Shown here in pieces: positions 1 through 64,000 of a stretch of 64,000 nucleotides of DNA. This stretch comes from Neoasaia chiangmaiensis (GTDB lineage: Bacteria > Pseudomonadota > Alphaproteobacteria > Acetobacterales > Acetobacteraceae). The stretch lies in contig NZ_CP014691.1 in NCBI RefSeq assembly GCF_002005465.1, positions 2,700,001-2,764,000 of the forward strand. Reading direction: 5' to 3'. Both the position numbers and the translations under genes were made by a program. Below the pieces are notes generated by a model. It saw only the letters and a list, made by a program, of their open reading frames with translations, had not been told where the DNA came from and searched no databases. Each line of letters starts with the position of its first letter. Position 1 is the first letter of the stretch.

Positions 1-2745
<2,745 letters not shown>

Positions 2746-2859
2746 GCCTCCTCACCACAGCGTGACGGTAGGCACACACATGCACAGCAGTCATCCACGC
2801 AACACACACACACAACCCATCACCAACCTATCCCACCCCCAAAAAGGGTGGTTCAGAAG
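2746..2859 (+). other. 23S-5S internal spacer with processing hairpin
   Basis: This short A/C-rich spacer contains a run of alternating CA near 2803-2814. A hairpin with arms CCACCC (2833-2838) and GGGTGG (2846-2851) lies just before mature 5S and probably helps precursor processing. No tRNA can be folded here. Confidence 0.6.
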
Positions 2860-2976
2860 ACCTGGTGGCCATGGCGGGAGACTTCCACCCGATCCCTTCC
2901 CGAACTCGGCCGTGAAACGCCCCAGCGCCTATGATACTGCATCTCAAGATGCGGAAAAGTCGGTCGCCGCCAGGTC
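2860..2976 (+). rRNA. rrf: 5S ribosomal RNA
   Basis: The interval has the typical 5S layout. The 5' strand CCTGGTGGCC pairs with the 3' strand GCCGCCAGG, and the interior carries the conserved stretch CCCGAACTCGGCCGTGAAAC. Length is about 117 nt, normal for Alphaproteobacteria. It follows 23S as the last gene of the rRNA operon. There is no distal tRNA-fMet before the terminator, unlike many alphaproteobacterial operons. Confidence 0.95.
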
Positions 2977-2993
2977 CCCTGAACTACCCAATG

Positions 2994-3035
2994 AAAAAGC
3001 CTTTGTTCCGATAATATGGAACAAAGGCTTTTTTT
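2994..3035. terminator. Strong intrinsic terminator of the rRNA operon
   Basis: A perfect 16-bp stem (2994-3009 with 3018-3033) has an 8-nt loop and is flanked by A and T tracts, so it can act in both directions. On the plus strand it ends the rRNA operon. On the minus strand it lies directly after the stop codon of a possible small ORF at 3034-3141. Confidence 0.92.
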
Positions 3036-3141
3036 ATACGTCATCGCATTTGCGAATGATCCAGGCCGTCAAGGCCGGGCCGATGCCATAGCAAAACAGT
3101 ACGAAACCCAGCATGAACAGGTCCCCAAGGCCGAATCTCAC
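3034..3141 (-). CDS. Possible small single-pass membrane protein (35 aa)
   Basis: Reading the minus strand from a GTG at 3141 gives a 35-residue peptide. It has a short polar start (MRFGLGD), a hydrophobic segment of about 20 residues (FMLGFVLFCYGIGPALTAWI) and a basic/acidic tail (RKCDDV), which is the profile of a small inner-membrane protein. An AAGGAG ribosome-binding site lies about 10 nt before the GTG. An in-frame ATG at 3189 would give a 51-residue form without a clear ribosome-binding site. The stop codon overlaps the T-tract of the rRNA terminator, which would also serve this gene. I recognise no family. Conservation between related genomes would decide whether it is real. Confidence 0.45.
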   Translation of the reverse strand: MRFGLGDLFMLGFVLFCYGIGPALTAWIIRKCDDV

Positions 3142-3380
3142 GGTTGGAGCGCTCCTTCTTCCATCGTCAGAGCGATATGGGCTTCTCATGGTCATAAAAC
3201 AATCGCCATTGAAAACTGACGTTGGTCCGCATGCCTAAAACAATGGCATTTGGAGGATCGTGACGAAAAATATCAGCGCTACCTGAAAATCCGGTCATGG
3301 CCGACGCACGAGCCCTTGGATGGAGGGAAGCAAACCGCTAGAGCCTTGCCCTTGATATTCTGAAAGGAACTGTGCAGCCG
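3142..3380. other. Intergenic region before the ABC exporter; no clear gene
   Basis: About 240 bases between the small minus-strand ORF and the exporter permease. I see no convincing coding frame or RNA fold. Promoters for the leftward small ORF and the rightward exporter should be here, but no good -35/-10 pair stands out. Confidence 0.4.
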
Positions 3381-4232
3381 ATGACGGGAATGCCGCGCGC
3401 CGCCACGTTGAGCGAGCCGATGCTCGATCTGATGCCGTTACACGGCACCAGCGCCATGAAGGCGGCATTCGGCGATGTGCGCGCTGGTTTTGCGCTCCTG
3501 CCGCTTGCGATGTCGCTGGGGTGGCTGGATATCAAGCTGCGGTATCGGGGCTCCATGCTGGGGCCGTTCTGGCTGACGATCTCCACGGCCGTCATGGTCG
3601 GCGCGCTGGGGCTGCTCTACGCCGAACTGTTTCACATGAACCTGTCGCGCTATCTGCCTTTCCTTTCGCTGTCGCTCGTTCTCTGGGCCTATATGAGTGC
3701 GACGATCAACGAGGCACCGATGATCTTCACCCAGAGCGCGGGGCTGATGCATGCCATGCGGATGCCGGTGACGATGCACGTGCTGCGCGCCATCATTCGC
3801 AACACGTTGGTGTTGCTGCACAATATCGTGGTGATTGCCGTCGTGTTCACGCTCTATCACGTCTGGCCGCGCCATCTCTGGGTGCTAGCGCCTGTGCTGC
3901 TTCTGTGGCTGTTCGACAGCATGGCGGTCGCGACGCTTTTGGGCCTGCTGGGCGCGCGCTTTCGCGATACGCCTCCGATCGTTGCATCCCTGATGCAGAT
4001 ATTCTTTTTCGTGACGCCAGTGATCTGGCAGCCCGACCTGATCTATGCCGGGCGACAATACCTGCTGCTCGATCCGTTCTATCCGATCATCGAGATCCTG
4101 CGCGGGCCTTTGCTGGGTGAAAGTCTTCGCCCGTCGATCTGGTATGCCGCCCTCGCGCACAGCGCCGTGTTGTGGGGTATCGCCCTTGTTGTTTTCGCGC
4201 GTTTCCGGGCGCGCATTGCCTACTGGGTCTGA
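3381..4232 (+). CDS. ABC-2 type polysaccharide export permease (Wzm/KpsM family)
   Basis: Inner-membrane subunit of an ABC exporter that would move lipid-linked O-antigen, capsule or a related glycan across the cytoplasmic membrane. The 283-residue protein has about six hydrophobic segments. An amphipathic stretch with LGWLDIKLRYRGSMLGPFWL comes before the first helix, a hallmark of the ABC-2 export family, and the last helices follow a FRDTPPIVASLMQIFFFVTPV block. The ATG at 3381 is preferred. An AGGA lies 12 nt before it, but only 3 nt before the alternative GTG at 3372. The ATPase gene follows with 2 bp between stop and start, so the pair is co-translated. No glycosyltransferases are nearby, so the glycan is unknown. 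Confidence 0.88.
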   Translation: MTGMPRAATLSEPMLDLMPLHGTSAMKAAFGDVRAGFALLPLAMSLGWLDIKLRYRGSMLGPFWLTISTAVMVGALGLLYAELFHMNLSRYLPFLSLSLVLWAYMSATINEAPMIFTQSAGLMHAMRMPVTMHVLRAIIRNTLVLLHNIVVIAVVFTLYHVWPRHLWVLAPVLLLWLFDSMAVATLLGLLGARFRDTPPIVASLMQIFFFVTPVIWQPDLIYAGRQYLLLDPFYPIIEILRGPLLGESLRPSIWYAALAHSAVLWGIALVVFARFRARIAYWV

Positions 4233-4234
4233 CC

Positions 4235-4996
4235 ATGGCCGCGATCGACGTTCGAAATCTGCATATCAGTTTCCCCCTCTACCATGGTGCGAGCCGCTCC
4301 CTGAAGCACAGCATGGCCGAGGCAGTATCCGGCTGGCGGAGCGGTCCTTCGGCGCATCTGGCGCGCGACGCGCGGGCGCGTATCGTGGTGAACGTTCTGA
4401 GGGGAATCGATTTCCAGTTGCGGCCGGGTGACCGGCTGGGACTGATCGGCGGCAACGGCGCCGGCAAAACAACACTGCTGCGTGCGATGGCCGGTATCTA
4501 CGAGCCGATTGCCGGGCGGGTGCAGATACAGGGTTTGCTCGGCACGCTGCTCGATCCCAATCTTGGCATGAATATCGAACTGACCGGCCGGGAGAATATC
4601 GGCCTGAGATGCCGGTTCTTCGGTCTGGCACGGGCGGACGTGCAGGATATCGAGCATAATGTCGAGGACTTCGCCAATCTCGGCGATTTCATGGACATGC
4701 CGATGAAGACCTACAGTGCCGGCATGCTGGTGCGCCTTGCTTTCGGTCTGGCGACGGCGATCACACCGCAGGTTCTGTTGATGGACGAGTGGTTCATGGC
4801 AGGCGATGCCAGTTTCATGGAAAAGGCGCAGCATCGGCTGGCGGCGCTGGTCGAGCGGACCGAGATTCTTGTGGTGTCGACGCATCAGCCGGACATCATG
4901 TGTCGCTGGTGCACGCGCGTGATCTGGCTGGATAACGGCATGATCCGCATGGACGGCACGCCCGATGACGTTCTAGCGGCGTATCTCGCAGCCTGA
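4235..4996 (+). CDS. ABC polysaccharide export ATPase (Wzt/KpsT family)
   Basis: Cytoplasmic ATPase partner of the preceding permease, 253 residues. Walker A GGNGAGKTT is near residues 71-79, the signature YSAGM near 161, and a Walker B-like LLMDEWFMAGD near 180. The YSAGM and DEWF variants are characteristic of the Wzt/KpsT/TagH exporter branch. The chain stops right after the ATPase core, so it lacks the C-terminal carbohydrate-binding domain of long Wzt proteins. That implies a system that does not read terminal glycan modifications. The start at 4235 puts the conserved MAAIDVRNLHISF at the N-terminus. An upstream in-frame start at 4172 would overlap the permease by 61 bases and is unlikely. 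Confidence 0.88.
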   Translation: MAAIDVRNLHISFPLYHGASRSLKHSMAEAVSGWRSGPSAHLARDARARIVVNVLRGIDFQLRPGDRLGLIGGNGAGKTTLLRAMAGIYEPIAGRVQIQGLLGTLLDPNLGMNIELTGRENIGLRCRFFGLARADVQDIEHNVEDFANLGDFMDMPMKTYSAGMLVRLAFGLATAITPQVLLMDEWFMAGDASFMEKAQHRLAALVERTEILVVSTHQPDIMCRWCTRVIWLDNGMIRMDGTPDDVLAAYLAA

Positions 4997-5067
4997 GGAT
5001 GCATGATCGCGCAACACGGAGCGGGCACGACCCGCATCGTTAGCACACCATTTTTTCGGAGAAAAAG

Positions 5068-5144
<77 letters not shown>

Positions 5145-5262
5145 ATAAGCCGTTTCAAGCGGCTCTGGCGACCGTCTGGCAGGGCGGTGAAGCGCCTCGC
5201 CTTCGGTGAGAGGGGAACTACCAGCACGCGTCCGTGATGGCAACAGGGGAAAATGATTTTTT

Positions 5263-7800
5263 TTACGACGACCCGCGGAGCAGCGCGGCCGGGCGGGCAC
5301 GCAGGGATTCCCGCAGCGACAGCAGGCCGACGACGAACATCAGCGCCAGCGCGCCGACGATCACCGCGAGCAATCGTAATGGCATGAAGGGGAGCGGTGC
5401 ATTGAGCAGAAGCCGCATGGCGATAGTGGCAAGCGTTATGCCGCCGATGACGGCACCCAGACCCGTCAGAGCGCCCACCCCGGTAAATTCCACCAGCCAG
5501 ATGAGGCGCAGTTGGGTATCTGACGCGCCGAGCGCACGCAGGATCGCGGCGTCCTGCCTCCGACGGGGACGCTCCGCCAGCAGGGTTGCGCAAAGCACCA
5601 GCAGGCCGGACACCAGAAGAACCAGAGCCATCGCCGTGAGGGCGATGCTGAGGCGGCGCACCATGGCGGCCAGCGTGGCCAGAACATCTGCCACACGAAT
5701 GCCGGTAGCGCCCGGTAGCGCATCGGTCACCGCTGCCAGAATGTCGGCGTCGTGCGTCGGATCGCCATCCGTGCGGACCGTGGCCACCATCGTATGCGGG
5801 GCATGGGAAAGAAGGCCCGGCGATGCGACGAAGGCGAAGTTCATGCGCAGGGATTGCCATGCGACCTGCCGCAGGTTGGCGATGCGGAAGTCGATGTCGC
5901 GACCGAGCACGTTGAGCGTCAGATGATCGCCCACGCCGACATGCCAGCCCGCCGCCAACCCGGCATCGAGGGAAAGAAGCGGCGGCCCGTCGTAATCGGC
6001 GGACCACCATTGCCCGGCCGTCAGGCGAATGTCGTCCGGACGGGCGCCCATGATCGTGAGCCCATGATCGCCCTTGAGCGCCCATTGCGTGCGTGGTGTC
6101 GCCGGCGCGTTTTCGGCGGATGTGTCGTTGAGGCGCATGACGCGCGTGCGCAGGGAAGGCAGATCCGCCTCGCCACGCATGCTCGGCATGCTGCGCAGGA
6201 TCATCTGGAAACGGGAGAGATCGGCGGGCTGGATATCGATGAAATAGAACGACGGCGCACCTTCCGGCACCGCGCGGGAGAACTGGTCGATCAGCGCCCC
6301 CTCGACCAGCCAGATCGTGGCAAGGCCGCATAGTCCAGCGCCCAGACCCAGAACGAGCCGGGACGCACCGGCACCTTGCCGGGCGAGCATTGCCACGCCC
6401 AGCCGCATCACGCCGCCATGGCGCATACGCACGGCCAGCCACGCGGCGCTCCAGCGTAGCAGGCGCCCCAGCGCCAGCAGGAACGCAAGCGTCGGCAGGA
6501 GCGTCAGCGCGAAACCGGCTGTCAGGCGACGGTCGCCAGCCGTCAGAACAATGACGGCGAACAGAAGCGCCGCCGCGCCGACCGTCCATGGCCATATGCG
6601 CGGCCCGCCTTCGCTGCCGGGGAGATCACGAAACAGCGTGGCGGGTGGCACGCGCAGGCCGCGCAGGATGGGGCCGATGGTGAAGACGAGTGCCGTGAGA
6701 ATGCCGATCCAGGAGGCCCGCGCGGCAGAGAGCAGCATCGCCGCGATATCCGGCCCGACGCCGAGCAGGCCGGACGCCAGCGAAAGGCCGATCCACGCGC
6801 ACAGAACCCCCAGAACCACGCCCATTGCGATTCCGCCGAAGCACAGGACACCGATCTGCAACCCGATGATACGGGCGATCAGCGCCGATGATGCGCCGAG
6901 GCTGGACAGGACGCCGATCAGGCGGCGGCGGCTCATCATCCAGGCCGAAACACCGGCGGAAACCCCGAGTCCGCCCAGCAGCAGGGCGGTCAGTCCCAGG
7001 AGCGTGAGGAATTGCGCGGTCTGGTCGACCATGCGCGAGAGGCCGGGAGAGGCATCGCGGATATCGCGCAGTCGCCAGCCCGCGCCGGGGAAGCGCTGCG
7101 CCAGATCGTGCTCCACGGCCATGGCGCGGGCCTGACGTTGCGCATCATCGCCCGGCCAGGCGGCATGCAGCGTCCAGGTCGCCAGCACGCCGGCCGAAAG
7201 CAGCCCGGCCTGCTGCAGGTCATCGATCGGCACCGTGACGCGCGGCGCGAGCGTGATGCTCCCGGCATCGGGGACGGTGGTCAGGGCCGCGCGGAGGGTC
7301 AGGGCGCGATTGCCGATCCGGACCCGGTCTCCGGCCCGAAGATGCAGGCGCGTCAGCACCATGGGTTCGGCGATGGCGCTCTGTGGCGACAGCGCACGGG
7401 CAAGCGGCATGGCCGGCGAAAGCGGTGCGTCGCCCGCCAGAGGCCATGCGGAATCGACGCCGTGAAGATCGACGAGCAGGCGGTCGCCCGGACGATCTGA
7501 ATCGGCCTTGTAAAGCATGGAACGCAGGGCGATCTGCCGGGAAACGCTGGCGCCGCCTGCTACGAGGAACCGGCGCAACCCGTCCGGCAGCGGGTCCTTG
7601 CTCTCGATGGCCAGGTCGCCACCGAGCATCGCGCGGCGTTGTGCGTCGATGCCGTCCTGCACCGAGGCCCGCATGCCACCGACGGCAGCGATGGCCGCCA
7701 CGCCGATCATGAGACAGGCCAGAGCGATGCCCATGCCGCCCAGCGCGGCACCCCGCAGGTCACGCCAGGCCAGTCGCGCCGCCATGCGCCAGTTCGTCAT
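5263..7800 (-). CDS. ABC transporter permease, FtsX/YbbP family
   Basis: Large inner-membrane protein of 845 residues. It has an N-terminal membrane helix (about residues 17-40), a periplasmic stretch, then two FtsX-type membrane blocks (about 250-480 and 700-840), the YbbP/MacB-like double layout. Its ATPase gene lies directly upstream and overlaps it by 4 bases, and the pair is divergent from tesA. In Escherichia coli ybbA-ybbP-tesA have the same arrangement, so this is a conserved neighbourhood. These transporters are thought to act on lipids or lipoproteins rather than small solutes, but no substrate is proven. No sign of damage in the frame. Confidence 0.9.
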
Positions 7801-8504
7801 GCGAGACGCCCCGCGCGCATGGTCAGCCGTCGGTCGCAGCGCGCGGCGAGGTTCATGTCATGCGTCACCAGGACCAGTGTGGTGCCGAGTTTGGCGCGCA
7901 GGTCGAACAGCAGCGCCATGACATGGGCACCGGTTTCCGGGTCGAGGTTGCCTGTCGGCTCGTCCGCCAGAATAAGGCGGGGTTGCGTGACCACGGCACG
8001 GGCGAGGGCCACGCGCTGCTGTTCCCCGCCTGACAGCTCGGCGGGACGGTGCGTGGCGCGTTGATCCAGTCCGACCGAGACCAGCGCGGCATGCGCGCGG
8101 TCGGCGGCACGGTCGATCCCCGCGAGTTCGAGCGGCACCATGACGTTCTGAAGGGCTGTCATCGTCGGCAGAAGATGAAAGGACTGGAACACGATGCCGA
8201 TGCGCGCCTGCCGGAAGCGCGCACGGTCGTTCTCCGAAAGCTGGCCGATATCGGTGCCGTCCACCACGATGCGGCCCGATGTCGGGCGTTCGAGGCCGCC
8301 CATCAGCATCATCAGCGATGTCTTGCCGGAACCGGACGGGCCAATGATGCCCGTGGCCTCGCCGGATGGCACACGCAGCGAGACGTCATCGAGAATGGTT
8401 AGTGGTTCGGTGCCGCGGCGGGGGATCTTCAGGGTGGCGTCCTGAACGATAACGGCGTCATTGTGTTGGGAGTGTGATGTCCGAGGAGTTTCGATAACCG
8501 CCAT
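7797..8504 (-). CDS. ABC transporter ATP-binding protein, YbbA/LolD type
   Basis: ATPase of 235 residues with Walker [11 protein letters not shown]-loop region [16 protein letters not shown], signature LSGGEQQR, and Walker [13 protein letters not shown] followed by the switch histidine in VTHD. The [14 protein letters not shown] and DEPTGNLD pattern is typical of the MacB/LolD/YbbA subfamily, which pairs with FtsX-type permeases such as the next gene. The ATG at 8504-8502 overlaps the ATG of divergent tesA at 8503. I see no alternative in-frame start downstream before the conserved core, so this start is well supported. Confidence 0.92.
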
Positions 8505-9174
8505 GCCTGATGTCCACCGTTGTTTTCGACGTCTGTTGTGTTGGCGACATTGGGGTGTCGCTGTCGCCGTGACGGCGGCCCTGTCCTGTTCAGCGCAGGC
8601 CGCGCCATTGAAGTTGCTGGCGCTGGGAGATTCGCTGACGGCCGGTTACGGCCTGCCGCATGATCGGGGTTTCGTGCCGCAACTGCAACGGGCGCTGGAT
8701 GCGCGGCACGATGATGTCACCGTGCTCGACGGCGGAGTGTCCGGCGATACCAGCGCCGATGCGCTGGCGCGGCTGGACTGGGTGCTGGGCGACAGGCCGG
8801 ACGCCGCCATCGTGGAACTGGGCGGCAACGACGGATTGCGGGGCTTGGACCCTCAACTGATGCAGGATCATATCCGCGCGATTCTCGATCGGCTGCGGCA
8901 GGCGCATATACCGGTTCTGCTGAGCGGGATGCTAGCGCCGCCGAACATGGGGCCGGAATACGGCGCGCGGTTCAGGGCGGCGTTCGATGGATTGGCGTGG
9001 ACGCCGGGCATCATGTGGGATCCGTTCTTTCTCGACGGCGTTGCCGGGCACCCGAATTTGCAGCAGGGCGATCGCATGCATGCCAATGCCGCCGGCGTGC
9101 AGGCGATCGTGGCGCGGTTGGTGCCGCAGATCGAGCGGTTGCTGGATCAGGCTCGTGCCGCCCGGTCGCGATAG
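8503..9174 (+). CDS. tesA: GDSL esterase / lysophospholipase L1-like TesA
   Basis: Periplasmic SGNH-family esterase of 223 residues, acting on short acyl esters, acyl-CoA or lysophospholipids in characterised homologues. A basic N-terminus and hydrophobic stretch end at SAQA-AP, a good signal peptidase I site. All catalytic blocks are present: ALGDSLTAGYG (nucleophile Ser), GGNDGLRG (block III) and the C-terminal D-x-x-H in GDRMHANAAG. A GAGGAG sequence lies 14 nt before the ATG, rather far. The start is still the best because the signal peptide follows directly. It is divergent from its usual neighbour, the YbbA-like ATPase. Its 3' end overlaps the convergent MFS gene by 28 bases. Confidence 0.92.
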   Translation: MPDVHRCFRRLLCWRHWGVAVAVTAALSCSAQAAPLKLLALGDSLTAGYGLPHDRGFVPQLQRALDARHDDVTVLDGGVSGDTSADALARLDWVLGDRPDAAIVELGGNDGLRGLDPQLMQDHIRAILDRLRQAHIPVLLSGMLAPPNMGPEYGARFRAAFDGLAWTPGIMWDPFFLDGVAGHPNLQQGDRMHANAAGVQAIVARLVPQIERLLDQARAARSR

Positions 9175-10433
9175 GCCGCTGACGGCAGGGTTTCCACAGG
9201 CCCTACGATCAGCAGGAATGACAAGGCACCCAGCACGCATAATGCACCGGCGATGCCCAGTGGTATGACGAATGAGCCGCGTGTGAGGCTCAACATGACA
9301 CCGGTGAAGGTCGAGATGCCGATCCCCGCCAGATTGGCCGCGAAATTCTGCAAGGCGCCGATGGAGGCGACATTACCGGGGGACGGCGCGACCTCGCCGG
9401 GCAGCGCCCAGACATTCGCGGCGGTGAAGGCCAGCGCCGAATAGGAAACGCTCATGAGCCCGAGCGCCACGACCGTGTTGGTCGTCATGGTGGCGAAGGC
9501 GATGACGCAGGACGTCAGCATGCCGCCGACGAGGCAACTCTTGCGCGCCACCGTGGCGCTGATCCCGCGGCGGATCATGGTGTCCGAGGTCCAGCCGCCG
9601 AGCCAGCCGAAGGGGATGGCGATCAGCGCCGGGATCATCGCATAGCGCTTCATGTCCGAGAGGGAGAAATGCAGCGCCTGCGCAAGATAGGTCGGAAACC
9701 ATGTGATGAAGAAATAGATGGTGAAGTTCAGGCAGAAGAACCCCAGCATCATGCCCCAGATCGTGCGGTAACGCAGCAGTTGCCCCAGTGACAGGGCGGG
9801 GTGCGAGGCATTTTCGGGCGTGCCCTGTGCGGCCATCAGGGCATGTCTCGCCGCGGGGGACAGACGCGGATGATCCTTTGGATCCCGGTAAAGCCATAGC
9901 CAGACGACGACCCAGAGAAAGCCGATTCCGCCTGTCCAGAGGAAGGAGTGCCGTCAGCCCACGGTAGCCACAAGCCATGCGACGACGGGAAGCGCCAGGG
10001 CGGACCCAACGCGTGATCCGCTGTCGAAGATGCTGCTGGCCAATGCGCGCTCCGCACGCGGAAACCAGTTATAGACCACCTTCGCGAAGCCGGGCAGGGC
10101 GCCGGCTTCCCCGACGCCCAGAAGGAGGCGTGCGCCCAGGAGGCTCGGCAGGCCGGTGACGAAAGCGGTGGTAGCGGTGAAAAGCGACCACCATCCCACG
10201 GCTCCCGCGAGGACCCGCCGCGCGCCGAGCCGGTCGAGCAGCCAGCCGACCGGTACCTGCATCAGGGCATAGGTCCAGAAGAACGCGCTGAGCGCGAGCC
10301 CGGTCAGCGCCGGGGAGAGGCCAAGGTCCTGCTGAATGTGCGGAACGGCAACGGCGAGGTTGGCGCGGTCAAGGAAGTTGATGACATTGGCCGCAAAACA
10401 GAGCCCGATCATGACCCATCGCAAGTTGCTCAC
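9147..10433 (-). pseudogene. MFS transporter (anion:cation symporter family), interrupted by an in-frame TGA
   Basis: The N-terminal part (10433 to 9957) reads MSNLRWVMIGLCFAANVINF, followed by typical MFS helices and the cytoplasmic-loop motif DRLGARRV. It stops at TGA 9956-9954 after WLVATVG. The same frame then continues without another stop to 9147 and encodes the remaining helices, including FLWTGGIGFLWVVVWLWLYRDP. In this family (hexuronate/glucarate-type transporters) the position normally reads VGWR, so a TGG-to-TGA change fits exactly. Full length would be 428 codons, normal for the family. Possible explanations are a recent nonsense mutation, a sequencing error, or readthrough. The first is the simplest. 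A restart at the ATG near 9836 could make a C-terminal fragment, but it is unlikely to transport. Confidence 0.85.
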
Positions 10434-10613
10434 ACCCTGCCGCCTTTCCCACGGATTTCAGCCTTGAACGTCAAGCGGGAGATTGCAGATCGGTCATGTG
10501 ACGATCAGAAATGCGTGTGCCCGATCGGGAACGAACCATGGACGGGCATGGCCATATGAAAGCAGATGCTTTAGACTGCGTGGTTTGTCAGCTCCAAGCG
10601 GAACCAAGAAACT

Positions 10614-11123
10614 ATGGCCGGAAGCGTCAATAAAGTCATCCTGATCGGCAATCTGGGCAAGGATCCGGAAGTGCGAAATGCGCAGACCGGCACGAAGATC
10701 GTCAATCTGACGGTGGCAACCAGCGAAACCTGGAACGACCGCAATTCAGGCGAGAAACGCGAGCGCACGGAGTGGCATCGTGTCGTCATTTTCAACGAGC
10801 GCGTTGCGGATGTGGCGGAACGTTTTCTTCGCAAGGGTCGCAAGGTCTATATCGAAGGACAGTTGCAGACCCGAAAATGGACCGATCAGTCCGGGCAGGA
10901 GCGGTTCACGACGGAAGTCGTCATCGACCGTTTCCGTGGCGATCTGGTGCTGATCGACAGCAACCGGGGCGGTGAGAGCGATGCGGGAGGCGGTTACGAC
11001 AGCCCGCCGCGGCAGCTGAATGCCCCCCGTGGTGGTGGCAATGCACCATCGCGCGGCGGCTCGGGTGGTTCGGGCGGCTGGGATGCACCCGGCGGCGATC
11101 TGGATGACGAAATCCCGTTCTGA
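10614..11123 (+). CDS. ssb: Single-stranded DNA-binding protein
   Basis: SSB coats single-stranded DNA during replication, repair and recombination and recruits partner enzymes through its tail. The 169-residue protein opens with [20 protein letters not shown], the classic start of the OB fold, which runs to about residue 112 ([13 protein letters not shown]). A Gly/Arg/Ser-rich flexible linker follows. The last residues DLDDEIPF form the acidic tip that docks RecQ, exonuclease I and others. Length is typical for Alphaproteobacteria. The 180 bases before it hold no gene. I found no convincing alphaproteobacterial LexA box (GTTC-N7-GTTC) there. Confidence 0.98.
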
Positions 11124-11186
11124 TTTCCGGAACAGGATCCCGCCGTCTCGGTGATTGCCTGACGATCATGTGAAAAAGGGTGGCGC

Positions 11187-12608
11187 ATGCAACTGGCCAA
11201 TCACTATGCGGCCCTGCCGCAGCATTTCTCCGCGCCAGCGGTCTTGCAGCCCGTCAAGGCGCCCCGGCTGGTGAAGCTGAACACGGCTCTGGCCCGAAGC
11301 CTGGGCCTCGATCCGATTTGGCTGTCCGGTCCTGAGGGTGTCGCCTTCCTCGCAGGCAATCGCTTTCCGGACGGGATCAATCCTGTGGCCACGGCGTATG
11401 CCGGGCATCAGTTCGGACATCTGGTTCCCCAGTTGGGAGATGGCCGCGCCCTGCTTCTGGGCGACGGTGTCGACGAGCGCGGCAAGCCGTTCGAAATCCA
11501 GATGAAAGGCGCGGGACGCACACCGTTTTCCCGCCGGGGCGATGGGCGTGCGGCACTCGGCCCGGTTCTGCGTGAATATCTGGTCAGCGAAGCGATGGCC
11601 GCTTTCGGCGTGCCGACGACACGCGCATTGGCGGCTGTCTCAACGGGCGAGACGGTCGTGCGGGCAACGTTGCAGCCAGGTGCGATCCTCACGCGGGTGG
11701 CCAGCAGCCATATCCGCGTGGGGACATTTCAGTTTTTCGCTCTTCGCGGCGACGATGACGCGATCCGGCAACTGGCCGACTTCGCACTCGAGCGGCATTA
11801 TCCGGAATTGATCGGGCGGCCGGATCGGTATCTTGCCTTTTTCGATGCCGTCGTCTCGGCGCAGGCCGAACTGATTGCCCACTGGATGAGTCTCGGCTTT
11901 ATTCATGGTGTCATGAATACCGACAACATGACGGTTTCAGGCGAGACGATCGACTATGGTCCCTGTGCCTTCCTCGATGAATACGACCCACGGAAGGTCT
12001 TCAGTTCGATCGATCAGGGCGGTCGCTACGCCTACGATAATCAACCGCGTATCGCGCAATGGAATCTGGCACGTCTGGCGGAAACGCTCCTGCCGTTGAT
12101 GGATGGCGATGCCGATGTCGCGGTTGGAAAAGCGCAGGAAATCCTGATGGCGTTCCCGACGCGCTATGGCCATGCCTATGACCGGCATTTTCGTGCGAAG
12201 CTCGGTTTGCGTGCCGAACGGGAAGAGGATCACGCCCTGATTGTCGACTGGCTCACGCTTCTGGCGGCGGAAAAGGCGGATTTCACCCTGAGCTTCCGTC
12301 AGTTGAGCGAAGGTGCGCTTGCGCACGATGCCATGCCCGGTTTCGGGTCGTGGCATGCCCGCTGGCGGGACCGCGTGGCGCGGGAGGACAGCATGGATGC
12401 GGCGCAAGCCGCGATGCGCTTCGTCAATCCGGTCGTCATCCCGCGTAACCACCGGATCGAAGCGGTGATCTCGGCGGCTGAAACAGGGGATTTCGGCCCC
12501 TTCGAGGCTATGCTGGCGGCCGTGACGCATCCTTTCGACGACGATGCTGCCCATGCCTCGCCGCCACGGCCGGAAGAACGTGTCTGGGAAACGTTCTGCG
12601 GAACGTGA
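11187..12608 (+). CDS. selO: Protein adenylyltransferase SelO (YdiU family)
   Basis: SelO is a pseudokinase-fold enzyme that transfers AMP from ATP to protein Ser/Thr/Tyr side chains and is linked to redox stress responses. The 473-residue protein shows the family blocks in order: NPVATAYAGHQFGHLVPQLGDGRA near residue 70, KGAGRTPFSRRGDGRA near 110, the metal-binding HGVMNTDNMTVSG near 240, and IDYGPCAFLDEYDP right after it. The C-terminus WETFCGT has a cysteine but no selenocysteine, as in most bacterial members. It lies downstream of ssb with 63 bp between them and upstream of sthA, another redox gene, on the same strand. Confidence 0.95.
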   Translation: MQLANHYAALPQHFSAPAVLQPVKAPRLVKLNTALARSLGLDPIWLSGPEGVAFLAGNRFPDGINPVATAYAGHQFGHLVPQLGDGRALLLGDGVDERGKPFEIQMKGAGRTPFSRRGDGRAALGPVLREYLVSEAMAAFGVPTTRALAAVSTGETVVRATLQPGAILTRVASSHIRVGTFQFFALRGDDDAIRQLADFALERHYPELIGRPDRYLAFFDAVVSAQAELIAHWMSLGFIHGVMNTDNMTVSGETIDYGPCAFLDEYDPRKVFSSIDQGGRYAYDNQPRIAQWNLARLAETLLPLMDGDADVAVGKAQEILMAFPTRYGHAYDRHFRAKLGLRAEREEDHALIVDWLTLLAAEKADFTLSFRQLSEGALAHDAMPGFGSWHARWRDRVAREDSMDAAQAAMRFVNPVVIPRNHRIEAVISAAETGDFGPFEAMLAAVTHPFDDDAAHASPPRPEERVWETFCGT

Positions 12609-12709
12609 TAGCGCGGATGTGTGCGAACTATCGCGGCCGCGATGTCATTATGACGGACTGAGTGGTCGCTGCTTAGGCTGCCACGCGTGTCGAGGCGGGG
12701 AGCATGCGC

Positions 12710-14170
12710 ATGACCAACAAACGGCAATACGATCTGGTCGTGATCGGCAGTGGCCCCTCGGGCCGACGGGCCGCCGTTCAGGCGGCAAAGTTCGGTCGAT
12801 CCGTGCTGGTTGTGGACAAGCTGCCGCGTGTCGGGGGCGTTTCGCTGCATAGCGGCACCATTCCGTCCAAGACATTGCGGGAGACGGTGCTGAACCTCAC
12901 CGGCTGGCGGGAACGCGGCTTCTATGGTTCGATGTATCGGGTCAAGCAGGATATCACCGCGGCCGATCTGCGCGCCCGACTGGCCAAGACGCTCGATTAC
13001 GAGGTCGAGGTGCTGGAGCATCAGTTCGCGCGCAATAACGTGACCGTCGAACATGGGCTGGCGCGTTTCATTGCACCGCACGAGATTGATGTCCTGACGA
13101 GCGCGGGCGATTCCCGCCGGGTGACGGCAGACAAGATCGTCATTGCGGTGGGAACGCATCCTTACAGGCCCCACGACATCCCGTTCGATGAGTCGGTGGT
13201 GCTCGACAGCGACGGCATCATCGCACTCGATAACCTGCCGCGTTCGCTGACCGTCGTCGGCGGTGGCGTGATCGGCATTGAATATGCCACGATCTTCAGC
13301 GCGCTGGATATCCGCGTCACGATCATCGAGCCGCGAGAGAATATTCTCGATTTCGTCGATCGCGAACTGGTCGCGGACTTCATGCACCAGCTCCGTGACC
13401 GCGGGATGATGTTCCGTCTCGGTGCCAAACTCGACGCTATCCAGATGGAGGGGCGACAGCCGGTCGCGATACTGGATGGCGGGCGGCGCGTCCGGGCGGA
13501 CATGCTGCTTTATACCGCAGGTCGCACCGGCGCGACCGATCAGCTCGATCTTGCGGCGTGCGGGCTGACGACGGATTCGCGGGGACGGCTGCGGGTCGAT
13601 CCGCACACGTTCCAGACATCGGTGCCGCATATCTATGCCACGGGCGATGTGATCGGCTTCCCTTCTCTTGCTTCGACATCGCTGGAGCAGGGTCGGATCG
13701 CCGCGTGTCATGCGTGTGGACAGTCGGTGCCGCCAGCACCGGAGTTTTTCCCTTACGGCATTTATTCCGTGCCGGAGATTTCAACCGTCGGAAAGAGCGA
13801 GGAGGCGGTGCGCGCCGAAGGCATTCCCTACGAATGCGGCATCGCACGCTTCCGCGAGACCTCGCGCGGAACGATCATGGGCATCCAGGGTGGATTGCTC
13901 AAACTCATCGTGTCGCTGGAAACGCGCAAGTTGCTGGGCGTGCATATCGTTGGCGAAGGCGCGACGGAACTTATCCATATCGGCCAGGCCGTGCTGAATC
14001 TCGGTGGGTCGCTCGATTACTTCATCGATGCCACGTTCAACTATCCGACGCTTGCCGAAGCCTACAAGATTGCGGCGCTCGATGCCTGGAACCGGATCAC
14101 GCCGCGTGTCGAAACGGTATCGTCTAACGTTGGCGTGGCAGCCCCTGTCGCGGCAGCCACGCCAACTTAG
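12710..14170 (+). CDS. sthA: Soluble (Si-specific) NAD(P)+ transhydrogenase
   Basis: FAD enzyme of 486 residues that interconverts NADPH and NADH without moving protons, useful in cells with high NADPH production from glucose-6-phosphate dehydrogenase and sugar oxidation. The N-terminal FAD motif is DLVVIGSGPSGRRAA. The NAD motif VVGGGVIGIEYA lies near residue 183, and the second FAD site YATGDVIG near 305. The segment GGVSLHSGTIPSKTLRE sits where disulfide oxidoreductases carry their redox cysteines. It has none, which fits SthA rather than lipoamide dehydrogenase. The ATG at 12710 is preferred because a GGGGAG lies 7 nt upstream. The ATG at 12704 is too close to it. Its last 13 codons form one side of a hairpin at the convergent end. 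Confidence 0.9.
   Translation: MTNKRQYDLVVIGSGPSGRRAAVQAAKFGRSVLVVDKLPRVGGVSLHSGTIPSKTLRETVLNLTGWRERGFYGSMYRVKQDITAADLRARLAKTLDYEVEVLEHQFARNNVTVEHGLARFIAPHEIDVLTSAGDSRRVTADKIVIAVGTHPYRPHDIPFDESVVLDSDGIIALDNLPRSLTVVGGGVIGIEYATIFSALDIRVTIIEPRENILDFVDRELVADFMHQLRDRGMMFRLGAKLDAIQMEGRQPVAILDGGRRVRADMLLYTAGRTGATDQLDLAACGLTTDSRGRLRVDPHTFQTSVPHIYATGDVIGFPSLASTSLEQGRIAACHACGQSVPPAPEFFPYGIYSVPEISTVGKSEEAVRAEGIPYECGIARFRETSRGTIMGIQGGLLKLIVSLETRKLLGVHIVGEGATELIHIGQAVLNLGGSLDYFIDATFNYPTLAEAYKIAALDAWNRITPRVETVSSNVGVAAPVAAATPT
14129..14166. terminator. Hairpin inside the 3' end of sthA, facing the convergent gene
   Basis: Perfect 11-bp arms, GTTGGCGTGGC (14129-14139) and GCCACGCCAAC (14156-14166), enclose a 16-nt loop. 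The hairpin is wholly inside the last codons of sthA, 4 bases before its stop. The convergent dehydrogenase gene ends 12 bp further on, so this is the only room for a terminator. No T-tract follows. It could act as a Rho-assisted or mRNA 3'-end hairpin. Confidence 0.5.
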
Positions 14171-14182
14171 ACGACTGTTCGT

Positions 14183-16486
14183 TCAGCTCTGGCCGAGTGC
14201 GGCCAGCACCGCCTGCGGGCGGATGGGAAGATGGCGCAGGCGAACACCCACGGCATTGAAGATGGCATTGCCGATCGCTGGTGCGATGACCGTCACGCCC
14301 GGTTCGCCGAGCCCCATCGGCTTCTCGGTGCTCTGCACGAACTCGATGTCCATGTCCGGCACATCCGCGATACGCAGCGGCGTATAGGTATCGAGGTTAC
14401 GGTCGCGGATCGTGCCCCCCACGATTTCCGACCCCTCGAACAACGCCATGCTCAGGCCCCAGAGCGCCGCGCCTTCCGTCTGCGCCAGCGCGCCGCCGGG
14501 ATCGACGATCGTGCCGGCATCGATCACCAGCCAGATTTTCTGGCATGTCACGACGCCGGTTTTGCGGTCCACATGCACCTGCGCCGCGCCTGCCGTCCAT
14601 GTCGGCATGCCGCGTTCCTGCCCGAAGCTGGTGGCCATGCCCAGCGCGGTGTCGGCGGGAAGCTGCGTCTTGCCCCAGCCGATCTTGTCCGCCAGATGCT
14701 GCACGACAGCGGCCTGGCGCTTCGCGCCGCCGGTCGAATCCGGCGCCTGCCCGGCGTTGCGCCCGGTGGCCGTGAACAGGGAGAGGCGGAAGGCGACGGC
14801 ATCCTGCTTCAGGTCATGCGCGACTTCGTCGATAAACGATTCGAGCGCCCATGGCGTCCAACCGGCGCTGACGGAACGTAGCCAGCCAGGGCGGAAGGTC
14901 GCATTGGCCAGATCGTTGCTGATCGCGCGCACCTGCGTCGGGCCGGTATCGTACCAGTGATCGGCGCCGGCGATGGCGAACTGATCGTAGGGCTTGCCGT
15001 CCGTGCCCTTTGACATGAAGGCCGCGGCCATGACCTGCGTCGGCCAGCCTGCCGCCGCATCGTAGCGCATGCCGACGATCCTGTTGTCGTGGTCCAGGCC
15101 AACGCGGATGCGCTGGATGGAGGGGGAGCGGATGGAGTCGAACGCCATGTCGTCCGATCGCGTCAGGATCATCTTGACCGGCGCGCCGTCGAGCGCTTTC
15201 GAGGTCAGGGCCGCCGGAACCGCATAATCGCCGTTCAGACGTCGCCCGAAACCGCCGCCGAGCAGATACGTCCGCATGACGATCTGTTCCTTGGGCACCT
15301 GGAGGGCATCGGCGAGTTGCGGCAGGACGAGCGACTGCCACTGGTTGCCCGTATGAATCTCCCACACGCCATCGACGCGGCGCGCGATCGCATTGAGAGG
15401 CTCAAGCTGGTAGTGCGCGACCGAGGCGCAGGTGTAATCGTATTCGATATGGCGCGCCGCGCCGTTCAGCGCGTCCTGCGTGCCCTTGTCGTCGAACACA
15501 TACGTGCCGCCGTCGGTCCTGGCGATGAGCTGGCGCCCGTGATCGATGATTTCCGCCTCGGTGACGGTATGCGTCTCGCCCGGCGACCAGGTGACCTTGA
15601 GCGCGTCCGTTGCCCTGATCGCGGCCGGGTAGGTCTTGGCGACGACCATGACCCAGCCGGGCACGATGTTGGACGGGTCCTGCAACACGACGTGCCGGAT
15701 ATAGCCGGGAACCTTTTTCGCGTCGGTGTCGTCGACGGAAAGCACTTTCGTGCCATAGCGCGTCGGCGGCATCTTCGGTCGGGCGTAGACCATGCCGTCG
15801 ATCTTGGCGTCGATACCGTAGATCGCCGAGCCGTCCGTTTTCGCCGGGATGTCCAGCGCCGCCACGGGCTGACCGATCAGACGGCGCTCACTGGCCGGCT
15901 TGAGCGGCAGCCTGGCCATCTCTTCGGGTGTGAACTGACGGGTCGGGTTCGCCTTCGCCACGATGTCGCCATAGGCGATGCTCTTGCCGTTCGCCGTCAC
16001 CATGCCGTTGCGGGCCGAGCAGGCACCCGGCGTGGTGCCGAGCAGCCTGGCGCCTTCCTCGATCATCACCGTGCGCGCGGCAGCGCCAGCCTGACGGAAC
16101 ACATCCCATGTCATCCAGACGGACCACGAGCCGCCGGTCACCATCAGGCCCCATTTCGGATCGGTGTCGACCTGCGTGATCTTCACCTTGCTCCAGTCGG
16201 CTTCCATCTCGTCCGCGATGATGCGGGCGAGGGCGGTGCCGACATGCTGGCCCATTTCAGCGCGGATGATATTGACGTTCACCGTGCCGTCCGGCGCGAT
16301 GGCGCACCAGATGTTCGGCTCGAAGAGGCCGCCGCCGGGGATGGCGGACGGAAAGACTTCGGAGGCGGCGGCCTTGCGCGCGAAGCCGAACATGAAGCCC
16401 GCGCCGGCGGCTGTCAGCAGAAAGCCGCGGCGCGAGAGCCCCGCGCGACCGTCCTGTCGCGCGGCGATGCGTTCGAGCTTACCCAT
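14183..16486 (-). CDS. Molybdopterin-binding large subunit of the membrane aldehyde dehydrogenase (isoquinoline 1-oxidoreductase-like)
   Basis: Catalytic subunit (767 residues) of the periplasmic aldehyde dehydrogenase used by acetic acid bacteria to oxidise aldehydes to acids. The N-terminus carries a twin-arginine motif ([15 protein letters not shown]), so the folded Mo protein is exported by Tat. Cofactor motifs include [14 protein letters not shown] (near residue 410) and GLGEPG near the C-terminus. Glu728 there matches the catalytic base of the xanthine oxidase family. The FeS subunit gene overlaps its start by 8 bases, and the multihaem cytochrome gene comes first in the operon. This Mo/FeS/cytochrome c set is the AldFGH-type complex of Gluconobacter and relatives. 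It probably needs molybdopterin cytosine dinucleotide made by the nearby genes. Confidence 0.92.
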
Positions 16487-16958
16487 GCGACGGCTCCTGG
16501 CCGGAAGCGGCCGCGGCGGCTTCCTTGATGGCTTTGCGAATGCGGATGTAGGTCATGCAGCGACAGAGGCTGCCGCCCATCACGCCGTCGATTTCCTCAT
16601 CCGTCGGGTTCGGATAGTCTTTCAAGAGGCTGGCTGCCTGCATGATCTGGCCGGACTGGCAGTAACCGCATTGCGGCACCTGAAGATCGCGCCACGCGAC
16701 CTGCACGGGGTGTGCGCCGTTCGGATCGAGCCCTTCGATCGTCGTGACGCTCGCCCCTTCGATCGACGAGAGCGGCGTGATGCAGGAACGCGTCGCGCGA
16801 CCACCGATATGCACGGTGCAGGCGCCGCATTCACCGATGCCGCAGCCGAATTTGGTGCCGGTCAGGTCGAGATCGTCGCGCAATACCCAGAGCAGTGGGG
16901 TGTCGTCGGGCGCATCGACCGAAACCGGCTTTCCGTTAAGTTCGAATTTGATGGTCAT
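16479..16958 (-). CDS. [2Fe-2S] subunit of the membrane aldehyde dehydrogenase
   Basis: Small electron-transfer subunit of 159 residues, about 17 kDa as known for the acetic acid bacterial enzyme. A plant-ferredoxin-type cluster is bound by C39, C44, C47 and C59 ([14 protein letters not shown]). A second all-helical cluster domain has C97, C100, C132 and C134 (QCGYCQSGQ and LCRCM). It has no signal peptide of its own, so it presumably rides through the Tat system with the large subunit, whose gene starts inside its last codons. Electrons pass from the Mo site through the two clusters to the cytochrome subunit. Confidence 0.94.
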
Positions 16959-16986
16959 CTCTTATCCCCTGGCTTTCGCGGCGCGA

Positions 16987-18360
16987 TCAATGCGAGGCAT
17001 TGATCGGCGGGGGTTTCAGGGTGGCGCGCATCTTGGCGGCCTTCTTTTCCAGGTCCGTCCAAGGCGGCAGGTTCGTGCGGGTGCGGCGCAGATAAGCCGC
17101 GATCCGTGCCATGTCATGGTCGCTGAGGCCCGTATAGAAGCTCGGCATCGCGATGCCGTCCTGGCCTTCCCTGGCGCCGATGCCATGCAGCATCACCATG
17201 AACAGGTTGTTCGGCTCATCCAGCCAGAGTGCATTGTTCAACGCCAGTTCCGGACGGCCCGGTACGGGTGCCGGACCGGCATTGTAATGGCATGCGGCAC
17301 AGGCACCCTGATAGAGGCGGGCATCCGGGTCGGTCTGCGGGCCGATCAGATTGGCTTTCGAGCGATCCATGGCCGTGGCGACCGCCGCCTGATTCTGGCC
17401 TTCACGCTGCGCGGCATGGTCGACATCCGCGTAGTAATGGGCGATCGCGCGAACGTCCGATTCCGGAAGTTCCGACAGGAACTCGTGCGGAATCGGGTTC
17501 ATCGGTCCGGCGGCCGAACCATGCAGCGGCGCAACGCCATGGCGGAGGTATTTGAAGAGTTCGTCCTCGGTCCAGACGACCGGCGTCGGATTGTGCTCGT
17601 TCAGTGGTGGTGCGATCCAGCCGTCGATCACGTTGCCGTCGTAGAGTGCGCTTTTCTTTTCCGCGCCCAGCGCGTTGCGGGGCGTATGGCAGGCGCCGCA
17701 ATGCGCGTCGCCTTCGGCAAGGTAAGCGCCCCGGTTCCATTCGGCATCGTGGGCCGGATCATTCCTGTAACGACCCGGCGAGAAGAACAGCAGCTTCCAG
17801 AAGCCCTGTCCGATCAGGCGGATGTTAATCGGGAAGGGCACGGTGTTTTCGCGCGGCGCACGGTGGATGGCCGGCTGGCTCATGAGATAGGCGTAGAGGT
17901 CCGAAACGTCCTGATCGCTCACCTTCGTGAAGTGATCGAAGGGAAAGGCCGGATAGAGTTGGCTGCCGTCGCGGGCGATGCCGAGATTCATCGCGCGCTT
18001 GAAGGCCGCTTCCGACCAGTTGCCGATGCCGGTCTCCGGATCGGGCGTGATGTTGGACGAGAAGATGTCGCCGAACGGCGTTTCCATCTTGTAGTCGCCC
18101 GCCATGCGCGGACCGCCGCCGTTATCGGTGCGGGTATGGCATTCCGCGCAGTATCCTGCCGCGGCGACCAGCTGGCCGCGATGAATGGCCTCCGGCGAGA
18201 AGGATGACGCCGCAGGAGGACTGACCGGGGCGATGGAGGGATACCAGGCGTAGGCGAGAAAGCCGACACCGCCAACGACACCCAGACCGACGACGGCCCC
18301 TACGACGCGCTTGATAAGCGTCATTCTGCTCGACGAGCGATGCGAAGAATCTGTCACCAT
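16987..18360 (-). CDS. Membrane-anchored triheme cytochrome c subunit of the aldehyde dehydrogenase
   Basis: First gene of the three-gene dehydrogenase operon, 457 residues. An N-terminal membrane helix (about residues 18-38) anchors it to the periplasmic face. Three CxxCH haem c sites follow: CAECH 71-75, CGACH 221-225 and CAACH 354-358. It would pass electrons from the FeS subunit to ubiquinone and then to the terminal quinol oxidase. The homologous subunit of alcohol dehydrogenase has the same triheme layout, but the FeS and Mo genes downstream identify the aldehyde enzyme. The ATG at 18360 is used. An ATG 36 bases inside (MTLIKR) would keep the anchor and is also possible. Confidence 0.93.
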   Translation of the reverse strand: MVTDSSHRSSSRMTLIKRVVGAVVGLGVVGGVGFLAYAWYPSIAPVSPPAASSFSPEAIHRGQLVAAAGYCAECHTRTDNGGGPRMAGDYKMETPFGDIFSSNITPDPETGIGNWSEAAFKRAMNLGIARDGSQLYPAFPFDHFTKVSDQDVSDLYAYLMSQPAIHRAPRENTVPFPINIRLIGQGFWKLLFFSPGRYRNDPAHDAEWNRGAYLAEGDAHCGACHTPRNALGAEKKSALYDGNVIDGWIAPPLNEHNPTPVVWTEDELFKYLRHGVAPLHGSAAGPMNPIPHEFLSELPESDVRAIAHYYADVDHAAQREGQNQAAVATAMDRSKANLIGPQTDPDARLYQGACAACHYNAGPAPVPGRPELALNNALWLDEPNNLFMVMLHGIGAREGQDGIAMPSFYTGLSDHDMARIAAYLRRTRTNLPPWTDLEKKAAKMRATLKPPPINASH

Positions 18361-18498
18361 ATGTCACGACATGACAGATCGCCCGCGCAAAAACAATTCT
18401 GCGCGGCTTTTGATCCAGAACAATAACCCGAAGGTAATCCCACGGTTAACTCGCCGTATCAGACCTCACAAAGTGTTTGATAATCAATTGCATTATGT

Positions 18499-20652
18499 TC
18501 AGAAGTCAATTTCCATCGTGAAATGGTAGGTGCGTGGCAGGCCCGCGACCGCCGCATTGGTGGCGCTCGCGTTTCCGCCATTGATATTGTTCGGATATAT
18601 GGACGCCCAGTAACTTTGGTTCGTCACGTTATTGACACCGAAACGAAAGACGATCGGTTCCTTATAGACCCTTGTGGCGTAGCGCGCGCCCAGATCGAGC
18701 GTGACGTACGAATCGGCGAATGTCAGGTTCTGCACGTCCGCGGCACGTCGGCCGGTGTAATGGACATTGGCGTTGACGGCGGCACCCTTCGCCCAGGCCG
18801 GGTGATAGTCGAGAAGCACGTTGGCCTGGATTGGCGGGGCCCCCACCACTTCCTTATGCGAGGTCGCCATCGTGCTGGTATCGCCCAGTTCCGCATCCAT
18901 CCACGTCATGCCGCCCAGGACGCTGAGGGACTTGGTGATGCTGCCGGCGGCCTGGAACTCCACGCCGTAGTTGCGCTGATTGCCGAACGTGCCGAACACG
19001 TGTGTTGCCGGATCGGTGTAGCCATAGGGCCGCGTCATGCGGAAGCCATCGACGTTGAGTTGAAGCCCGTTGTCGAACTGGTATTTGTACCCGACTTCCC
19101 ATTCCTCGGAGCGTAGCGGCGCCAGAACCTGATTGGCGTTGACGACGTTGTCCGGCGCGGTCGGGCCGGCCTCGATGCTGCGCCCCCAGGTGAAATAGGC
19201 GCTCTGACGGGCATTGACCTTGTAGATCAGGCTGGTCATCGGGCTGAACGCAGCATTGCGTGTATAGGTCGATGTCCTGACATTGTTCTTGTTGAAATTG
19301 TTCTCGCTGAGCCAGCCCCAAGCCAGCGTGCCCATGATCGCCCAGTGCTGGTCCAACCAGATCGTGTCGCCGGCGATCAGCGACTGCTCCGCGGTCGTTG
19401 CGGATTTGTAATTGCCGGAGAAATAGGGCTGTTCGCCGGACAATCGGGGTGGATTGCCGAGCACGCCGGACCCGAGAAGAAACGACTCTCCCTGCGTGGG
19501 ATTGTAGTTGCCCATGATATAGCCGTTGGTGCCGAGCGTGATCTCATGGCGCAGCGGGCCCGTGCGGAAGCGCCCGTTCAGGTAAGCGAGGTTGCTGCCG
19601 ACCTTGAAGTTTTTGGCTGTGGCGGCTGCATTGATCGTGGTGCTGTAGAGCCCTTCGTCATTCTGCAACGTGTTGGCGGTCGTGAAGACCTGACGATAGG
19701 CATTCTGGTAAAGGCCGCCGAGCGTCAGGCTCCAGTCATCGTTGAAATGATGGATGATTTTCGCCAGTGCCGTATTGGTTTCCATGTTGAAACCGGCATA
19801 GGGCTGTCCGTAGCCCTGCTTGCTCAGATCCGGTGCATTTGGAAGCTGCAGGCCGGTTTTGTAAGAGAACTGTCCCGGGTAGCCGCGCTCCGCGAAGCTG
19901 TATTGACTTGCATCGATCTGGATGACGGTTTTCGGCGACAGATGGATGTCGAAATCTCCGCTGACGAGATCGCGCCGTAAATGCGACCCCTGAACGAAGC
20001 TCGTGCCCTGCTGATTAAGCAGGTTCAGGCGATAACCGAACCAGCCCTGTCGCCCGACGCGACCGGACACGTCCAGACTTTCCAGTGGCGCGCCGATGGA
20101 ATCCACCCCGGCGACGAAGCGTTCCGTCTGGCGGTCGGTCGGGCGCTTGAGTGTGTAGCTGAATGTACCGGCAGGATTCTGGGGGCCGTAAAGTGCGCCG
20201 GAGAGACCGTTCAGAACCTGAAGATTGTCGAATTGCTCGGCAGCATATGGCGTGGTGATTACCATATTGAGCCCGTCCATGCGGGAATTGGCCACCACGT
20301 CGGCTTCGAACCCGCGTGATTGCGGGCGGCTGGTGTTGGGATCGCCGCGTTCTTCCAGCTGCACCGATGGCATATACTGCGCCAGATCGTTGATGTTGCG
20401 CGACTGCTGATTGGCGATGACGTCCTGCGTCACGGTCATGATGGAGAAGGGCGTATTGAGGGTCGGCCGATTCCCCAGCGGACCGAGCGTCGCCACCGTC
20501 TTGCTGTATTGCGCGGCTGTTCCCGTTGCCGAGCGTGCATGGACAGTGATCTGTTCCAACGGCTTTTTCGCCGGCTTCGTCTGTGCATGAGCCGTCGGCA
20601 AGGCGAACAGCGTCGTCGACAGGAGAAGGTTCTTCAGTGACTTGCGAGGCAT
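18499..20652 (-). CDS. TonB-dependent siderophore-type outer-membrane receptor
   Basis: Outer-membrane beta-barrel receptor of 717 residues. A signal peptide (MPRKSLKNLLLSTTLFALPTAHA) leads to a TonB-box-like region (LEQITVHAR) and a plug domain with NTPFSIMTVTQDVI and the GLSGALYGPQNPAGTF block. The barrel ends in YHFTMEIDF, with the terminal aromatic needed for outer-membrane insertion. There is no extra N-terminal signalling domain, so it is not of the sigma/anti-sigma FecA type. The substrate is unknown. The plug resembles siderophore receptors, but no siderophore genes are near. The gene lies 201 bases downstream of the nucleotidyltransferase/TetR fusion, on the same strand, and upstream of the molybdenum aldehyde dehydrogenase operon. 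Confidence 0.92.
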   Translation of the reverse strand: MPRKSLKNLLLSTTLFALPTAHAQTKPAKKPLEQITVHARSATGTAAQYSKTVATLGPLGNRPTLNTPFSIMTVTQDVIANQQSRNINDLAQYMPSVQLEERGDPNTSRPQSRGFEADVVANSRMDGLNMVITTPYAAEQFDNLQVLNGLSGALYGPQNPAGTFSYTLKRPTDRQTERFVAGVDSIGAPLESLDVSGRVGRQGWFGYRLNLLNQQGTSFVQGSHLRRDLVSGDFDIHLSPKTVIQIDASQYSFAERGYPGQFSYKTGLQLPNAPDLSKQGYGQPYAGFNMETNTALAKIIHHFNDDWSLTLGGLYQNAYRQVFTTANTLQNDEGLYSTTINAAATAKNFKVGSNLAYLNGRFRTGPLRHEITLGTNGYIMGNYNPTQGESFLLGSGVLGNPPRLSGEQPYFSGNYKSATTAEQSLIAGDTIWLDQHWAIMGTLAWGWLSENNFNKNNVRTSTYTRNAAFSPMTSLIYKVNARQSAYFTWGRSIEAGPTAPDNVVNANQVLAPLRSEEWEVGYKYQFDNGLQLNVDGFRMTRPYGYTDPATHVFGTFGNQRNYGVEFQAAGSITKSLSVLGGMTWMDAELGDTSTMATSHKEVVGAPPIQANVLLDYHPAWAKGAAVNANVHYTGRRAADVQNLTFADSYVTLDLGARYATRVYKEPIVFRFGVNNVTNQSYWASIYPNNINGGNASATNAAVAGLPRTYHFTMEIDF

Positions 20653-20838
20653 GGCACGGCTCTGGGTATTCTCCGAAACGGCGACGAAACATTGCGTCGG
20701 TGACGTGGTGAAGATGCCGGGGCGAAATGTCCAGAGGGCGGAGAAAGGGGAAAAGGCCAGTTATTTCATGGACTGTCAAAAGGCAGGTTGTTGTTCTGGA
20801 AAGATAAAACCGGGACTATCGCTTTGGAAAGTGCCAAT

Positions 20839-20854
20839 ATCACGTTTACGTGAT
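20839..20854. promoter_or_regulatory. 16-bp palindrome, possible TetR-family operator
   Basis: ATCACGTTTACGTGAT has perfect 7-bp arms around a 2-bp centre. It begins at the last base of the fusion regulator's stop codon and lies about 187 bases before the receptor start. Length and symmetry fit a TetR-family dimer site. The link to the fusion protein is inference from position only. Confidence 0.4.
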
Positions 20855-22095
20855 TATGACACCGAGTGTAGATCCTTGTCAAAAATGTCACGCTGCAACT
20901 CGAATGTACGGGCCAGAAGCGGTGCGAGTGCGGTTCGCCCGTCGCATCGCAGCCACTCCTCCAGTGCGGCGCGGAAAGCGGCGATGCTGCTGCGTGCCAG
21001 AACGGATGCCGCCAGATGGGTGTTGTCGCTGGCGGGCAATCGGTCACGCCAGGCGTCGATGATGCTTTCCTCCCATGCGGCGTATTTGCGCAGGCTATGC
21101 ACCCGCAGGGCCGGCGACTGTTCGATCAGGCGCACCAGCGCGAGGCATTCCTTCGTTGTCGGTGCAATCCGCTTGATCACCGTTGTGAAGGCCCGGCGCA
21201 TTGCGGGGCCGGGCTGCTCGTCCGGTGCCGCTTGTGCCATCGTCTCCCGCAGGACATCGGTCATGGTGGACGCCCAGGCGAAGACGATATCGCCTTTTGT
21301 GTCGAAATATCGGAAGAGCGTGCGGCGGGACACGCCAGCGGCGGCGGCGATCTCATCAACCGTGACGGCCTCGAAGCCGCGTCCGGCGAACAGATGCATG
21401 GCTTCGGCGATCAGCTTCGTTCGGACCCGAGCCTGTTTCAGTTCCCGCAGTCCGGGAATACGGACATCTTCCCGAGCCGTCGCCGTTCGACGGCGGCCAT
21501 CGATCCAGCCATGACGAATGGCGATGGCAAGTTGCGCCGGCGTGTCGAGATCGAAACCCAATTCCGGCGCGTCCACGAAAATCGGGTTTTCGGTGCCTTG
21601 TTGCCAGATCTGGCCGAAGCCGCGATCACCCGTGAGGTTATCGGCCTGCGCCAGCGTGTGTCGCGAGATCAGCGCGGGAATGCCGTAGCTTTCGGCATCG
21701 TAGCGCGTGACGACGTCCCGTGTGCCCGCCCAGGTCCTCAGCAACGCGTCCAGATGGGGGAGTTGCAGGCGACACTGATCGACGCCGCTGAACAGCACGG
21801 GGCGCGTTGTCTTATGGGACTGTATGGCACGTGCCGCCGATCGGACGGACGTCGACAGGCCCTGTGGCCAGTCGGGGTTCTCGATGATGTTCGCGTTCAG
21901 GCCATTGAGATGGGTCGCCATGCCGCGATCGCCGAGGACGACGAAAAGGCGTGTCGGCTTCGTTTCCGCCAGAAGACGGGCTGCTCGCCGCAAGAGCGGT
22001 TCGCCGTCGATGGTCAGTTCCTGTTTCGGCTGTCCCAGGCGCGCGCTGCCACCTGCGCCAAGCAAAACGGCGTCATGGGAAAATCGCCGTGTCAT
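20854..22095 (-). CDS. MocA-like nucleotidyltransferase fused to a TetR-family regulator
   Basis: A 413-residue two-domain protein. Residues 7-193 form a MocA/MobA-like NTP transferase: the nucleotide loop LLGAGGSARLGQPKQ, PDWPQGLSTSVRSA, SGVDQC where family members have a DQP motif, SYGIPALISR, GDRGFGQIW and a closing FDLDTPAQLA. After a basic linker, residues 218-268 form a TetR helix-turn-helix (FEAVTVDEIAAAAGVSRRTLFRYFDTKGDI), and 269-405 a helical ligand-binding domain. No ATG, GTG or TTG precedes the TetR part within the linker, so separate translation is unlikely. The start at 22095 follows a GAGG 6 nt upstream. An earlier in-frame ATG at 22269 would run through the divergent mop gene. 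The first domain may add CMP to molybdopterin for the two xanthine-oxidase-family enzymes here. The joint role is unknown. Confidence 0.82.
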   Translation of the reverse strand: MTRRFSHDAVLLGAGGSARLGQPKQELTIDGEPLLRRAARLLAETKPTRLFVVLGDRGMATHLNGLNANIIENPDWPQGLSTSVRSAARAIQSHKTTRPVLFSGVDQCRLQLPHLDALLRTWAGTRDVVTRYDAESYGIPALISRHTLAQADNLTGDRGFGQIWQQGTENPIFVDAPELGFDLDTPAQLAIAIRHGWIDGRRRTATAREDVRIPGLRELKQARVRTKLIAEAMHLFAGRGFEAVTVDEIAAAAGVSRRTLFRYFDTKGDIVFAWASTMTDVLRETMAQAAPDEQPGPAMRRAFTTVIKRIAPTTKECLALVRLIEQSPALRVHSLRKYAAWEESIIDAWRDRLPASDNTHLAASVLARSSIAAFRAALEEWLRCDGRTALAPLLARTFELQRDIFDKDLHSVS

Positions 22096-22197
22096 ACGCG
22101 CCTCACATTGAACTGAATCAAAACGTCTTCTCGGGTTGCGGCGTTCAGCATTATGTCGCCAATTCGTGAATATCCAACGTGAAAAAGGAGAAACGCA

Positions 22198-22407
22198 ATG
22201 AAATTGAGTGCACGCAATCAGCTCAAGGGACGCATCGTGGAGATCGTGAAGGGGGCCACCACCTCCCATATCCGCATTGACGTGAACGGTACCGTCATCA
22301 CCAGCGCGATCACGAACGAGGCCGTGGCCGAACTGGATCTGGCCGTGGGGAAGACAGCCTATGCGGTCATCAAGGCATCGAGCGTGATGGTCGGCATCGA
22401 CGACTGA
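22198..22407 (+). CDS. mop: Molbindin (Mop), molybdate-binding protein
   Basis: A 69-residue single TOBE/Mop domain. It starts MKLSARNQLKGRIVEIVKG and contains the SAITNEAVAELDL and AYAVIKASSVMVG strands that form the oxyanion sites in oligomers. Molbindins buffer cytoplasmic molybdate for cofactor synthesis, which suits this neighbourhood. The ribosome-binding site AAAGGAG sits 9 nt before the ATG. The gene is divergent from the nucleotidyltransferase/TetR fusion (102-bp shared upstream region) and convergent with moaE, with only 3 bp between stop codons. Confidence 0.95.
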   Translation: MKLSARNQLKGRIVEIVKGATTSHIRIDVNGTVITSAITNEAVAELDLAVGKTAYAVIKASSVMVGIDD

Positions 22408-22418
22408 TCCTCAGTCGT
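22400..22418. terminator. Short hairpin spanning the convergent stop codons of mop and moaE
   Basis: ACGACTGA (22400-22407) and TCAGTCGT (22411-22418) are perfect 8-bp arms around a 3-nt loop. One arm contains the TGA of mop and the other the TGA of moaE. There is no T-tract. Any transcription stop between the two genes has to be here. Confidence 0.45.
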
Positions 22419-22890
22419 GATCGTGTCCGTGCGCGCCATGAGCGCCGTGGGCATGGTCGTGATCGCGGTGCAGGTGATGGCAGGCGACCCATTGGGTATC
22501 GCCATCGAGATAGCGCTCTTTCTTCCAGACCGGCAGGCGGAACTTGATCTCGTCGATAATGTAGCGGCACGCACGGAAAGCCGCATCCCGATGGGGGGCG
22601 GACACGCCGATCCAGACGGCAATGTCGCCGACATCGAGACTGCCGGTGCGATGCATGGCGATGGAATCGCTGATCTCGAAACGCGTCTGGGCTTCCGCCA
22701 GAATGGCCGCGCCTTCGTTCAGGGCCAGGGCTTCATATGATTCATAATCGAGGCCACTGACGGCGCGGCCCTCGTTGGTTTCGCGAACCCATCCTTCGAA
22801 AGCGCAGTAGCCGCCGGCGCGGGAGACGTGCAATTCGTCACGCAGCGCCGCGAGATCGACGGGCGCATCGGCCATGATGAACCGGCTCAT
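22411..22890 (-). CDS. moaE: Molybdopterin synthase catalytic subunit MoaE, with His-rich tail
   Basis: Large subunit of molybdopterin synthase (159 residues), which inserts two sulfurs, carried by MoaD thiocarboxylates, into precursor Z. Family features are GGYCAFEGWVRETNEGR near residue 26, YESYEALA near 52, HRTGSLDVGDIAVWIGVSAPHR near 80, and EIKFRLPVWKKE with the catalytic lysines near 123. The last 22 residues hold ten histidines alternating with Asp, Gly and Ala. This tail is absent from well-known MoaE proteins and could bind metal. The start at 22890 overlaps the moaD stop (ATGA), so the two subunits are translationally coupled. Confidence 0.95.
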   Translation of the reverse strand: MSRFIMADAPVDLAALRDELHVSRAGGYCAFEGWVRETNEGRAVSGLDYESYEALALNEGAAILAEAQTRFEISDSIAMHRTGSLDVGDIAVWIGVSAPHRDAAFRACRYIIDEIKFRLPVWKKERYLDGDTQWVACHHLHRDHDHAHGAHGAHGHDHD

Positions 22891-23129
22891 CCGCCCGTCA
22901 CCGGCGGGATGAAAACGACGGTGTCGCCATCGGCGAGCACCTGGTCCCACGGCCGGAAGGCGGCATTGATGGCGACCCGCATCTTCCGTGGTTCCAGCGT
23001 GAAGCGGTGGATGTCACGCAGCTCGTCATAAAGCGCCGCCGCGGAGAGGGCCTGCGTGTCGCGGGTTTCACGATGGCAGCCGGCCTGCTCCCGCATTTGG
23101 GCGAAATACTCCAGTTCTATGCGCGGCAT
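22887..23129 (-). CDS. moaD: Molybdopterin synthase sulfur carrier MoaD
   Basis: Ubiquitin-like small subunit (80 residues) that ends in the required Gly-Gly (FIPPVTGG). The C-terminal glycine is activated and thiocarboxylated by MoeB or an equivalent enzyme, which is not in the window. The start MPRIELEYFAQMREQAG has a GGAGG ribosome-binding site 6 nt upstream and overlaps the end of mobA by 13 bases. The stop overlaps the moaE start. Confidence 0.93.
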   Translation of the reverse strand: MPRIELEYFAQMREQAGCHRETRDTQALSAAALYDELRDIHRFTLEPRKMRVAINAAFRPWDQVLADGDTVVFIPPVTGG

Positions 23130-23713
23130 GCATCCTCCAGAAACCGCTGCGCGATGGCGCGCTCCTGCGGCGTATTGACATTGTCGAGCGCGCCCGGCGT
23201 GCGTGGCGGCAGAATGAGCGTATCGATATTGAGCAGACATTTGCGGGGGCAAAAGCGACCGCCGTCGACCTGGCTTTTCAGCTTCTCCAGCGCGCCCGGC
23301 TCCCAGATCGTGCAAAGGGGCTCCGGCAGGCCGTCATGTTCGCTGCGGAAGGCCGTGGCCACGTGTTGTTCGTCGCGTGCCGCGATCAGGGCTGCGAGTG
23401 TGGCGTCGTCCAGCATCGGCAGGTCACAGGCCAGCACCAGCCACGCGGCATCGGGATACGTGGCGTGCGCCGAAAGGATGCCGACGGCCGGTCCCGCAGC
23501 CGTTACGTTGTCGACGATCTGCGGAAAGGGCGCGCGCGTGGGATCGTTCTGCTGCGTATTGCGCACGGAGACGAAGGTGCGTTCCACATGCCGATCCAGC
23601 ATCGCGAAGGCATTGGCGAGTTGCGTGCGGCCACCGTAATGCAAGGCCGCCTTGTCCTGCCCCATGCGCGTGCTGGCGCCGCCGGCCAGCACGAGGCCGT
23701 AAAGCGGGCTCAT
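23117..23713 (-). CDS. mobA: Molybdenum cofactor guanylyltransferase MobA
   Basis: 198-residue NTP transferase. The nucleotide-binding start is LVLAGGASTRMGQDKAAL, followed by the metal-site region LACDLPMLDD near residue 95 and GLPEPLCTIWEPGAL near 125. Such enzymes attach GMP to Mo-molybdopterin to give the dinucleotide cofactor of DMSO-reductase-family enzymes. The LAGGxSxRMGxDK consensus is complete, so this copy looks like a true MobA. The fusion protein at 20854-22095 is closer to MocA, the CTP-using version. It is embedded in the moe/moa operon and overlaps both moaC (4 bases) and moaD (13 bases). Confidence 0.88.
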   Translation of the reverse strand: MSPLYGLVLAGGASTRMGQDKAALHYGGRTQLANAFAMLDRHVERTFVSVRNTQQNDPTRAPFPQIVDNVTAAGPAVGILSAHATYPDAAWLVLACDLPMLDDATLAALIAARDEQHVATAFRSEHDGLPEPLCTIWEPGALEKLKSQVDGGRFCPRKCLLNIDTLILPPRTPGALDNVNTPQERAIAQRFLEDACRA

Positions 23714-24192
23714 GACGGGCTACTCCCGAAATCGCGTTTGCCGCCCGATTTACCAAGCAACCGCACGTCATGGATGACCATGTCATGCGAGAGCGCCTTG
23801 CACATGTCGTAGATCGTCAGGGCGGCGATCGAGGCGCCGGTCAGTGCTTCCATCTCGACGCCGGTTTTGCCGGTGCATTTGACGCGGCAATCGATGATCG
23901 CCTCATCGCCGTCGATGGCGATCTCGACCTTGCAGCCATTGAGTGCCAGCGGGTGGCATAGCGGGATGAGCGTCGATGTCGCCTTCACGCCCATGACGCC
24001 TGCGATCTGCGCGACCGTCAGCACCGCGCCCTTGGCGGTCATGAAGCCTGCTTCCGCCAGGATCCGTGCGACATCCGGCGGAAAACGCAGCCGCGCCTGC
24101 GCGTGGGCCTGCCGTTCCGTGATGTCCTTGCCGCCGACATCGACCATGCGCGGTTGCTGACCGTTTTCGTCCACATGTGTGAGCGTTGCCAT
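23710..24192 (-). CDS. moaC: Cyclic pyranopterin monophosphate synthase MoaC
   Basis: Second enzyme of cofactor synthesis: it turns the MoaA product 3',8-cH2GTP into cyclic pyranopterin monophosphate. Length is 160 residues, nearly identical to the Escherichia coli protein. Conserved blocks are MVDVGGKDITERQA, LIPLCHPLALNG near residue 70, GVEMEALTGAS near 107 and IYDMCKAL near 121, with the active-site lysine and Asp region. The ATG at 24192 has a GGAGG about 5 nt upstream. An upstream in-frame ATG at 24264 would overlap moaA and is rejected. Confidence 0.95.
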   Translation of the reverse strand: MATLTHVDENGQQPRMVDVGGKDITERQAHAQARLRFPPDVARILAEAGFMTAKGAVLTVAQIAGVMGVKATSTLIPLCHPLALNGCKVEIAIDGDEAIIDCRVKCTGKTGVEMEALTGASIAALTIYDMCKALSHDMVIHDVRLLGKSGGKRDFGSSPS

Positions 24193-24193
24193 G

Positions 24194-25222
24194 TCAGCCT
24201 CCAATATAATGCATTTCGATTTTCTCGTCCGAATGCGCGGCGCGGCGTTCGGCGCGCTCCTCACTATAGCGGTCGCCGCGTTCGCGCCAGACCTGCGACA
24301 AAATCCCGCGCAGGGATGCGTCGTCTTCTTGGGCGCGTAGCACGGCGCGCAGGTCGGTGCCTTTGGTGGCGAAAAGGCAGGTATAGATCTGGCCGTCCGA
24401 CGAAAGCCGCGCGCGCGAACAATCGCCGCAGAATGGCGCGCTCACGGAGGAGATGAAACCGATCTCTCCCGCGCCGTCGGCATAGCGATAGCGGCGCGCC
24501 ACTTCGCCACGATAGCGCGGCGACAGCGGTTCGAGCGGCCAACGCGTATCGATACGGTCGCGCAACTCGCGTGATGACACGACCTCGTCCCGAACCCAGC
24601 CGTTGCGGTTGCCGACATCCATGTATTCAATGAAACGGACGGTGATGTCGCGATGCCGGAATTGGTCCAGAAGATCGAAAACGCCGGTATCGTTGATCCC
24701 GCGCTGAACCACCGTGTTGAGCTTGATGCCGCCCGGGAATGCCGCGGCGTCCGCGGCGTCGATCCCTTCCAGGACGGCGTCGAGTTGCGCGCGCCCGCCG
24801 CTCAGCCGGGCGAATGTCTCCGGATCGAGGCTGTCGAGGCTGACCGTTACGCGATGCAGTCCCGCGGCCTTTAATGCCTCAGCCTGCCGGGCGAGCAGCA
24901 CCCCATTGGTCGTCAGCGCGACGTCCTCGATGCCGGGCAGCCCAACCAGACGGGCAATCAGCACGGGCAGGTCCGGCCTGAGCAAAGGCTCACCGCCGGT
25001 CAGACGCAGTTTCGTCACACCCAGCTCGGCAGCGATCCGCGCCACGCGTTCGATTTCGTCGAAACTCAGTCGCTCGTTGGCCGCAAGAAAGCGGAAATTC
25101 TCGTGATAGGTCGATTCCGGCATGCAATAGGGGCAGCGGAAATTGCAGCGATCCATGACGGAAATCCGCAGATCCCGCAGGGGGCGTCCCAACCGGTCGC
25201 GCGGCGTCATCTCACCAGCCAT
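24194..25222 (-). CDS. moaA: GTP 3',8-cyclase MoaA (radical SAM)
   Basis: First enzyme of molybdenum cofactor synthesis, 342 residues. The N-terminal radical SAM cluster motif is CNFRCPYC. The SAM-binding segment LRLTGGEPLLR is near residue 72. The C-terminal GTP-binding cluster is C-x2-C-x13-C in FCGDCSRARLSSDG and YTC. The chain ends in Gly-Gly, which is essential in studied MoaA. The start at 25222 overlaps moeA by 11 bases. A second ATG at 25210, just after the moeA stop, is also possible. Confidence 0.95.
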   Translation of the reverse strand: MAGEMTPRDRLGRPLRDLRISVMDRCNFRCPYCMPESTYHENFRFLAANERLSFDEIERVARIAAELGVTKLRLTGGEPLLRPDLPVLIARLVGLPGIEDVALTTNGVLLARQAEALKAAGLHRVTVSLDSLDPETFARLSGGRAQLDAVLEGIDAADAAAFPGGIKLNTVVQRGINDTGVFDLLDQFRHRDITVRFIEYMDVGNRNGWVRDEVVSSRELRDRIDTRWPLEPLSPRYRGEVARRYRYADGAGEIGFISSVSAPFCGDCSRARLSSDGQIYTCLFATKGTDLRAVLRAQEDDASLRGILSQVWRERGDRYSEERAERRAAHSDEKIEMHYIGG

Positions 25223-26408
25223 GGAAAACCGCTGCCGTTCCGGCAGACGCGCTACCCTCGCCGGGCGGCAGTTCCACGAAGCCGTCGGTTGTTGCCAGAT
25301 GGCTGAAATCACCGGACGTGGAAGCCGGTTGCGGCGAGACGCAGGCGCATCCCCGCGCATCATGACGCAGACGCACAGGCACGAAACGGGCCAGGGTCGG
25401 AATGAGTGGTATGGCCGCATCGAGCATGACCGTGAAACGCTCAGGCGTCCTGGCACCCATGGCGGTGAGCAGCGACGGCACGACATAGCGCATGCAGCAT
25501 GTCAGGGCGGAGACGGGATTGCCCGGCAACGCGAAAATGCGCTGTCCCTGACGACCGATACCGAACCACATCGGCTTTCCGGGTCTCTGTGCGATCTTGT
25601 GGAAGATACGTTCGACACCAAGCCGCTCCAATGCGCGCGGCACGTAGTCGAAACTGCCCATCGACACGCCGCCGCTCAGGATGAGCACGTCATGAACGGA
25701 TAACGCCTTCTCCAGCGCGCGTATGGTGTCGTCCAGATCGTCGCCGGCCCAGTCGATGTGAATGTCGGTCAGGCCGCGCGTGCGGAGTGCGCCGGCCAGC
25801 GCCTGCTCGTTGGAACGGCGGATCTCCCATTCCTGCACAGGTCCCTCGACCGGCACGAGTTCATCGCCGGTCGACAGGATTCCGATGCTTGGCGATCGCG
25901 CCACCTCGACGCGCGCATAGCCGTTGGCCGCCAGAACGGCGAGGGCTGGTGCGTTCAGGCGGATACCCGGTTCAAGCAGCACGTCCCCGGTGCGGCAATC
26001 CGAGGCGCGGGCGTGAACGAATTGACCTGCTTCCGGCGTATAGCCCGGTTCGAGGCTGAACTGATCGTTCTGCTGACTCAGGCGCTCGATCGGGACGACG
26101 GTATCGCTTCCTTCGGGCAGGATGGCGCCTGTCGTAACGTTCAGGCAAGAATCGTCCGCAACCAGGCGCCCGACCGGCGCACCGGCACGTTGCGTGCCGT
26201 GGATGTGGAACGAGCGGACGTCGCCATGGCGGATCGCGATGCCATCCATCATCACCCGGTCGTAGGGCGGCTGGTCGCGTTCGGCCATGACGCGCTGGCG
26301 CAGGATGCGTCCTGAAGCCTGGCCCAGCAGCACCTTGTCGACACCGAAGTCGCCGACATTCTGCCGGATCATGGTTTCCGCCTGTGCTACGCTTGATAAT
26401 TCCGCCAT
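25212..26408 (-). CDS. moeA: Molybdopterin molybdotransferase MoeA
   Basis: Inserts molybdate into (adenylylated) molybdopterin, 398 residues. Recognisable blocks are RDQPPYDRVMMDGIAI near residue 45, TGAILPEGSDTVVPIE near 95, the MoCF_BIOSYNTH fold with IGILSTGDELV near 178, LILSGGVSMGSFDYV near 250 and LPGNPVSAL near 298. No gephyrin-like MogA domain is fused. It is the first gene of the leftward run moeA-moaA-moaC-mobA-moaD-moaE, in which neighbours overlap or nearly touch, so one transcript is likely. The ATG at 26408 is preferred. A GTG at 26444 with an AGGA 10 nt upstream would add 12 residues. Confidence 0.93.
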   Translation of the reverse strand: MAELSSVAQAETMIRQNVGDFGVDKVLLGQASGRILRQRVMAERDQPPYDRVMMDGIAIRHGDVRSFHIHGTQRAGAPVGRLVADDSCLNVTTGAILPEGSDTVVPIERLSQQNDQFSLEPGYTPEAGQFVHARASDCRTGDVLLEPGIRLNAPALAVLAANGYARVEVARSPSIGILSTGDELVPVEGPVQEWEIRRSNEQALAGALRTRGLTDIHIDWAGDDLDDTIRALEKALSVHDVLILSGGVSMGSFDYVPRALERLGVERIFHKIAQRPGKPMWFGIGRQGQRIFALPGNPVSALTCCMRYVVPSLLTAMGARTPERFTVMLDAAIPLIPTLARFVPVRLRHDARGCACVSPQPASTSGDFSHLATTDGFVELPPGEGSASAGTAAVFHGW

Positions 26409-26530
26409 CGAACGACAAATCGCCTCTACGCTGTAACGGAGCACAATATAGGTGTGTCCTGTGCCGATGGAATGGCGGGATGATCGATAAGTAGGTGTTC
26501 GATGTGGATTTTCGGTCTAGCGTCGCTTCC

Positions 26531-27535
26531 ATGCTTTCGACATCGAACGACATGACGCCATCGCATCTCGCCCAGTGGCCGTCCTGGCCAGAATACGGAC
26601 TGGTGGACGACCTGCTGCCATTCCTGTCCCGCTGGGCGGCGGAGGGACAGCGGGTTGCGCTGGCGACCTTGATGGAGATCACCGGCTCCTCGCCGCGTCC
26701 GCTGGGTAGCGAGATGGCGATTGCCGCCGACGGCAGTGTGGCCGGTTACGTCTCCGGTGGCTGCGTGGAGGCGGAGGTGGCGCGTGAGGCGCTGGACGTT
26801 CTGGCGAACGGCAAGCCCCTCTGGCTCGACTACGGCGAAGGCAGCCCCAACTTCGACATTCAGCTGACATGTGGCGGGCGGATCGGCATCTTCGTCCGGG
26901 AGATACGGGATCTCGCGTCATACGTGGCGCAACGCAAGGCCGCGTTCGATGCGCGGCGCGTGTCCACTGTCGTCACCGACGTGCGGGATGGCAGCATGAA
27001 CGTCATTCAGGGTGAGACCTGGCCGGAAACCGGCATGTTCGCGCGGCCGCACGTGCCGCAGACACGGCTGGTGATCGTCGGCGGGGACCCGGTGGCGCTG
27101 GCCTTGTCGAGACTTGCCCCGCAATTCGGGCTGGCCACCATGTTGCTGCGCCCTATGGGGCCCGAGAGGCCGCCGCTGGAGCTCGATGTGAGCCGATACG
27201 ACCGTCGCAGGCTTGAGACGGCATTAGGCGATCTGGTGCTCGATGGCTGGACGGCCGTTTACAGTCTCACACATGATAGCCATGACGATCTGCTCGTCGC
27301 ACGTCGGGCGCTGGATTCGGCGGCGTTCTGTGTCGGCGTGCTGGGAAGTCGGCGCAAGATAGCGGCACGGATGCGGGCACTCCAGCGGGAAGGGATTGGC
27401 AGCGAGTCGCTGCGTCGGCTCCATCTGCCGGCGGGATTGGCGATCGGCGCACGGACGCCGAACGAAATCGCCCTCTCGATTCTCGCACAGGTGGTGTCGA
27501 TGCGACCGCCGCCGCTGACGGCCGGATTCGGATGA
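26531..27535 (+). CDS. xdhC: XdhC/CoxI family molybdoenzyme maturation factor
   Basis: XdhC proteins bind molybdenum cofactor, help sulfurate it and insert it into xanthine-oxidase-family enzymes, which fits the two such enzymes in this window. The N-terminal XdhC_CoxI part includes ATLMEITGSSPRPLGSEMAI and GYVSGGCVEAEV, with the conserved Cys of the SGGC motif. The Rossmann-like C-terminal part has TRLVIVGGDPVALAL, VYSLTHDSHDD and CVGVLGSRRK, ending in AIGARTPNEIALSILAQVV. Start is uncertain: ATG 26531 is chosen, while GTG 26495 or ATG 26552 would also keep the domain. None has a strong ribosome-binding site. It is divergent from moeA. Confidence 0.9.
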   Translation: MLSTSNDMTPSHLAQWPSWPEYGLVDDLLPFLSRWAAEGQRVALATLMEITGSSPRPLGSEMAIAADGSVAGYVSGGCVEAEVAREALDVLANGKPLWLDYGEGSPNFDIQLTCGGRIGIFVREIRDLASYVAQRKAAFDARRVSTVVTDVRDGSMNVIQGETWPETGMFARPHVPQTRLVIVGGDPVALALSRLAPQFGLATMLLRPMGPERPPLELDVSRYDRRRLETALGDLVLDGWTAVYSLTHDSHDDLLVARRALDSAAFCVGVLGSRRKIAARMRALQREGIGSESLRRLHLPAGLAIGARTPNEIALSILAQVVSMRPPPLTAGFG

Positions 27536-27598
27536 CCGGTGCTGTCGGAATGTCATCAAAACCATGGTTGAAGATATTCCAAATCCTGTGCTAGGGCA

Positions 27599-27617
27599 TG
27601 ACCGAACCGAACGGTCA
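27599..27617. promoter_or_regulatory. Inverted repeat before the efflux operon, possible repressor site
   Basis: TGACCG (27599-27604) and CGGTCA (27612-27617) are perfect 6-bp arms around a 7-bp centre. A promoter-like TTGAAG lies at 27568-27573, with a TG-preceded TAGGGC at 27592-27597. The repeat would therefore sit over the transcription start, as TetR/MarR operators of EmrAB operons often do. No regulator gene is adjacent. Confidence 0.35.
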
Positions 27618-27727
27618 ATATCTGCATGGCCAAGGGTGACCGAGTTTTTCGGCGCGTTGCCCTCCAGCGGAAATTCTTGAGATCTTCTTCAATAAGCCGT
27701 CCGCTCGACGGCACCGAAAGGAACGAC

Positions 27728-28855
27728 ATGGCGCAGGGCGAGCAGGACAGCCAGAACGATCACGTATCGGATGGTAGCCAGCAGAACGGCGGCGACAATA
27801 ACGGGAAAAAGGGCGGCAAGAAGCGCAATCCGCTGGTGCGCGTCATCCTGATCGTTCTGGTCATCGTCGTGATCATTGCGTGGGGTGCTTACTGGTTCCT
27901 GACCAGGAACGAGATCGACACCGACGATGCCTATACGGCCGGGCGCAAGTTGGCGATGGCGCCGCATGTCAACGGTTACGTGACGCGCCTTCTCGTGAAC
28001 GACAACCAGTATGTCCGCGCCGGACAGTTGCTGGTGAAGATCGACGATCGCGACTATATCGCCGCGCTGCACAAGGCGCAGGCGCAATTGACGCAGGCGC
28101 AGGCCAATCTTGCCGGATCGCGTCTGGCAGCGGACGTGGCGAAGCAGAACTTCCCCGGCCGGTATATCACGGCGCAGGGTAATCTGGCGGCCGCGCAGGC
28201 GCAGTTATTCAAGGCGGAGACGGATTATCGCCGGCAGCACGCTGTCTCGCGTGCGGCGACGACGCAGCAGGATATCGATTACGCCAAGGCGGCGCTGGAT
28301 CAGGCGCATGCACAGGTCCAGCAGGCCGAAGGGCAGTTGCAGCAGGCCAAGCCGGTCATTCCCAACATCCAGAACACGCAGCAGACCGTCAGCCAGCAGG
28401 AAGCCGCGCTGAAAGCGGCCGATGCTGCCGTGGTGCAGGCGCAACTGAACTACGACTGGACGGAAGTGCGCGCGCCGCATGACGGCTGGATCTCGCAGCG
28501 TAACGTCGAGCAGGGCAATTTCGTGCAGACCGGTCAGGAACTGTTCTCGATCGTCGAGCCGGAAGTCTGGGTGGTCGCGAACTACAAGGAAACGCAGATC
28601 ACGCGGATGCGGGTGGGGCAGAAGGTCGATATCGATGTCGATGCCTACCCGTCCCTCAAGCTGCATGGCCATATCGACTCGATCCAGCTTGGCGCGGGTG
28701 CGGCGTTCAGTGCTTTCCCGCCTGAGAACGCGACCGGCAACTTCGTGAAGATCGTTCAGCGCGTGCCGGTCAAGATCGTGATCGACAGCGGACTGGATCC
28801 GAACGTGCCGCTGCCGCTGGGCGTGTCGGTTGAGCCGACGGTGACCGTACCATGA
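27728..28855 (+). CDS. emrA: EmrA-like membrane fusion protein of a tripartite efflux pump
   Basis: Periplasmic adaptor of 375 residues joining the MFS pump to the outer-membrane channel. A polar, Gln/Asn/Lys-rich cytoplasmic start leads to one membrane helix (residues 37-57). The HlyD/EmrA core follows: the DTDDAYTAGRKLAMAPHVNGYV strand, a long Gln/Ala coiled coil (about 110-220), and the returning DWTEVRAPHDGWISQRNVEQGNFV lipoyl half. The ATG at 27728 has AAAGGA 6 nt upstream and is preferred over the in-frame ATG at 27626. Its stop overlaps the start of the MFS gene (ATGA). Confidence 0.93.
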   Translation: MAQGEQDSQNDHVSDGSQQNGGDNNGKKGGKKRNPLVRVILIVLVIVVIIAWGAYWFLTRNEIDTDDAYTAGRKLAMAPHVNGYVTRLLVNDNQYVRAGQLLVKIDDRDYIAALHKAQAQLTQAQANLAGSRLAADVAKQNFPGRYITAQGNLAAAQAQLFKAETDYRRQHAVSRAATTQQDIDYAKAALDQAHAQVQQAEGQLQQAKPVIPNIQNTQQTVSQQEAALKAADAAVVQAQLNYDWTEVRAPHDGWISQRNVEQGNFVQTGQELFSIVEPEVWVVANYKETQITRMRVGQKVDIDVDAYPSLKLHGHIDSIQLGAGAAFSAFPPENATGNFVKIVQRVPVKIVIDSGLDPNVPLPLGVSVEPTVTVP

Positions 28856-30429
28856 GCGAGGCGTCCGGCGACAACCACGCGGACTGGAAGCCCAAAGCCA
28901 ATCCATGGCTGATTGCGGTGGTGGTGACGCTGGGCGCCTTCATGGAGGTGCTTGACACCACCATCATCAATGTGGCGTTGCCGCACATCTCCGGCGCGCT
29001 TGGCAGTTCCTACGATGATGCGACCTGGGCGCTTACGTCCTATCTCGTCGCGAACGGCATCGTGCTGACGATCTCTGCCTGGTTCGGCAAGCTGCTGGGG
29101 CGGAAGCGCTACTTCCTGATCTGTATCGGGATGTTCACTGTCTCGTCCTTCCTTTGCGGATTGTCGACCAGCCTGCCGATGCTGATCATCTTCCGTCTCA
29201 TGCAAGGGTTCTTCGGTGGTGGCCTGCAGCCGAACCAGCAGTCGATCATCCTCGATACGTTCCCACCCGAAAAGCGGGGTGCGGCTTTCGGCCTGACGGC
29301 GATCGCCACGATCGTGGCGCCGATCCTGGGTCCGCTGCTGGGCGGCTATCTGGTCGACAACTATTCGTGGCGGTGGATTTTCTACGTCAACGTGCCGTTC
29401 GGCATCCTGACGCTGATCGGCGTTTACACGCTGGTGGAAGATCCGCCGTGGGAGAAGCAGAAGCGTGAGAAGGTCGATGTCATCGGCATCGCGTTGATCT
29501 CGCTCGGTCTCGGCTGCCTTGAAATCATGTGCGACCGTGGCGAGGATGACGACTGGTTCGGCTCGCCTTTCATCGTATGGATGGCCGTGCTGGGCATCGG
29601 CGGCACCATCGGTGCGGTCATATGGCTGCTGAAGGCGAAGAATCCGCTGCTCAACCTAGCGATCTTCAAGGATCGGAATTTTGCCGTCGGCACGTTCCTG
29701 ATGGCGATGGTCGGTGCGTTGCTCTATGCCTCGGCCATCATCGTGCCGCAGTTCGCGCAGCAGGTCCTGGGCTATACGGCAACCGTTTCCGGGCAGGTTC
29801 TGGCCCCTGGCGGCGCGGTCATCATCTGCATGATTCCGATGGTCGGGAGGCTAATGGGTGTCATCCAGGTTCGGACCATCATCGCGTTTGGCTTCTTCAC
29901 CATGGGCTGTGCGATGTATTATTCCGCGCATCTCGTGCCGACGACGAGCTACGCACATCTGGTCGAATACCGCATCTTCCAGACAAGCGCCCTTGCATTC
30001 CTGTTCGTGCCCATTTCGACGATTGCCTATTCGACGTTGCCGAAGGAGTTGAATTCCGACGCCTCGTCGATGTTCAGCATGTCGCGAAACTATGTCGGAT
30101 CGCTGGCCATCTCGTTGGCCACGGCGGCCATTACCGAGATGCAGCAGCGCCGACAGAATTATCTGGCGCATTGGATGACGCCCTATCGGGACGAGTACAA
30201 CCAGTATCTGTCGAATGCCAAGCAAGTGGCCATGGACCACGGGTTCACGGCGGGCGCGGCCCAGCAGTTCGCGACGCATCAGTTGTACACCACGTTCCGT
30301 CAGCAGGTCTCGATGCTGGCTTACAACCAGACATTCATGGAGATCGGCATCATCGCCTTTTGCGTCGTGCCGCTGTGCTTCCTTCTTTCGCCGGTCGCCA
30401 AGAAAGGCGGCGGTCAGGGAGCGCATTGA
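28852..30429 (+). CDS. emrB: EmrB-like MFS drug exporter (DHA2 family, 14 TM)
   Basis: Inner-membrane proton antiporter of 525 residues. DHA2 hallmarks are GAFMEVLDTTIINVALPHI in helix 1 with the conserved acidic residue, the loop motif LGRKRYFLICIGMF, RLMQGFFGGGLQPNQQSII in helix 4 and the motif C-like ATIVAPILGPLLGGYL in helix 5. It would export hydrophobic toxicants such as uncouplers or organic acids/phenolics through EmrA and the outer-membrane channel encoded next. The gene is coupled to both neighbours through overlapping start/stop codons. Confidence 0.94.
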   Translation: MSEASGDNHADWKPKANPWLIAVVVTLGAFMEVLDTTIINVALPHISGALGSSYDDATWALTSYLVANGIVLTISAWFGKLLGRKRYFLICIGMFTVSSFLCGLSTSLPMLIIFRLMQGFFGGGLQPNQQSIILDTFPPEKRGAAFGLTAIATIVAPILGPLLGGYLVDNYSWRWIFYVNVPFGILTLIGVYTLVEDPPWEKQKREKVDVIGIALISLGLGCLEIMCDRGEDDDWFGSPFIVWMAVLGIGGTIGAVIWLLKAKNPLLNLAIFKDRNFAVGTFLMAMVGALLYASAIIVPQFAQQVLGYTATVSGQVLAPGGAVIICMIPMVGRLMGVIQVRTIIAFGFFTMGCAMYYSAHLVPTTSYAHLVEYRIFQTSALAFLFVPISTIAYSTLPKELNSDASSMFSMSRNYVGSLAISLATAAITEMQQRRQNYLAHWMTPYRDEYNQYLSNAKQVAMDHGFTAGAAQQFATHQLYTTFRQQVSMLAYNQTFMEIGIIAFCVVPLCFLLSPVAKKGGGQGAH

Positions 30430-32054
30430 TGAGTTTCCCCTTCAAGTCTTGGAGCCATGTCTTGAAAGCAGGCCAACCTTTTCGTGCGCTGATGATGGGT
30501 GGCGCCGCTCTCGTCATGGCCGGTGGGCTTTCGGGCTGCATGGTCGGGCCGAAATATCGCAAGCCCGACCTGTGGTCGCCGACGCAATACAATACGCACG
30601 CTCAAGGCGGGCAGGCGCATAGCCAGACGACCAGCGATGCACCGGATCCGGCGTGGTGGAACATCTTCCGTGACCCCGAGCTGACATCGCTCGAGACGCG
30701 CCTGGCCAGCGAAAACCTGGACGTGCGCAAGGCCGCCGCGCAACTGGCGCAAAGCCGTGCGCAACTTCTGATGGCGGGTGCCGAACGTTTCCCGGGGCTC
30801 AGCGCGTCGGGGTCTTATACGCGCTCGCAATACAGCACGAAGGAATTGCAATACATTATCCATCGTGTCGGTCGGCAGGTGGGTAATCAGATCAATCCTC
30901 AGACCGGCGAATTGCTGAGCAACGAGGCCGGTAACGCGACGGTACCGCTTCTGAACCAGTGGAAGGATTCGATTGACGCGACCTACGAGGTCGATCTCTG
31001 GGGACGTGTTGCCCGGCAATATGAAGCGGCGAAGGCTGATCTCGATGCTTCCGACGAAGCACGACGCGGTGTCCTGATCGCGCAGCAGGCCGACATGGCG
31101 CGCGATTATACGATGCTACGCGGCTTGCAGGAGCAGTTGCGCATTACGCAGGCGAACCGCCAGATTCAGGCGAGTACGCTAAGTCTGGCGCAGGACCGTT
31201 TTCATGGCGGTCTCGTGACCGATCTGGACGTACAGAGTGCACAGGCGCAGGTGGAGAGCACAACGGCGCAGATCGCGCAGTTGCAGCAGCGGATCGATCA
31301 GCAGATCAATGCGATCAGCCTGCTTCTGGGATCGCCGCCCGGCACCCTGAATGACGAACTCAATCGCGGTGCTGGCATTCCAGTCGTGCCGCCGCGCGTT
31401 CCGGTAGGTGTGCCGTCCGAACTCGCGCAGCGTCGCCCTGATATCCGTCAGGCCGAGGCGCAGCTTCATGCAGCTGTCGCCAACGTGGCGGAGGCCGAAG
31501 CCGAATTCTATCCGAAGGTGACGATCAGCGCCGATTTCGGCTTCCAGTCGCTGTCCATCCGCGACATGGGATTCTGGAATGCGCGCGCCTGGAACGTCGG
31601 GCCGTCGATCTCGCTGCCAATCTTCCAGGGCGGGCGACTGCGTGGCCAGTTGCAGCTGAATCGCTTTGCCCAGAAAGAGGCGGCGATCTCCTATCAGCAG
31701 ACGGTTCTCGGCGCGTGGCGCGATGTGGACAATGCGCTGATTGCCTATCGCGACGAACAGCAGCGTCATGACGGCCTCGCTTCGGCGGTGGCGGCAAACC
31801 AGAAGGCGGTCTCGCTCGCGCAGGATCAGTATCGTCACGGGCTGGTGACATATCTGAACGTGTTGTCGGCACAGGGTAACCTGCAATCCGCGCAATTGCA
31901 GTTGGCGGATAGCACCACCACGCTCGCGGGTAATCTGGTGCAGCTGTACAACGCGCTTGGTGGTGGTTGGGAGACGACGTTCCCGATCGACAATCCCGCC
32001 AGATCGAGCGCGGAGCAATTGGCGCAGGCGCAACCGGCGGGAAGCGTGCATTAA
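30429..32054 (+). CDS. Outer-membrane efflux lipoprotein (NodT/OprM family)
   Basis: Outer-membrane channel of 541 residues completing the EmrAB pump. The signal sequence ends in the lipobox LSGC with Cys37 as the lipid-attachment site, followed by MVGPKYRKPD, the typical start of NodT-family channels. Two OEP repeats give the TolC-like beta-barrel and alpha-barrel. Hallmarks are WWNIFRDPELTSLE, the segment SIDATYEVDLWGRVARQYEAA, LAQRRPDIRQAEAQLHAAVANV and LPIFQGGRLRGQL. The start ATG at 30429 overlaps the emrB stop. A weak hairpin (32056-32061 with 32072-32077) follows the stop but has no T-tract. Confidence 0.93.
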   Translation: MSFPFKSWSHVLKAGQPFRALMMGGAALVMAGGLSGCMVGPKYRKPDLWSPTQYNTHAQGGQAHSQTTSDAPDPAWWNIFRDPELTSLETRLASENLDVRKAAAQLAQSRAQLLMAGAERFPGLSASGSYTRSQYSTKELQYIIHRVGRQVGNQINPQTGELLSNEAGNATVPLLNQWKDSIDATYEVDLWGRVARQYEAAKADLDASDEARRGVLIAQQADMARDYTMLRGLQEQLRITQANRQIQASTLSLAQDRFHGGLVTDLDVQSAQAQVESTTAQIAQLQQRIDQQINAISLLLGSPPGTLNDELNRGAGIPVVPPRVPVGVPSELAQRRPDIRQAEAQLHAAVANVAEAEAEFYPKVTISADFGFQSLSIRDMGFWNARAWNVGPSISLPIFQGGRLRGQLQLNRFAQKEAAISYQQTVLGAWRDVDNALIAYRDEQQRHDGLASAVAANQKAVSLAQDQYRHGLVTYLNVLSAQGNLQSAQLQLADSTTTLAGNLVQLYNALGGGWETTFPIDNPARSSAEQLAQAQPAGSVH

Positions 32055-32129
32055 AGCTGGCACCCACGCGCGCCAGCACGATCGTATGAGGCTGTCCTTC
32101 GGTTCTTGCATGATAACCGGGGGGTTCTC

Positions 32130-32807
32130 ATGCTTCGACTTATGCCGAACGATCATGCGCATCTGAATGGTGTATTGGCCCTGACGCGGCGCAGGCTGGT
32201 GCAGGGTGCTTCGGCGCTGGCCGTGGCCGTGCGCTACGGCTCGCGTCGGGCTTGGGCGCGCGTTGCGTCGAACACTGCCGTCGCCGGCCCGGCGTCGGCC
32301 ACGACGACGCTGACAGTCAACGGTCAGACGCATCGGCTTTCCATGGATGCGCGCGTGACGCTGCTCGACCTGTTGCGCGAGCGTCTTCTTCTGACAGGCA
32401 CCAAAAAAGGTTGTGACCACGGCCAGTGCGGTGCCTGCACAGTTCTGATTAATGGAGGGCGGCAGTTATCCTGCCTGAGTCTGGCGGCCATGCATGACGG
32501 CGACCGGATCACGACCGTCGAGGGGCTGGCCAGCGACCAGGGTCTGCATCCGGTGCAGGCGGCATTTCTGAAGCATGACGGTTTTCAGTGCGGCTATTGC
32601 ACATCGGGGCAGATCTGCTCGTCCGTCGGGATGCTGAAGGAGTGGCGGCGGGGTGATCCCAGCCTCGTGACGGAAAATCTGGACGACGATCATCCGAAAC
32701 TTACGGAGGCCGAACTGCACGAGCGCATGGCGGGCAATATCTGCCGTTGCAGTGCCTATCTCAATATTGCGGATGCGTTGCGTGAAGCGGCGCGGGAGAC
32801 GGCATGA
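32130..32807 (+). CDS. paoA: Aldehyde oxidoreductase [2Fe-2S] subunit PaoA-like, Tat-exported
   Basis: FeS subunit (225 residues) of a periplasmic Mo/FAD/FeS aldehyde oxidoreductase like Escherichia coli PaoABC. An N-terminal twin-arginine stretch (LTRRRLVQGASALAVAV) marks it as the Tat-carrying subunit, as in PaoA. The first cluster ligands are C95, C100, C103 and C115 (KKGCDHGQCGACTV). The second are C154, C157, C205 and C207 (QCGYCTSGQI and NICRCSAY). The start at 32130 has a run of six G about 7 nt upstream. It overlaps paoB by 4 bases. The spacing from the efflux gene is 75 bases, so co-transcription with the pump is possible. Confidence 0.92.
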   Translation: MLRLMPNDHAHLNGVLALTRRRLVQGASALAVAVRYGSRRAWARVASNTAVAGPASATTTLTVNGQTHRLSMDARVTLLDLLRERLLLTGTKKGCDHGQCGACTVLINGGRQLSCLSLAAMHDGDRITTVEGLASDQGLHPVQAAFLKHDGFQCGYCTSGQICSSVGMLKEWRRGDPSLVTENLDDDHPKLTEAELHERMAGNICRCSAYLNIADALREAARETA

Positions 32808-33775
32808 GGCCGGTTTCCTACGAGCGGGCGCGGACCGTCGGACAGGCTGCGAGGATGAGCGCATCGGCGGGCGCGATGCCGATCGCCGGTGGGACCAATC
32901 TGCTCGATCTCAGCAAGCTGGAAGTGGAAACCCCGTCGCGGCTGGTCGATATCCGGCAGATCGATGCCCTGCGTGGTGTCAGGGAGACGACGGAGGGCGA
33001 AGTCCGTATCGGCGCGCTGGTGAGCAATGCGGAACTGGCGGCGCACCCGGTCATTCGCGCGCGTTATCCACTGTTGTCGCGCGCCATTCTGGCAGGGGCC
33101 TCGGGCCAGATACGCAACATGGCCAGCACGGGCGGTAATCTGCTGCAGCGGACACGGTGCGTGCAGTTTTACGATACGTCGAGCGCCTGCAACAAGCGTC
33201 AGCCGGGCAGTGGCTGCGGGGCGCTACACGGCGCGAACCGCATGAATGCCATCGTCGGTGGCAGCGAGCACTGTATTGCCGTGCATCCGTCCGACATGGC
33301 GGTCGCCATGCGGGTTCTGGACGCTGTGGTGGAGATTCAGGGGGCGGACGGTGCGGTGCGACATGTACCGATCGGTGCATTCTACCGCTTGCCGGGCGAT
33401 ACGCCCCAGAACGAAACGGTGGTTCGACAGGGCGACATCATCACCGCCGTCCTGCTCCCGCCAGCGCCACCGGGCCAGCAATTCTACCGCAAAGTGCGCG
33501 ACAGGGCGAGTTATGCCTTCGCGCTGGTCTCGGTCGGTGCAGTGGTTGCCGTCGAGGACGGTCGGTTCTCGACCGTGCGTTTCGGCTTTGGCGGTATCGC
33601 GCCGAAGCCGTGGCGCGTGGAGGCGGCGGAGGCGAGTTTGAAAGGCAGGGCGGTCTCGCGCGAGGCTGTCCGGGATGCATGTGACATGGCGCTGAGTGGC
33701 GCGATCGGACGGGGCGACAATGACTTCAAAATCCCCTTGGCCCACCATACGCTGGCGGCCGTCCTGGCCGTCTAG
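32804..33775 (+). CDS. paoB: Aldehyde oxidoreductase FAD-binding subunit PaoB-like
   Basis: FAD subunit of 323 residues. MPIAGGTNLLDLSKL near residue 25 and AGASGQIRNMASTGGNLLQRTRC near 97 are the FAD-binding segments. Cysteines in RTRC, SACNKRQPGSGC and SEHC suggest the extra [4Fe-4S] cluster found in PaoB and 4-hydroxybenzoyl-CoA reductase. The C-terminal CO-dehydrogenase-flavoprotein domain follows (FYRKVRDRASYAFALVSVGA). It accepts electrons from the two FeS centres of PaoA. Its last 56 bases overlap the start of paoC in another frame. Confidence 0.92.
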   Translation: MRPVSYERARTVGQAARMSASAGAMPIAGGTNLLDLSKLEVETPSRLVDIRQIDALRGVRETTEGEVRIGALVSNAELAAHPVIRARYPLLSRAILAGASGQIRNMASTGGNLLQRTRCVQFYDTSSACNKRQPGSGCGALHGANRMNAIVGGSEHCIAVHPSDMAVAMRVLDAVVEIQGADGAVRHVPIGAFYRLPGDTPQNETVVRQGDIITAVLLPPAPPGQQFYRKVRDRASYAFALVSVGAVVAVEDGRFSTVRFGFGGIAPKPWRVEAAEASLKGRAVSREAVRDACDMALSGAIGRGDNDFKIPLAHHTLAAVLAV

Positions 33776-36026
33776 GCCGGGCGCACGACAGAACGACACC
33801 CTGCCGGATCCGCCGCTGGGACCGCCCATTGGGCCGGGGATCGTGCGTGTCGAGGGACATGCGAAGGTCACGGGGCGGGCGCGCTATTCCTATGAGGCGC
33901 AATCGGCCGATGGCGTGCCGGCGCGTGCGTTGTATGGTGCTGCGGTGCTCTCGACGATTGCACGGGGGCGGATCGCATCGATCGATACGTCGGCGGCGGA
34001 AAAGGCGCCCGGCGTCCGGTTGGTGCTCACCCATCGGAATGCACCGCCGCAGGCAAAATGGGGACCGCTGAACGCCAAGGTTCGGTTCGCACGCAGCCAG
34101 CCTGTCCTGCATGACGACCAGGTGCGGTATTTCGGCGAGCCTGTTGCGTTCGTGGTGGCGGACAGCTTCGAGAACGCCACGGACGCGGCGTATCGGATCG
34201 CAGTGCGATATGCCGCCGAAGCGCCGGATATCGACTTGCAGGCTGAAAAGGGCGTCGATCCCGCACCACTGCATGGCGGCAAGTCGGCCGATACGCGCAA
34301 AGGCGATTTCGATGCGTCGTTCGGTGAATGCGTGCATCGGATCGACGTCCGATACGACACGCCATACCAGCATCATGTTTCGATGGAGGCACAGGCAAGC
34401 CTTGCCTACTGGCAGGGCGGCAAGCTCGTCATTCATGCGCCGGCGCAGATTCCGGCTGCGATGCAGGCCGGCATCGCGGCGACGTTCCAAATGCCGCAAC
34501 AAGACGTACGGATCGTCGCGACGCTGATCGGCGGCGGTTTCGGGGGGAAACTGCCGTATTTCGCCGACTCTGTGCTGTGTGCCATCGCCAGCCGGCTGTT
34601 GTCGCAACCCGTGAAATTTGCCTTCACGCGCCAGCAGACTTTTCTTGCGACATCGCATCGCCCTGCTGTTCTGCATCGTGTTCGCGTGGGTGTCGGCGCG
34701 GACGGCCTGATCCGGGCGATCGGACATGAGGTGGTGTCGCAGACAGCGTCGTTCGACAACTATCTCGATGGCGACACGATGGGTGCGGAGGGGCTTTATC
34801 GCGCCGACGCCATTCTGACGACGCAGCGTCTGGCGCGCCTCGATCTGCCACGCTCGGATTCGATGCGCTCGCCCGGTGATGCTTCGGGGTCGCTGGCATT
34901 CGAATGCGCGATCGACGAGGCGGCGTATGCCAGTGGCGTCGATCCGGTCGAGTTTCGAATCCGTAACGATACGTCCACCAGCCCCGCTTCAGGCAAGCCG
35001 TTCAGCAGCCGCCGACTGGTGGCATGTTTCGAAACAGGCGCCGAAAACTTCGGTTGGAAGGCGCGCAGCAAACGTCGTGACGGGGAGTGGCTGATCGGTT
35101 TCGGCGCGGCATCGGCGATGCGTGACAACATGCTCAGGGAGTCCAGCGCCGAAGTCACTCTCCTGCCGGATGGGCGGCTGGAGGCACGGCTGGATATGAC
35201 CGATCCTGGAACCGGCAGCTACACCGTGTTGACCCAGATCGCCGCCGAGGCGTTGGGTTTGCCGGTTGAGCGCGTAACGGTGCGGATCGGCGATACGGAT
35301 TTCCCCCCGACCGCCGGTTCCGGTGGTTCATTCGGTGCGGAAAGCGCAGGATCGGCGTTATATGAAGCGTGTGGTCGCTTGCGCGAGCGACTGGCCCAGC
35401 AGGCATCGGCCGATGCACGGTTTCAGAATATGGCCGCCTCCGATTTCCGGTTCGAAGGCGGTTTGCTGAAAGCGGGCGGTGCGAAGATCGCGCTTGGCGA
35501 ATTGGCGCGACGCGGCGCTCCGGATGGCATGACGGCGCCAGGCCATATCGCACCGGGTGTTGAAGCGAAGGATTACGCCGAAGCCTCATTCGGCGCGCAG
35601 TTTGCGGAGGTGGCGGTCAATGCCGTGACGGGTGAGACACGTGTCCGTCGCATGTTAGGGGTTTTCGCCTGCGGGCGCATCCTCAACGCACGGACGGCAC
35701 GCTCGCAGGCGCTTGGCGGCATGATCTGGGGATTGTCCTCCGCCCTGATGGAAGGCAATTCGGTTGATGCGCGCGGCCAGTTCGTGGCTCATGATCTGGC
35801 GAATTACCATGTGCCGATCATGGCCGATATCGGCACGATCGACGCTGTATTGATGGAAGAGGAAGACCCGGTCGCCAATCCGCTCGCGATCAAGGGAATT
35901 GGCGAAGTCGGTATCAATGGCGCGGGTGCTGCCGTGGCGAACGCGATTTTCGATGCGACGGGGATTCGTATCCGGTCGTTTCCCATCACGCTCGATAAGC
36001 TGGGCGCGCATCTATGGGCGGCATGA
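33720..36026 (+). CDS. paoC: Aldehyde oxidoreductase molybdopterin subunit PaoC-like
   Basis: Catalytic Mo subunit of 768 residues, xanthine oxidase family. After a short, unusual basic/Trp-rich N-terminus come VEGHAKVTGRARYSYEAQ, LIGGGFGGKLPYFADSV (cofactor loop), DSMRSPGDASGSLAFECAIDEAA (the position of the usual MRAPG loop, here MRSPG) and GSGGSFGAESAGSALYEA. Near the C-terminus IKGIGEVGINGAGAAV contains the catalytic Glu at about 729. Together with PaoA and PaoB it would oxidise aldehydes, often aromatic ones, as a detoxifying enzyme. The cytosine dinucleotide cofactor is expected, linking it to the MocA-like domain at 20854-22095. The ATG at 33720 follows GGGG by 6 nt. Confidence 0.92.
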   Translation: MTSKSPWPTIRWRPSWPSRPGARQNDTLPDPPLGPPIGPGIVRVEGHAKVTGRARYSYEAQSADGVPARALYGAAVLSTIARGRIASIDTSAAEKAPGVRLVLTHRNAPPQAKWGPLNAKVRFARSQPVLHDDQVRYFGEPVAFVVADSFENATDAAYRIAVRYAAEAPDIDLQAEKGVDPAPLHGGKSADTRKGDFDASFGECVHRIDVRYDTPYQHHVSMEAQASLAYWQGGKLVIHAPAQIPAAMQAGIAATFQMPQQDVRIVATLIGGGFGGKLPYFADSVLCAIASRLLSQPVKFAFTRQQTFLATSHRPAVLHRVRVGVGADGLIRAIGHEVVSQTASFDNYLDGDTMGAEGLYRADAILTTQRLARLDLPRSDSMRSPGDASGSLAFECAIDEAAYASGVDPVEFRIRNDTSTSPASGKPFSSRRLVACFETGAENFGWKARSKRRDGEWLIGFGAASAMRDNMLRESSAEVTLLPDGRLEARLDMTDPGTGSYTVLTQIAAEALGLPVERVTVRIGDTDFPPTAGSGGSFGAESAGSALYEACGRLRERLAQQASADARFQNMAASDFRFEGGLLKAGGAKIALGELARRGAPDGMTAPGHIAPGVEAKDYAEASFGAQFAEVAVNAVTGETRVRRMLGVFACGRILNARTARSQALGGMIWGLSSALMEGNSVDARGQFVAHDLANYHVPIMADIGTIDAVLMEEEDPVANPLAIKGIGEVGINGAGAAVANAIFDATGIRIRSFPITLDKLGAHLWAA

Positions 36027-36129
36027 CGGCTTCTCACGTTCTCGGGAGGGTTGCGTTTTCTTGAGAACTGCGACGATCCGCCGGGTTTAAGACGTTCCAG
36101 CGCATCGTATGGATGGCGCAGGAGGACCC

Positions 36130-37671
36130 ATGATGCAGGACGTGACGGCCCCGACTTCCAATATTCTCACGCAATACGCGGCGCCGCCCGCTTGCACGCT
36201 GGTTATTTTCGGTGGCGGTGGCGATCTGACGAAGCGTCTGCTGGTTCCCTCGCTATATGATCTGGCGGAAAGTCAGACCTTGCCGCAGACATTCAGCCTG
36301 ATCGGCGTCGATCGCACCGCGATGGAATCCGGGACGTGGCGCGACGGCCTGCGCCAGATGATCGAAAGCTTCACGCAAGATCCCGACGCCGAGTTTTCCG
36401 CGACATCGATCGACGATGCGGCGTGGGGCAGGCTGTTTGCGAATGCGCGCTATATTGCTGGCGATTTCACGCAGCCGGCGCTTTTCGAGACGCTGCGCGA
36501 TGCCTTGGGCGACGGTAACGCGATTTTCTATCTCGCGGTGCCGGCGCGTTTTTTTGGCGGTATTGTCACCCGACTGGGCGAGGCCGGCCTGCTGGCGGAG
36601 CAGGAGGGAGGCGCTTTCCGGCGGGTCGTGATCGAAAAGCCGTTCGGCCACGATCTGGCGAGTGCCCGCGAGCTGGACGCCACGTTGTTGCATCAGGGGC
36701 GCGAGGCCCAGTTTTATCGCATCGATCATTTCCTCGGAAAGGAAACGGTGCAGAGCATCATGGCGTTGCGTTTTGCCAACGGCATGTTCGAGCCCGTGTG
36801 GCGCCAGGAATATATCGATCATATCCAGATTACGGCGGCGGAAACTGTCGGCGTCGAACAGCGGGGCGCGTTCTATGAAGTGACAGGTGCGCTGCGCGAC
36901 ATGGTGCCGAATCATCTTTTTACCATTCTCTGCATGATTGCGATGGAGCCGCCGAACATCCTCACGCCCGAAGCCGTGCGCGAGGAGAAAGCAAAGCTGT
37001 TGCAGGCCATCAGGGTCCTTGCGCCGGAAGATTACGTGCGTGGACAATATACGGCTGGATCGATCAATGGGGCGGACGTACCGGGTTATCGCGAGGAACC
37101 GAATGTCTCTCCCGACAGCACGACCGAAACATATGCCGCCATGAAGCTGCATGTCGACAACTGGCGTTGGGGCGGTGTGCCTTTCTATCTGCGGACGGGC
37201 AAGCGCATGCAGGCCCGCCAGACCGAGATTGCGATTTTTTTCAAGCAGGCGCCGCATCGACTGTTCGCGAATGCGCCGTCACATGGTCTGACCAATATCG
37301 TCCGGCTGCTGATCGATCCGGTGCATGGTATTCAGATGCATTTCGACGTGAAAAAGCCGGGGCCAGGGATCGATCTGGCGTCTGTTTACAATTCGTTTCG
37401 ATATGATGATTTCTTTCCGAAGACAGCGAATGTTGGATACGAAACGCTGCTTTATGATTGCATGGCGGGCGATCCGATGCTGTTCCAGCGAAGCGACGCC
37501 ATCGAGGAAGCCTGGCGGATCGTGGACGATGTTCTCAAGCAGGAAAAAAGTCAGCCGGAGCCTTACGCTGCCGGAACGCTTGGCCCGAAGGACGCGGACG
37601 ACCTGCTGGCACGCGATGGGCGCGCCTGGTTGCCGGTTGGCGACCAGCGGAGGCGAACGGCCGAGGCATAA
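36130..37671 (+). CDS. zwf: Glucose-6-phosphate 1-dehydrogenase
   Basis: First enzyme of the oxidative pentose phosphate and Entner-Doudoroff routes, 513 residues. The N-terminal coenzyme motif is VIFGGGGDLTKRLLVPSLYDL. The active-site signature YRIDHFLGKETVQ, with its catalytic His and substrate-binding Lys, falls near residues 196-208. IEKPFGHDLASARELD is near 170. Pentose phosphate metabolism is the main cytoplasmic sugar route in acetic acid bacteria, and SthA earlier in the window can recycle the NADPH formed. A GGAGGA lies 3 and 6 nt before two adjacent ATGs (36130 and 36133), so either may be used. Confidence 0.96.
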   Translation: MMQDVTAPTSNILTQYAAPPACTLVIFGGGGDLTKRLLVPSLYDLAESQTLPQTFSLIGVDRTAMESGTWRDGLRQMIESFTQDPDAEFSATSIDDAAWGRLFANARYIAGDFTQPALFETLRDALGDGNAIFYLAVPARFFGGIVTRLGEAGLLAEQEGGAFRRVVIEKPFGHDLASARELDATLLHQGREAQFYRIDHFLGKETVQSIMALRFANGMFEPVWRQEYIDHIQITAAETVGVEQRGAFYEVTGALRDMVPNHLFTILCMIAMEPPNILTPEAVREEKAKLLQAIRVLAPEDYVRGQYTAGSINGADVPGYREEPNVSPDSTTETYAAMKLHVDNWRWGGVPFYLRTGKRMQARQTEIAIFFKQAPHRLFANAPSHGLTNIVRLLIDPVHGIQMHFDVKKPGPGIDLASVYNSFRYDDFFPKTANVGYETLLYDCMAGDPMLFQRSDAIEEAWRIVDDVLKQEKSQPEPYAAGTLGPKDADDLLARDGRAWLPVGDQRRRTAEA

Positions 37672-37848
37672 CGACCGGTATTATCGCCGCCGGCCGAGTG
37701 CGCGCCCATCGTGCCTCATCCCGGACGCGAAACAGCGGATCATCCTGGCGGATACAAGCTCCGACACCCATCCATCTCATTCTGAAAAAAGCCTTGATCG
37801 GCGCGTTTGGTATCGAACGCCAATCCGGCGCCTGGGAGAGAAGACCGC

Positions 37849-39666
37849 ATGAGCGGCATGTCTATCGAAAATCACGCGATTATCGGCGATCTGCGCACGA
37901 CGGCGCTGATCGCTCTCAATGGCACGATCGATTTTCTCTGTTGGCCGCGTTTCGACAGCCCGAGCATTTTCGCGTCGTTGCTCGAGCCGGAAGCTGGCGC
38001 ATTCGAACTGGCGCCGGTGCTGGAAGGTGGCCGTTCGACGCAGTTCTATATCCCCGATACGAACGTGCTGTTGACCCGGCTGCTTTCGCACGAAGGCGTC
38101 AGCGAGATTTCGGACTTCATGACCCCGGCGCCGCAGGATCCGGAGCAGCGTCTGGTGCGGCGGGCGAAGGCAGTTCGCGGGAACGTGCGCTTCCGCATGC
38201 GTTGCGCGCCGCGTTTCGATTACGCCCGCGTCGGGCACGAAGCCTATATGCTGACGGATTATATCGTCCTTTTCCAGCAGGCCGGAACGGCGCATCCGGC
38301 ACTGCGGCTTTGTTCGACCGTGCCACTGCGGATCGAGAATGGCGCGGCCGTGGCGGAATTCGAGCTGGCAGCGAACGATACGGCGACATTCATCCTCGAT
38401 GGCGTGACGACCGTCCACAACATCGCCTTGGAGGACCACTGGTCGGCGGAGGCTTTCAAGGCGACGACGACATACTGGCGTGACTGGGTAGGGCGTTCGA
38501 CCTATCACGGGCGTTGGTATGAACAGATCACGCGATCCACGCTGGCGCTCAAGCTGCTGACCTCGGCCGAACACGGCTCCATGGTGGCGGCGGCAACCTT
38601 CGGACTGCCCGAGGATCCTGGTGGGGTTCGGAACTGGGATTATCGCTACTGCTGGATCCGTGACGCGTCGTTCATGGTCTATGCCTTCATGAAGACGGGG
38701 CATAAGGAGGAGGCGACGGCCTTCATCCGCTGGCTGCATGAGCGACGCATGGAGGCTCAGCCGGGAGAGGCGCGGTTGCGCGTTCTCTATGGCATTGACG
38801 GGCGCAAGATCACGACCGAGACGGATCTCGAGCATTTCGCAGGGTACCGGGATTCACGGCCTGTGCGGATCGGCAATCTGGCGGAGGAACAACTCCAGCT
38901 CGACATCATCGGCGAGGTGATGGACGCGATCTATCATGCCGACGATTATTGCGAACGTCTGAGCACCGAAGCCTGGAAAGCCGTGACAGAGGGCATAGAC
39001 TGGCTTTGCCTGAGCTGGAACCAGCCTGACGAGAGCATCTGGGAGGTGCGCGGCGGACGGCGGCATTTCCTCTATTCACGCCTGATGTGCTGGGTCGCGT
39101 TCGATCGGGCCATCCGCTTGGCGGAGCGGCGGGCATTGCCGGGTCGTATCGCCGTATGGGTGCGGGAGCGCGATGCGATCTATCGCGACATCCACGAGAA
39201 CTTCTGGAATGCCGAGGGGCAGTATTTTGTCCAGTACAAGGGCGGCGACATGATCGATGCGTCCTGTCTGCTGATGCCACTGATGGGTTTCATCGGCGAT
39301 CACGACCCGCGCTGGCAATCCACGCTGAAAGCTGTGGGGGACAGCCTGGTCGATGACAGTCACGTCTATCGTTATCACGTGGTGCTGGGCGACAACGAGG
39401 ACGGACTGACCGGGCTGGAGGGCACCTTTACCATGTGTTCGTTCTGGTACGTCGAATGTCTCGCGCGTTCGGGCGATCTGTTGCAGGCGCGTTTCCTGTT
39501 CGAGAAAATGCTGTCCTATGCCAATCACGTCGGGCTGTTTTCTGAGGAGATCGGGCCGTCGGGCGAGCATCTGGGCAACTTCCCACAGGCCTTTACCCAT
39601 CTGGCGCTCATCCGGGCCGGGCAATATCTCAATCGAGCGCTAACCCAGCATGAAAAAAGCAACTAA
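37849..39666 (+). CDS. Glycoside hydrolase family 15 protein (glucoamylase/trehalase-like)
   Basis: 605 residues, no signal peptide, so cytoplasmic. The N-terminal beta-rich domain begins IENHAIIGDLRTTALIALNGTIDFLCWPRFDS, the standard opening of bacterial GH15 proteins. The catalytic (alpha/alpha)6 domain includes GVRNWDYRYCWIRDASFMVYAF near residue 262, where a substrate-binding Arg-Asp pair lies. Later come KGGDMIDASCLLMPLMGFI near 465 and EGTFTMCSFWYVECLARSGDLLQA near 525. In characterised relatives the substrate is maltodextrin or trehalose, and the sequence alone does not decide. Co-orientation with zwf (177 bases between) suggests storage-sugar breakdown feeding pentose phosphate metabolism. 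Confidence 0.88.
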   Translation: MSGMSIENHAIIGDLRTTALIALNGTIDFLCWPRFDSPSIFASLLEPEAGAFELAPVLEGGRSTQFYIPDTNVLLTRLLSHEGVSEISDFMTPAPQDPEQRLVRRAKAVRGNVRFRMRCAPRFDYARVGHEAYMLTDYIVLFQQAGTAHPALRLCSTVPLRIENGAAVAEFELAANDTATFILDGVTTVHNIALEDHWSAEAFKATTTYWRDWVGRSTYHGRWYEQITRSTLALKLLTSAEHGSMVAAATFGLPEDPGGVRNWDYRYCWIRDASFMVYAFMKTGHKEEATAFIRWLHERRMEAQPGEARLRVLYGIDGRKITTETDLEHFAGYRDSRPVRIGNLAEEQLQLDIIGEVMDAIYHADDYCERLSTEAWKAVTEGIDWLCLSWNQPDESIWEVRGGRRHFLYSRLMCWVAFDRAIRLAERRALPGRIAVWVRERDAIYRDIHENFWNAEGQYFVQYKGGDMIDASCLLMPLMGFIGDHDPRWQSTLKAVGDSLVDDSHVYRYHVVLGDNEDGLTGLEGTFTMCSFWYVECLARSGDLLQARFLFEKMLSYANHVGLFSEEIGPSGEHLGNFPQAFTHLALIRAGQYLNRALTQHEKSN

Positions 39667-39680
39667 TAATCATTCTCATT
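39664..39680. promoter_or_regulatory. Fur-box-like sequence upstream of the nuo operon
   Basis: The minus strand reads AATGAGAATGATTATTA, close to the classical iron-responsive Fur pattern of GATAAT-type repeats. It overlaps the GH15 stop codon and is followed by TTGAAA (39679-39684), a possible -35. Complex I is rich in iron-sulfur clusters, so iron control is plausible but unproven. It lies about 160 bases before nuoA. Confidence 0.35.
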
Positions 39681-39840
39681 GAAATTAGGGCAAGAATAGT
39701 TCTGTTAACAAAGCATCACGAAACCGTGCGCTCGCATGCAGGTGATGCGCCATCCGAATTATTCGGTGCTATGCGGAGAACCAACGAATTGTCTTTTTGA
39801 GACAACAACTTGGTCTCCGCCGCGGCGGCGGCCCCATTAA

Positions 39841-40287
39841 ATGGTGGTGTGCCTGGTGTCGCAATTCATCTCAGATCACGCGCTCGCTATTTATATCGTT
39901 TTTACGGCCGTTTTTCTTTGCATCGTCGTGGCGCTTTCCGCGGTACTCGGGCCGCGTCGCGTTGGCGCGGCGCGGGGGCGTTCGATGAGCCTGCCGTATG
40001 AATCCGGCATTCTTCAGACCGGTTCGGCGCGCGTACGGCTGCCTGTGCAGTATTATCTGGTCGCGATGTTCTTCGTCATTTTCGATGTCGAGAGCGTGTT
40101 TCTCTATGCCTGGGGCAGCGTCGCGGTGAAAGCCGGCTGGGCCGCCTATATTTCGGTTCTCACCTTCATCGTCTTCCTGTGCATCGCGCTGGCCTATCTG
40201 TGGCGGTCCGGCGCGTTGGAGTGGGGACCCAAGCACCGCAAGATGCCACCCCGGAAATCCTTCGACGTGTCTGAGCATGAGGTATAA
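39841..40287 (+). CDS. nuoA: NADH-quinone oxidoreductase subunit A
   Basis: First gene of the 13-gene complex I operon. 148 residues with three membrane helices. The loop SLPYESGILQTGSARVRLPVQYYLVAM contains the conserved segment (PYESG; the usual form is YECG), followed by FVIFDVESVFLYAW with the acidic residues lining the quinone/proton path. The start at 39841 has no good ribosome-binding site. A GTG at 39850 is an alternative. The C-terminal tail WGPKHRKMPPRKSFDVSEHEV is longer than in some homologues. Confidence 0.93.
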   Translation: MVVCLVSQFISDHALAIYIVFTAVFLCIVVALSAVLGPRRVGAARGRSMSLPYESGILQTGSARVRLPVQYYLVAMFFVIFDVESVFLYAWGSVAVKAGWAAYISVLTFIVFLCIALAYLWRSGALEWGPKHRKMPPRKSFDVSEHEV

Positions 40288-40290
40288 ATC

Positions 40291-40932
40291 ATGAACTGGT
40301 CCTTAACCTCACCGCTTGGCGAGCCCACGAAACATCGCCCGGAAGATCTGTTGCAGCACGAGGACGTGCGCAAGAATCTGGTGGTCGGCAAGCTTCAGGA
40401 TTTCATTTCCTGGGGGCAGAAGAATTCTCTCTGGCCGTTCAATTTCGGTCTGTCCTGTTGCTATGTCGAAATGGCGACGGCCTTCACGAGCCGTTACGAC
40501 ATTGCCCGTTTCGGTTCAGAGGTCCTGCGCGCGACGCCGCGTGAGGCGGACCTGATCGTCATTGCCGGAACGGTCTTCCGCAAGATGGCGCCGATCGTGA
40601 AGTATCTTTATGACCAGATGCTCGAGCCACGCTGGGTTATCTCCATGGGCTCCTGCGCCAATTCCGGCGGCATGTATGACATCTACAGCGTCGTCCAGGG
40701 CGTGGACTCGTTCCTGCCGGTCGATGTCTACGTGCCCGGTTGTCCGCCGCGACCGGATGCCCTGCTGGAGGGGTTGATGCTGTTGCAAAACTCCATCGGC
40801 CAGCAGCGCCGCCCGCTCAGCTGGATGGTCGGCGATCAGGGCGTGACGAAGGTGACGCCCCCGAGCATGCGGGATCTCAAGCGGGAAGAGCGCATGAAGG
40901 TGCGCGATCTCCGCACGCCCGATACCATCTGA
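40291..40932 (+). CDS. nuoB: NADH-quinone oxidoreductase subunit B (cluster N2)
   Basis: 213 residues. Carries the terminal [4Fe-4S] cluster N2 that reduces ubiquinone. Ligands are the tandem C56-C57 (GLSCCYVEM), C122 ([11 protein letters not shown]) and C151 (VPGCPPRP). The stretch [15 protein letters not shown] before the ligands is typical. It begins 3 bases after nuoA and is followed by the fused nuoCD gene. Confidence 0.97.
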
Positions 40933-40945
40933 GGCACGGCATATC

Positions 40946-42712
40946 ATGAGTGAAATTCTCGAGCGGAGCCGAGCAGGCAGCATGGGTGCGGCAGTGGCGC
41001 AACTGCCGCCGCACATGGTTCTCGTGACGGAGGAAACGCGTGACGGTGTGCCGACCTATTGGGTCGGGCGAGGGCAGATCCGTGCTGTTCTGAAGGAAAT
41101 CAAACGGGGCGGCGCGCTGAGGATGCTGTTCGACCTGACTGCGGTTGACGAGCGACAGCGCGAGCAACGCCAGAAGGGTCTGCCGGCTTCGGATTTCACG
41201 GTCGTCTACCACATCACCTCTTTCGACGGGCCGTTGGACGATCTACGCCTGAAAGTGCCGCTGGCCGCCGACGATGCGACGTTGTCGACCATCACGGATA
41301 TCTGGCCGAATGCCAACTGGCTGGAACGTGAGGCATGGGATCTGATGGGCGTGGTGTTCGAGGGACACCCGCATCTGACCCGCATCATGACGCCGCCGAC
41401 ATGGGTGGGTCATCCCCTGCGCAAGGACCATTATGCCCGCGCGACCGAACGGCCCCCCTATACGCTCAGCGAGGACGAGGTTTTCCACGAGCAGGAGGCG
41501 CTACGTTTCGACCCCGAAGCCTGGGGAATGAAGAAGCATTCCGACAACAGCGACTTCATGTTCCTCAATGTGGGACCGAACCATCCATCGGTTCATGGCG
41601 TGTTTCGCGTCATGTTGCAGCTCGAGGGCGAGCATATCGTCGATGCGGTGCCGGATATCGGCTATCATCATCGTGGCGCGGAGAAGATGGCCGAGCGCCA
41701 GACATGGCACGGTTATATCCCCTACACGGATCGCATCGATTATGTCGGTGGCGTGATGAACAACTTCCCCTATGTGATGGGGGTCGAAAAGCTGGCGGGC
41801 ATCACGGTTCCGCCGCGCGCGCAGATGATCCGCATCATGCTGGCGGAGTTCTTCCGCCTGTCCAGCCATCTCGTATTCTACGGAACGATGGTGCAGGATC
41901 TGGGGCAGCTTTCGCCGGTATTCTACATCTTCACCGATCGTGAGCGCGTTTTCGAGATCATCGAGAAAATCTGCGGCTTCCGCATGCATCCGGCTTTCTT
42001 CCGGATCGGCGGCGTGGCGATGGACCTGCCGAAGGGCTGGGAAAACGAGGTGCGCGCATTTATCGATTATCTGCCGGCGCGCCTGAACGAATACGACAAG
42101 CTCGTCATGAAGAATCCGATCTTCAAGGCGCGCACGAAGGGCATCGGCGTTTATTCGACCGAGGAAGCGATCGACTGGGGCGTGACGGGACCCGGACTGC
42201 GCGCAACGGGACTGGAATGGGATTATCGCAAGAAGGCCCCTTATTCCGGCTACGATCAGATCGAGTTCGATATTCCGACGGCGGTCAACGGCGATTGCTA
42301 CGATCGCGCGGCGGTGCATATCGAGGAGATGCGCCAGAGCCTGCGCATTATCCGCTATTGCCTCGATAACATGCCGGAGGGTGCCTACAAGGCGGAGCAT
42401 CCGCTGGCGATGCCGCCGCCGAAGCCCCGCACGATGCACGACATCGAAACGCTGATCCATCATTTCGTGGGCGTCAGCTGGGGACCGGTTATTCCGGCGG
42501 GCGAGGTGCGTTCCTGCATCGAAGCGACGAAGGGGCTCAACTCCTATTATCTGACCTCCGATGGCGGGACGATGTCGTATCGCACGCGCATTCGCACGCC
42601 ATCCTTCATTCATTTGCAACAGCTTCCGATGTTGTCGCGCGGCACGATGATTGCCGACCTGATCGCGATTATTGGAAGCATCGACTTCGTGATGGCCGAT
42701 GTTGACCGCTGA
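40946..42712 (+). CDS. nuoCD: NADH-quinone oxidoreductase fused subunits C and D
   Basis: A single 588-residue chain. Residues 1-190 are the 30-kDa NuoC part, with [38 protein letters not shown]. The rest is the 49-kDa NuoD part, with [35 protein letters not shown] and a C-terminus ending DFVMADVDR. NuoD forms the quinone-binding cavity with NuoB. The fusion is usual in Gammaproteobacteria such as Escherichia coli, while most Alphaproteobacteria keep separate genes. Confidence 0.97.
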
Positions 42713-43220
42713 GAGAACGGCGTCCGGCGCCGAAATGCCGGACCGGATCGCTGATGATCTGGTTCATACCATTACCGAAATGGGTCATCATGATGTGCTG
42801 CCGCGCGGCGCCTGTATCGAGGCGCTCCGCATGGTGCAGGAACGCTATGGCTGGATCTGTGACCGCCACCTGAAACAGGTCGCGGATATTCTCGGCATGT
42901 CGCTGGCCGATATCGACGGCGTGGCGACCTATTTCAATCTCCTGTTCCGCAAGCCGGTCGGCAAGAACGTCATCATGCTTTGCGACAGCGTTTCCTGCTG
43001 GGTGATGGGCGTCGATGGCGTGCGCGAGAAGCTTTGCAGGAAGCTGGGCGTCAGCATGGGCCAGACGACGCAGGACGGCGAATTCACGCTGTTGCCGATC
43101 GTATGCCTGGGGCATTGCGATCACGCGCCTGCGATGATGATCGGCAAGGACCTATACGGTCCCGTCCGGCCAGAGGATATCGACGCGATCATCGATGAGA
43201 GGCGGGGTGCCGCATCATGA
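42699..43220 (+). CDS. nuoE: NADH-quinone oxidoreductase subunit E ([2Fe-2S] N1a)
   Basis: 173 residues. Thioredoxin-like fold binding cluster N1a through C-x4-C ([11 protein letters not shown]) and C-x3-C (CLGHC). The N-terminal helical part includes [19 protein letters not shown]. The start overlaps the nuoCD stop by 14 bases. An internal ATG at 42735 would give a more standard length. The stop overlaps nuoF (ATGA). Confidence 0.96.
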
Positions 43221-44536
43221 GTTACACAGCAAAAGACCCAGAGAAGCGTCCATTACTGGCGCTGGTCGATCAGGCCGATCCGCCGGATGTCGCGACCTAT
43301 GAGCGTGGCGGCGGCTTCCGCGGTCTGCGTCGCGTGCTCAGCGGGCTCAGCCCGGCCGAGGTGATTGACGAGGTAACCAAGTCCAAGCTGCGTGGCCGTG
43401 GCGGCGCGGGATTCAGCACCGGCATGAAATGGAGTTTCGTGCCGAAGGAATCCCAGAAGGAGCGGAAGAAATACATCGTCGCCAACGGTGACGAAATGGA
43501 ACCGGGCACCTTTAAGGACCGGCTTCTGGTCGAGGGTAATCCGCTGCAACTGGTCGAGGGGATGATAATCTCCGCTTATGCGATCCAGGCATCGCACGGC
43601 GTGATCTTCCTGCGTGGCGAATATCATCTGGGTCTGGAGCGGTTGAAGATCGCCGTCGAGCAGGCCAAGGCGGCGGGGTTCCTCGGCGAGAATATCCTCG
43701 GCTCCGGTTTCGACTTCGAATTGATCGTCCATCCGTCCGGTGGCCGCTATATCTGCGGTGAGGAGACGGCGTTGCTGACCGCGCTGGAGGGCCGCCGTGC
43801 CAATCCGCGCACCAAGCCGCCCTTCCCGCAGGTCAGCGGGTTGTGGGGTGCGCCGACCGTCGTCAACAATATCGAGACGTTCTCGAATATTCCGCACATC
43901 ATGGCCAACGGGATCGACTGGTATCTGGGCCTGAGCGCCTGCGGTGACGGTGGCACGAAACTTTACGGGGTTAGCGGTCGTGCCAAACGGCCGGGCGTTT
44001 ACGAACTGCCGCTCGGCACGCGGATGGGCATTTTGCTGGAAGAATGTGCCGGTGGGATGCAGGACGGATACAGGCTGCGTGCGTTCCTGCCGGGTGGTGC
44101 ATCGACCGCCTTTCTGGGGGCGGAACATGCCGATATCGTTCTGGATTATCCGACGCCGGAAAAGGCGGGAAGCCGCCTTGGCACCGGTCTGGCCATCCTG
44201 CTGGATGACCGCGCCAGCCCGATCGGCATGATCCGTAATCTGGAGCATTTTTTCGCGCAGGAATCCTGCGGCTGGTGTACGCCGTGTCGCGACGGGTTGC
44301 CATGGGTCGAGAAGCTGCTGATCGACATCGAGGAAGGTCGGGGCGGACCGGACGACATCCTTCGGCTACAGGACGCCTGCCGTTTGATCGGGCCGATGGG
44401 CCGCACGTTCTGCGCGCATGCGCCGGGGGCGATTGCGCCGCTGGAGAGCGGGTTGCGGCTGTTCAGGGAAGATTTCGAAAGAGCCGTTCAGGGCGGTGGC
44501 GCCGTTGTGCCATCCGCTCAGGAACGTGCGGCGTAG
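43217..44536 (+). CDS. nuoF: NADH-quinone oxidoreductase subunit F (NADH/FMN site)
   Basis: 439 residues. NADH entry point of complex I. The glycine-rich NADH/FMN segment SKLRGRGGAGFSTGMKWSF lies near residue 55, with VANGDEMEPGTFKDR near 90 and RYICGEETALLTALEGRR near 176. Cluster N3 ligands are in SCGWCTPCRDG (three Cys) plus the later TFCAHAPG. It receives hydride from NADH and passes electrons to NuoE and NuoG. Confidence 0.97.
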   Translation: MSYTAKDPEKRPLLALVDQADPPDVATYERGGGFRGLRRVLSGLSPAEVIDEVTKSKLRGRGGAGFSTGMKWSFVPKESQKERKKYIVANGDEMEPGTFKDRLLVEGNPLQLVEGMIISAYAIQASHGVIFLRGEYHLGLERLKIAVEQAKAAGFLGENILGSGFDFELIVHPSGGRYICGEETALLTALEGRRANPRTKPPFPQVSGLWGAPTVVNNIETFSNIPHIMANGIDWYLGLSACGDGGTKLYGVSGRAKRPGVYELPLGTRMGILLEECAGGMQDGYRLRAFLPGGASTAFLGAEHADIVLDYPTPEKAGSRLGTGLAILLDDRASPIGMIRNLEHFFAQESCGWCTPCRDGLPWVEKLLIDIEEGRGGPDDILRLQDACRLIGPMGRTFCAHAPGAIAPLESGLRLFREDFERAVQGGGAVVPSAQERAA

Positions 44537-44546
44537 GAGTATCGGC

Positions 44547-47249
44547 ATGGCAACGATCTATATCGACGGCCGGGCCGTGGAGGCGCGGGCCAATGAAAAC
44601 CTGCTTCAGGCCTGCCTCGAAGCCGGAACGGATTTGCCCTATTTCTGCTGGCATCCGGAACTGGGTTCCGTCGGCGCATGTCGCCAGTGTGCGGTCAAAC
44701 AGTTCGCGAACCCGGACGACAAGCGCGGCCGTATTGTAATGGCCTGCATGACGCCCGTGACCGAGGGCGCCATCATTTCGGTGGACGATCCGGAGGCCAA
44801 GGAATTCCGTGGGGAAGTGGTCGAATGGTTGATGACCAACCATCCGCACGATTGTCCGGTCTGCGAGGAAGGCGGTGAGTGCCATCTCCAGGACATGACG
44901 GTGATGACCGGGCATCGGGAACGCCGTTTCAAGTTCGACAAGCGCACGCACAAGAATCAGGACCTCGGGCCTTTCGTGAAGCACGAAATGAACCGGTGCA
45001 TCGCGTGTTATCGCTGCGTCCGGTACTACCGTGATTATGCGGGCGGCGAGGATCTTGGCGTCTTCGCGCAGCACAACAACGTCTATTTCGGGCGCCATGC
45101 CAGCGGCACGCTGGAAAGCACGTTTGCGGGCAATCTGATCGAGGTGTGCCCGACAGGGGTCTTCACCGACAAACCGTTCTCCGCGATGTATTCCCGTAAA
45201 TGGGACATGCGTGGCGCGCCGTCGGTCTGCACCCATTGTTCGAGCGGTTGCAACACGATCATCAACGAGCGCGCAGGCAAGGTTCGCCGGACGATCAACC
45301 GCTATAACGAGGACGTCAATCGCTACTTCCTGTGCGATCGCGGTCGTTACGGCAACGGCTTCGTCAATGCCCCCACGCGCCTGCGCGCGGCCGGCTATGT
45401 GATCGATGGACAGATGACCCCCGTGCCACCGGCGCAGGCGCTTTCGCGTTTAGCGGAAATGGCGGCGAATGGGCCGATCGTGGGTATCGGCTCGGGCCGT
45501 GCGTCGGTTGAGTCGAATTACGCCCTGCGCGCCCTGGTCGGCGCATCGGGATTCTCGACCGGGTGGGCGGAACCGATGCATGGCGTCGTCACGCTGGCGT
45601 CCGATCTGTTGCGCACAACGCCGGCACGGGTCGCGACGTTGCAGGAATCGGAGCATGCCGATGCCGTGCTGGTTCTGGGTGAGGACGTCTCCGCCACTGC
45701 ACCGCGTCTGAGTCTCGCCTTGCGCCAGACACGGCGCGAGGCGTGCAACAAGCTGGCGGATGCCGCGCGCATTCCGCATTGGCTGGACGCTCCCGTGCGG
45801 ACGTTGGGCTCGGAAATGCTGGCGCCAATCTATATTGCCACGCCGGCGCCAACGGATCTGGATGGCGTGGCGACCGTGTCGTTACGTGCGATGCCCGACG
45901 ACATCGCGCGGCTTGGCTTCGCGATTGCCAATCGTATCGATGCCAGTGCGCCTTCGGTGGACGGTCTAACGGAAGAGGAGAGCGCTCGGGTTGCCGCCAT
46001 CGCGGACGCGCTGATCGCCGCCGAACGCCCGCTCGTCGTTTCCGGTACGCAGTACGCGTCCGAGGCATTGTTGCAGGCCGCGGCCAATATCGCTGCGGCG
46101 CTTTCGGCCAGATCGCGCAATGCGAGCCTGTCGCTTGTCCTGCCGGAGGCCAACAGCCTCGGGCTGGCGATGATCGGTGGCATTTCGCTGGATGACGTGC
46201 GCGCTCAGGCGCTGTCAGGCCGGATCGGCACGCTGATTGTTATGGAAGCGGATCTGACGCGCCAGATGGACGCCGGCCCGCTGAACGAGATGCTGGGTGC
46301 CGTTCGGCATCTGGTCGTGATCGATCACTCGGTCACGCCGACGGCGGAGCGTGGGGAACTGGTTCTGCCGTCCACGGCATTCTCCGAATGCGGCGGTACG
46401 CTGGTCAGCATGGAAGGACGTGCGCAACGCTTCCTGCAGGTGGTCTATCCCGAGGCACCCTTGCAGGTCGGCTGGCGTTGGGTCCGCGATCTGGCCCGCG
46501 CCGTGGGTGCCGAGGACGTCGTCAACTGGATCACGCTGGATCAGGCGATTGCGGCGACCGCCGCCGAAGTGCCGGCATTGTCGCGGATTGGCGAGGCGGC
46601 CCCGGGCGCGGGCTACAAGCTCGAAGGCACGCCGCTGCGCAGTCAGACCGATCGCGTGAGCGGACGGACGGCAATCCGGGCCAATATCAGCGTGCGTGAC
46701 CTCCCGCCACCGCAATCGCCGGATACGCCGTTGCATTCGGATATGGAGGGTTCCTACAGCACCGAAATGCCGGGATCGCTGGTGCCGTTCTATCGCGTGC
46801 CGGGCTGGAACTCGGAGCAGTCGCTCAACAAGTTCCAGCAGGAGATCGGTGGCAAGATGCGTGGCGGAGATTCCGGCGTGCGTCTGCTCGACGATGCGAC
46901 GGATGTGCGCGTCTCGTACGGCGGAACGGCTCCCGATCGCTTTGCCGCGCGGACGGATGTGGTGCTGCTGCTACCCGAATATCGCGCTTTCGGAACGGAA
47001 GAGACGAGCATGCTCTCCGACCCGATCAAGGAGCGTGCGGCGGCTCCATCGATCCGTATCGGCGGCGATGTGGCGGTCGGGAGCACGGTTTCGGTCCAGA
47101 TTGGCGATGAGACCTACGAGGTGGCGGCGCAACATGATCCGTCGCTTCCCGCCGGCGTGGCGCTCTGCCCGCCGCATATGGTGGCGCGCGCCTTCACGGC
47201 ACCGCGTTGGGTGGCGATGCGAACGATCAGCGCGGAGGCGGTGGCTTAA
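44547..47249 (+). CDS. nuoG: NADH-quinone oxidoreductase subunit G
   Basis: 900 residues, the largest peripheral subunit. The N-terminal [2Fe-2S] N1b domain has CWHPELGSVGACRQCAV and ACMTPV. The N5 site is HDCPVCEEGGEC, and N4 uses CIACYRCVRYYR with CPTGVF. Next comes C228-x2-C231-x3-C235-x27-C263, exactly the spacing and numbering of the extra cluster N7 in Escherichia coli NuoG. A degenerate molybdopterin-oxidoreductase-like domain fills the remainder. The ATG at 44547 has TAGGAG 8 nt upstream. An earlier in-frame start inside nuoF is rejected. Confidence 0.96.
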   Translation: MATIYIDGRAVEARANENLLQACLEAGTDLPYFCWHPELGSVGACRQCAVKQFANPDDKRGRIVMACMTPVTEGAIISVDDPEAKEFRGEVVEWLMTNHPHDCPVCEEGGECHLQDMTVMTGHRERRFKFDKRTHKNQDLGPFVKHEMNRCIACYRCVRYYRDYAGGEDLGVFAQHNNVYFGRHASGTLESTFAGNLIEVCPTGVFTDKPFSAMYSRKWDMRGAPSVCTHCSSGCNTIINERAGKVRRTINRYNEDVNRYFLCDRGRYGNGFVNAPTRLRAAGYVIDGQMTPVPPAQALSRLAEMAANGPIVGIGSGRASVESNYALRALVGASGFSTGWAEPMHGVVTLASDLLRTTPARVATLQESEHADAVLVLGEDVSATAPRLSLALRQTRREACNKLADAARIPHWLDAPVRTLGSEMLAPIYIATPAPTDLDGVATVSLRAMPDDIARLGFAIANRIDASAPSVDGLTEEESARVAAIADALIAAERPLVVSGTQYASEALLQAAANIAAALSARSRNASLSLVLPEANSLGLAMIGGISLDDVRAQALSGRIGTLIVMEADLTRQMDAGPLNEMLGAVRHLVVIDHSVTPTAERGELVLPSTAFSECGGTLVSMEGRAQRFLQVVYPEAPLQVGWRWVRDLARAVGAEDVVNWITLDQAIAATAAEVPALSRIGEAAPGAGYKLEGTPLRSQTDRVSGRTAIRANISVRDLPPPQSPDTPLHSDMEGSYSTEMPGSLVPFYRVPGWNSEQSLNKFQQEIGGKMRGGDSGVRLLDDATDVRVSYGGTAPDRFAARTDVVLLLPEYRAFGTEETSMLSDPIKERAAAPSIRIGGDVAVGSTVSVQIGDETYEVAAQHDPSLPAGVALCPPHMVARAFTAPRWVAMRTISAEAVA

Positions 47250-47252
47250 GTC

Positions 47253-48203
47253 ATGTGGTCGCTCCTCATTATTCTCGTCACTGTCTTCGGTGTCCTGGGC
47301 GTCGCCGCGATTTCGACGATGCTCGAACGTCGTTTGCTCGGTTTCTTTCAGGACCGTCCCGGCCCGAACCGTGTCGGTCCCTTTGGCCTGCTGCAGGTGA
47401 TGGCTGACGCGGTAAAGATGCTTTTCAAGCAGGACTGGATTCCGCCTTTCGCCGACAAGCCTGTTTTTCTGCTGGCGCCGGTGATCGGCTTTCTCGCCGT
47501 TCTGCTCTCTTTCGCCGTCGTGCCCGTTACGACGACGTGGAGCGTTGCAGGAACATTGAATGTCGGCCTGCTGTTCGTGTTCGGCATGATGGGGCTGGCC
47601 GTTTATTCGGTCGTGCTGGCCGGTTGGGCGTCGAACAACAAATTCGCGCTTCTCGGCGGCATGCGTGCTGCCGCGCAGATGCTCAGTTATGAAGTGTTCA
47701 TGGGGCTATCGCTCATGGGCGTCGTCATGACGGCCAGGTCCTTTTCGATGAACGACATCGTCGAGGCGCAGAGCAAGGTGTGGTTTATCGTTCCGCAGAT
47801 TCTGGGCGCTGTGGTGTTCCTTCTCGCCGGCATCGCGGAGACGCATCGCCTGCCGTTCGATCTGCCGGAAGGTGAAAACGAGCTGGGCGCGGGTTTCCAC
47901 ACCGAATATTCCGGCATGAAATTCGGCATGTTCTTTCTGGCGGAATATGCCGGCGTGGCGCTGATCTCGTGCCTGATTACCACGCTTTATCTCGGTGGGT
48001 GGCGCGGACCGCTACTGCCTCCGGCAGCGTGGTTCATCCTCAAGGCCGGTTTTCTCATCTGCTTCTTCATTCTGCTGCGTGCGGCCCTTCCGCGTCCGAG
48101 ATATGACCAGCTCATGTCGCTCGGCTGGAAGGTCCTGCTGCCGCTTTCCCTGCTCAATACCGTGGTCACCGGCGCAATCCTTTTGTTGCGCGCTTCGGCC
48201 TGA
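47253..48203 (+). CDS. nuoH: NADH-quinone oxidoreductase subunit H
   Basis: 316 residues, about eight membrane helices. It links the quinone site to the proton-pumping arm. The signature [25 protein letters not shown] is near residue 25, and [29 protein letters not shown], with the conserved acidic loop, near 190. It starts 3 bases after the nuoG stop. Confidence 0.97.
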
Positions 48204-48218
48204 GGTGGAGTTCTCGCC

Positions 48219-48731
48219 ATGATCGGCATCATACGCACCATCTGGCTGACCTTCCTGCACCTGTTCCACAAGAACGAGACGGTGCAGTATCCGGATGTCA
48301 AACCCTATCTTTCACCGCGCTATCGCGGGCGCATCGTGCTGACGCGCGATCCGTCCGGCGAGGAGCGCTGCGTCGCCTGCAATCTCTGCGCGGCGGCGTG
48401 TCCGGTGGATTGCATCAGCCTGCAGAAAGGCGAGCGCGACGGGCGCTGGTATCCGGAATTCTTCCAGATCAATTTTTCCCGCTGCATCTTCTGCGGCTTC
48501 TGCGAGGAAGCCTGCCCGACCTATGCCATTCAGCTCACGCCCGATTTCGAGATGAGCGAATATGTCCGGCAGAACCTCGTTTATGAAAAGGAGGATCTGC
48601 TCATCAGCGGACCCGGCAAGGTGCCTGACTACAGCTTCTACAATGTGTCGGGCCTGGCCATTCCGGGCAAGGGCAAGGGCGAGGCCGAACGTGAGGCGCC
48701 GCCGGTCGACACCCATTCGTTGATGCCGTGA
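48219..48731 (+). CDS. nuoI: NADH-quinone oxidoreductase subunit I
   Basis: 170 residues. Ferredoxin-type subunit holding clusters N6a and N6b through two full C-x2-C-x2-C-x3-C sets: [15 protein letters not shown] near residue 51 and [15 protein letters not shown] near 88. It passes electrons from NuoG to NuoB. The amphipathic N-terminus ([20 protein letters not shown]) lies on the membrane surface. Confidence 0.97.
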
Positions 48732-48733
48732 TC

Positions 48734-49252
48734 ATGAGTATTTCCCTCGAAATCTACGGGCTTGTCGCCATCTGCGCTACCGCGATGGTCATCACCCGAC
48801 CGATAGCGGTGCATGCGCTGCTTTACCTTGTCACGGCGCTGCTGGCGCTGGCCTGCGTATTCGACGTGCTTGGCGCGCCGTTCGCCGCGGTGCTGGAAGT
48901 CATCATCTATGCCGGCGCGATCATCGTCCTGTTCGTTTTCGTCGTCATGATGGTCAATCTCGGGCAGCCGGATGAGCTGCGCGAGAAGGGATGGCTGTCG
49001 GCCGGGACATGGACCGGCCCATCCATCCTGGCGCTCCTGCTGCTGAGCACGATGATCTACGCATTGTGGCATGGCACCGCTCCGGCGAACGGTCCGGCGA
49101 ACGGTCCGGCGATGGGGCCGATCGGGCCTCAGGAAGTCGGGTTGTCGCTCTACGGACCGTATATTCTTACGGTCGAGCTTTCGTCCTTCCTCCTTCTGGC
49201 GGGCCTGGTCAGCGCGTATCATATCGGACGTCGGATCGGGGAGAAGAACTGA
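48734..49252 (+). CDS. nuoJ: NADH-quinone oxidoreductase subunit J
   Basis: 172 residues, five membrane helices. The conserved helix [20 protein letters not shown] contains the pi-bulge region used in coupling. A short tandem repeat in the loop ([14 protein letters not shown], 12-bp DNA unit near 49083-49118) looks like local slippage. ATG 48734 is chosen. A GTG at 48728 overlapping the nuoI stop would add two residues. Confidence 0.94.
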
Positions 49253-49563
49253 TGAATCCTGCCGATCCCAGCGGTGCGCTCATCATCGCCATCATTCTTT
49301 TCGCGCTCGGTATGACGGGTGTGATGGTGCGCCGGAACCTGTTGTTCATGCTGATGTCCGTCGAGATCATGCTGAACGCTGCCGCGCTGGCTTTCGTCGC
49401 CGCCGGCGATCGTTGGCATGCGGCGGACGGTCAGGTGATGTTCATCATGATCGTCTCCTTCGCCGCCGCCGAAGCCGCCGTCGGGCTTGCGATCATCCTT
49501 CGCATGCATGCCGCCGGTCGTTCCACGCTTGATGCCGATACCGGCAATCGTTTGAAGGGGTAA
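49252..49563 (+). CDS. nuoK: NADH-quinone oxidoreductase subunit K
   Basis: 103 residues, three membrane helices. Conserved [33 protein letters not shown] includes the buried glutamates used in proton transfer (SVEIMLN). The second Glu is in [13 protein letters not shown]. The ATG overlaps the last base of the nuoJ stop. A longer frame from 48991 is an artefact. Confidence 0.96.
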
Positions 49564-49568
49564 GGGTC

Positions 49569-51410
49569 GTGGCCGCTTTGCTTCCGCTTGTTATCCTTTT
49601 CCCTCTCGCGGTTTCGATCATTCTCCTCCTGTCGCGCGGCAACATGCCCGCGAAGGCGACGAGCGGTCTGGTCGGCATCGGCATGGGGCTGTGCGCCGCC
49701 CTTGCCGTTGCCGAGGCGATATCCTTCCTCAGCGGACCGTATTCGACCGGTTCGATCCACGTGGTGTTGTGGAACTGGATCCAGGCCGGAGGTTTCACGT
49801 CCCAGATCGCGCTGACGCTGGATCGGCTATCGCTGGTGATGATGCTGGTCGTGAGCTGCATCGGCTTCCTGATCCTGATCTATGCCTGCGCCTATATGAT
49901 CGACGATCCGGATATCGCCCGGTTCTTCGCCTACATGACGCTGTTCGTCGCTTCCATGCTGCTGCTGGTCCTGTCTTCCGACATGCTGGCCATCTATGTC
50001 GGCTGGGAAGGGGTGGGGCTTTGCTCCTACCTGCTGGTCGGCTTCTGGTATCATGAGATTCCCAACGCCCGCGCCGCGCGCAAGGCGTTTGTTGTCACGC
50101 GTATCGGCGATGCGATGTTTCTCGTCGGACTACTGATCCTGGCGACGGGTGTCGGCAGTCTCGATATCGGCACCGTTCTCTCGGCCGTCCCGCACGCGCC
50201 GCCGATCGCCATTACGCTGGCGGCGTTCCTCCTGCTCGGCGGGGCCGTCGCGAAATCCGCTCAGGTGCCGTTGCAGACCTGGCTGCCGGACGCCATGGCA
50301 GGCCCGACGCCGGTTTCCGCGCTGATCCATGCGGCAACGATGGTCACGGCGGGTGTCTATCTGATCGCACGGCTGCATCCGCTGTTTCTGGCGGCACCTT
50401 CGGCAATGCTGACCTGCGCCATCATCGGCTTTGTCACCATCCTTCTCGCCGCCGGCAGCGCCATGGTGCAGACGGATATCAAGCGCATTCTCGCCTATTC
50501 GACCATGAGCCAGCTTGGATACATGTATCTCGGTCTGGGTTGCGGTGCGTGGGATGCGGCGATCTTCCATCTTGTCACGCATGCGTTCTTCAAGGCGCTG
50601 CTGTTCATGGCGGCCGGTTCGATCATTCTCCGGACGCATCACGAGCAGGACATCTACAAGATGGGTGGCTTGCGCAAGGAAATGCCCGGGGTGTTCTACG
50701 CATTCCTGGCCGGTTCCGTCGCCCTGGCAGGTCTGCCGCTGATTTCCGCCGGATATTTCTCGAAAGAGATGATCCTGCAGAACGCCTACGATCTCAGCCC
50801 CGTCTTCTGGGCAGGCGCATTGCTGGGCGCGTTCCTGACGTCGATCTACATCTTCCGCTGCGTGTTCATCGTGTTCTGGGGCACGCCGCGCACCCATGCA
50901 CATGGGCATTCCGGACCCGTGCAGATGGTGCCGCTGGCGATCCTCAGCGTTCTGGCGATCGGTGGTGGCTGGATGGAAATGCCGAGCGCGATCGCGCCGG
51001 TGCATGTCTTCTCCAACCTGCTCGCGCCGGTGCTCGGCGTATTGCCGGAAGAACATGGCGGCGCGGTCCTGCTGCTGATCGGCTCGATCGTCCCGCTGAT
51101 CGGCGTGTCCATCGCCTGGGCGATCTGGAAGCCGCGTGACGTGGCGCCTGTGCCCGATAACCGGCCCATGATCCAGACGCTTCGGGCCGACTGGGGCTTC
51201 GACCGGCTTTACGATGTTCTCTTCGTTCGTCCCTTCCTGGCGCTTGGCCGCCAGAACAAGGGCGATTTCATCGACCTGTTCTACGATCTCCTCGCCATGA
51301 CGACGCAAGCCGGCGGTCGCGGCCTCGGCCATATGCAAACCGGCCAGGTCCGTCGTTACGTCGGATGGATCGCGGCCGGAACGGTCCTTGCTCTTTGTCT
51401 GGCGGTATGA
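49569..51410 (+). CDS. nuoL: NADH-quinone oxidoreductase subunit L (antiporter-like)
   Basis: 613 residues. Distal proton-pumping subunit with about 16 helices. The core segment VAKSAQVPLQTWLPDAMAGPTPVSALIHAATMVTAGVYLI carries the conserved Lys, and IKRILAYSTMSQLGYMYLGLG follows. The long C-terminal lateral helix region is present. It begins with GTG 49569, five bases after nuoK. Confidence 0.96.
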   Translation: MAALLPLVILFPLAVSIILLLSRGNMPAKATSGLVGIGMGLCAALAVAEAISFLSGPYSTGSIHVVLWNWIQAGGFTSQIALTLDRLSLVMMLVVSCIGFLILIYACAYMIDDPDIARFFAYMTLFVASMLLLVLSSDMLAIYVGWEGVGLCSYLLVGFWYHEIPNARAARKAFVVTRIGDAMFLVGLLILATGVGSLDIGTVLSAVPHAPPIAITLAAFLLLGGAVAKSAQVPLQTWLPDAMAGPTPVSALIHAATMVTAGVYLIARLHPLFLAAPSAMLTCAIIGFVTILLAAGSAMVQTDIKRILAYSTMSQLGYMYLGLGCGAWDAAIFHLVTHAFFKALLFMAAGSIILRTHHEQDIYKMGGLRKEMPGVFYAFLAGSVALAGLPLISAGYFSKEMILQNAYDLSPVFWAGALLGAFLTSIYIFRCVFIVFWGTPRTHAHGHSGPVQMVPLAILSVLAIGGGWMEMPSAIAPVHVFSNLLAPVLGVLPEEHGGAVLLLIGSIVPLIGVSIAWAIWKPRDVAPVPDNRPMIQTLRADWGFDRLYDVLFVRPFLALGRQNKGDFIDLFYDLLAMTTQAGGRGLGHMQTGQVRRYVGWIAAGTVLALCLAV

Positions 51411-52897
51411 CGATGTTCGCACTCCCCGCCCTTGTGGCACTTCCCTTCCTCGGCGGTCTGGCGGCCTGGCTCGTCGGCATCCGCGGGCCGTCGCGTATGC
51501 CGTGGATCGCCAGTCTGGCGACCGTCGTCCTGCAAATCCTGCTGCTTCTCGACCTGACGCTCGGCACGGCCGGCATGCCGGGGTGGCGGGCACATTTCGC
51601 GGCGCCCTGGGTGCCGCTGCTGGGTATCGACTTCCGGCTGGACATGGATGGGTTGAGCCTTGTCCTTCTATGGCTGAACGTTCTGATTTCCCTGCCTTGC
51701 GTGCTGCTGTCGTCACGTAACGTGCGGGAGCGGGCCGGGCTGTTCCATTTCCTGATCCTGGCGACGGTCGCTGGCATCAACGGCGTGTTCGTCGCGACCG
51801 ATCTTTTCCTGTTCTTCTTCTTCTGGGAACTGATGCTGCTGCCGATGTTCGGCGTCATCCTGATCTGGGGACACGAAGGTCGCGCCCGTGCGGCGCTGAA
51901 GTTCTTCCTGTTCACGCAAGGCAGCGGCCTGCTGATGCTGCTGGCGATCCTGGCGCTGGTCATCGTGCATGCGCAGCATACCGGCGTGCTGACGTTCAAC
52001 TATTTCGCCCTGGCTCAAACGGGGGCGATGTCGCCTCTGGCGCCGTTCATCATGGCGGGCTTCTTCATCGCCTTCGCCGTCAAGCTGCCGATGGTGCCGT
52101 TCCACGCATGGCTGCCGGACACCTATGCCGAATCACCGACTGCCGGCAGCATTCTGCTTTCCGGCGTGCTGGCCAAGACGGGTGGCTATGGCATGATCCG
52201 TTACGTGGTGATGCTGTTTCCCGGTGCGAGCGCGCATCTTGCACCGCTGGCCATGTCGCTCGGCGTGGTCGGCATTCTGTATTGCGCCTGGCTTGCGGTT
52301 TCGCAGGACGATATCAAGCGGCTGATCGCCTATTCCTCGGTCAGTCACCTTGGTTACATTCTTTTGGGCGTTTTCTCCGGCACGCGGATCGGCATGGAGG
52401 GGGCGGTCATCCAGATGGTGGCGCATGGCCTGAGCACAGGCGCCCTGTTCGTGATCGCGGGTTTCGTGGAGGACCGGACCGGCACGCGCGACATGTCGCG
52501 CCTTGGCGGCCTCTGGCCCGCGATGCCGCAATTCTCGGCAATGGCGATGTTCTTTGCCGCTGCGACGCTCGGCCTGCCGGGTCTGGGCAATTTCGTTGGC
52601 GAGTTCCTGGTGCTGATGGGTACATGGCAGGCCAGCCATGTGATGACATATTTCGCCGCAGCGGGCGCGGTCCTGTCGTCCATCTATTCGCTTACGATGA
52701 TGATGCGCGTTTTCTACGGTCCGCCGAAGGCGCCGGATGCGCGCCCGCTCGGGTTGCCGTCTTTTTCGCATCTGACGGTGCTGGGTGCCGCTGCCGTGCT
52801 GCTGCTGGCACTGGGCGTCTATCCCCAGCCGGTGTTGAACCTTTCCACACCCGCCAGCCTGCATATGGTTGATCTTGCCGAGGAGACGGCACGCTAA
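51407..52897 (+). CDS. nuoM: NADH-quinone oxidoreductase subunit M (antiporter-like)
   Basis: 496 residues. Second antiporter-like pump subunit. FFFWELMLLPMFGVILIWG contains the conserved Glu on helix 5. VKLPMVPFHAWLPDTYAESPTAGSILLSGVLAKTGGYG holds the pumping Lys, and DIKRLIAYSSVSHLGYI follows. The ATG at 51407 overlaps the nuoL stop (ATGA). An upstream in-frame start within nuoL is rejected. Confidence 0.96.
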   Translation: MTMFALPALVALPFLGGLAAWLVGIRGPSRMPWIASLATVVLQILLLLDLTLGTAGMPGWRAHFAAPWVPLLGIDFRLDMDGLSLVLLWLNVLISLPCVLLSSRNVRERAGLFHFLILATVAGINGVFVATDLFLFFFFWELMLLPMFGVILIWGHEGRARAALKFFLFTQGSGLLMLLAILALVIVHAQHTGVLTFNYFALAQTGAMSPLAPFIMAGFFIAFAVKLPMVPFHAWLPDTYAESPTAGSILLSGVLAKTGGYGMIRYVVMLFPGASAHLAPLAMSLGVVGILYCAWLAVSQDDIKRLIAYSSVSHLGYILLGVFSGTRIGMEGAVIQMVAHGLSTGALFVIAGFVEDRTGTRDMSRLGGLWPAMPQFSAMAMFFAAATLGLPGLGNFVGEFLVLMGTWQASHVMTYFAAAGAVLSSIYSLTMMMRVFYGPPKAPDARPLGLPSFSHLTVLGAAAVLLLALGVYPQPVLNLSTPASLHMVDLAEETAR

Positions 52898-54360
52898 TGA
52901 TGTCCTACTCCTTTCTTCCCAATGCCGTGCTGATCCTGTGTCTCGGCAGTCTGGTCCAGATGGCGGCCATCGCGGCGAAGCGCCATGTCGGCCGCGATGC
53001 GCTTATCGGTTTTCTGGTTCTCGTTGCATCGCTGATCGGCATTTTCATGCCGACGGTGCTAATCATGACCGGCGCCATGCCGCTTTTCGCGCCCGATCCA
53101 TGGGCATCCTATAACGCGGCGCTGATCGTGCTGTCCGCCATGGCCATTCATATCATGTCCTGGCGTAACCCGGTGGTGGAGGATGAGGCCGTCGGCAGCG
53201 AGTATTATCTGCTGCTGACACTCACAACGCTTGGTTCCGTCATCATGACGGCGGCGATTCATGACATCACCTTCTTCATTGGGCTGGAGACGCTTAGCCT
53301 GTCGCTGCTGGGGCTGATCGCCTTCCGCAATCGCCGGATCGATGCGGGTGAGGCGGCGATGAAATACATCGTGCTGTCCGGCGTTTCGTCGGCGACGCTG
53401 GTCTTCGGGTTTGCGCTGAACTATGCGGAAACGGGGTCGCTGCGCTTCCTGTCGCCGTCGATCGCGAATGCGCCGGAGCCGATCCTTGCTTCCATGGGCG
53501 TGATTCTGGTCCTGACCGGCATGTTCTTCAAGCTTTCCGCCGTGCCGTTCCATCTCTGGCTCGCGGATGTTCTGGAGGGCACGTCCATTCCCGTTGCGGC
53601 TCTGGTGGCGGTGATCTCTAAGGTCGCGCTGTTCTCGGCGATGGTGCGGTATTTTTCCTCGGTCAATCTGTATGTGCCGAGCGCGCAGGTGGACGAGATC
53701 CTCGTCGTGGCGATCCTGAGCATGATCGGTGGCAACCTGCTGGCGCTGTCGCAGACGAACCTCAAGCGACTGCTGGCCGGTTCCTCCATCGCGCATATCG
53801 GATATCTGCTGGTGGCGTTCCTCTCGCCGGGCCCATTCGGATTGGCCAGCGCGGCGTTCTATCTGGCAGCCTATTCGGCGGCGACGCTGGGCATGTTCGC
53901 GATCATGGCAGGCGTGATGCCGCAGGGTGCGGATATCGACGACTGGTATGGGCTTTTCCGGCGCAAACCGGCCGCCGCGCTGGCGATGTCGGTGATGCTG
54001 ATTTCGCTGGCCGGTATTCCGCCTGCTGTGGGTTTCTTCGCGAAATTCTATATCGCGGCCGCCGGTATCTCCGCGCATCGTATCCTGCTGTTGCTGGTGC
54101 TCGTGTTGAGCAGCACGATCGGGCTTTATTATTACCTGCGCCTGATCCGCATCATGATGCTGCCTGCGCCGACGGAAGCATCGCTGCCGGAAGTCGAGGC
54201 GCCCTGGGGTGGCAATACCGCATTGATTACAGTGCTTGCCGTTGCGACGATCCTGTTCGGAATATTCCCCAGCGGTCTGGTGGGCGTCGGGCGTAACCTG
54301 CTTGCCCCGCCGCCGCCGGCCAACGCGGTGGCGGACAATACCGCTGGCGTCGGTCCGTAA
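52897..54360 (+). CDS. nuoN: NADH-quinone oxidoreductase subunit N (antiporter-like)
   Basis: 487 residues. Third antiporter-like subunit and last gene of the operon. FFKLSAVPFHLWLADVLEGTSIPVAALVAVISKVALFS is the Lys-bearing core. NLKRLLAGSSIAHIGYLLVAF and ISLAGIPPAVGFFAKFYI follow. The start overlaps the nuoM stop by one base. An intrinsic terminator lies 65 bases after its stop. Confidence 0.96.
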   Translation: MMSYSFLPNAVLILCLGSLVQMAAIAAKRHVGRDALIGFLVLVASLIGIFMPTVLIMTGAMPLFAPDPWASYNAALIVLSAMAIHIMSWRNPVVEDEAVGSEYYLLLTLTTLGSVIMTAAIHDITFFIGLETLSLSLLGLIAFRNRRIDAGEAAMKYIVLSGVSSATLVFGFALNYAETGSLRFLSPSIANAPEPILASMGVILVLTGMFFKLSAVPFHLWLADVLEGTSIPVAALVAVISKVALFSAMVRYFSSVNLYVPSAQVDEILVVAILSMIGGNLLALSQTNLKRLLAGSSIAHIGYLLVAFLSPGPFGLASAAFYLAAYSAATLGMFAIMAGVMPQGADIDDWYGLFRRKPAAALAMSVMLISLAGIPPAVGFFAKFYIAAAGISAHRILLLLVLVLSSTIGLYYYLRLIRIMMLPAPTEASLPEVEAPWGGNTALITVLAVATILFGIFPSGLVGVGRNLLAPPPPANAVADNTAGVGP

Positions 54361-54424
54361 ACGCCGAAAATCCGGCGGGTTCGCAACGAAGCCCGTTCGG
54401 TTGCGCTAAGGCTTTCTGATTGTC

Positions 54425-54453
54425 ACGCCCGATGCTCCGTCATCGGGCGTTTT
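54425..54453 (+). terminator. Intrinsic terminator after the nuo operon
   Basis: ACGCCCGATG (54425-54434) pairs perfectly with CATCGGGCGT (54441-54450) over a 6-nt loop and is followed by TTTT. It separates nuoN from the radical SAM gene that starts at 54469. Confidence 0.85.
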
Positions 54454-54468
54454 CATTCTGGAGCCGAC

Positions 54469-55527
54469 GTGGACGCGCTTTTCGATATCAGGCAGATCTA
54501 TCTGGAAGAGGCCGTCCGCGATTATGCGCGCGGGCAGGAAATTCTGGCGCGCCATCCGAATGCGCAATTGATCCCGGTCGACAACCATTGGCGCATTCCG
54601 CAATTCTTCGGCAACGAGGGCGCGGCTGAAGAATGGCTGCGGATCAAGCGTGAGACGCTGATCCTCGGGGTCAGGAAGACCCTGACGATGCGACCGAATG
54701 GACGAAGTGCCGATTTTATTGCGCCGTCGAGTTCGAATGGCTGCGGCATGGCCTGCGCCTATTGCTATGTCCCGCGCCGCAAGGGGTATGCGAACCCGGT
54801 AACGGTCCTCGTCAATATCGACGACATCACGCGGGCCATCATCCGTCACGCCGGGAAACTTGGGTGGAAGACCGCGCCGAACCAGATCGATCCGGCGGCG
54901 TGGGTCTATGATCTGGGCGAAAACGGTGATCTGTCGGCGGATGCCCTGCTGTCGGATAACGTGCGCGACCTGATCGGCATATTTCGCGATTTGCCGAATG
55001 CGAAAGGGTCCTTTGCGACCAAACGCGTCAATCGCGCGTTGCTTGATTACGATCCGCGCGGGCGGACACGCGTGCGTGTTTCCCTGATGCCGCCGGAAAT
55101 GGCGCGACGCCTCGACATCCGCACCGACCCTATCGACGTCCGCATCGCGTTCATCGACGAACTCGTGCGGGCCGGTTACGAGGTGCACGTGAATTTCAGC
55201 CCGGTGGTGGTTCATGAAAACTGGCAGGCGGAGTGGCGATCCCTGCTGCACCAACTCAATGACGGCATCGGCGCGGCGGCGAAAGCGCAGCTAAAGGCCG
55301 AAATCATCATGTTGACGCATAATGCAGCCCTGCATGAGGTCAATATGCGCTGGCATCCACGTGGTGAAGACTGGTTGTGGCGTCCCGATCTTCAGGAAAA
55401 CAAGAAGTCGGAAGGCGGGATGATTAACCTGCGTTATCGGCACCGTTGGAAAGGGCGCTGGCTGGGGCAACTCAGGGACTGGATGGCGGAGATCATCCCG
55501 TATTGCGCGATACGCTACGCTTTTTGA
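54469..55527 (+). CDS. Spore photoproduct lyase-like radical SAM protein
   Basis: 352 residues. The radical SAM cluster motif is C-x3-C-x2-C in NGCGMACAYCYVPRRKGYANP (residues about 91-98), including the Tyr-Cys-Tyr arrangement seen in Bacillus spore photoproduct lyase. That enzyme reverses a UV thymine dimer of spores, but this organism should not form spores. The region where the Bacillus protein has its catalytic Cys141 reads AWVYDLGENGDLSADALL here and has no cysteine. The only other Cys is near the C-terminus (PYCAIRY). So it is a family member with unproven, possibly different, chemistry. The GTG start at 54469 has GGAG 7 nt upstream. Confidence 0.82.
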   Translation: MDALFDIRQIYLEEAVRDYARGQEILARHPNAQLIPVDNHWRIPQFFGNEGAAEEWLRIKRETLILGVRKTLTMRPNGRSADFIAPSSSNGCGMACAYCYVPRRKGYANPVTVLVNIDDITRAIIRHAGKLGWKTAPNQIDPAAWVYDLGENGDLSADALLSDNVRDLIGIFRDLPNAKGSFATKRVNRALLDYDPRGRTRVRVSLMPPEMARRLDIRTDPIDVRIAFIDELVRAGYEVHVNFSPVVVHENWQAEWRSLLHQLNDGIGAAAKAQLKAEIIMLTHNAALHEVNMRWHPRGEDWLWRPDLQENKKSEGGMINLRYRHRWKGRWLGQLRDWMAEIIPYCAIRYAF

Positions 55528-55552
55528 TGTTATCCGAGGGCAAAAGATAACA
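55528..55552. promoter_or_regulatory. Inverted repeat between the radical SAM gene and the sugar transporter
   Basis: TGTTATC (55528-55534) and GATAACA (55546-55552) are perfect 7-bp arms 11 bases apart, starting one base after the radical SAM stop codon. There is no T-tract, so an operator for the sugar ABC operon is at least as likely as a terminator. Confidence 0.35.
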
Positions 55553-55660
55553 ACATTACGTGACGTTCATAAAATAGGGTGGCCAATCGCGCAAAAGGGG
55601 AGATTAGTGCCACCACGCCGAAACCCGGGTGTTTGGAATCGGGTCAGAGAGTGAAAAAAA

Positions 55661-56596
55661 ATGGATCGTAGGTCGTTCCTGATGGCAGCAGGTGGTACAG
55701 GTATGATGGTGTTCATGCCGCATTCCCTGCGGGCCGCGCCGAAAAAGCCAACGGTGGGGCTGGTGATGAAATCGCTGGCCAATGAGTTTTTCAAGGACAT
55801 GCAGGAGGGGGCGGTCAAGCACGCGCAGGAGCGCGGCGACCTGACGCTTATCCCTGTCGGCATCCAGTCCGAAACCGATATCGACGGGCAGATCGCCGCG
55901 GTGGAGAACCTGATTACCCGTCGCGTGGACGCGCTGGTGGTGGCGCCCGCCGATAGTCGCGCGCTGTTGCCGCCGGTGATCCGTGCGCTGAAGGCGGGGA
56001 TCAAGGTCATCAATATCGATGTGGCCTTCGACAAGGCGTCGATGCGGCGGCACAACGTGGATATCGCCTTCGTCGGGCCGGACAACCGCGCAGGCGCGAA
56101 AATGTCTGGCGACGTGCTGGCGAAGTCCCTTGGCAAGGGCGGCAAGGTCGTTGTCATCGAAGGCAATCCCGGTGCCGAGAACGGTATCCAGCGGCGGCTT
56201 GGTTTCATGGACTCGATCCAGGAGGCGGGGCTCACCCTGCTCGATAGCCGGACGGCGCATTGGGAGACCGAGGAGGCCAACACCGTTTTCACCAACATGC
56301 TCACAGCGCATGCGGATATCCAGGGCGTGATGTCGGCCAACGACGCGATGACTTTGGGCGTGTCCAAGGCGATCGATGCGGCCGGTCGCAAGGACATCAA
56401 GATTGCCAGTTTCGATAATATCCCTGCCATCCAGCCTTTGCTGAAAAATGGCAAGGTCATCGCGACGGTCGACCAGTTCGGCAGTCAACTGGCGGCGGCC
56501 GGCATCGACAATGCCATGAAGGAAATTCAGGGGCAGATGCTCACCGGCTGGATCAAGACGCCGCTGAAGCTCATCACGGCGCAGAACATGGGTTGA
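55661..56596 (+). CDS. Ribose-type sugar ABC transporter, substrate-binding protein (Tat signal)
   Basis: 311 residues. Periplasmic binding protein of the RbsB/peripla_BP_4 family, with VGLVMKSLANEFFKDMQEGA after the signal, QIAAVENLITRRVDALVVAPAD near residue 75, GNPGAENGIQRRLGF near 168 and the hinge/ligand region ASFDNIPAIQ near 248. The N-terminus MDRRSFLMAAGGTG is a twin-arginine signal rather than an ordinary Sec signal. The ligand is a pentose, hexose or polyol and cannot be named. It is the first gene of a three-gene operon with no kinase or mutarotase attached. Confidence 0.92.
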   Translation: MDRRSFLMAAGGTGMMVFMPHSLRAAPKKPTVGLVMKSLANEFFKDMQEGAVKHAQERGDLTLIPVGIQSETDIDGQIAAVENLITRRVDALVVAPADSRALLPPVIRALKAGIKVINIDVAFDKASMRRHNVDIAFVGPDNRAGAKMSGDVLAKSLGKGGKVVVIEGNPGAENGIQRRLGFMDSIQEAGLTLLDSRTAHWETEEANTVFTNMLTAHADIQGVMSANDAMTLGVSKAIDAAGRKDIKIASFDNIPAIQPLLKNGKVIATVDQFGSQLAAAGIDNAMKEIQGQMLTGWIKTPLKLITAQNMG

Positions 56597-56617
56597 TGGC
56601 CCTGTCGGGTGAAGACC

Positions 56618-58162
56618 ATGCCTATCAATCATGAGACGAACCTGCCGATCGTGCAGGTTCGCGATATCACCAAACGATTTCCCGGCGTGCTGGCGCTGGA
56701 TGGTGTCGATCTCGATTTCTGGCCGGGTGAAATGCACGCCCTGGCCGGCGAGAACGGTGCCGGGAAATCCACCATCATCCGCGTTCTTGCCGGCATCCAT
56801 ATGCCGGACGAAGGGCATATGACGCTGAACGGCGCGCCATATGTGCCGCGCACGCCGCATGACGCCATCGCGGCCGGTGTGCGGGTCGTGCATCAGGAAT
56901 TCAACCTGCTGCCCGCGCTGAGCATCGCCGAGAATATCCTCTTCGAGAACCTGCCCCGGCATGCGCTCGGTTTCGTGGATCGCAAGCGCATGCGCGAGCG
57001 TGCAGCGTCTTTGATGGCGCGGGTCGGGCTGTCGCATCGTTCGCCCGACACGGCGGTCGAACGGCTGGGTATTGCCGAATTGCAGCTTGTGGAAATCGCC
57101 AGGGCGCTGTCGAGCGACGGACGCCTGTTGATCCTCGACGAGCCGACGGCGACGCTGACCCCGCGCGAAGCCGATGTCCTGTTCGAGCAGATCGACAAGC
57201 TGAAGGCGACCGGGCTCGCCATTGTTTTCGTGTCGCATCATCTGGACGAGATATTCGCCCATTGCGAGCGGGTAACGGTCATGCGCAATGGCCGCCATGT
57301 CAGCAGCCAAAGGACATCGGAGACGGATGCCGCGAGCCTCGTGCGGCAGATGATCGGCCGGGAGCTGGCGGCCTACACGCCTGGCGAACGCGCGGCACCG
57401 GGCGCGGAAGCGCTGCGTGTCGCGGGGTTGCGCACCGCAGTGACGCCCGTGGGGCAGGGCGTCGACCTGACGTTGCGGTATGGCGAGGTTCTCGGGTTGG
57501 GCGGCCTCGTCGGCGCTGGGCGCACCGAAGTGCTGCGGGCGATTTTCGGTGCCGATCCGGCACTGGGCGGCGAGATTTTCATCGATGGCAAGCCCGTTTC
57601 CATCCGCTCGCCGCGCGATGCCGTCAGGCATGGCGTTTGTCTCGCGACGGAAAACCGCAAGGAGGAAGGGCTCGTCCTGCCGATGGCGGCGCGGGTGAAC
57701 GTAACGCTGGCACGTCTGGAGCGGGTCCAGCGGGCAGGTTTCCTGCGGTTCGAGGCCGAGCGTGCGACCTGCGCGGACATGACGCGGCGGCTCGGCATCC
57801 GGTTGAGCGGGCCGGAGCAGCCGGTTATCGAACTTTCCGGCGGCAATCAGCAGAAGGTCGTGCTGGCCAAGTGGCTGTCGGGCGGCAATGTGAAGATTCT
57901 GATGCTGGATGAGCCGACGCGCGGCATCGATGTCGGCGCCAAGGCGGAGATTTATGCGCTGCTGGAGGAACTGGCGGCGCAGGGATGCGCGATTCTGGTC
58001 GTGTCTTCGGAGATTCCCGAACTCATGCGCCTGTGCGACCGCATTACCGTGTTGTCGCGCGGGGTGGTGAGCGGGACGCTTGAACGCACGCAATTCGATG
58101 AAGAGCGCATCCTGTCGCTGGCCTATCAACAATTCTCTCATCGGATGGATGCCGTGGCATGA
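56618..58162 (+). CDS. Ribose-type sugar ABC transporter, duplicated ATPase
   Basis: 514 residues with two ABC domains, the RbsA/MglA layout. Domain 1 has Walker A AGENGAGKST and Walker B LLILDEPTATLTPREAD, with a degenerate signature (LGIAELQLVEIARAL). Domain 2 has the degenerate Walker A GLVGAGRTEVLRAIF, ATENRKEEGLVLP and the full signature LSGGNQQKVVLAKWL, then MLDEPTRGIDVGAKAEIY. ATG 56618 is preferred to GTG 56609. The stop overlaps the permease start (ATGA). Confidence 0.94.
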   Translation: MPINHETNLPIVQVRDITKRFPGVLALDGVDLDFWPGEMHALAGENGAGKSTIIRVLAGIHMPDEGHMTLNGAPYVPRTPHDAIAAGVRVVHQEFNLLPALSIAENILFENLPRHALGFVDRKRMRERAASLMARVGLSHRSPDTAVERLGIAELQLVEIARALSSDGRLLILDEPTATLTPREADVLFEQIDKLKATGLAIVFVSHHLDEIFAHCERVTVMRNGRHVSSQRTSETDAASLVRQMIGRELAAYTPGERAAPGAEALRVAGLRTAVTPVGQGVDLTLRYGEVLGLGGLVGAGRTEVLRAIFGADPALGGEIFIDGKPVSIRSPRDAVRHGVCLATENRKEEGLVLPMAARVNVTLARLERVQRAGFLRFEAERATCADMTRRLGIRLSGPEQPVIELSGGNQQKVVLAKWLSGGNVKILMLDEPTRGIDVGAKAEIYALLEELAAQGCAILVVSSEIPELMRLCDRITVLSRGVVSGTLERTQFDEERILSLAYQQFSHRMDAVA

Positions 58163-59190
58163 CCGATATTCCTGTTTTCTCCGCGCCCATCCTGCCTGCG
58201 CCGAAGCATCGGCGCCCGATGGGCGGGGCTGCGCTCAATGTTCTGCGCGAGGCCGGGATCGGCGTGGCGCTGGTGTTGATGATCGCATTTTTCGCAGCGA
58301 TGGCGCCCGATTTCCTCTCCGTGCAAAATCTGTCGAATATCCTGACCCAGGTGACGATCAACATGATGCTGGCGACGGGCATGACCTTCGCCATCCTCAT
58401 CGGCGGGATTGATTTGTCCGTCGGCGCCGTGATGGCCCTTTGCGCCGTCGTGGCCGGCACGGTGCTGACCATGCCGTCCCTTTCCAACGCTGCCGCGATC
58501 GGCCTGGCCATTGCGGCGGCACTTGGCACGGGCGTTGTCTGCGGGGCGATCAACGGCTTCATCTCGGCGTTCTGGGGTGTGCCGTCGTTCATCGTCACGC
58601 TGGGCATGCTCAACATCGCGCGTGGCGGAGCGCTGGAAGTGACGAATGCGCGGACGATCTATGATTTTCCGGACGCATTCAACGCATTCGGCACGGCAAC
58701 CATCGCGCATGTGCCGGTGATGTTCCTGATGGCGCTGGGCCTGCTGGTGCTTGGCTGGGTGGTGCTGACGCGCACGGTCTTCGGGCGGATGATCTATGCG
58801 ATCGGCAATAACGAGGAAGCCGTGCGGCTGTCGGGGCATCGGCCGTTCGTGATCAAGGTCGCGGCGTTCACCGTGACCGGGCTTCTGGTGGGCGTGGCGG
58901 CGGTGACATACATGGCGCGGCTGACGATCGCCAACCCGATCCTTGGTAACGGTTTCGAGCTCAATGCCATCGCGGCGGTAATTATCGGCGGGACCAGCCT
59001 TTCGGGTGGGCGCGGGTCGCTGGTGGGGACCATGCTGGGCGCGATCATCATCGGCGTTCTGGCGAATGGATTGATCCTGTTGGGGGTGACCGATTTCATC
59101 CGCCAGATCGTCACGGGTGTGGTGATTATCGCGGCTGTGGTGCTGGATGCCTATCGCATGCGCCTGATGCGGCGTGCGGGGCGGGTGTGA
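58159..59190 (+). CDS. Ribose-type sugar ABC transporter, permease
   Basis: 343 residues, about ten hydrophobic helices of the RbsC family (BPD_transp_2). ATGMTFAILIGGIDLSVGAVMAL near residue 72 is the family signature. WGVPSFIVTLGMLNIARGGAL is near 140, and AVIIGGTSLSGGRGSLVGTMLGA near 275 is the ATPase-facing loop. The cytoplasmic N-terminus is long (about 30 residues before helix 1). Confidence 0.94.
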   Translation: MTDIPVFSAPILPAPKHRRPMGGAALNVLREAGIGVALVLMIAFFAAMAPDFLSVQNLSNILTQVTINMMLATGMTFAILIGGIDLSVGAVMALCAVVAGTVLTMPSLSNAAAIGLAIAAALGTGVVCGAINGFISAFWGVPSFIVTLGMLNIARGGALEVTNARTIYDFPDAFNAFGTATIAHVPVMFLMALGLLVLGWVVLTRTVFGRMIYAIGNNEEAVRLSGHRPFVIKVAAFTVTGLLVGVAAVTYMARLTIANPILGNGFELNAIAAVIIGGTSLSGGRGSLVGTMLGAIIIGVLANGLILLGVTDFIRQIVTGVVIIAAVVLDAYRMRLMRRAGRV

Positions 59191-59300
59191 TCTGACGTAC
59201 CGAAGGGGCGATCGCCGTCGATCTTTCTGGCGTGCCAAACGGCGCGGGACGCGATAGGGTCACGCCGGAATTTTCAAAACGAGGACGACGAAACACCGCC

Positions 59301-60404
59301 ATGGATGCCGAACAGACCGCCACGTTGCCGACTTTCACCATCGAGCCCACCACGACGCCGACGGATGCCGCGCGCCGGGCGGAGATTCTGGCCAATCCGG
59401 TTTTCGGTCGCGCCTTCACCGATCATATGGCGGTCATTCGCTATACGGAGGGTGAAGGCTGGCACGATGCGAAGGTGACGGCACGCCAGCCGCTGACCCT
59501 CGACCCGGCCTCATCGGTCCTGCACTACGGGCAGGAGATCTTCGAGGGCATGAAGGCCTATCGCATTGCCGGCGGTGGTGTGGCCACCTTCCGGCCCGAA
59601 GCGAATGCGCGTCGTTTTCGCGAATCCGCCGCGCGCATGGCGATGGCGGATCTGCCGGAAGCGTTGTTTGTGGAAGCTGTCGATCAACTGGTGAAGATCG
59701 ATAGTGAGTGGGTGCCGTCCGGCGATGGCCAGAGCCTCTATCTGCGGCCCTTCATGATCGCCAACGAGGTGTTTCTGGGCGTGAAGCCTGCTTCGGAATA
59801 CCTGTTCATGGTGATCGCCTGTCCGGTCGGGGCGTATTTTGGCAAGGGGTGCGTTTCGGTCTGGGTATCCGAGGACTATACGCGCGCGGCGCCTGGCGGG
59901 ACGGGTGCGGCGAAATGCGGTGGCAATTATGCCGGCAGCCTCGTCGCGCAGGCGGAATCCAAGAAGCACGGTTGCGATCAGGTCCTGTTCCTCGACAGCC
60001 GGGAACAGCGTTTCGTGGAGGAAATGGGCGGCATGAACGTCATGTTCGTCCGGGACGACAACACGCTCGTCACGCCGCCGCTGACCGGCACGATCCTGCC
60101 GGGCATCACGCGGGATTCGATCATTCGTCTGGCTATCCAGAAGGGTATGAAGGTCGAGGAAGCTGCCGTGGACATCGACGAGTTGTTCCAAGGCGCTGCG
60201 TCGGGCCGTTACAAGGAGGCGTTCGCCTGTGGCACGGCAGCCGTGCTGAGCCCGATCGGCACGCTCCGGCGTGCGGGTGGGGTGGCCACGTTCGGCGATG
60301 GTGAAACACCCGGCGCGGTTTCGGTCGCGCTGAAAAAGGCGCTGACCGATATCCAGACCGGCCGGTCCAACGACCAGCAGAACTGGGTGCATCACATTCT
60401 CTGA
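59301..60404 (+). CDS. ilvE: Branched-chain amino acid aminotransferase
   Basis: PLP enzyme of 367 residues (fold type IV, large BCAT group like the eukaryotic form) that carries out the last step of Leu, Ile and Val synthesis. LDPASSVLHYGQEIFEGMKAYR is near residue 70. The PLP lysine is Lys205 in GTGAAKCGGNYAGSL. EEMGGMNVMFV and TLVTPPLTGTILPGITRDSII follow, and the closing part is EAFACGTAAVLSPIG. The ATG at 59301 has only a distant GAGGA. The in-frame GTG/ATG-type start at 59232 would add 23 unconserved residues. Confidence 0.95.
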   Translation: MDAEQTATLPTFTIEPTTTPTDAARRAEILANPVFGRAFTDHMAVIRYTEGEGWHDAKVTARQPLTLDPASSVLHYGQEIFEGMKAYRIAGGGVATFRPEANARRFRESAARMAMADLPEALFVEAVDQLVKIDSEWVPSGDGQSLYLRPFMIANEVFLGVKPASEYLFMVIACPVGAYFGKGCVSVWVSEDYTRAAPGGTGAAKCGGNYAGSLVAQAESKKHGCDQVLFLDSREQRFVEEMGGMNVMFVRDDNTLVTPPLTGTILPGITRDSIIRLAIQKGMKVEEAAVDIDELFQGAASGRYKEAFACGTAAVLSPIGTLRRAGGVATFGDGETPGAVSVALKKALTDIQTGRSNDQQNWVHHIL

Positions 60405-60414
60405 CGCGGGTCAG
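60401..60414. terminator. Mini-hairpin spanning the convergent stop codons of ilvE and the EAL gene
   Basis: CTGAC (60401-60405) pairs with GTCAG (60410-60414) over 4 bases. The TGA of ilvE lies in one arm and the TGA of the opposing gene in the other. The two genes are only 6 bases apart. No T-tract. Confidence 0.3.
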
Positions 60415-62159
60415 TCCGGTGTGTTCGGTGGGTATCCCGCATCGAGCACATTGGGAAGCATGGCGATAGGGCAGGGGCGGCCCAGATGATATCCCTGCTG
60501 CCAGACGATACCATGGTCGGCGAGCCAGCGACTTTGGGCCTCGTTTTCGACTTTCTCGATCGTGAGTGAGAGATCCAGATCGTGTGCCAGACGCGCGATC
60601 GCGGAGACGATGGCTTTCGCCTTGCCGCGATCAAGCAGACTCTGCACGAAGCTTCCGTCGATCTTCAGGCCGTCCACGTCGAACTGGTTGAGATAGATCA
60701 GCGATGAAAACCCGACGCCGAAATCGTCAAGGAAAAGACGCACGCCCAGATCGCGAAGACGGCGTAGCTGGTCCTGCGTATCCGCGCTGACGCGCAGACA
60801 GATGTTCTCGGTAATTTCCACGATCAGCCGGTTCCCGGGAAAGCCCGTGTCGGCCAGTATTTCCGCAATTTTTTCCGGCAGGTCTCCGGCGTCGAACTGG
60901 CTGGGCGAGACGTTGACCGACAGGTCGATGGCGTAGGGAAGACCGATGACCTCGCGGCATGCACGGCGCAGGACATAAAGACCCAGTGCATCGGTGTACC
61001 CGGTCGACTCTGCCGCGGCGATGATGTCACCGCCGCCGAGGGTCCCATGGACGGGATGCGGCCATCGCACGAGTGCTTCCACGAAGGCGGCCTTGCCGCT
61101 GCGGACGTCGAAGATCGCCTGATAGACAACCAGCAGTGCGTCGTTGGCTATGGACTGCTCGAGTTCCCAGCCCATGCGGATATGCTGGCGGCTCTCGGCC
61201 TCCATATCCGGGTGGAAAAGACACGGCAGGCGGCCCATTTCCTTTTGCGCATAGGCCAGGGCAAGGTCGGCCCGTCGCAAAAGATCCCCGGAAACTCCGG
61301 CCTGAGCGGGGAAGGTTGCAATGCCGATATCCGTCAGTGTCGTGAGGCGGATGCCCAGCAGTTTGCTTGGCGCTTCGATGATCCTTTTGGCGTGTGCAAT
61401 ACGTATGAGGAGTTGCGACGTGTCTTCGCTGGAGGAGAGCGGCACGATCACGCCGAAGCGTCCGCTCCCGAGGCGACCGGTATCGCAACCGGTGAAAGCG
61501 CCTTGCATCCGCTCGACGAGTTCGCCGATCAGGATGTCTCCGGTGGCGTGGCCGAGTTCGGTATTGATGGCCTGTAGCCGTCGGAAATGAATGAGCACCA
61601 GGGCGATGCCCGGTTCTGCCTGCGCACGTGCGGCTTCACAGCGTTGGGTGAGACGGCTGACGAATTCCGCATGCAATGGGAGACCGGTCAGCCTGTCGCG
61701 CAGTGCGCTCTGCTCGATCTGGCCGGGCGTGAGGACACGGTCGGTCACATCGGCGATCGTCCCGCGATAGCCACGATATCGGCCTTCCGCATCGAATGCC
61801 GGCATGGCGGAGATGTTCAGCCAACGTGGCACACCGTCGATTTCGATGGAGTGCAGATGGTCCACGATCGGACGCCGCTGCCCCAGCATGGCGCCAATGC
61901 CGGTCCGCCATGGTCTCCATTCCGAAGGCGGAACGAGAGCCTGACGCATGGTTTTTTTCGCCAAGGTCGCGCGATCCTGCCCCAGCAGGACGCAGAGCGC
62001 ATCCGATATTCTGGCGAGCCTCCCGTCCGCGGTGCTTTGCCAACCGATCCGGTCGTGCAACGACACGGTCGGTTGCGCGCCGTTTGCATGACGTCCCATG
62101 CGATTGGCGATGCGTCGAAGAAAAGCGACGAGTTTCTTTTCTGGACGGCGCTCAGACAA
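60411..62159 (-). CDS. PAS / degenerate GGDEF / EAL protein, likely cyclic-di-GMP phosphodiesterase
   Basis: 582 residues, no membrane helix. Residues about 35-145 look like a PAS sensor (LARISDALCVLLGQDRATL and YRGYRGTIADVTDR). A GGDEF domain follows (DRLTGLPLHAEF), but its active site reads LGSGRFGVIV instead of GGDEF, so no cyclase activity is expected. The EAL domain keeps the catalytic set: FVEALVRW, SVNVSPSQF, VEITEN, LFLDDFGVGFSSL, LKIDGSFV, and the IEKVENEAQ glutamate. It should therefore hydrolyse cyclic-di-GMP. The 62159 start is a TTG with no clear ribosome-binding site. ATG 62099 is an alternative that keeps all domains. Confidence 0.9.
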   Translation of the reverse strand: MSERRPEKKLVAFLRRIANRMGRHANGAQPTVSLHDRIGWQSTADGRLARISDALCVLLGQDRATLAKKTMRQALVPPSEWRPWRTGIGAMLGQRRPIVDHLHSIEIDGVPRWLNISAMPAFDAEGRYRGYRGTIADVTDRVLTPGQIEQSALRDRLTGLPLHAEFVSRLTQRCEAARAQAEPGIALVLIHFRRLQAINTELGHATGDILIGELVERMQGAFTGCDTGRLGSGRFGVIVPLSSSEDTSQLLIRIAHAKRIIEAPSKLLGIRLTTLTDIGIATFPAQAGVSGDLLRRADLALAYAQKEMGRLPCLFHPDMEAESRQHIRMGWELEQSIANDALLVVYQAIFDVRSGKAAFVEALVRWPHPVHGTLGGGDIIAAAESTGYTDALGLYVLRRACREVIGLPYAIDLSVNVSPSQFDAGDLPEKIAEILADTGFPGNRLIVEITENICLRVSADTQDQLRRLRDLGVRLFLDDFGVGFSSLIYLNQFDVDGLKIDGSFVQSLLDRGKAKAIVSAIARLAHDLDLSLTIEKVENEAQSRWLADHGIVWQQGYHLGRPCPIAMLPNVLDAGYPPNTPD

Positions 62160-62587
62160 AGGAAAATGCCGGAATACTGTTATTCACAGGCAAGAAGGGG
62201 GTCGTGCAGATGCTGAATGCTCCAATATATTCGGATCGCTGCGCTTTCCTGCAGCGTGCAAACAGCTCGGATTTCAGCGCTGGAGTGTATCGATGACGCA
62301 GGCCTGCGCAGCTCTGACGGCTACTTTCCATTGATCTACCCCTCGAGCGAATGATTTTAATCGAGCATCAATGAATGCAGTGAATTTCGCAAGTCATCAA
62401 TCGCTATCGGAGACGTTACAATATAGCCGCTATCTTCAAAGTATCGCACCTGCCAGGTCAATCAGATTGTTTGCGTCAGGAAAACTGCCTGCAGAAAACA
62501 TTATAGAGAAGGTTACGTGGTGGAAACGACGAAATGGCGCCGTTTCCATACCCATGCGTCGCTTGTGCCTCTTCGTGCCGGGCGGGA
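62160..62587. other. A/T-richer gap with no convincing gene; one inverted repeat
   Basis: 428 bases between the EAL gene start and the end of the small acidic protein gene. The middle part (about 62320-62520) is clearly less G+C-rich than its surroundings. An inverted repeat, TGGAAACG (62521-62528) and CGTTTCCA (62541-62548), lies downstream of the small acidic protein gene and could be its terminator, though no T-tract follows. A rightward frame from 62371 runs into the opposite gene and has no ribosome-binding site, so it is not called. Confidence 0.4.
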
Positions 62588-62884
62588 TCAATCGTCGTCG
62601 ATGCCGCTTCGGGAAGGGGCGTCGGCGCCAGGCCGGACCTGCCGTGTCATGGCAGCGACTTCCTCGTCGCTACCCGGGGCCTCGTGGCGTCGGCTGCGCG
62701 GTGCTTCGCTGAGAACGGCCTCGGCGGCGAGCGGGTCCGTGCGTTCGGCGTCGTCCATCAGTTTGTCGGCCTTTTCATAATCGCCGGCGGCCTCGGCGCG
62801 CAATGCGGCCTCCGCCAGGGCGCGCGCGGCGTGATGCTTGTTGTCCTCGCCATCGAAAGGCTGTGCGTTTTGCGTATCGGACAT
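62588..62884 (-). CDS. Small acidic hypothetical protein
   Basis: 98 residues with no family I recognise. The N-terminus is MSDTQNAQPFDGEDN. An Ala/Glu-rich helical stretch (AARALAEAALRAEAAGDYEKADKLMDDAERTDP, about residues 19-50) looks like a short helical hairpin or TPR-like unit. The C-terminus is disordered and acidic (SGIDDD). Ribosome-binding site AAGGAG lies 9 nt before the ATG at 62884. It is divergent from folP. No signal peptide or membrane helix. Codon use looks normal for this genome, which supports a real gene. Confidence 0.7.
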   Translation of the reverse strand: MSDTQNAQPFDGEDNKHHAARALAEAALRAEAAGDYEKADKLMDDAERTDPLAAEAVLSEAPRSRRHEAPGSDEEVAAMTRQVRPGADAPSRSGIDDD

Positions 62885-63068
62885 GATGGTCGGCTCCTTG
62901 TTCAATAGGGAATCAAACAGCGGGACGATCGTCTGGTTGCCTTATCGGGACGTTCGTTTTGCTGGACCTGAGTTGGACGAGGCGATATGAAGCGGCGCCT
63001 GGCGGAACGCCGGAAAATGCAACCCGCGCCGAGTCCATTCGGCGCTCGTTCGAAAGACCGTTCGCTTC

Positions 63069-63956
63069 ATGAATTTCGACAGCGATCCTTCGGCGGGATG
63101 CGCGGGCGCCGTGTCCACGACATGGGTGCGTCGACGCGATGCGTTGCGAGAGCGCTTGCATGCGGCACATGCAAGCGGTCGTCCTCTCGTCATGGGCATC
63201 CTGAACGCCACGCCGGACTCGTTTTCCGACGGTGGGCAGTTCGATACGACGGAGCGTGCGCTGGAGCATGCGGCTGACATGGCGACGGCAGGCGCGGACA
63301 TTATCGATATCGGCGGGGAGTCCACGCGTCCGGGCGCGGTGGTGCTCGATGCCGATGCGGAGCGGGGTCGTGTCGTGCCCGTCATCGAGGCCATCGCCCG
63401 CGCCACGCCGATTGCGACTTCCGTCGACACATACAAGGCTTCGACGGCGCGGGCCGCGGTCGCCGCCGGCGCGGTGATGATTAATGATGTCGGAGGGCTG
63501 CGGCGCGATGCGGCGATGGCGTCCGTCATGGGGGAAACCGGTGCACTGGCCGTGCTGATGCATCATCGCGACGAGATCACGGCGGAACTCGATATTCTCG
63601 ACGATCTGCGTCATTTCTTCGACGAGGCGTTGCAGTGTGCGGAACGCGCGGATGTCCCGCGCACGCATATCGTGCTCGATCCCGGGATCGGTTTCGGCAA
63701 GACGCAGGCCCAGAATCTGGCCTGCATCGCGCATCTGGACGTGCTGCGCGCGGCGTATGACCTGCCCATCCTGTTGGGATTGTCGCGCAAGTCTTTCCTG
63801 AGGCGCGCGCTCGACCGGGCGGTCGATGACCGGCTTGGCGGAACGATTGGTGCCAATCTTGTCGGCGTGGTGCGAGGAGCGGCGATCCTGCGCGTGCATG
63901 ACGTGGCGGCGCATGTCGATGCGGTGCGCATCCAGCAAATCCTGGCCGAAGCATGA
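63069..63956 (+). CDS. folP: Dihydropteroate synthase
   Basis: Folate pathway enzyme joining p-aminobenzoate to dihydropterin pyrophosphate, the sulfonamide target. 295 residues. The pterin-binding signatures are LVMGILNATPDSFSDGGQ near residue 40 and IIDIGGESTRPGA near 77. MINDVGGLRRD, DPGIGFGKTQAQN and LLGLSRKSFLRRA complete the TIM barrel. The first ~35 residues are not conserved, so the true start may be later (GTG 63111). The stop overlaps the next folate gene (ATGA), so this is a folate operon. Confidence 0.95.
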   Translation: MNFDSDPSAGCAGAVSTTWVRRRDALRERLHAAHASGRPLVMGILNATPDSFSDGGQFDTTERALEHAADMATAGADIIDIGGESTRPGAVVLDADAERGRVVPVIEAIARATPIATSVDTYKASTARAAVAAGAVMINDVGGLRRDAAMASVMGETGALAVLMHHRDEITAELDILDDLRHFFDEALQCAERADVPRTHIVLDPGIGFGKTQAQNLACIAHLDVLRAAYDLPILLGLSRKSFLRRALDRAVDDRLGGTIGANLVGVVRGAAILRVHDVAAHVDAVRIQQILAEA

Positions 63957-64000
63957 CGAAGGCCAGTATCTCGATCACCGGGCTAACCGTCTTTGGACGT
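63953..64000 (+). CDS. folB: Dihydroneopterin aldolase, 5' end only
   Basis: Only the first 16 codons are in the window: MTKASISITGLTVFGR. The pattern I-x-I-x-G-L-x-V-x-G-R is how FolB proteins begin, and the gene is coupled to folP by an ATGA overlap, a common folP-folB order. The window edge cuts the gene. Confidence 0.6.
   Translation, partial: MTKASISITGLTVFGR

Follow-up and report, generated by a model that had tools for sequence, protein, structure and literature searches.

A MocA-type nucleotidyltransferase and a TetR-type regulator are fused in one gene among the molybdenum cofactor (Moco) genes of Neoasaia chiangmaiensis, and this fusion is genuine. In the window, by which we mean the whole stretch of 64,000 nucleotides analysed here (contig NZ_CP014691.1, positions 2,700,001 to 2,764,000), it forms a single open frame on the minus strand, and the plus strand there is interrupted by stops. 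A first-pass annotation had described an uninterrupted two-domain frame of 413 codons, which translation and Pfam confirm and to which the strand is now added. We consider it fairly probable that the product is a bifunctional protein of the aldehyde-oxidation system in acetic acid bacteria, in which the MocA half would make a cofactor and the TetR half would repress the adjoining TonB receptor gene (tonB) and the NAD-acetaldehyde dehydrogenase gene exaC.

Table 1. Coordinates of the fusion gene, its domains, the predicted regulatory elements and the neighbouring genes in the window.
Feature	Position	Strand	Remarks
mocA-tetR fusion gene, 413 aa	20854-22095	-	Stop codon TAA at 20854-20856; basis: translation, full-length homologues
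MocA-type NTP transferase domain NTP_transf_3, residues 9-166	21598-22071	-	Pfam, E 4e-24, 85.9 bits (cut-off 27); motifs LGAGGSARLGQPK and FDLDTP retained
Interdomain linker, about residues 197-221	21433-21507	-	Without in-frame start codon
TetR_N helix-turn-helix, residues 228-273	21277-21414	-	Pfam, E 2e-15, 57 bits (cut-off 24)
TetR_C_14, MftR-type ligand/dimerisation domain, residues 295-400	20896-21213	-	Pfam, E 1e-12, 48.4 bits (cut-off 22.7); closest solved fold MftR 8x0a
Predicted operator, RGTGYCA-N3-TCACG-N4-CGTGA-N3-TGRCACY	20830-20863		Overlaps fusion stop codon and tonB promoter
Predicted operator, composite reading shared with exaC promoters	20840-20871	-	CTACACTCGGTGTCA-TAA-TCACGTAAACGTGA, 16/20
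Predicted -10 box CATAAT of tonB promoter	20853-20858	-	Inside operator; sequence, inference
Predicted -35 box TTGACA of tonB promoter	20877-20882	-	18 nt from -10 box; sequence, inference
TonB-dependent siderophore-type receptor, predicted target	18499-20652	-	TIGR01783, 235.9 bits (cut-off 223.5); synteny
aldH-like cytochrome c subunit of Mo aldehyde dehydrogenase	16987-18360	-
aldG-like [2Fe-2S] subunit	16479-16958	-
aldF-like molybdopterin-binding subunit	14183-16486	-	Presumed user of MocA product
Molbindin (Mop)	22198-22407	+	Divergent from fusion gene
XdhC-family maturation factor	26495-27535	+	Orthologue adjoins stand-alone MocA in genus g54

All three Pfam domains of the fusion protein exceed their curated cut-offs. 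The annotation had seen no start codon in the linker, and this holds, as in-frame ATG, GTG and TTG are absent from codons 179 to 233. The surroundings are also as it claimed: molbindin opposite, moa, moe and mob genes around, a TonB receptor and a Mo enzyme downstream. It knew of no described example; likewise, the literature searched holds no paper describing a MocA-TetR fusion.

A search for the same architecture in other Acetobacteraceae, which the annotation had proposed, returned stop-free homologues in four further genera. The fusion is thus carried by five genomes of five genera (among 200, then 398 genomes of the family), in every case full-length. Relative to the window's own genome (G000), identity is 63% in G078, 58% in G036, 51% in G022 and 45-50% in G047. 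The last is Tanticharoenia sakaeratensis, the one match in a scan of named genomes. Outside these five genera, the 398 genomes sampled from the family, 299 from the order and 385 from the class gave no fusion. Since uninterrupted two-domain homologues exist in four further genera, neither chance nor a frameshift artefact explains the frame. Two separate genes in relatives, joined here by a frameshift, had been named as the finding that would speak against the fusion. The relatives were inspected accordingly: the fusion is intact in five genera and the split genes of genus g54 lie at different loci, which rules out a frameshift, sequencing or assembly artefact with near certainty.

The fused MocA halves form one clade (support 100/99); the fused TetR halves may also do so, though with weak support (71/43). 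In genus g54, MocA (46-48% identical) has its own gene, directly adjoining xdhC in a moa-moe-mob cluster, and the TetR (42-46%) lies at another locus, convergent with a TonB receptor which is 66-68% identical to the one adjoining the fusion. In other genera, a stand-alone TetR with 46-51% identity adjoins a gene for an NAD-dependent, exaC-type aldehyde dehydrogenase (seven loci), often accompanied by a pyridine-nucleotide oxidoreductase gene. At locus L038, the dehydrogenase tested reaches 887.6 bits with the model for ExaC acetaldehyde dehydrogenase, whose cut-off is 900. Gene order is fusion, TonB receptor, aldH, aldG and aldF in G000, G078 and G022, and fusion followed by TonB receptor in G047. 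The fused TetR is the only one of its family found in G000 and G036; besides the fusion, G047 has a separate TetR beside exaC.

MocA transfers CMP onto Mo-molybdopterin to yield the MCD cofactor (PMC2997495), and an MCD-dependent membrane acetaldehyde dehydrogenase has been described from acetic acid bacteria (PMC9171043). The motif pair LxxGxSxRxGxxK and DxDTP is present in the window's fusion as LGAGGSARLGQPK and FDLDTP. MocA is the best transferase family for the fused half, MobA models giving about 20 bits; against the MocA equivalog TIGR03310 of NCBIfam it scores 82.9 bits and stays below the cut-off of 186.45. Together with MobA, it is the only MobA/MocA-type NTP transferase evident in the window's genome; the remaining NTP_transf_3 matches are weaker and, judging from length and score, presumably belong to different nucleotidyltransferases, for example GlmU. 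An AldF orthologue (64-100% identity) occurs in 15 of the 16 genomes examined, the exception being G036. The four fusion genomes with AldF have kept the MocA motifs and 58-61% identity. In G036, LGQPK is replaced by LDRPE and FDLDTP by FDLATS (L003, G036:C17:49449-50675, is the fusion with this motif-less half); the TetR half and the predicted exaC operator persist in this genome without aldF. Although seen only once, this joint loss of aldF and the MocA motifs speaks for cofactor synthesis by the intact halves.

The TetR half consists of TetR_N followed by a helical ligand domain, as expected of the TetR family. MftR is its best family match and PDB 8x0a its closest solved fold; it reaches 114.1 bits against the MftR equivalog TIGR03968, below the NCBIfam cut-off of 224.9. 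As neither half attains its equivalog cut-off, 'MocA-type' and 'MftR-like' are the names which can be defended. Structure prediction returned an all-helical model for the TetR half; it rested on five rows only, for which reason the MocA half was modelled poorly, and domain contacts were beyond its reach. MftR is responsive to long-chain acyl-CoAs, and its operator footprint has the core GGCA-N5-TGCC (PMC8728441).

In four of the five fusion genomes, a predicted operator lies in front of tonB at the end of the fusion gene. The annotation had proposed two stretches of DNA for binding by the protein: 20839-20854 turned out to be the core of this predicted operator, and 22096-22197, the fusion gene's own promoter, lacks any match to the 34-bp form at up to 8 mismatches. 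In the window, the dyad TCACGTTTACGTGA occupies 20840-20853 by the fusion stop codon, and the predicted -35 box of tonB falls within the 3′ end of the fusion gene. Each of the five fusion genomes has 3 to 9 copies of the core TCACG-N4-CGTGA, and four of them have one of these copies within the short fusion-tonB-ald region; in G078, this exact copy sits between tonB and aldH. The 34-bp form matches the tonB promoters at 24 (G000), 22 (G047), 21 (G078) and 20 (G022) of 24 positions, and shuffling the 511 kb searched three times produced no match at up to 5 mismatches. All four sites coincide with the fusion stop codon or come within a few bases of it, some 180-190 bp ahead of the tonB start. The one in G047, CGTGCCAACCTCACGAATTCGTGAGGTTGGCACG (L035:8873-8906), is perfectly palindromic over its 34 bp and overlaps the fusion gene end.

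A composite form, [TGGCAC-N3-GTGCCA]-N3-5-[TCAC-N6-GTGA], relates these sites to exaC. With up to 3 mismatches it yields eight sites in the loci examined, all in exaC or tonB promoters, and none in 1.6 Mb of shuffles. The composite site is found 5′ of exaC beside stand-alone TetRs (L041, L042, L043, L045), 5′ of exaC in G036 (L099, 19/20) and 5′ of the window genome's own exaC (L097, 17/20, at C1:1389438, some 260 bp ahead of its start codon), and the tonB promoters of G078 and G047 supply the other two sites; the window's own tonB site matches this form at only 16/20. The G022 exaC promoter has no clear composite site. In G036, no dyad was found near the fusion, and four exact sites are located elsewhere in the genome. 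No predicted operator was found in front of Moco genes. The first half of the composite site has the same GGCA-N5-TGCC core as the MftR operator known from footprinting (PMC8728441). The g54 tonB promoters have this MftR-type half alone, the TCAC-N6-GTGA element being missing; there, the palindrome TGGCACTNAGTGCCA stands at L090:4926, L091:5038 (one mismatch) and L092:10469, about 60 bp 5′ of the TonB receptor gene. Inspection of these loci supplied the operator pattern, and several of the promoters had already been viewed before the composite scan. For this reason, the operator statistics speak for consistency, are partly post hoc and do not amount to a fully independent test. Another regulator could bind the predicted sites. 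The TGGCAC element of the tonB promoters was also considered as a sigma-54 or -35 element and rejected by eye, since its spacing is unfit.

Several further features of the window deserve mention. Just 5′ of the aldH start codon (18362-18376), the palindrome TGTCA-CGACA-TGACA has an N5 spacing like the MftR-type site, and G078 shows a counterpart, TGTCATGTCGTGACA, at the equivalent place (L032, about 11895); this palindrome is possibly a further operator. The tonB leader (20653-20829, from predicted operator to start codon) measures about 180 nt in fusion genomes and ~60 nt in g54, and Rfam gave no match at the fusion locus, the leader included. A second molybdenum hydroxylase gene set with small, FAD-type and large subunits (32106-36026) sits behind an EmrAB-type efflux system and an outer-membrane factor. 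The window starts with 23S and 5S rRNA genes and a tRNA gene (5-2975 and 5071-5144).

While the DNA itself shows the fusion and its conservation, the operator pattern and the relatives with separate genes, we infer the activity, binding, repression and ligand which complete the picture. The N-terminal half, the only MocA-type transferase evident in the genome, would add CMP to Mo-molybdopterin, and the resulting MCD cofactor would serve the membrane aldehyde dehydrogenase AldFGH. The C-terminal half would act as an MftR-like TetR repressor which binds DNA as a dimer. Its putative composite palindromic site, where the fusion gene ends, spans both the -10 box and the start region in the tonB promoter; exaC, elsewhere in the genome, is preceded by a weaker copy. 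A small ligand would release the repressor, perhaps an aldehyde-derived compound or an acyl-CoA metabolite as in MftR. A single event, the placement of a tonB-tetR unit behind mocA, probably gave rise to the fusion. The joined gene would tie together the production of two proteins of one pathway, the halves working largely independently. The simplest account is that the cofactor-finishing enzyme for one aldehyde dehydrogenase is joined to a predicted repressor of tonB and exaC, which would thereby control aldehyde metabolism.

The two halves diverge independently, which argues against a tight coupling of both activities. Relative to G000, the MocA and TetR halves are respectively 61% and 29% identical in G047, 60% and 43% in G022, and 53% and 63% in G036. 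It is the TetR half, not the MocA half, which has diverged where G047 has a separate exaC-side TetR and G022 an exaC without clear site; in G000 and G036, whose TetR halves have stayed similar (63%), the site is present at exaC. These figures weigh on a reading as trigger enzyme, in which the TetR half would bind DNA differently once the MocA half has bound its substrate, a nucleotide or the cofactor, transcription thereby following cofactor supply. Such a coupling, suggested by the first-pass annotation, agrees with the covalent union of the halves in five genera and with the motif-less MocA-like half of G036, which a pure sensor might retain. We regard it as unlikely: the halves change at unrelated rates, G036 lost the MocA motifs but kept its TetR half, and the TetR half has an MftR-type ligand domain of its own. 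Moreover, TetRs which stand alone, with no MocA attached, seem to share this operator, and the predicted operators stand at tonB and exaC, not at the gene's own promoter or the Moco genes. Cofactor sensing is therefore unsupported. It is more doubtful still that the last enzyme of MCD synthesis senses cofactor demand via its TetR half and sets AldFGH, ExaC and the uptake receptor; if true, the cell would switch between Mo-dependent AldFGH and NAD-dependent ExaC by cofactor supply.

Two other readings dispense with one function or with the joined protein. The gene might serve joint production only, with a polyprotein that is cleaved in the cell or translated as two pieces. In its favour, the linker is short, its sequence varies (27-50% identity, with part of it missing in G047) and its model has low confidence, but it offers no start codon here and none conserved among relatives, and no protease site is known; we hold this to be rather improbable. 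That the MocA half is a relic everywhere, leaving only a regulator, would fit the motif loss in G036 and the score below the MocA equivalog cut-off. It is at odds with the motifs and the 58-61% identity kept in the four genomes with AldF and with the window's genome being devoid of another evident MocA-type gene, and its probability appears very low. The bifunctional protein of aldehyde oxidation remains our preferred reading.

BirA, NadR and PutA combine an enzyme and a DNA-binding repressor in one polypeptide, and the substrate state of the enzyme sets DNA binding. The fusion has the one-polypeptide arrangement in common with them and differs in DNA-binding fold and pathway; substrate-set DNA binding is a property of these proteins, and for the fusion the independent divergence of its halves points, indirectly, against it. 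With MocA (TIGR03310) it shares the NTP_transf_3 domain, the nucleotide-binding motif and a neighbourhood with xdhC and a xanthine-oxidase-family enzyme (PMC2997495); what sets it apart is a score short of the equivalog cut-off and the TetR regulator at its C-terminus. MftR (TIGR03968, PDB 8x0a) is the best family and fold match, with GGCA-N5-TGCC in common with the operator half-site. The fusion departs from MftR in its predicted targets tonB and exaC, the second TCAC-N6-GTGA element, the attached enzyme and, again, a score under the equivalog cut-off. The exaC-linked stand-alone TetR is 46-51% identical to the TetR half and has the same composite predicted operator; it differs as a separate gene product of roughly 210-220 aa, without MocA half, beside the acetaldehyde dehydrogenase which it presumably controls.

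The operator sequence is testable and predicts an exaC/tonB regulon across acetic acid bacteria. Furthermore, G036 is a natural experiment: with the client enzyme lost, the enzyme half seems to be decaying. In this vinegar-making group, the fusion links the finishing enzyme of a molybdenum cofactor to the predicted transcriptional control of aldehyde oxidation.
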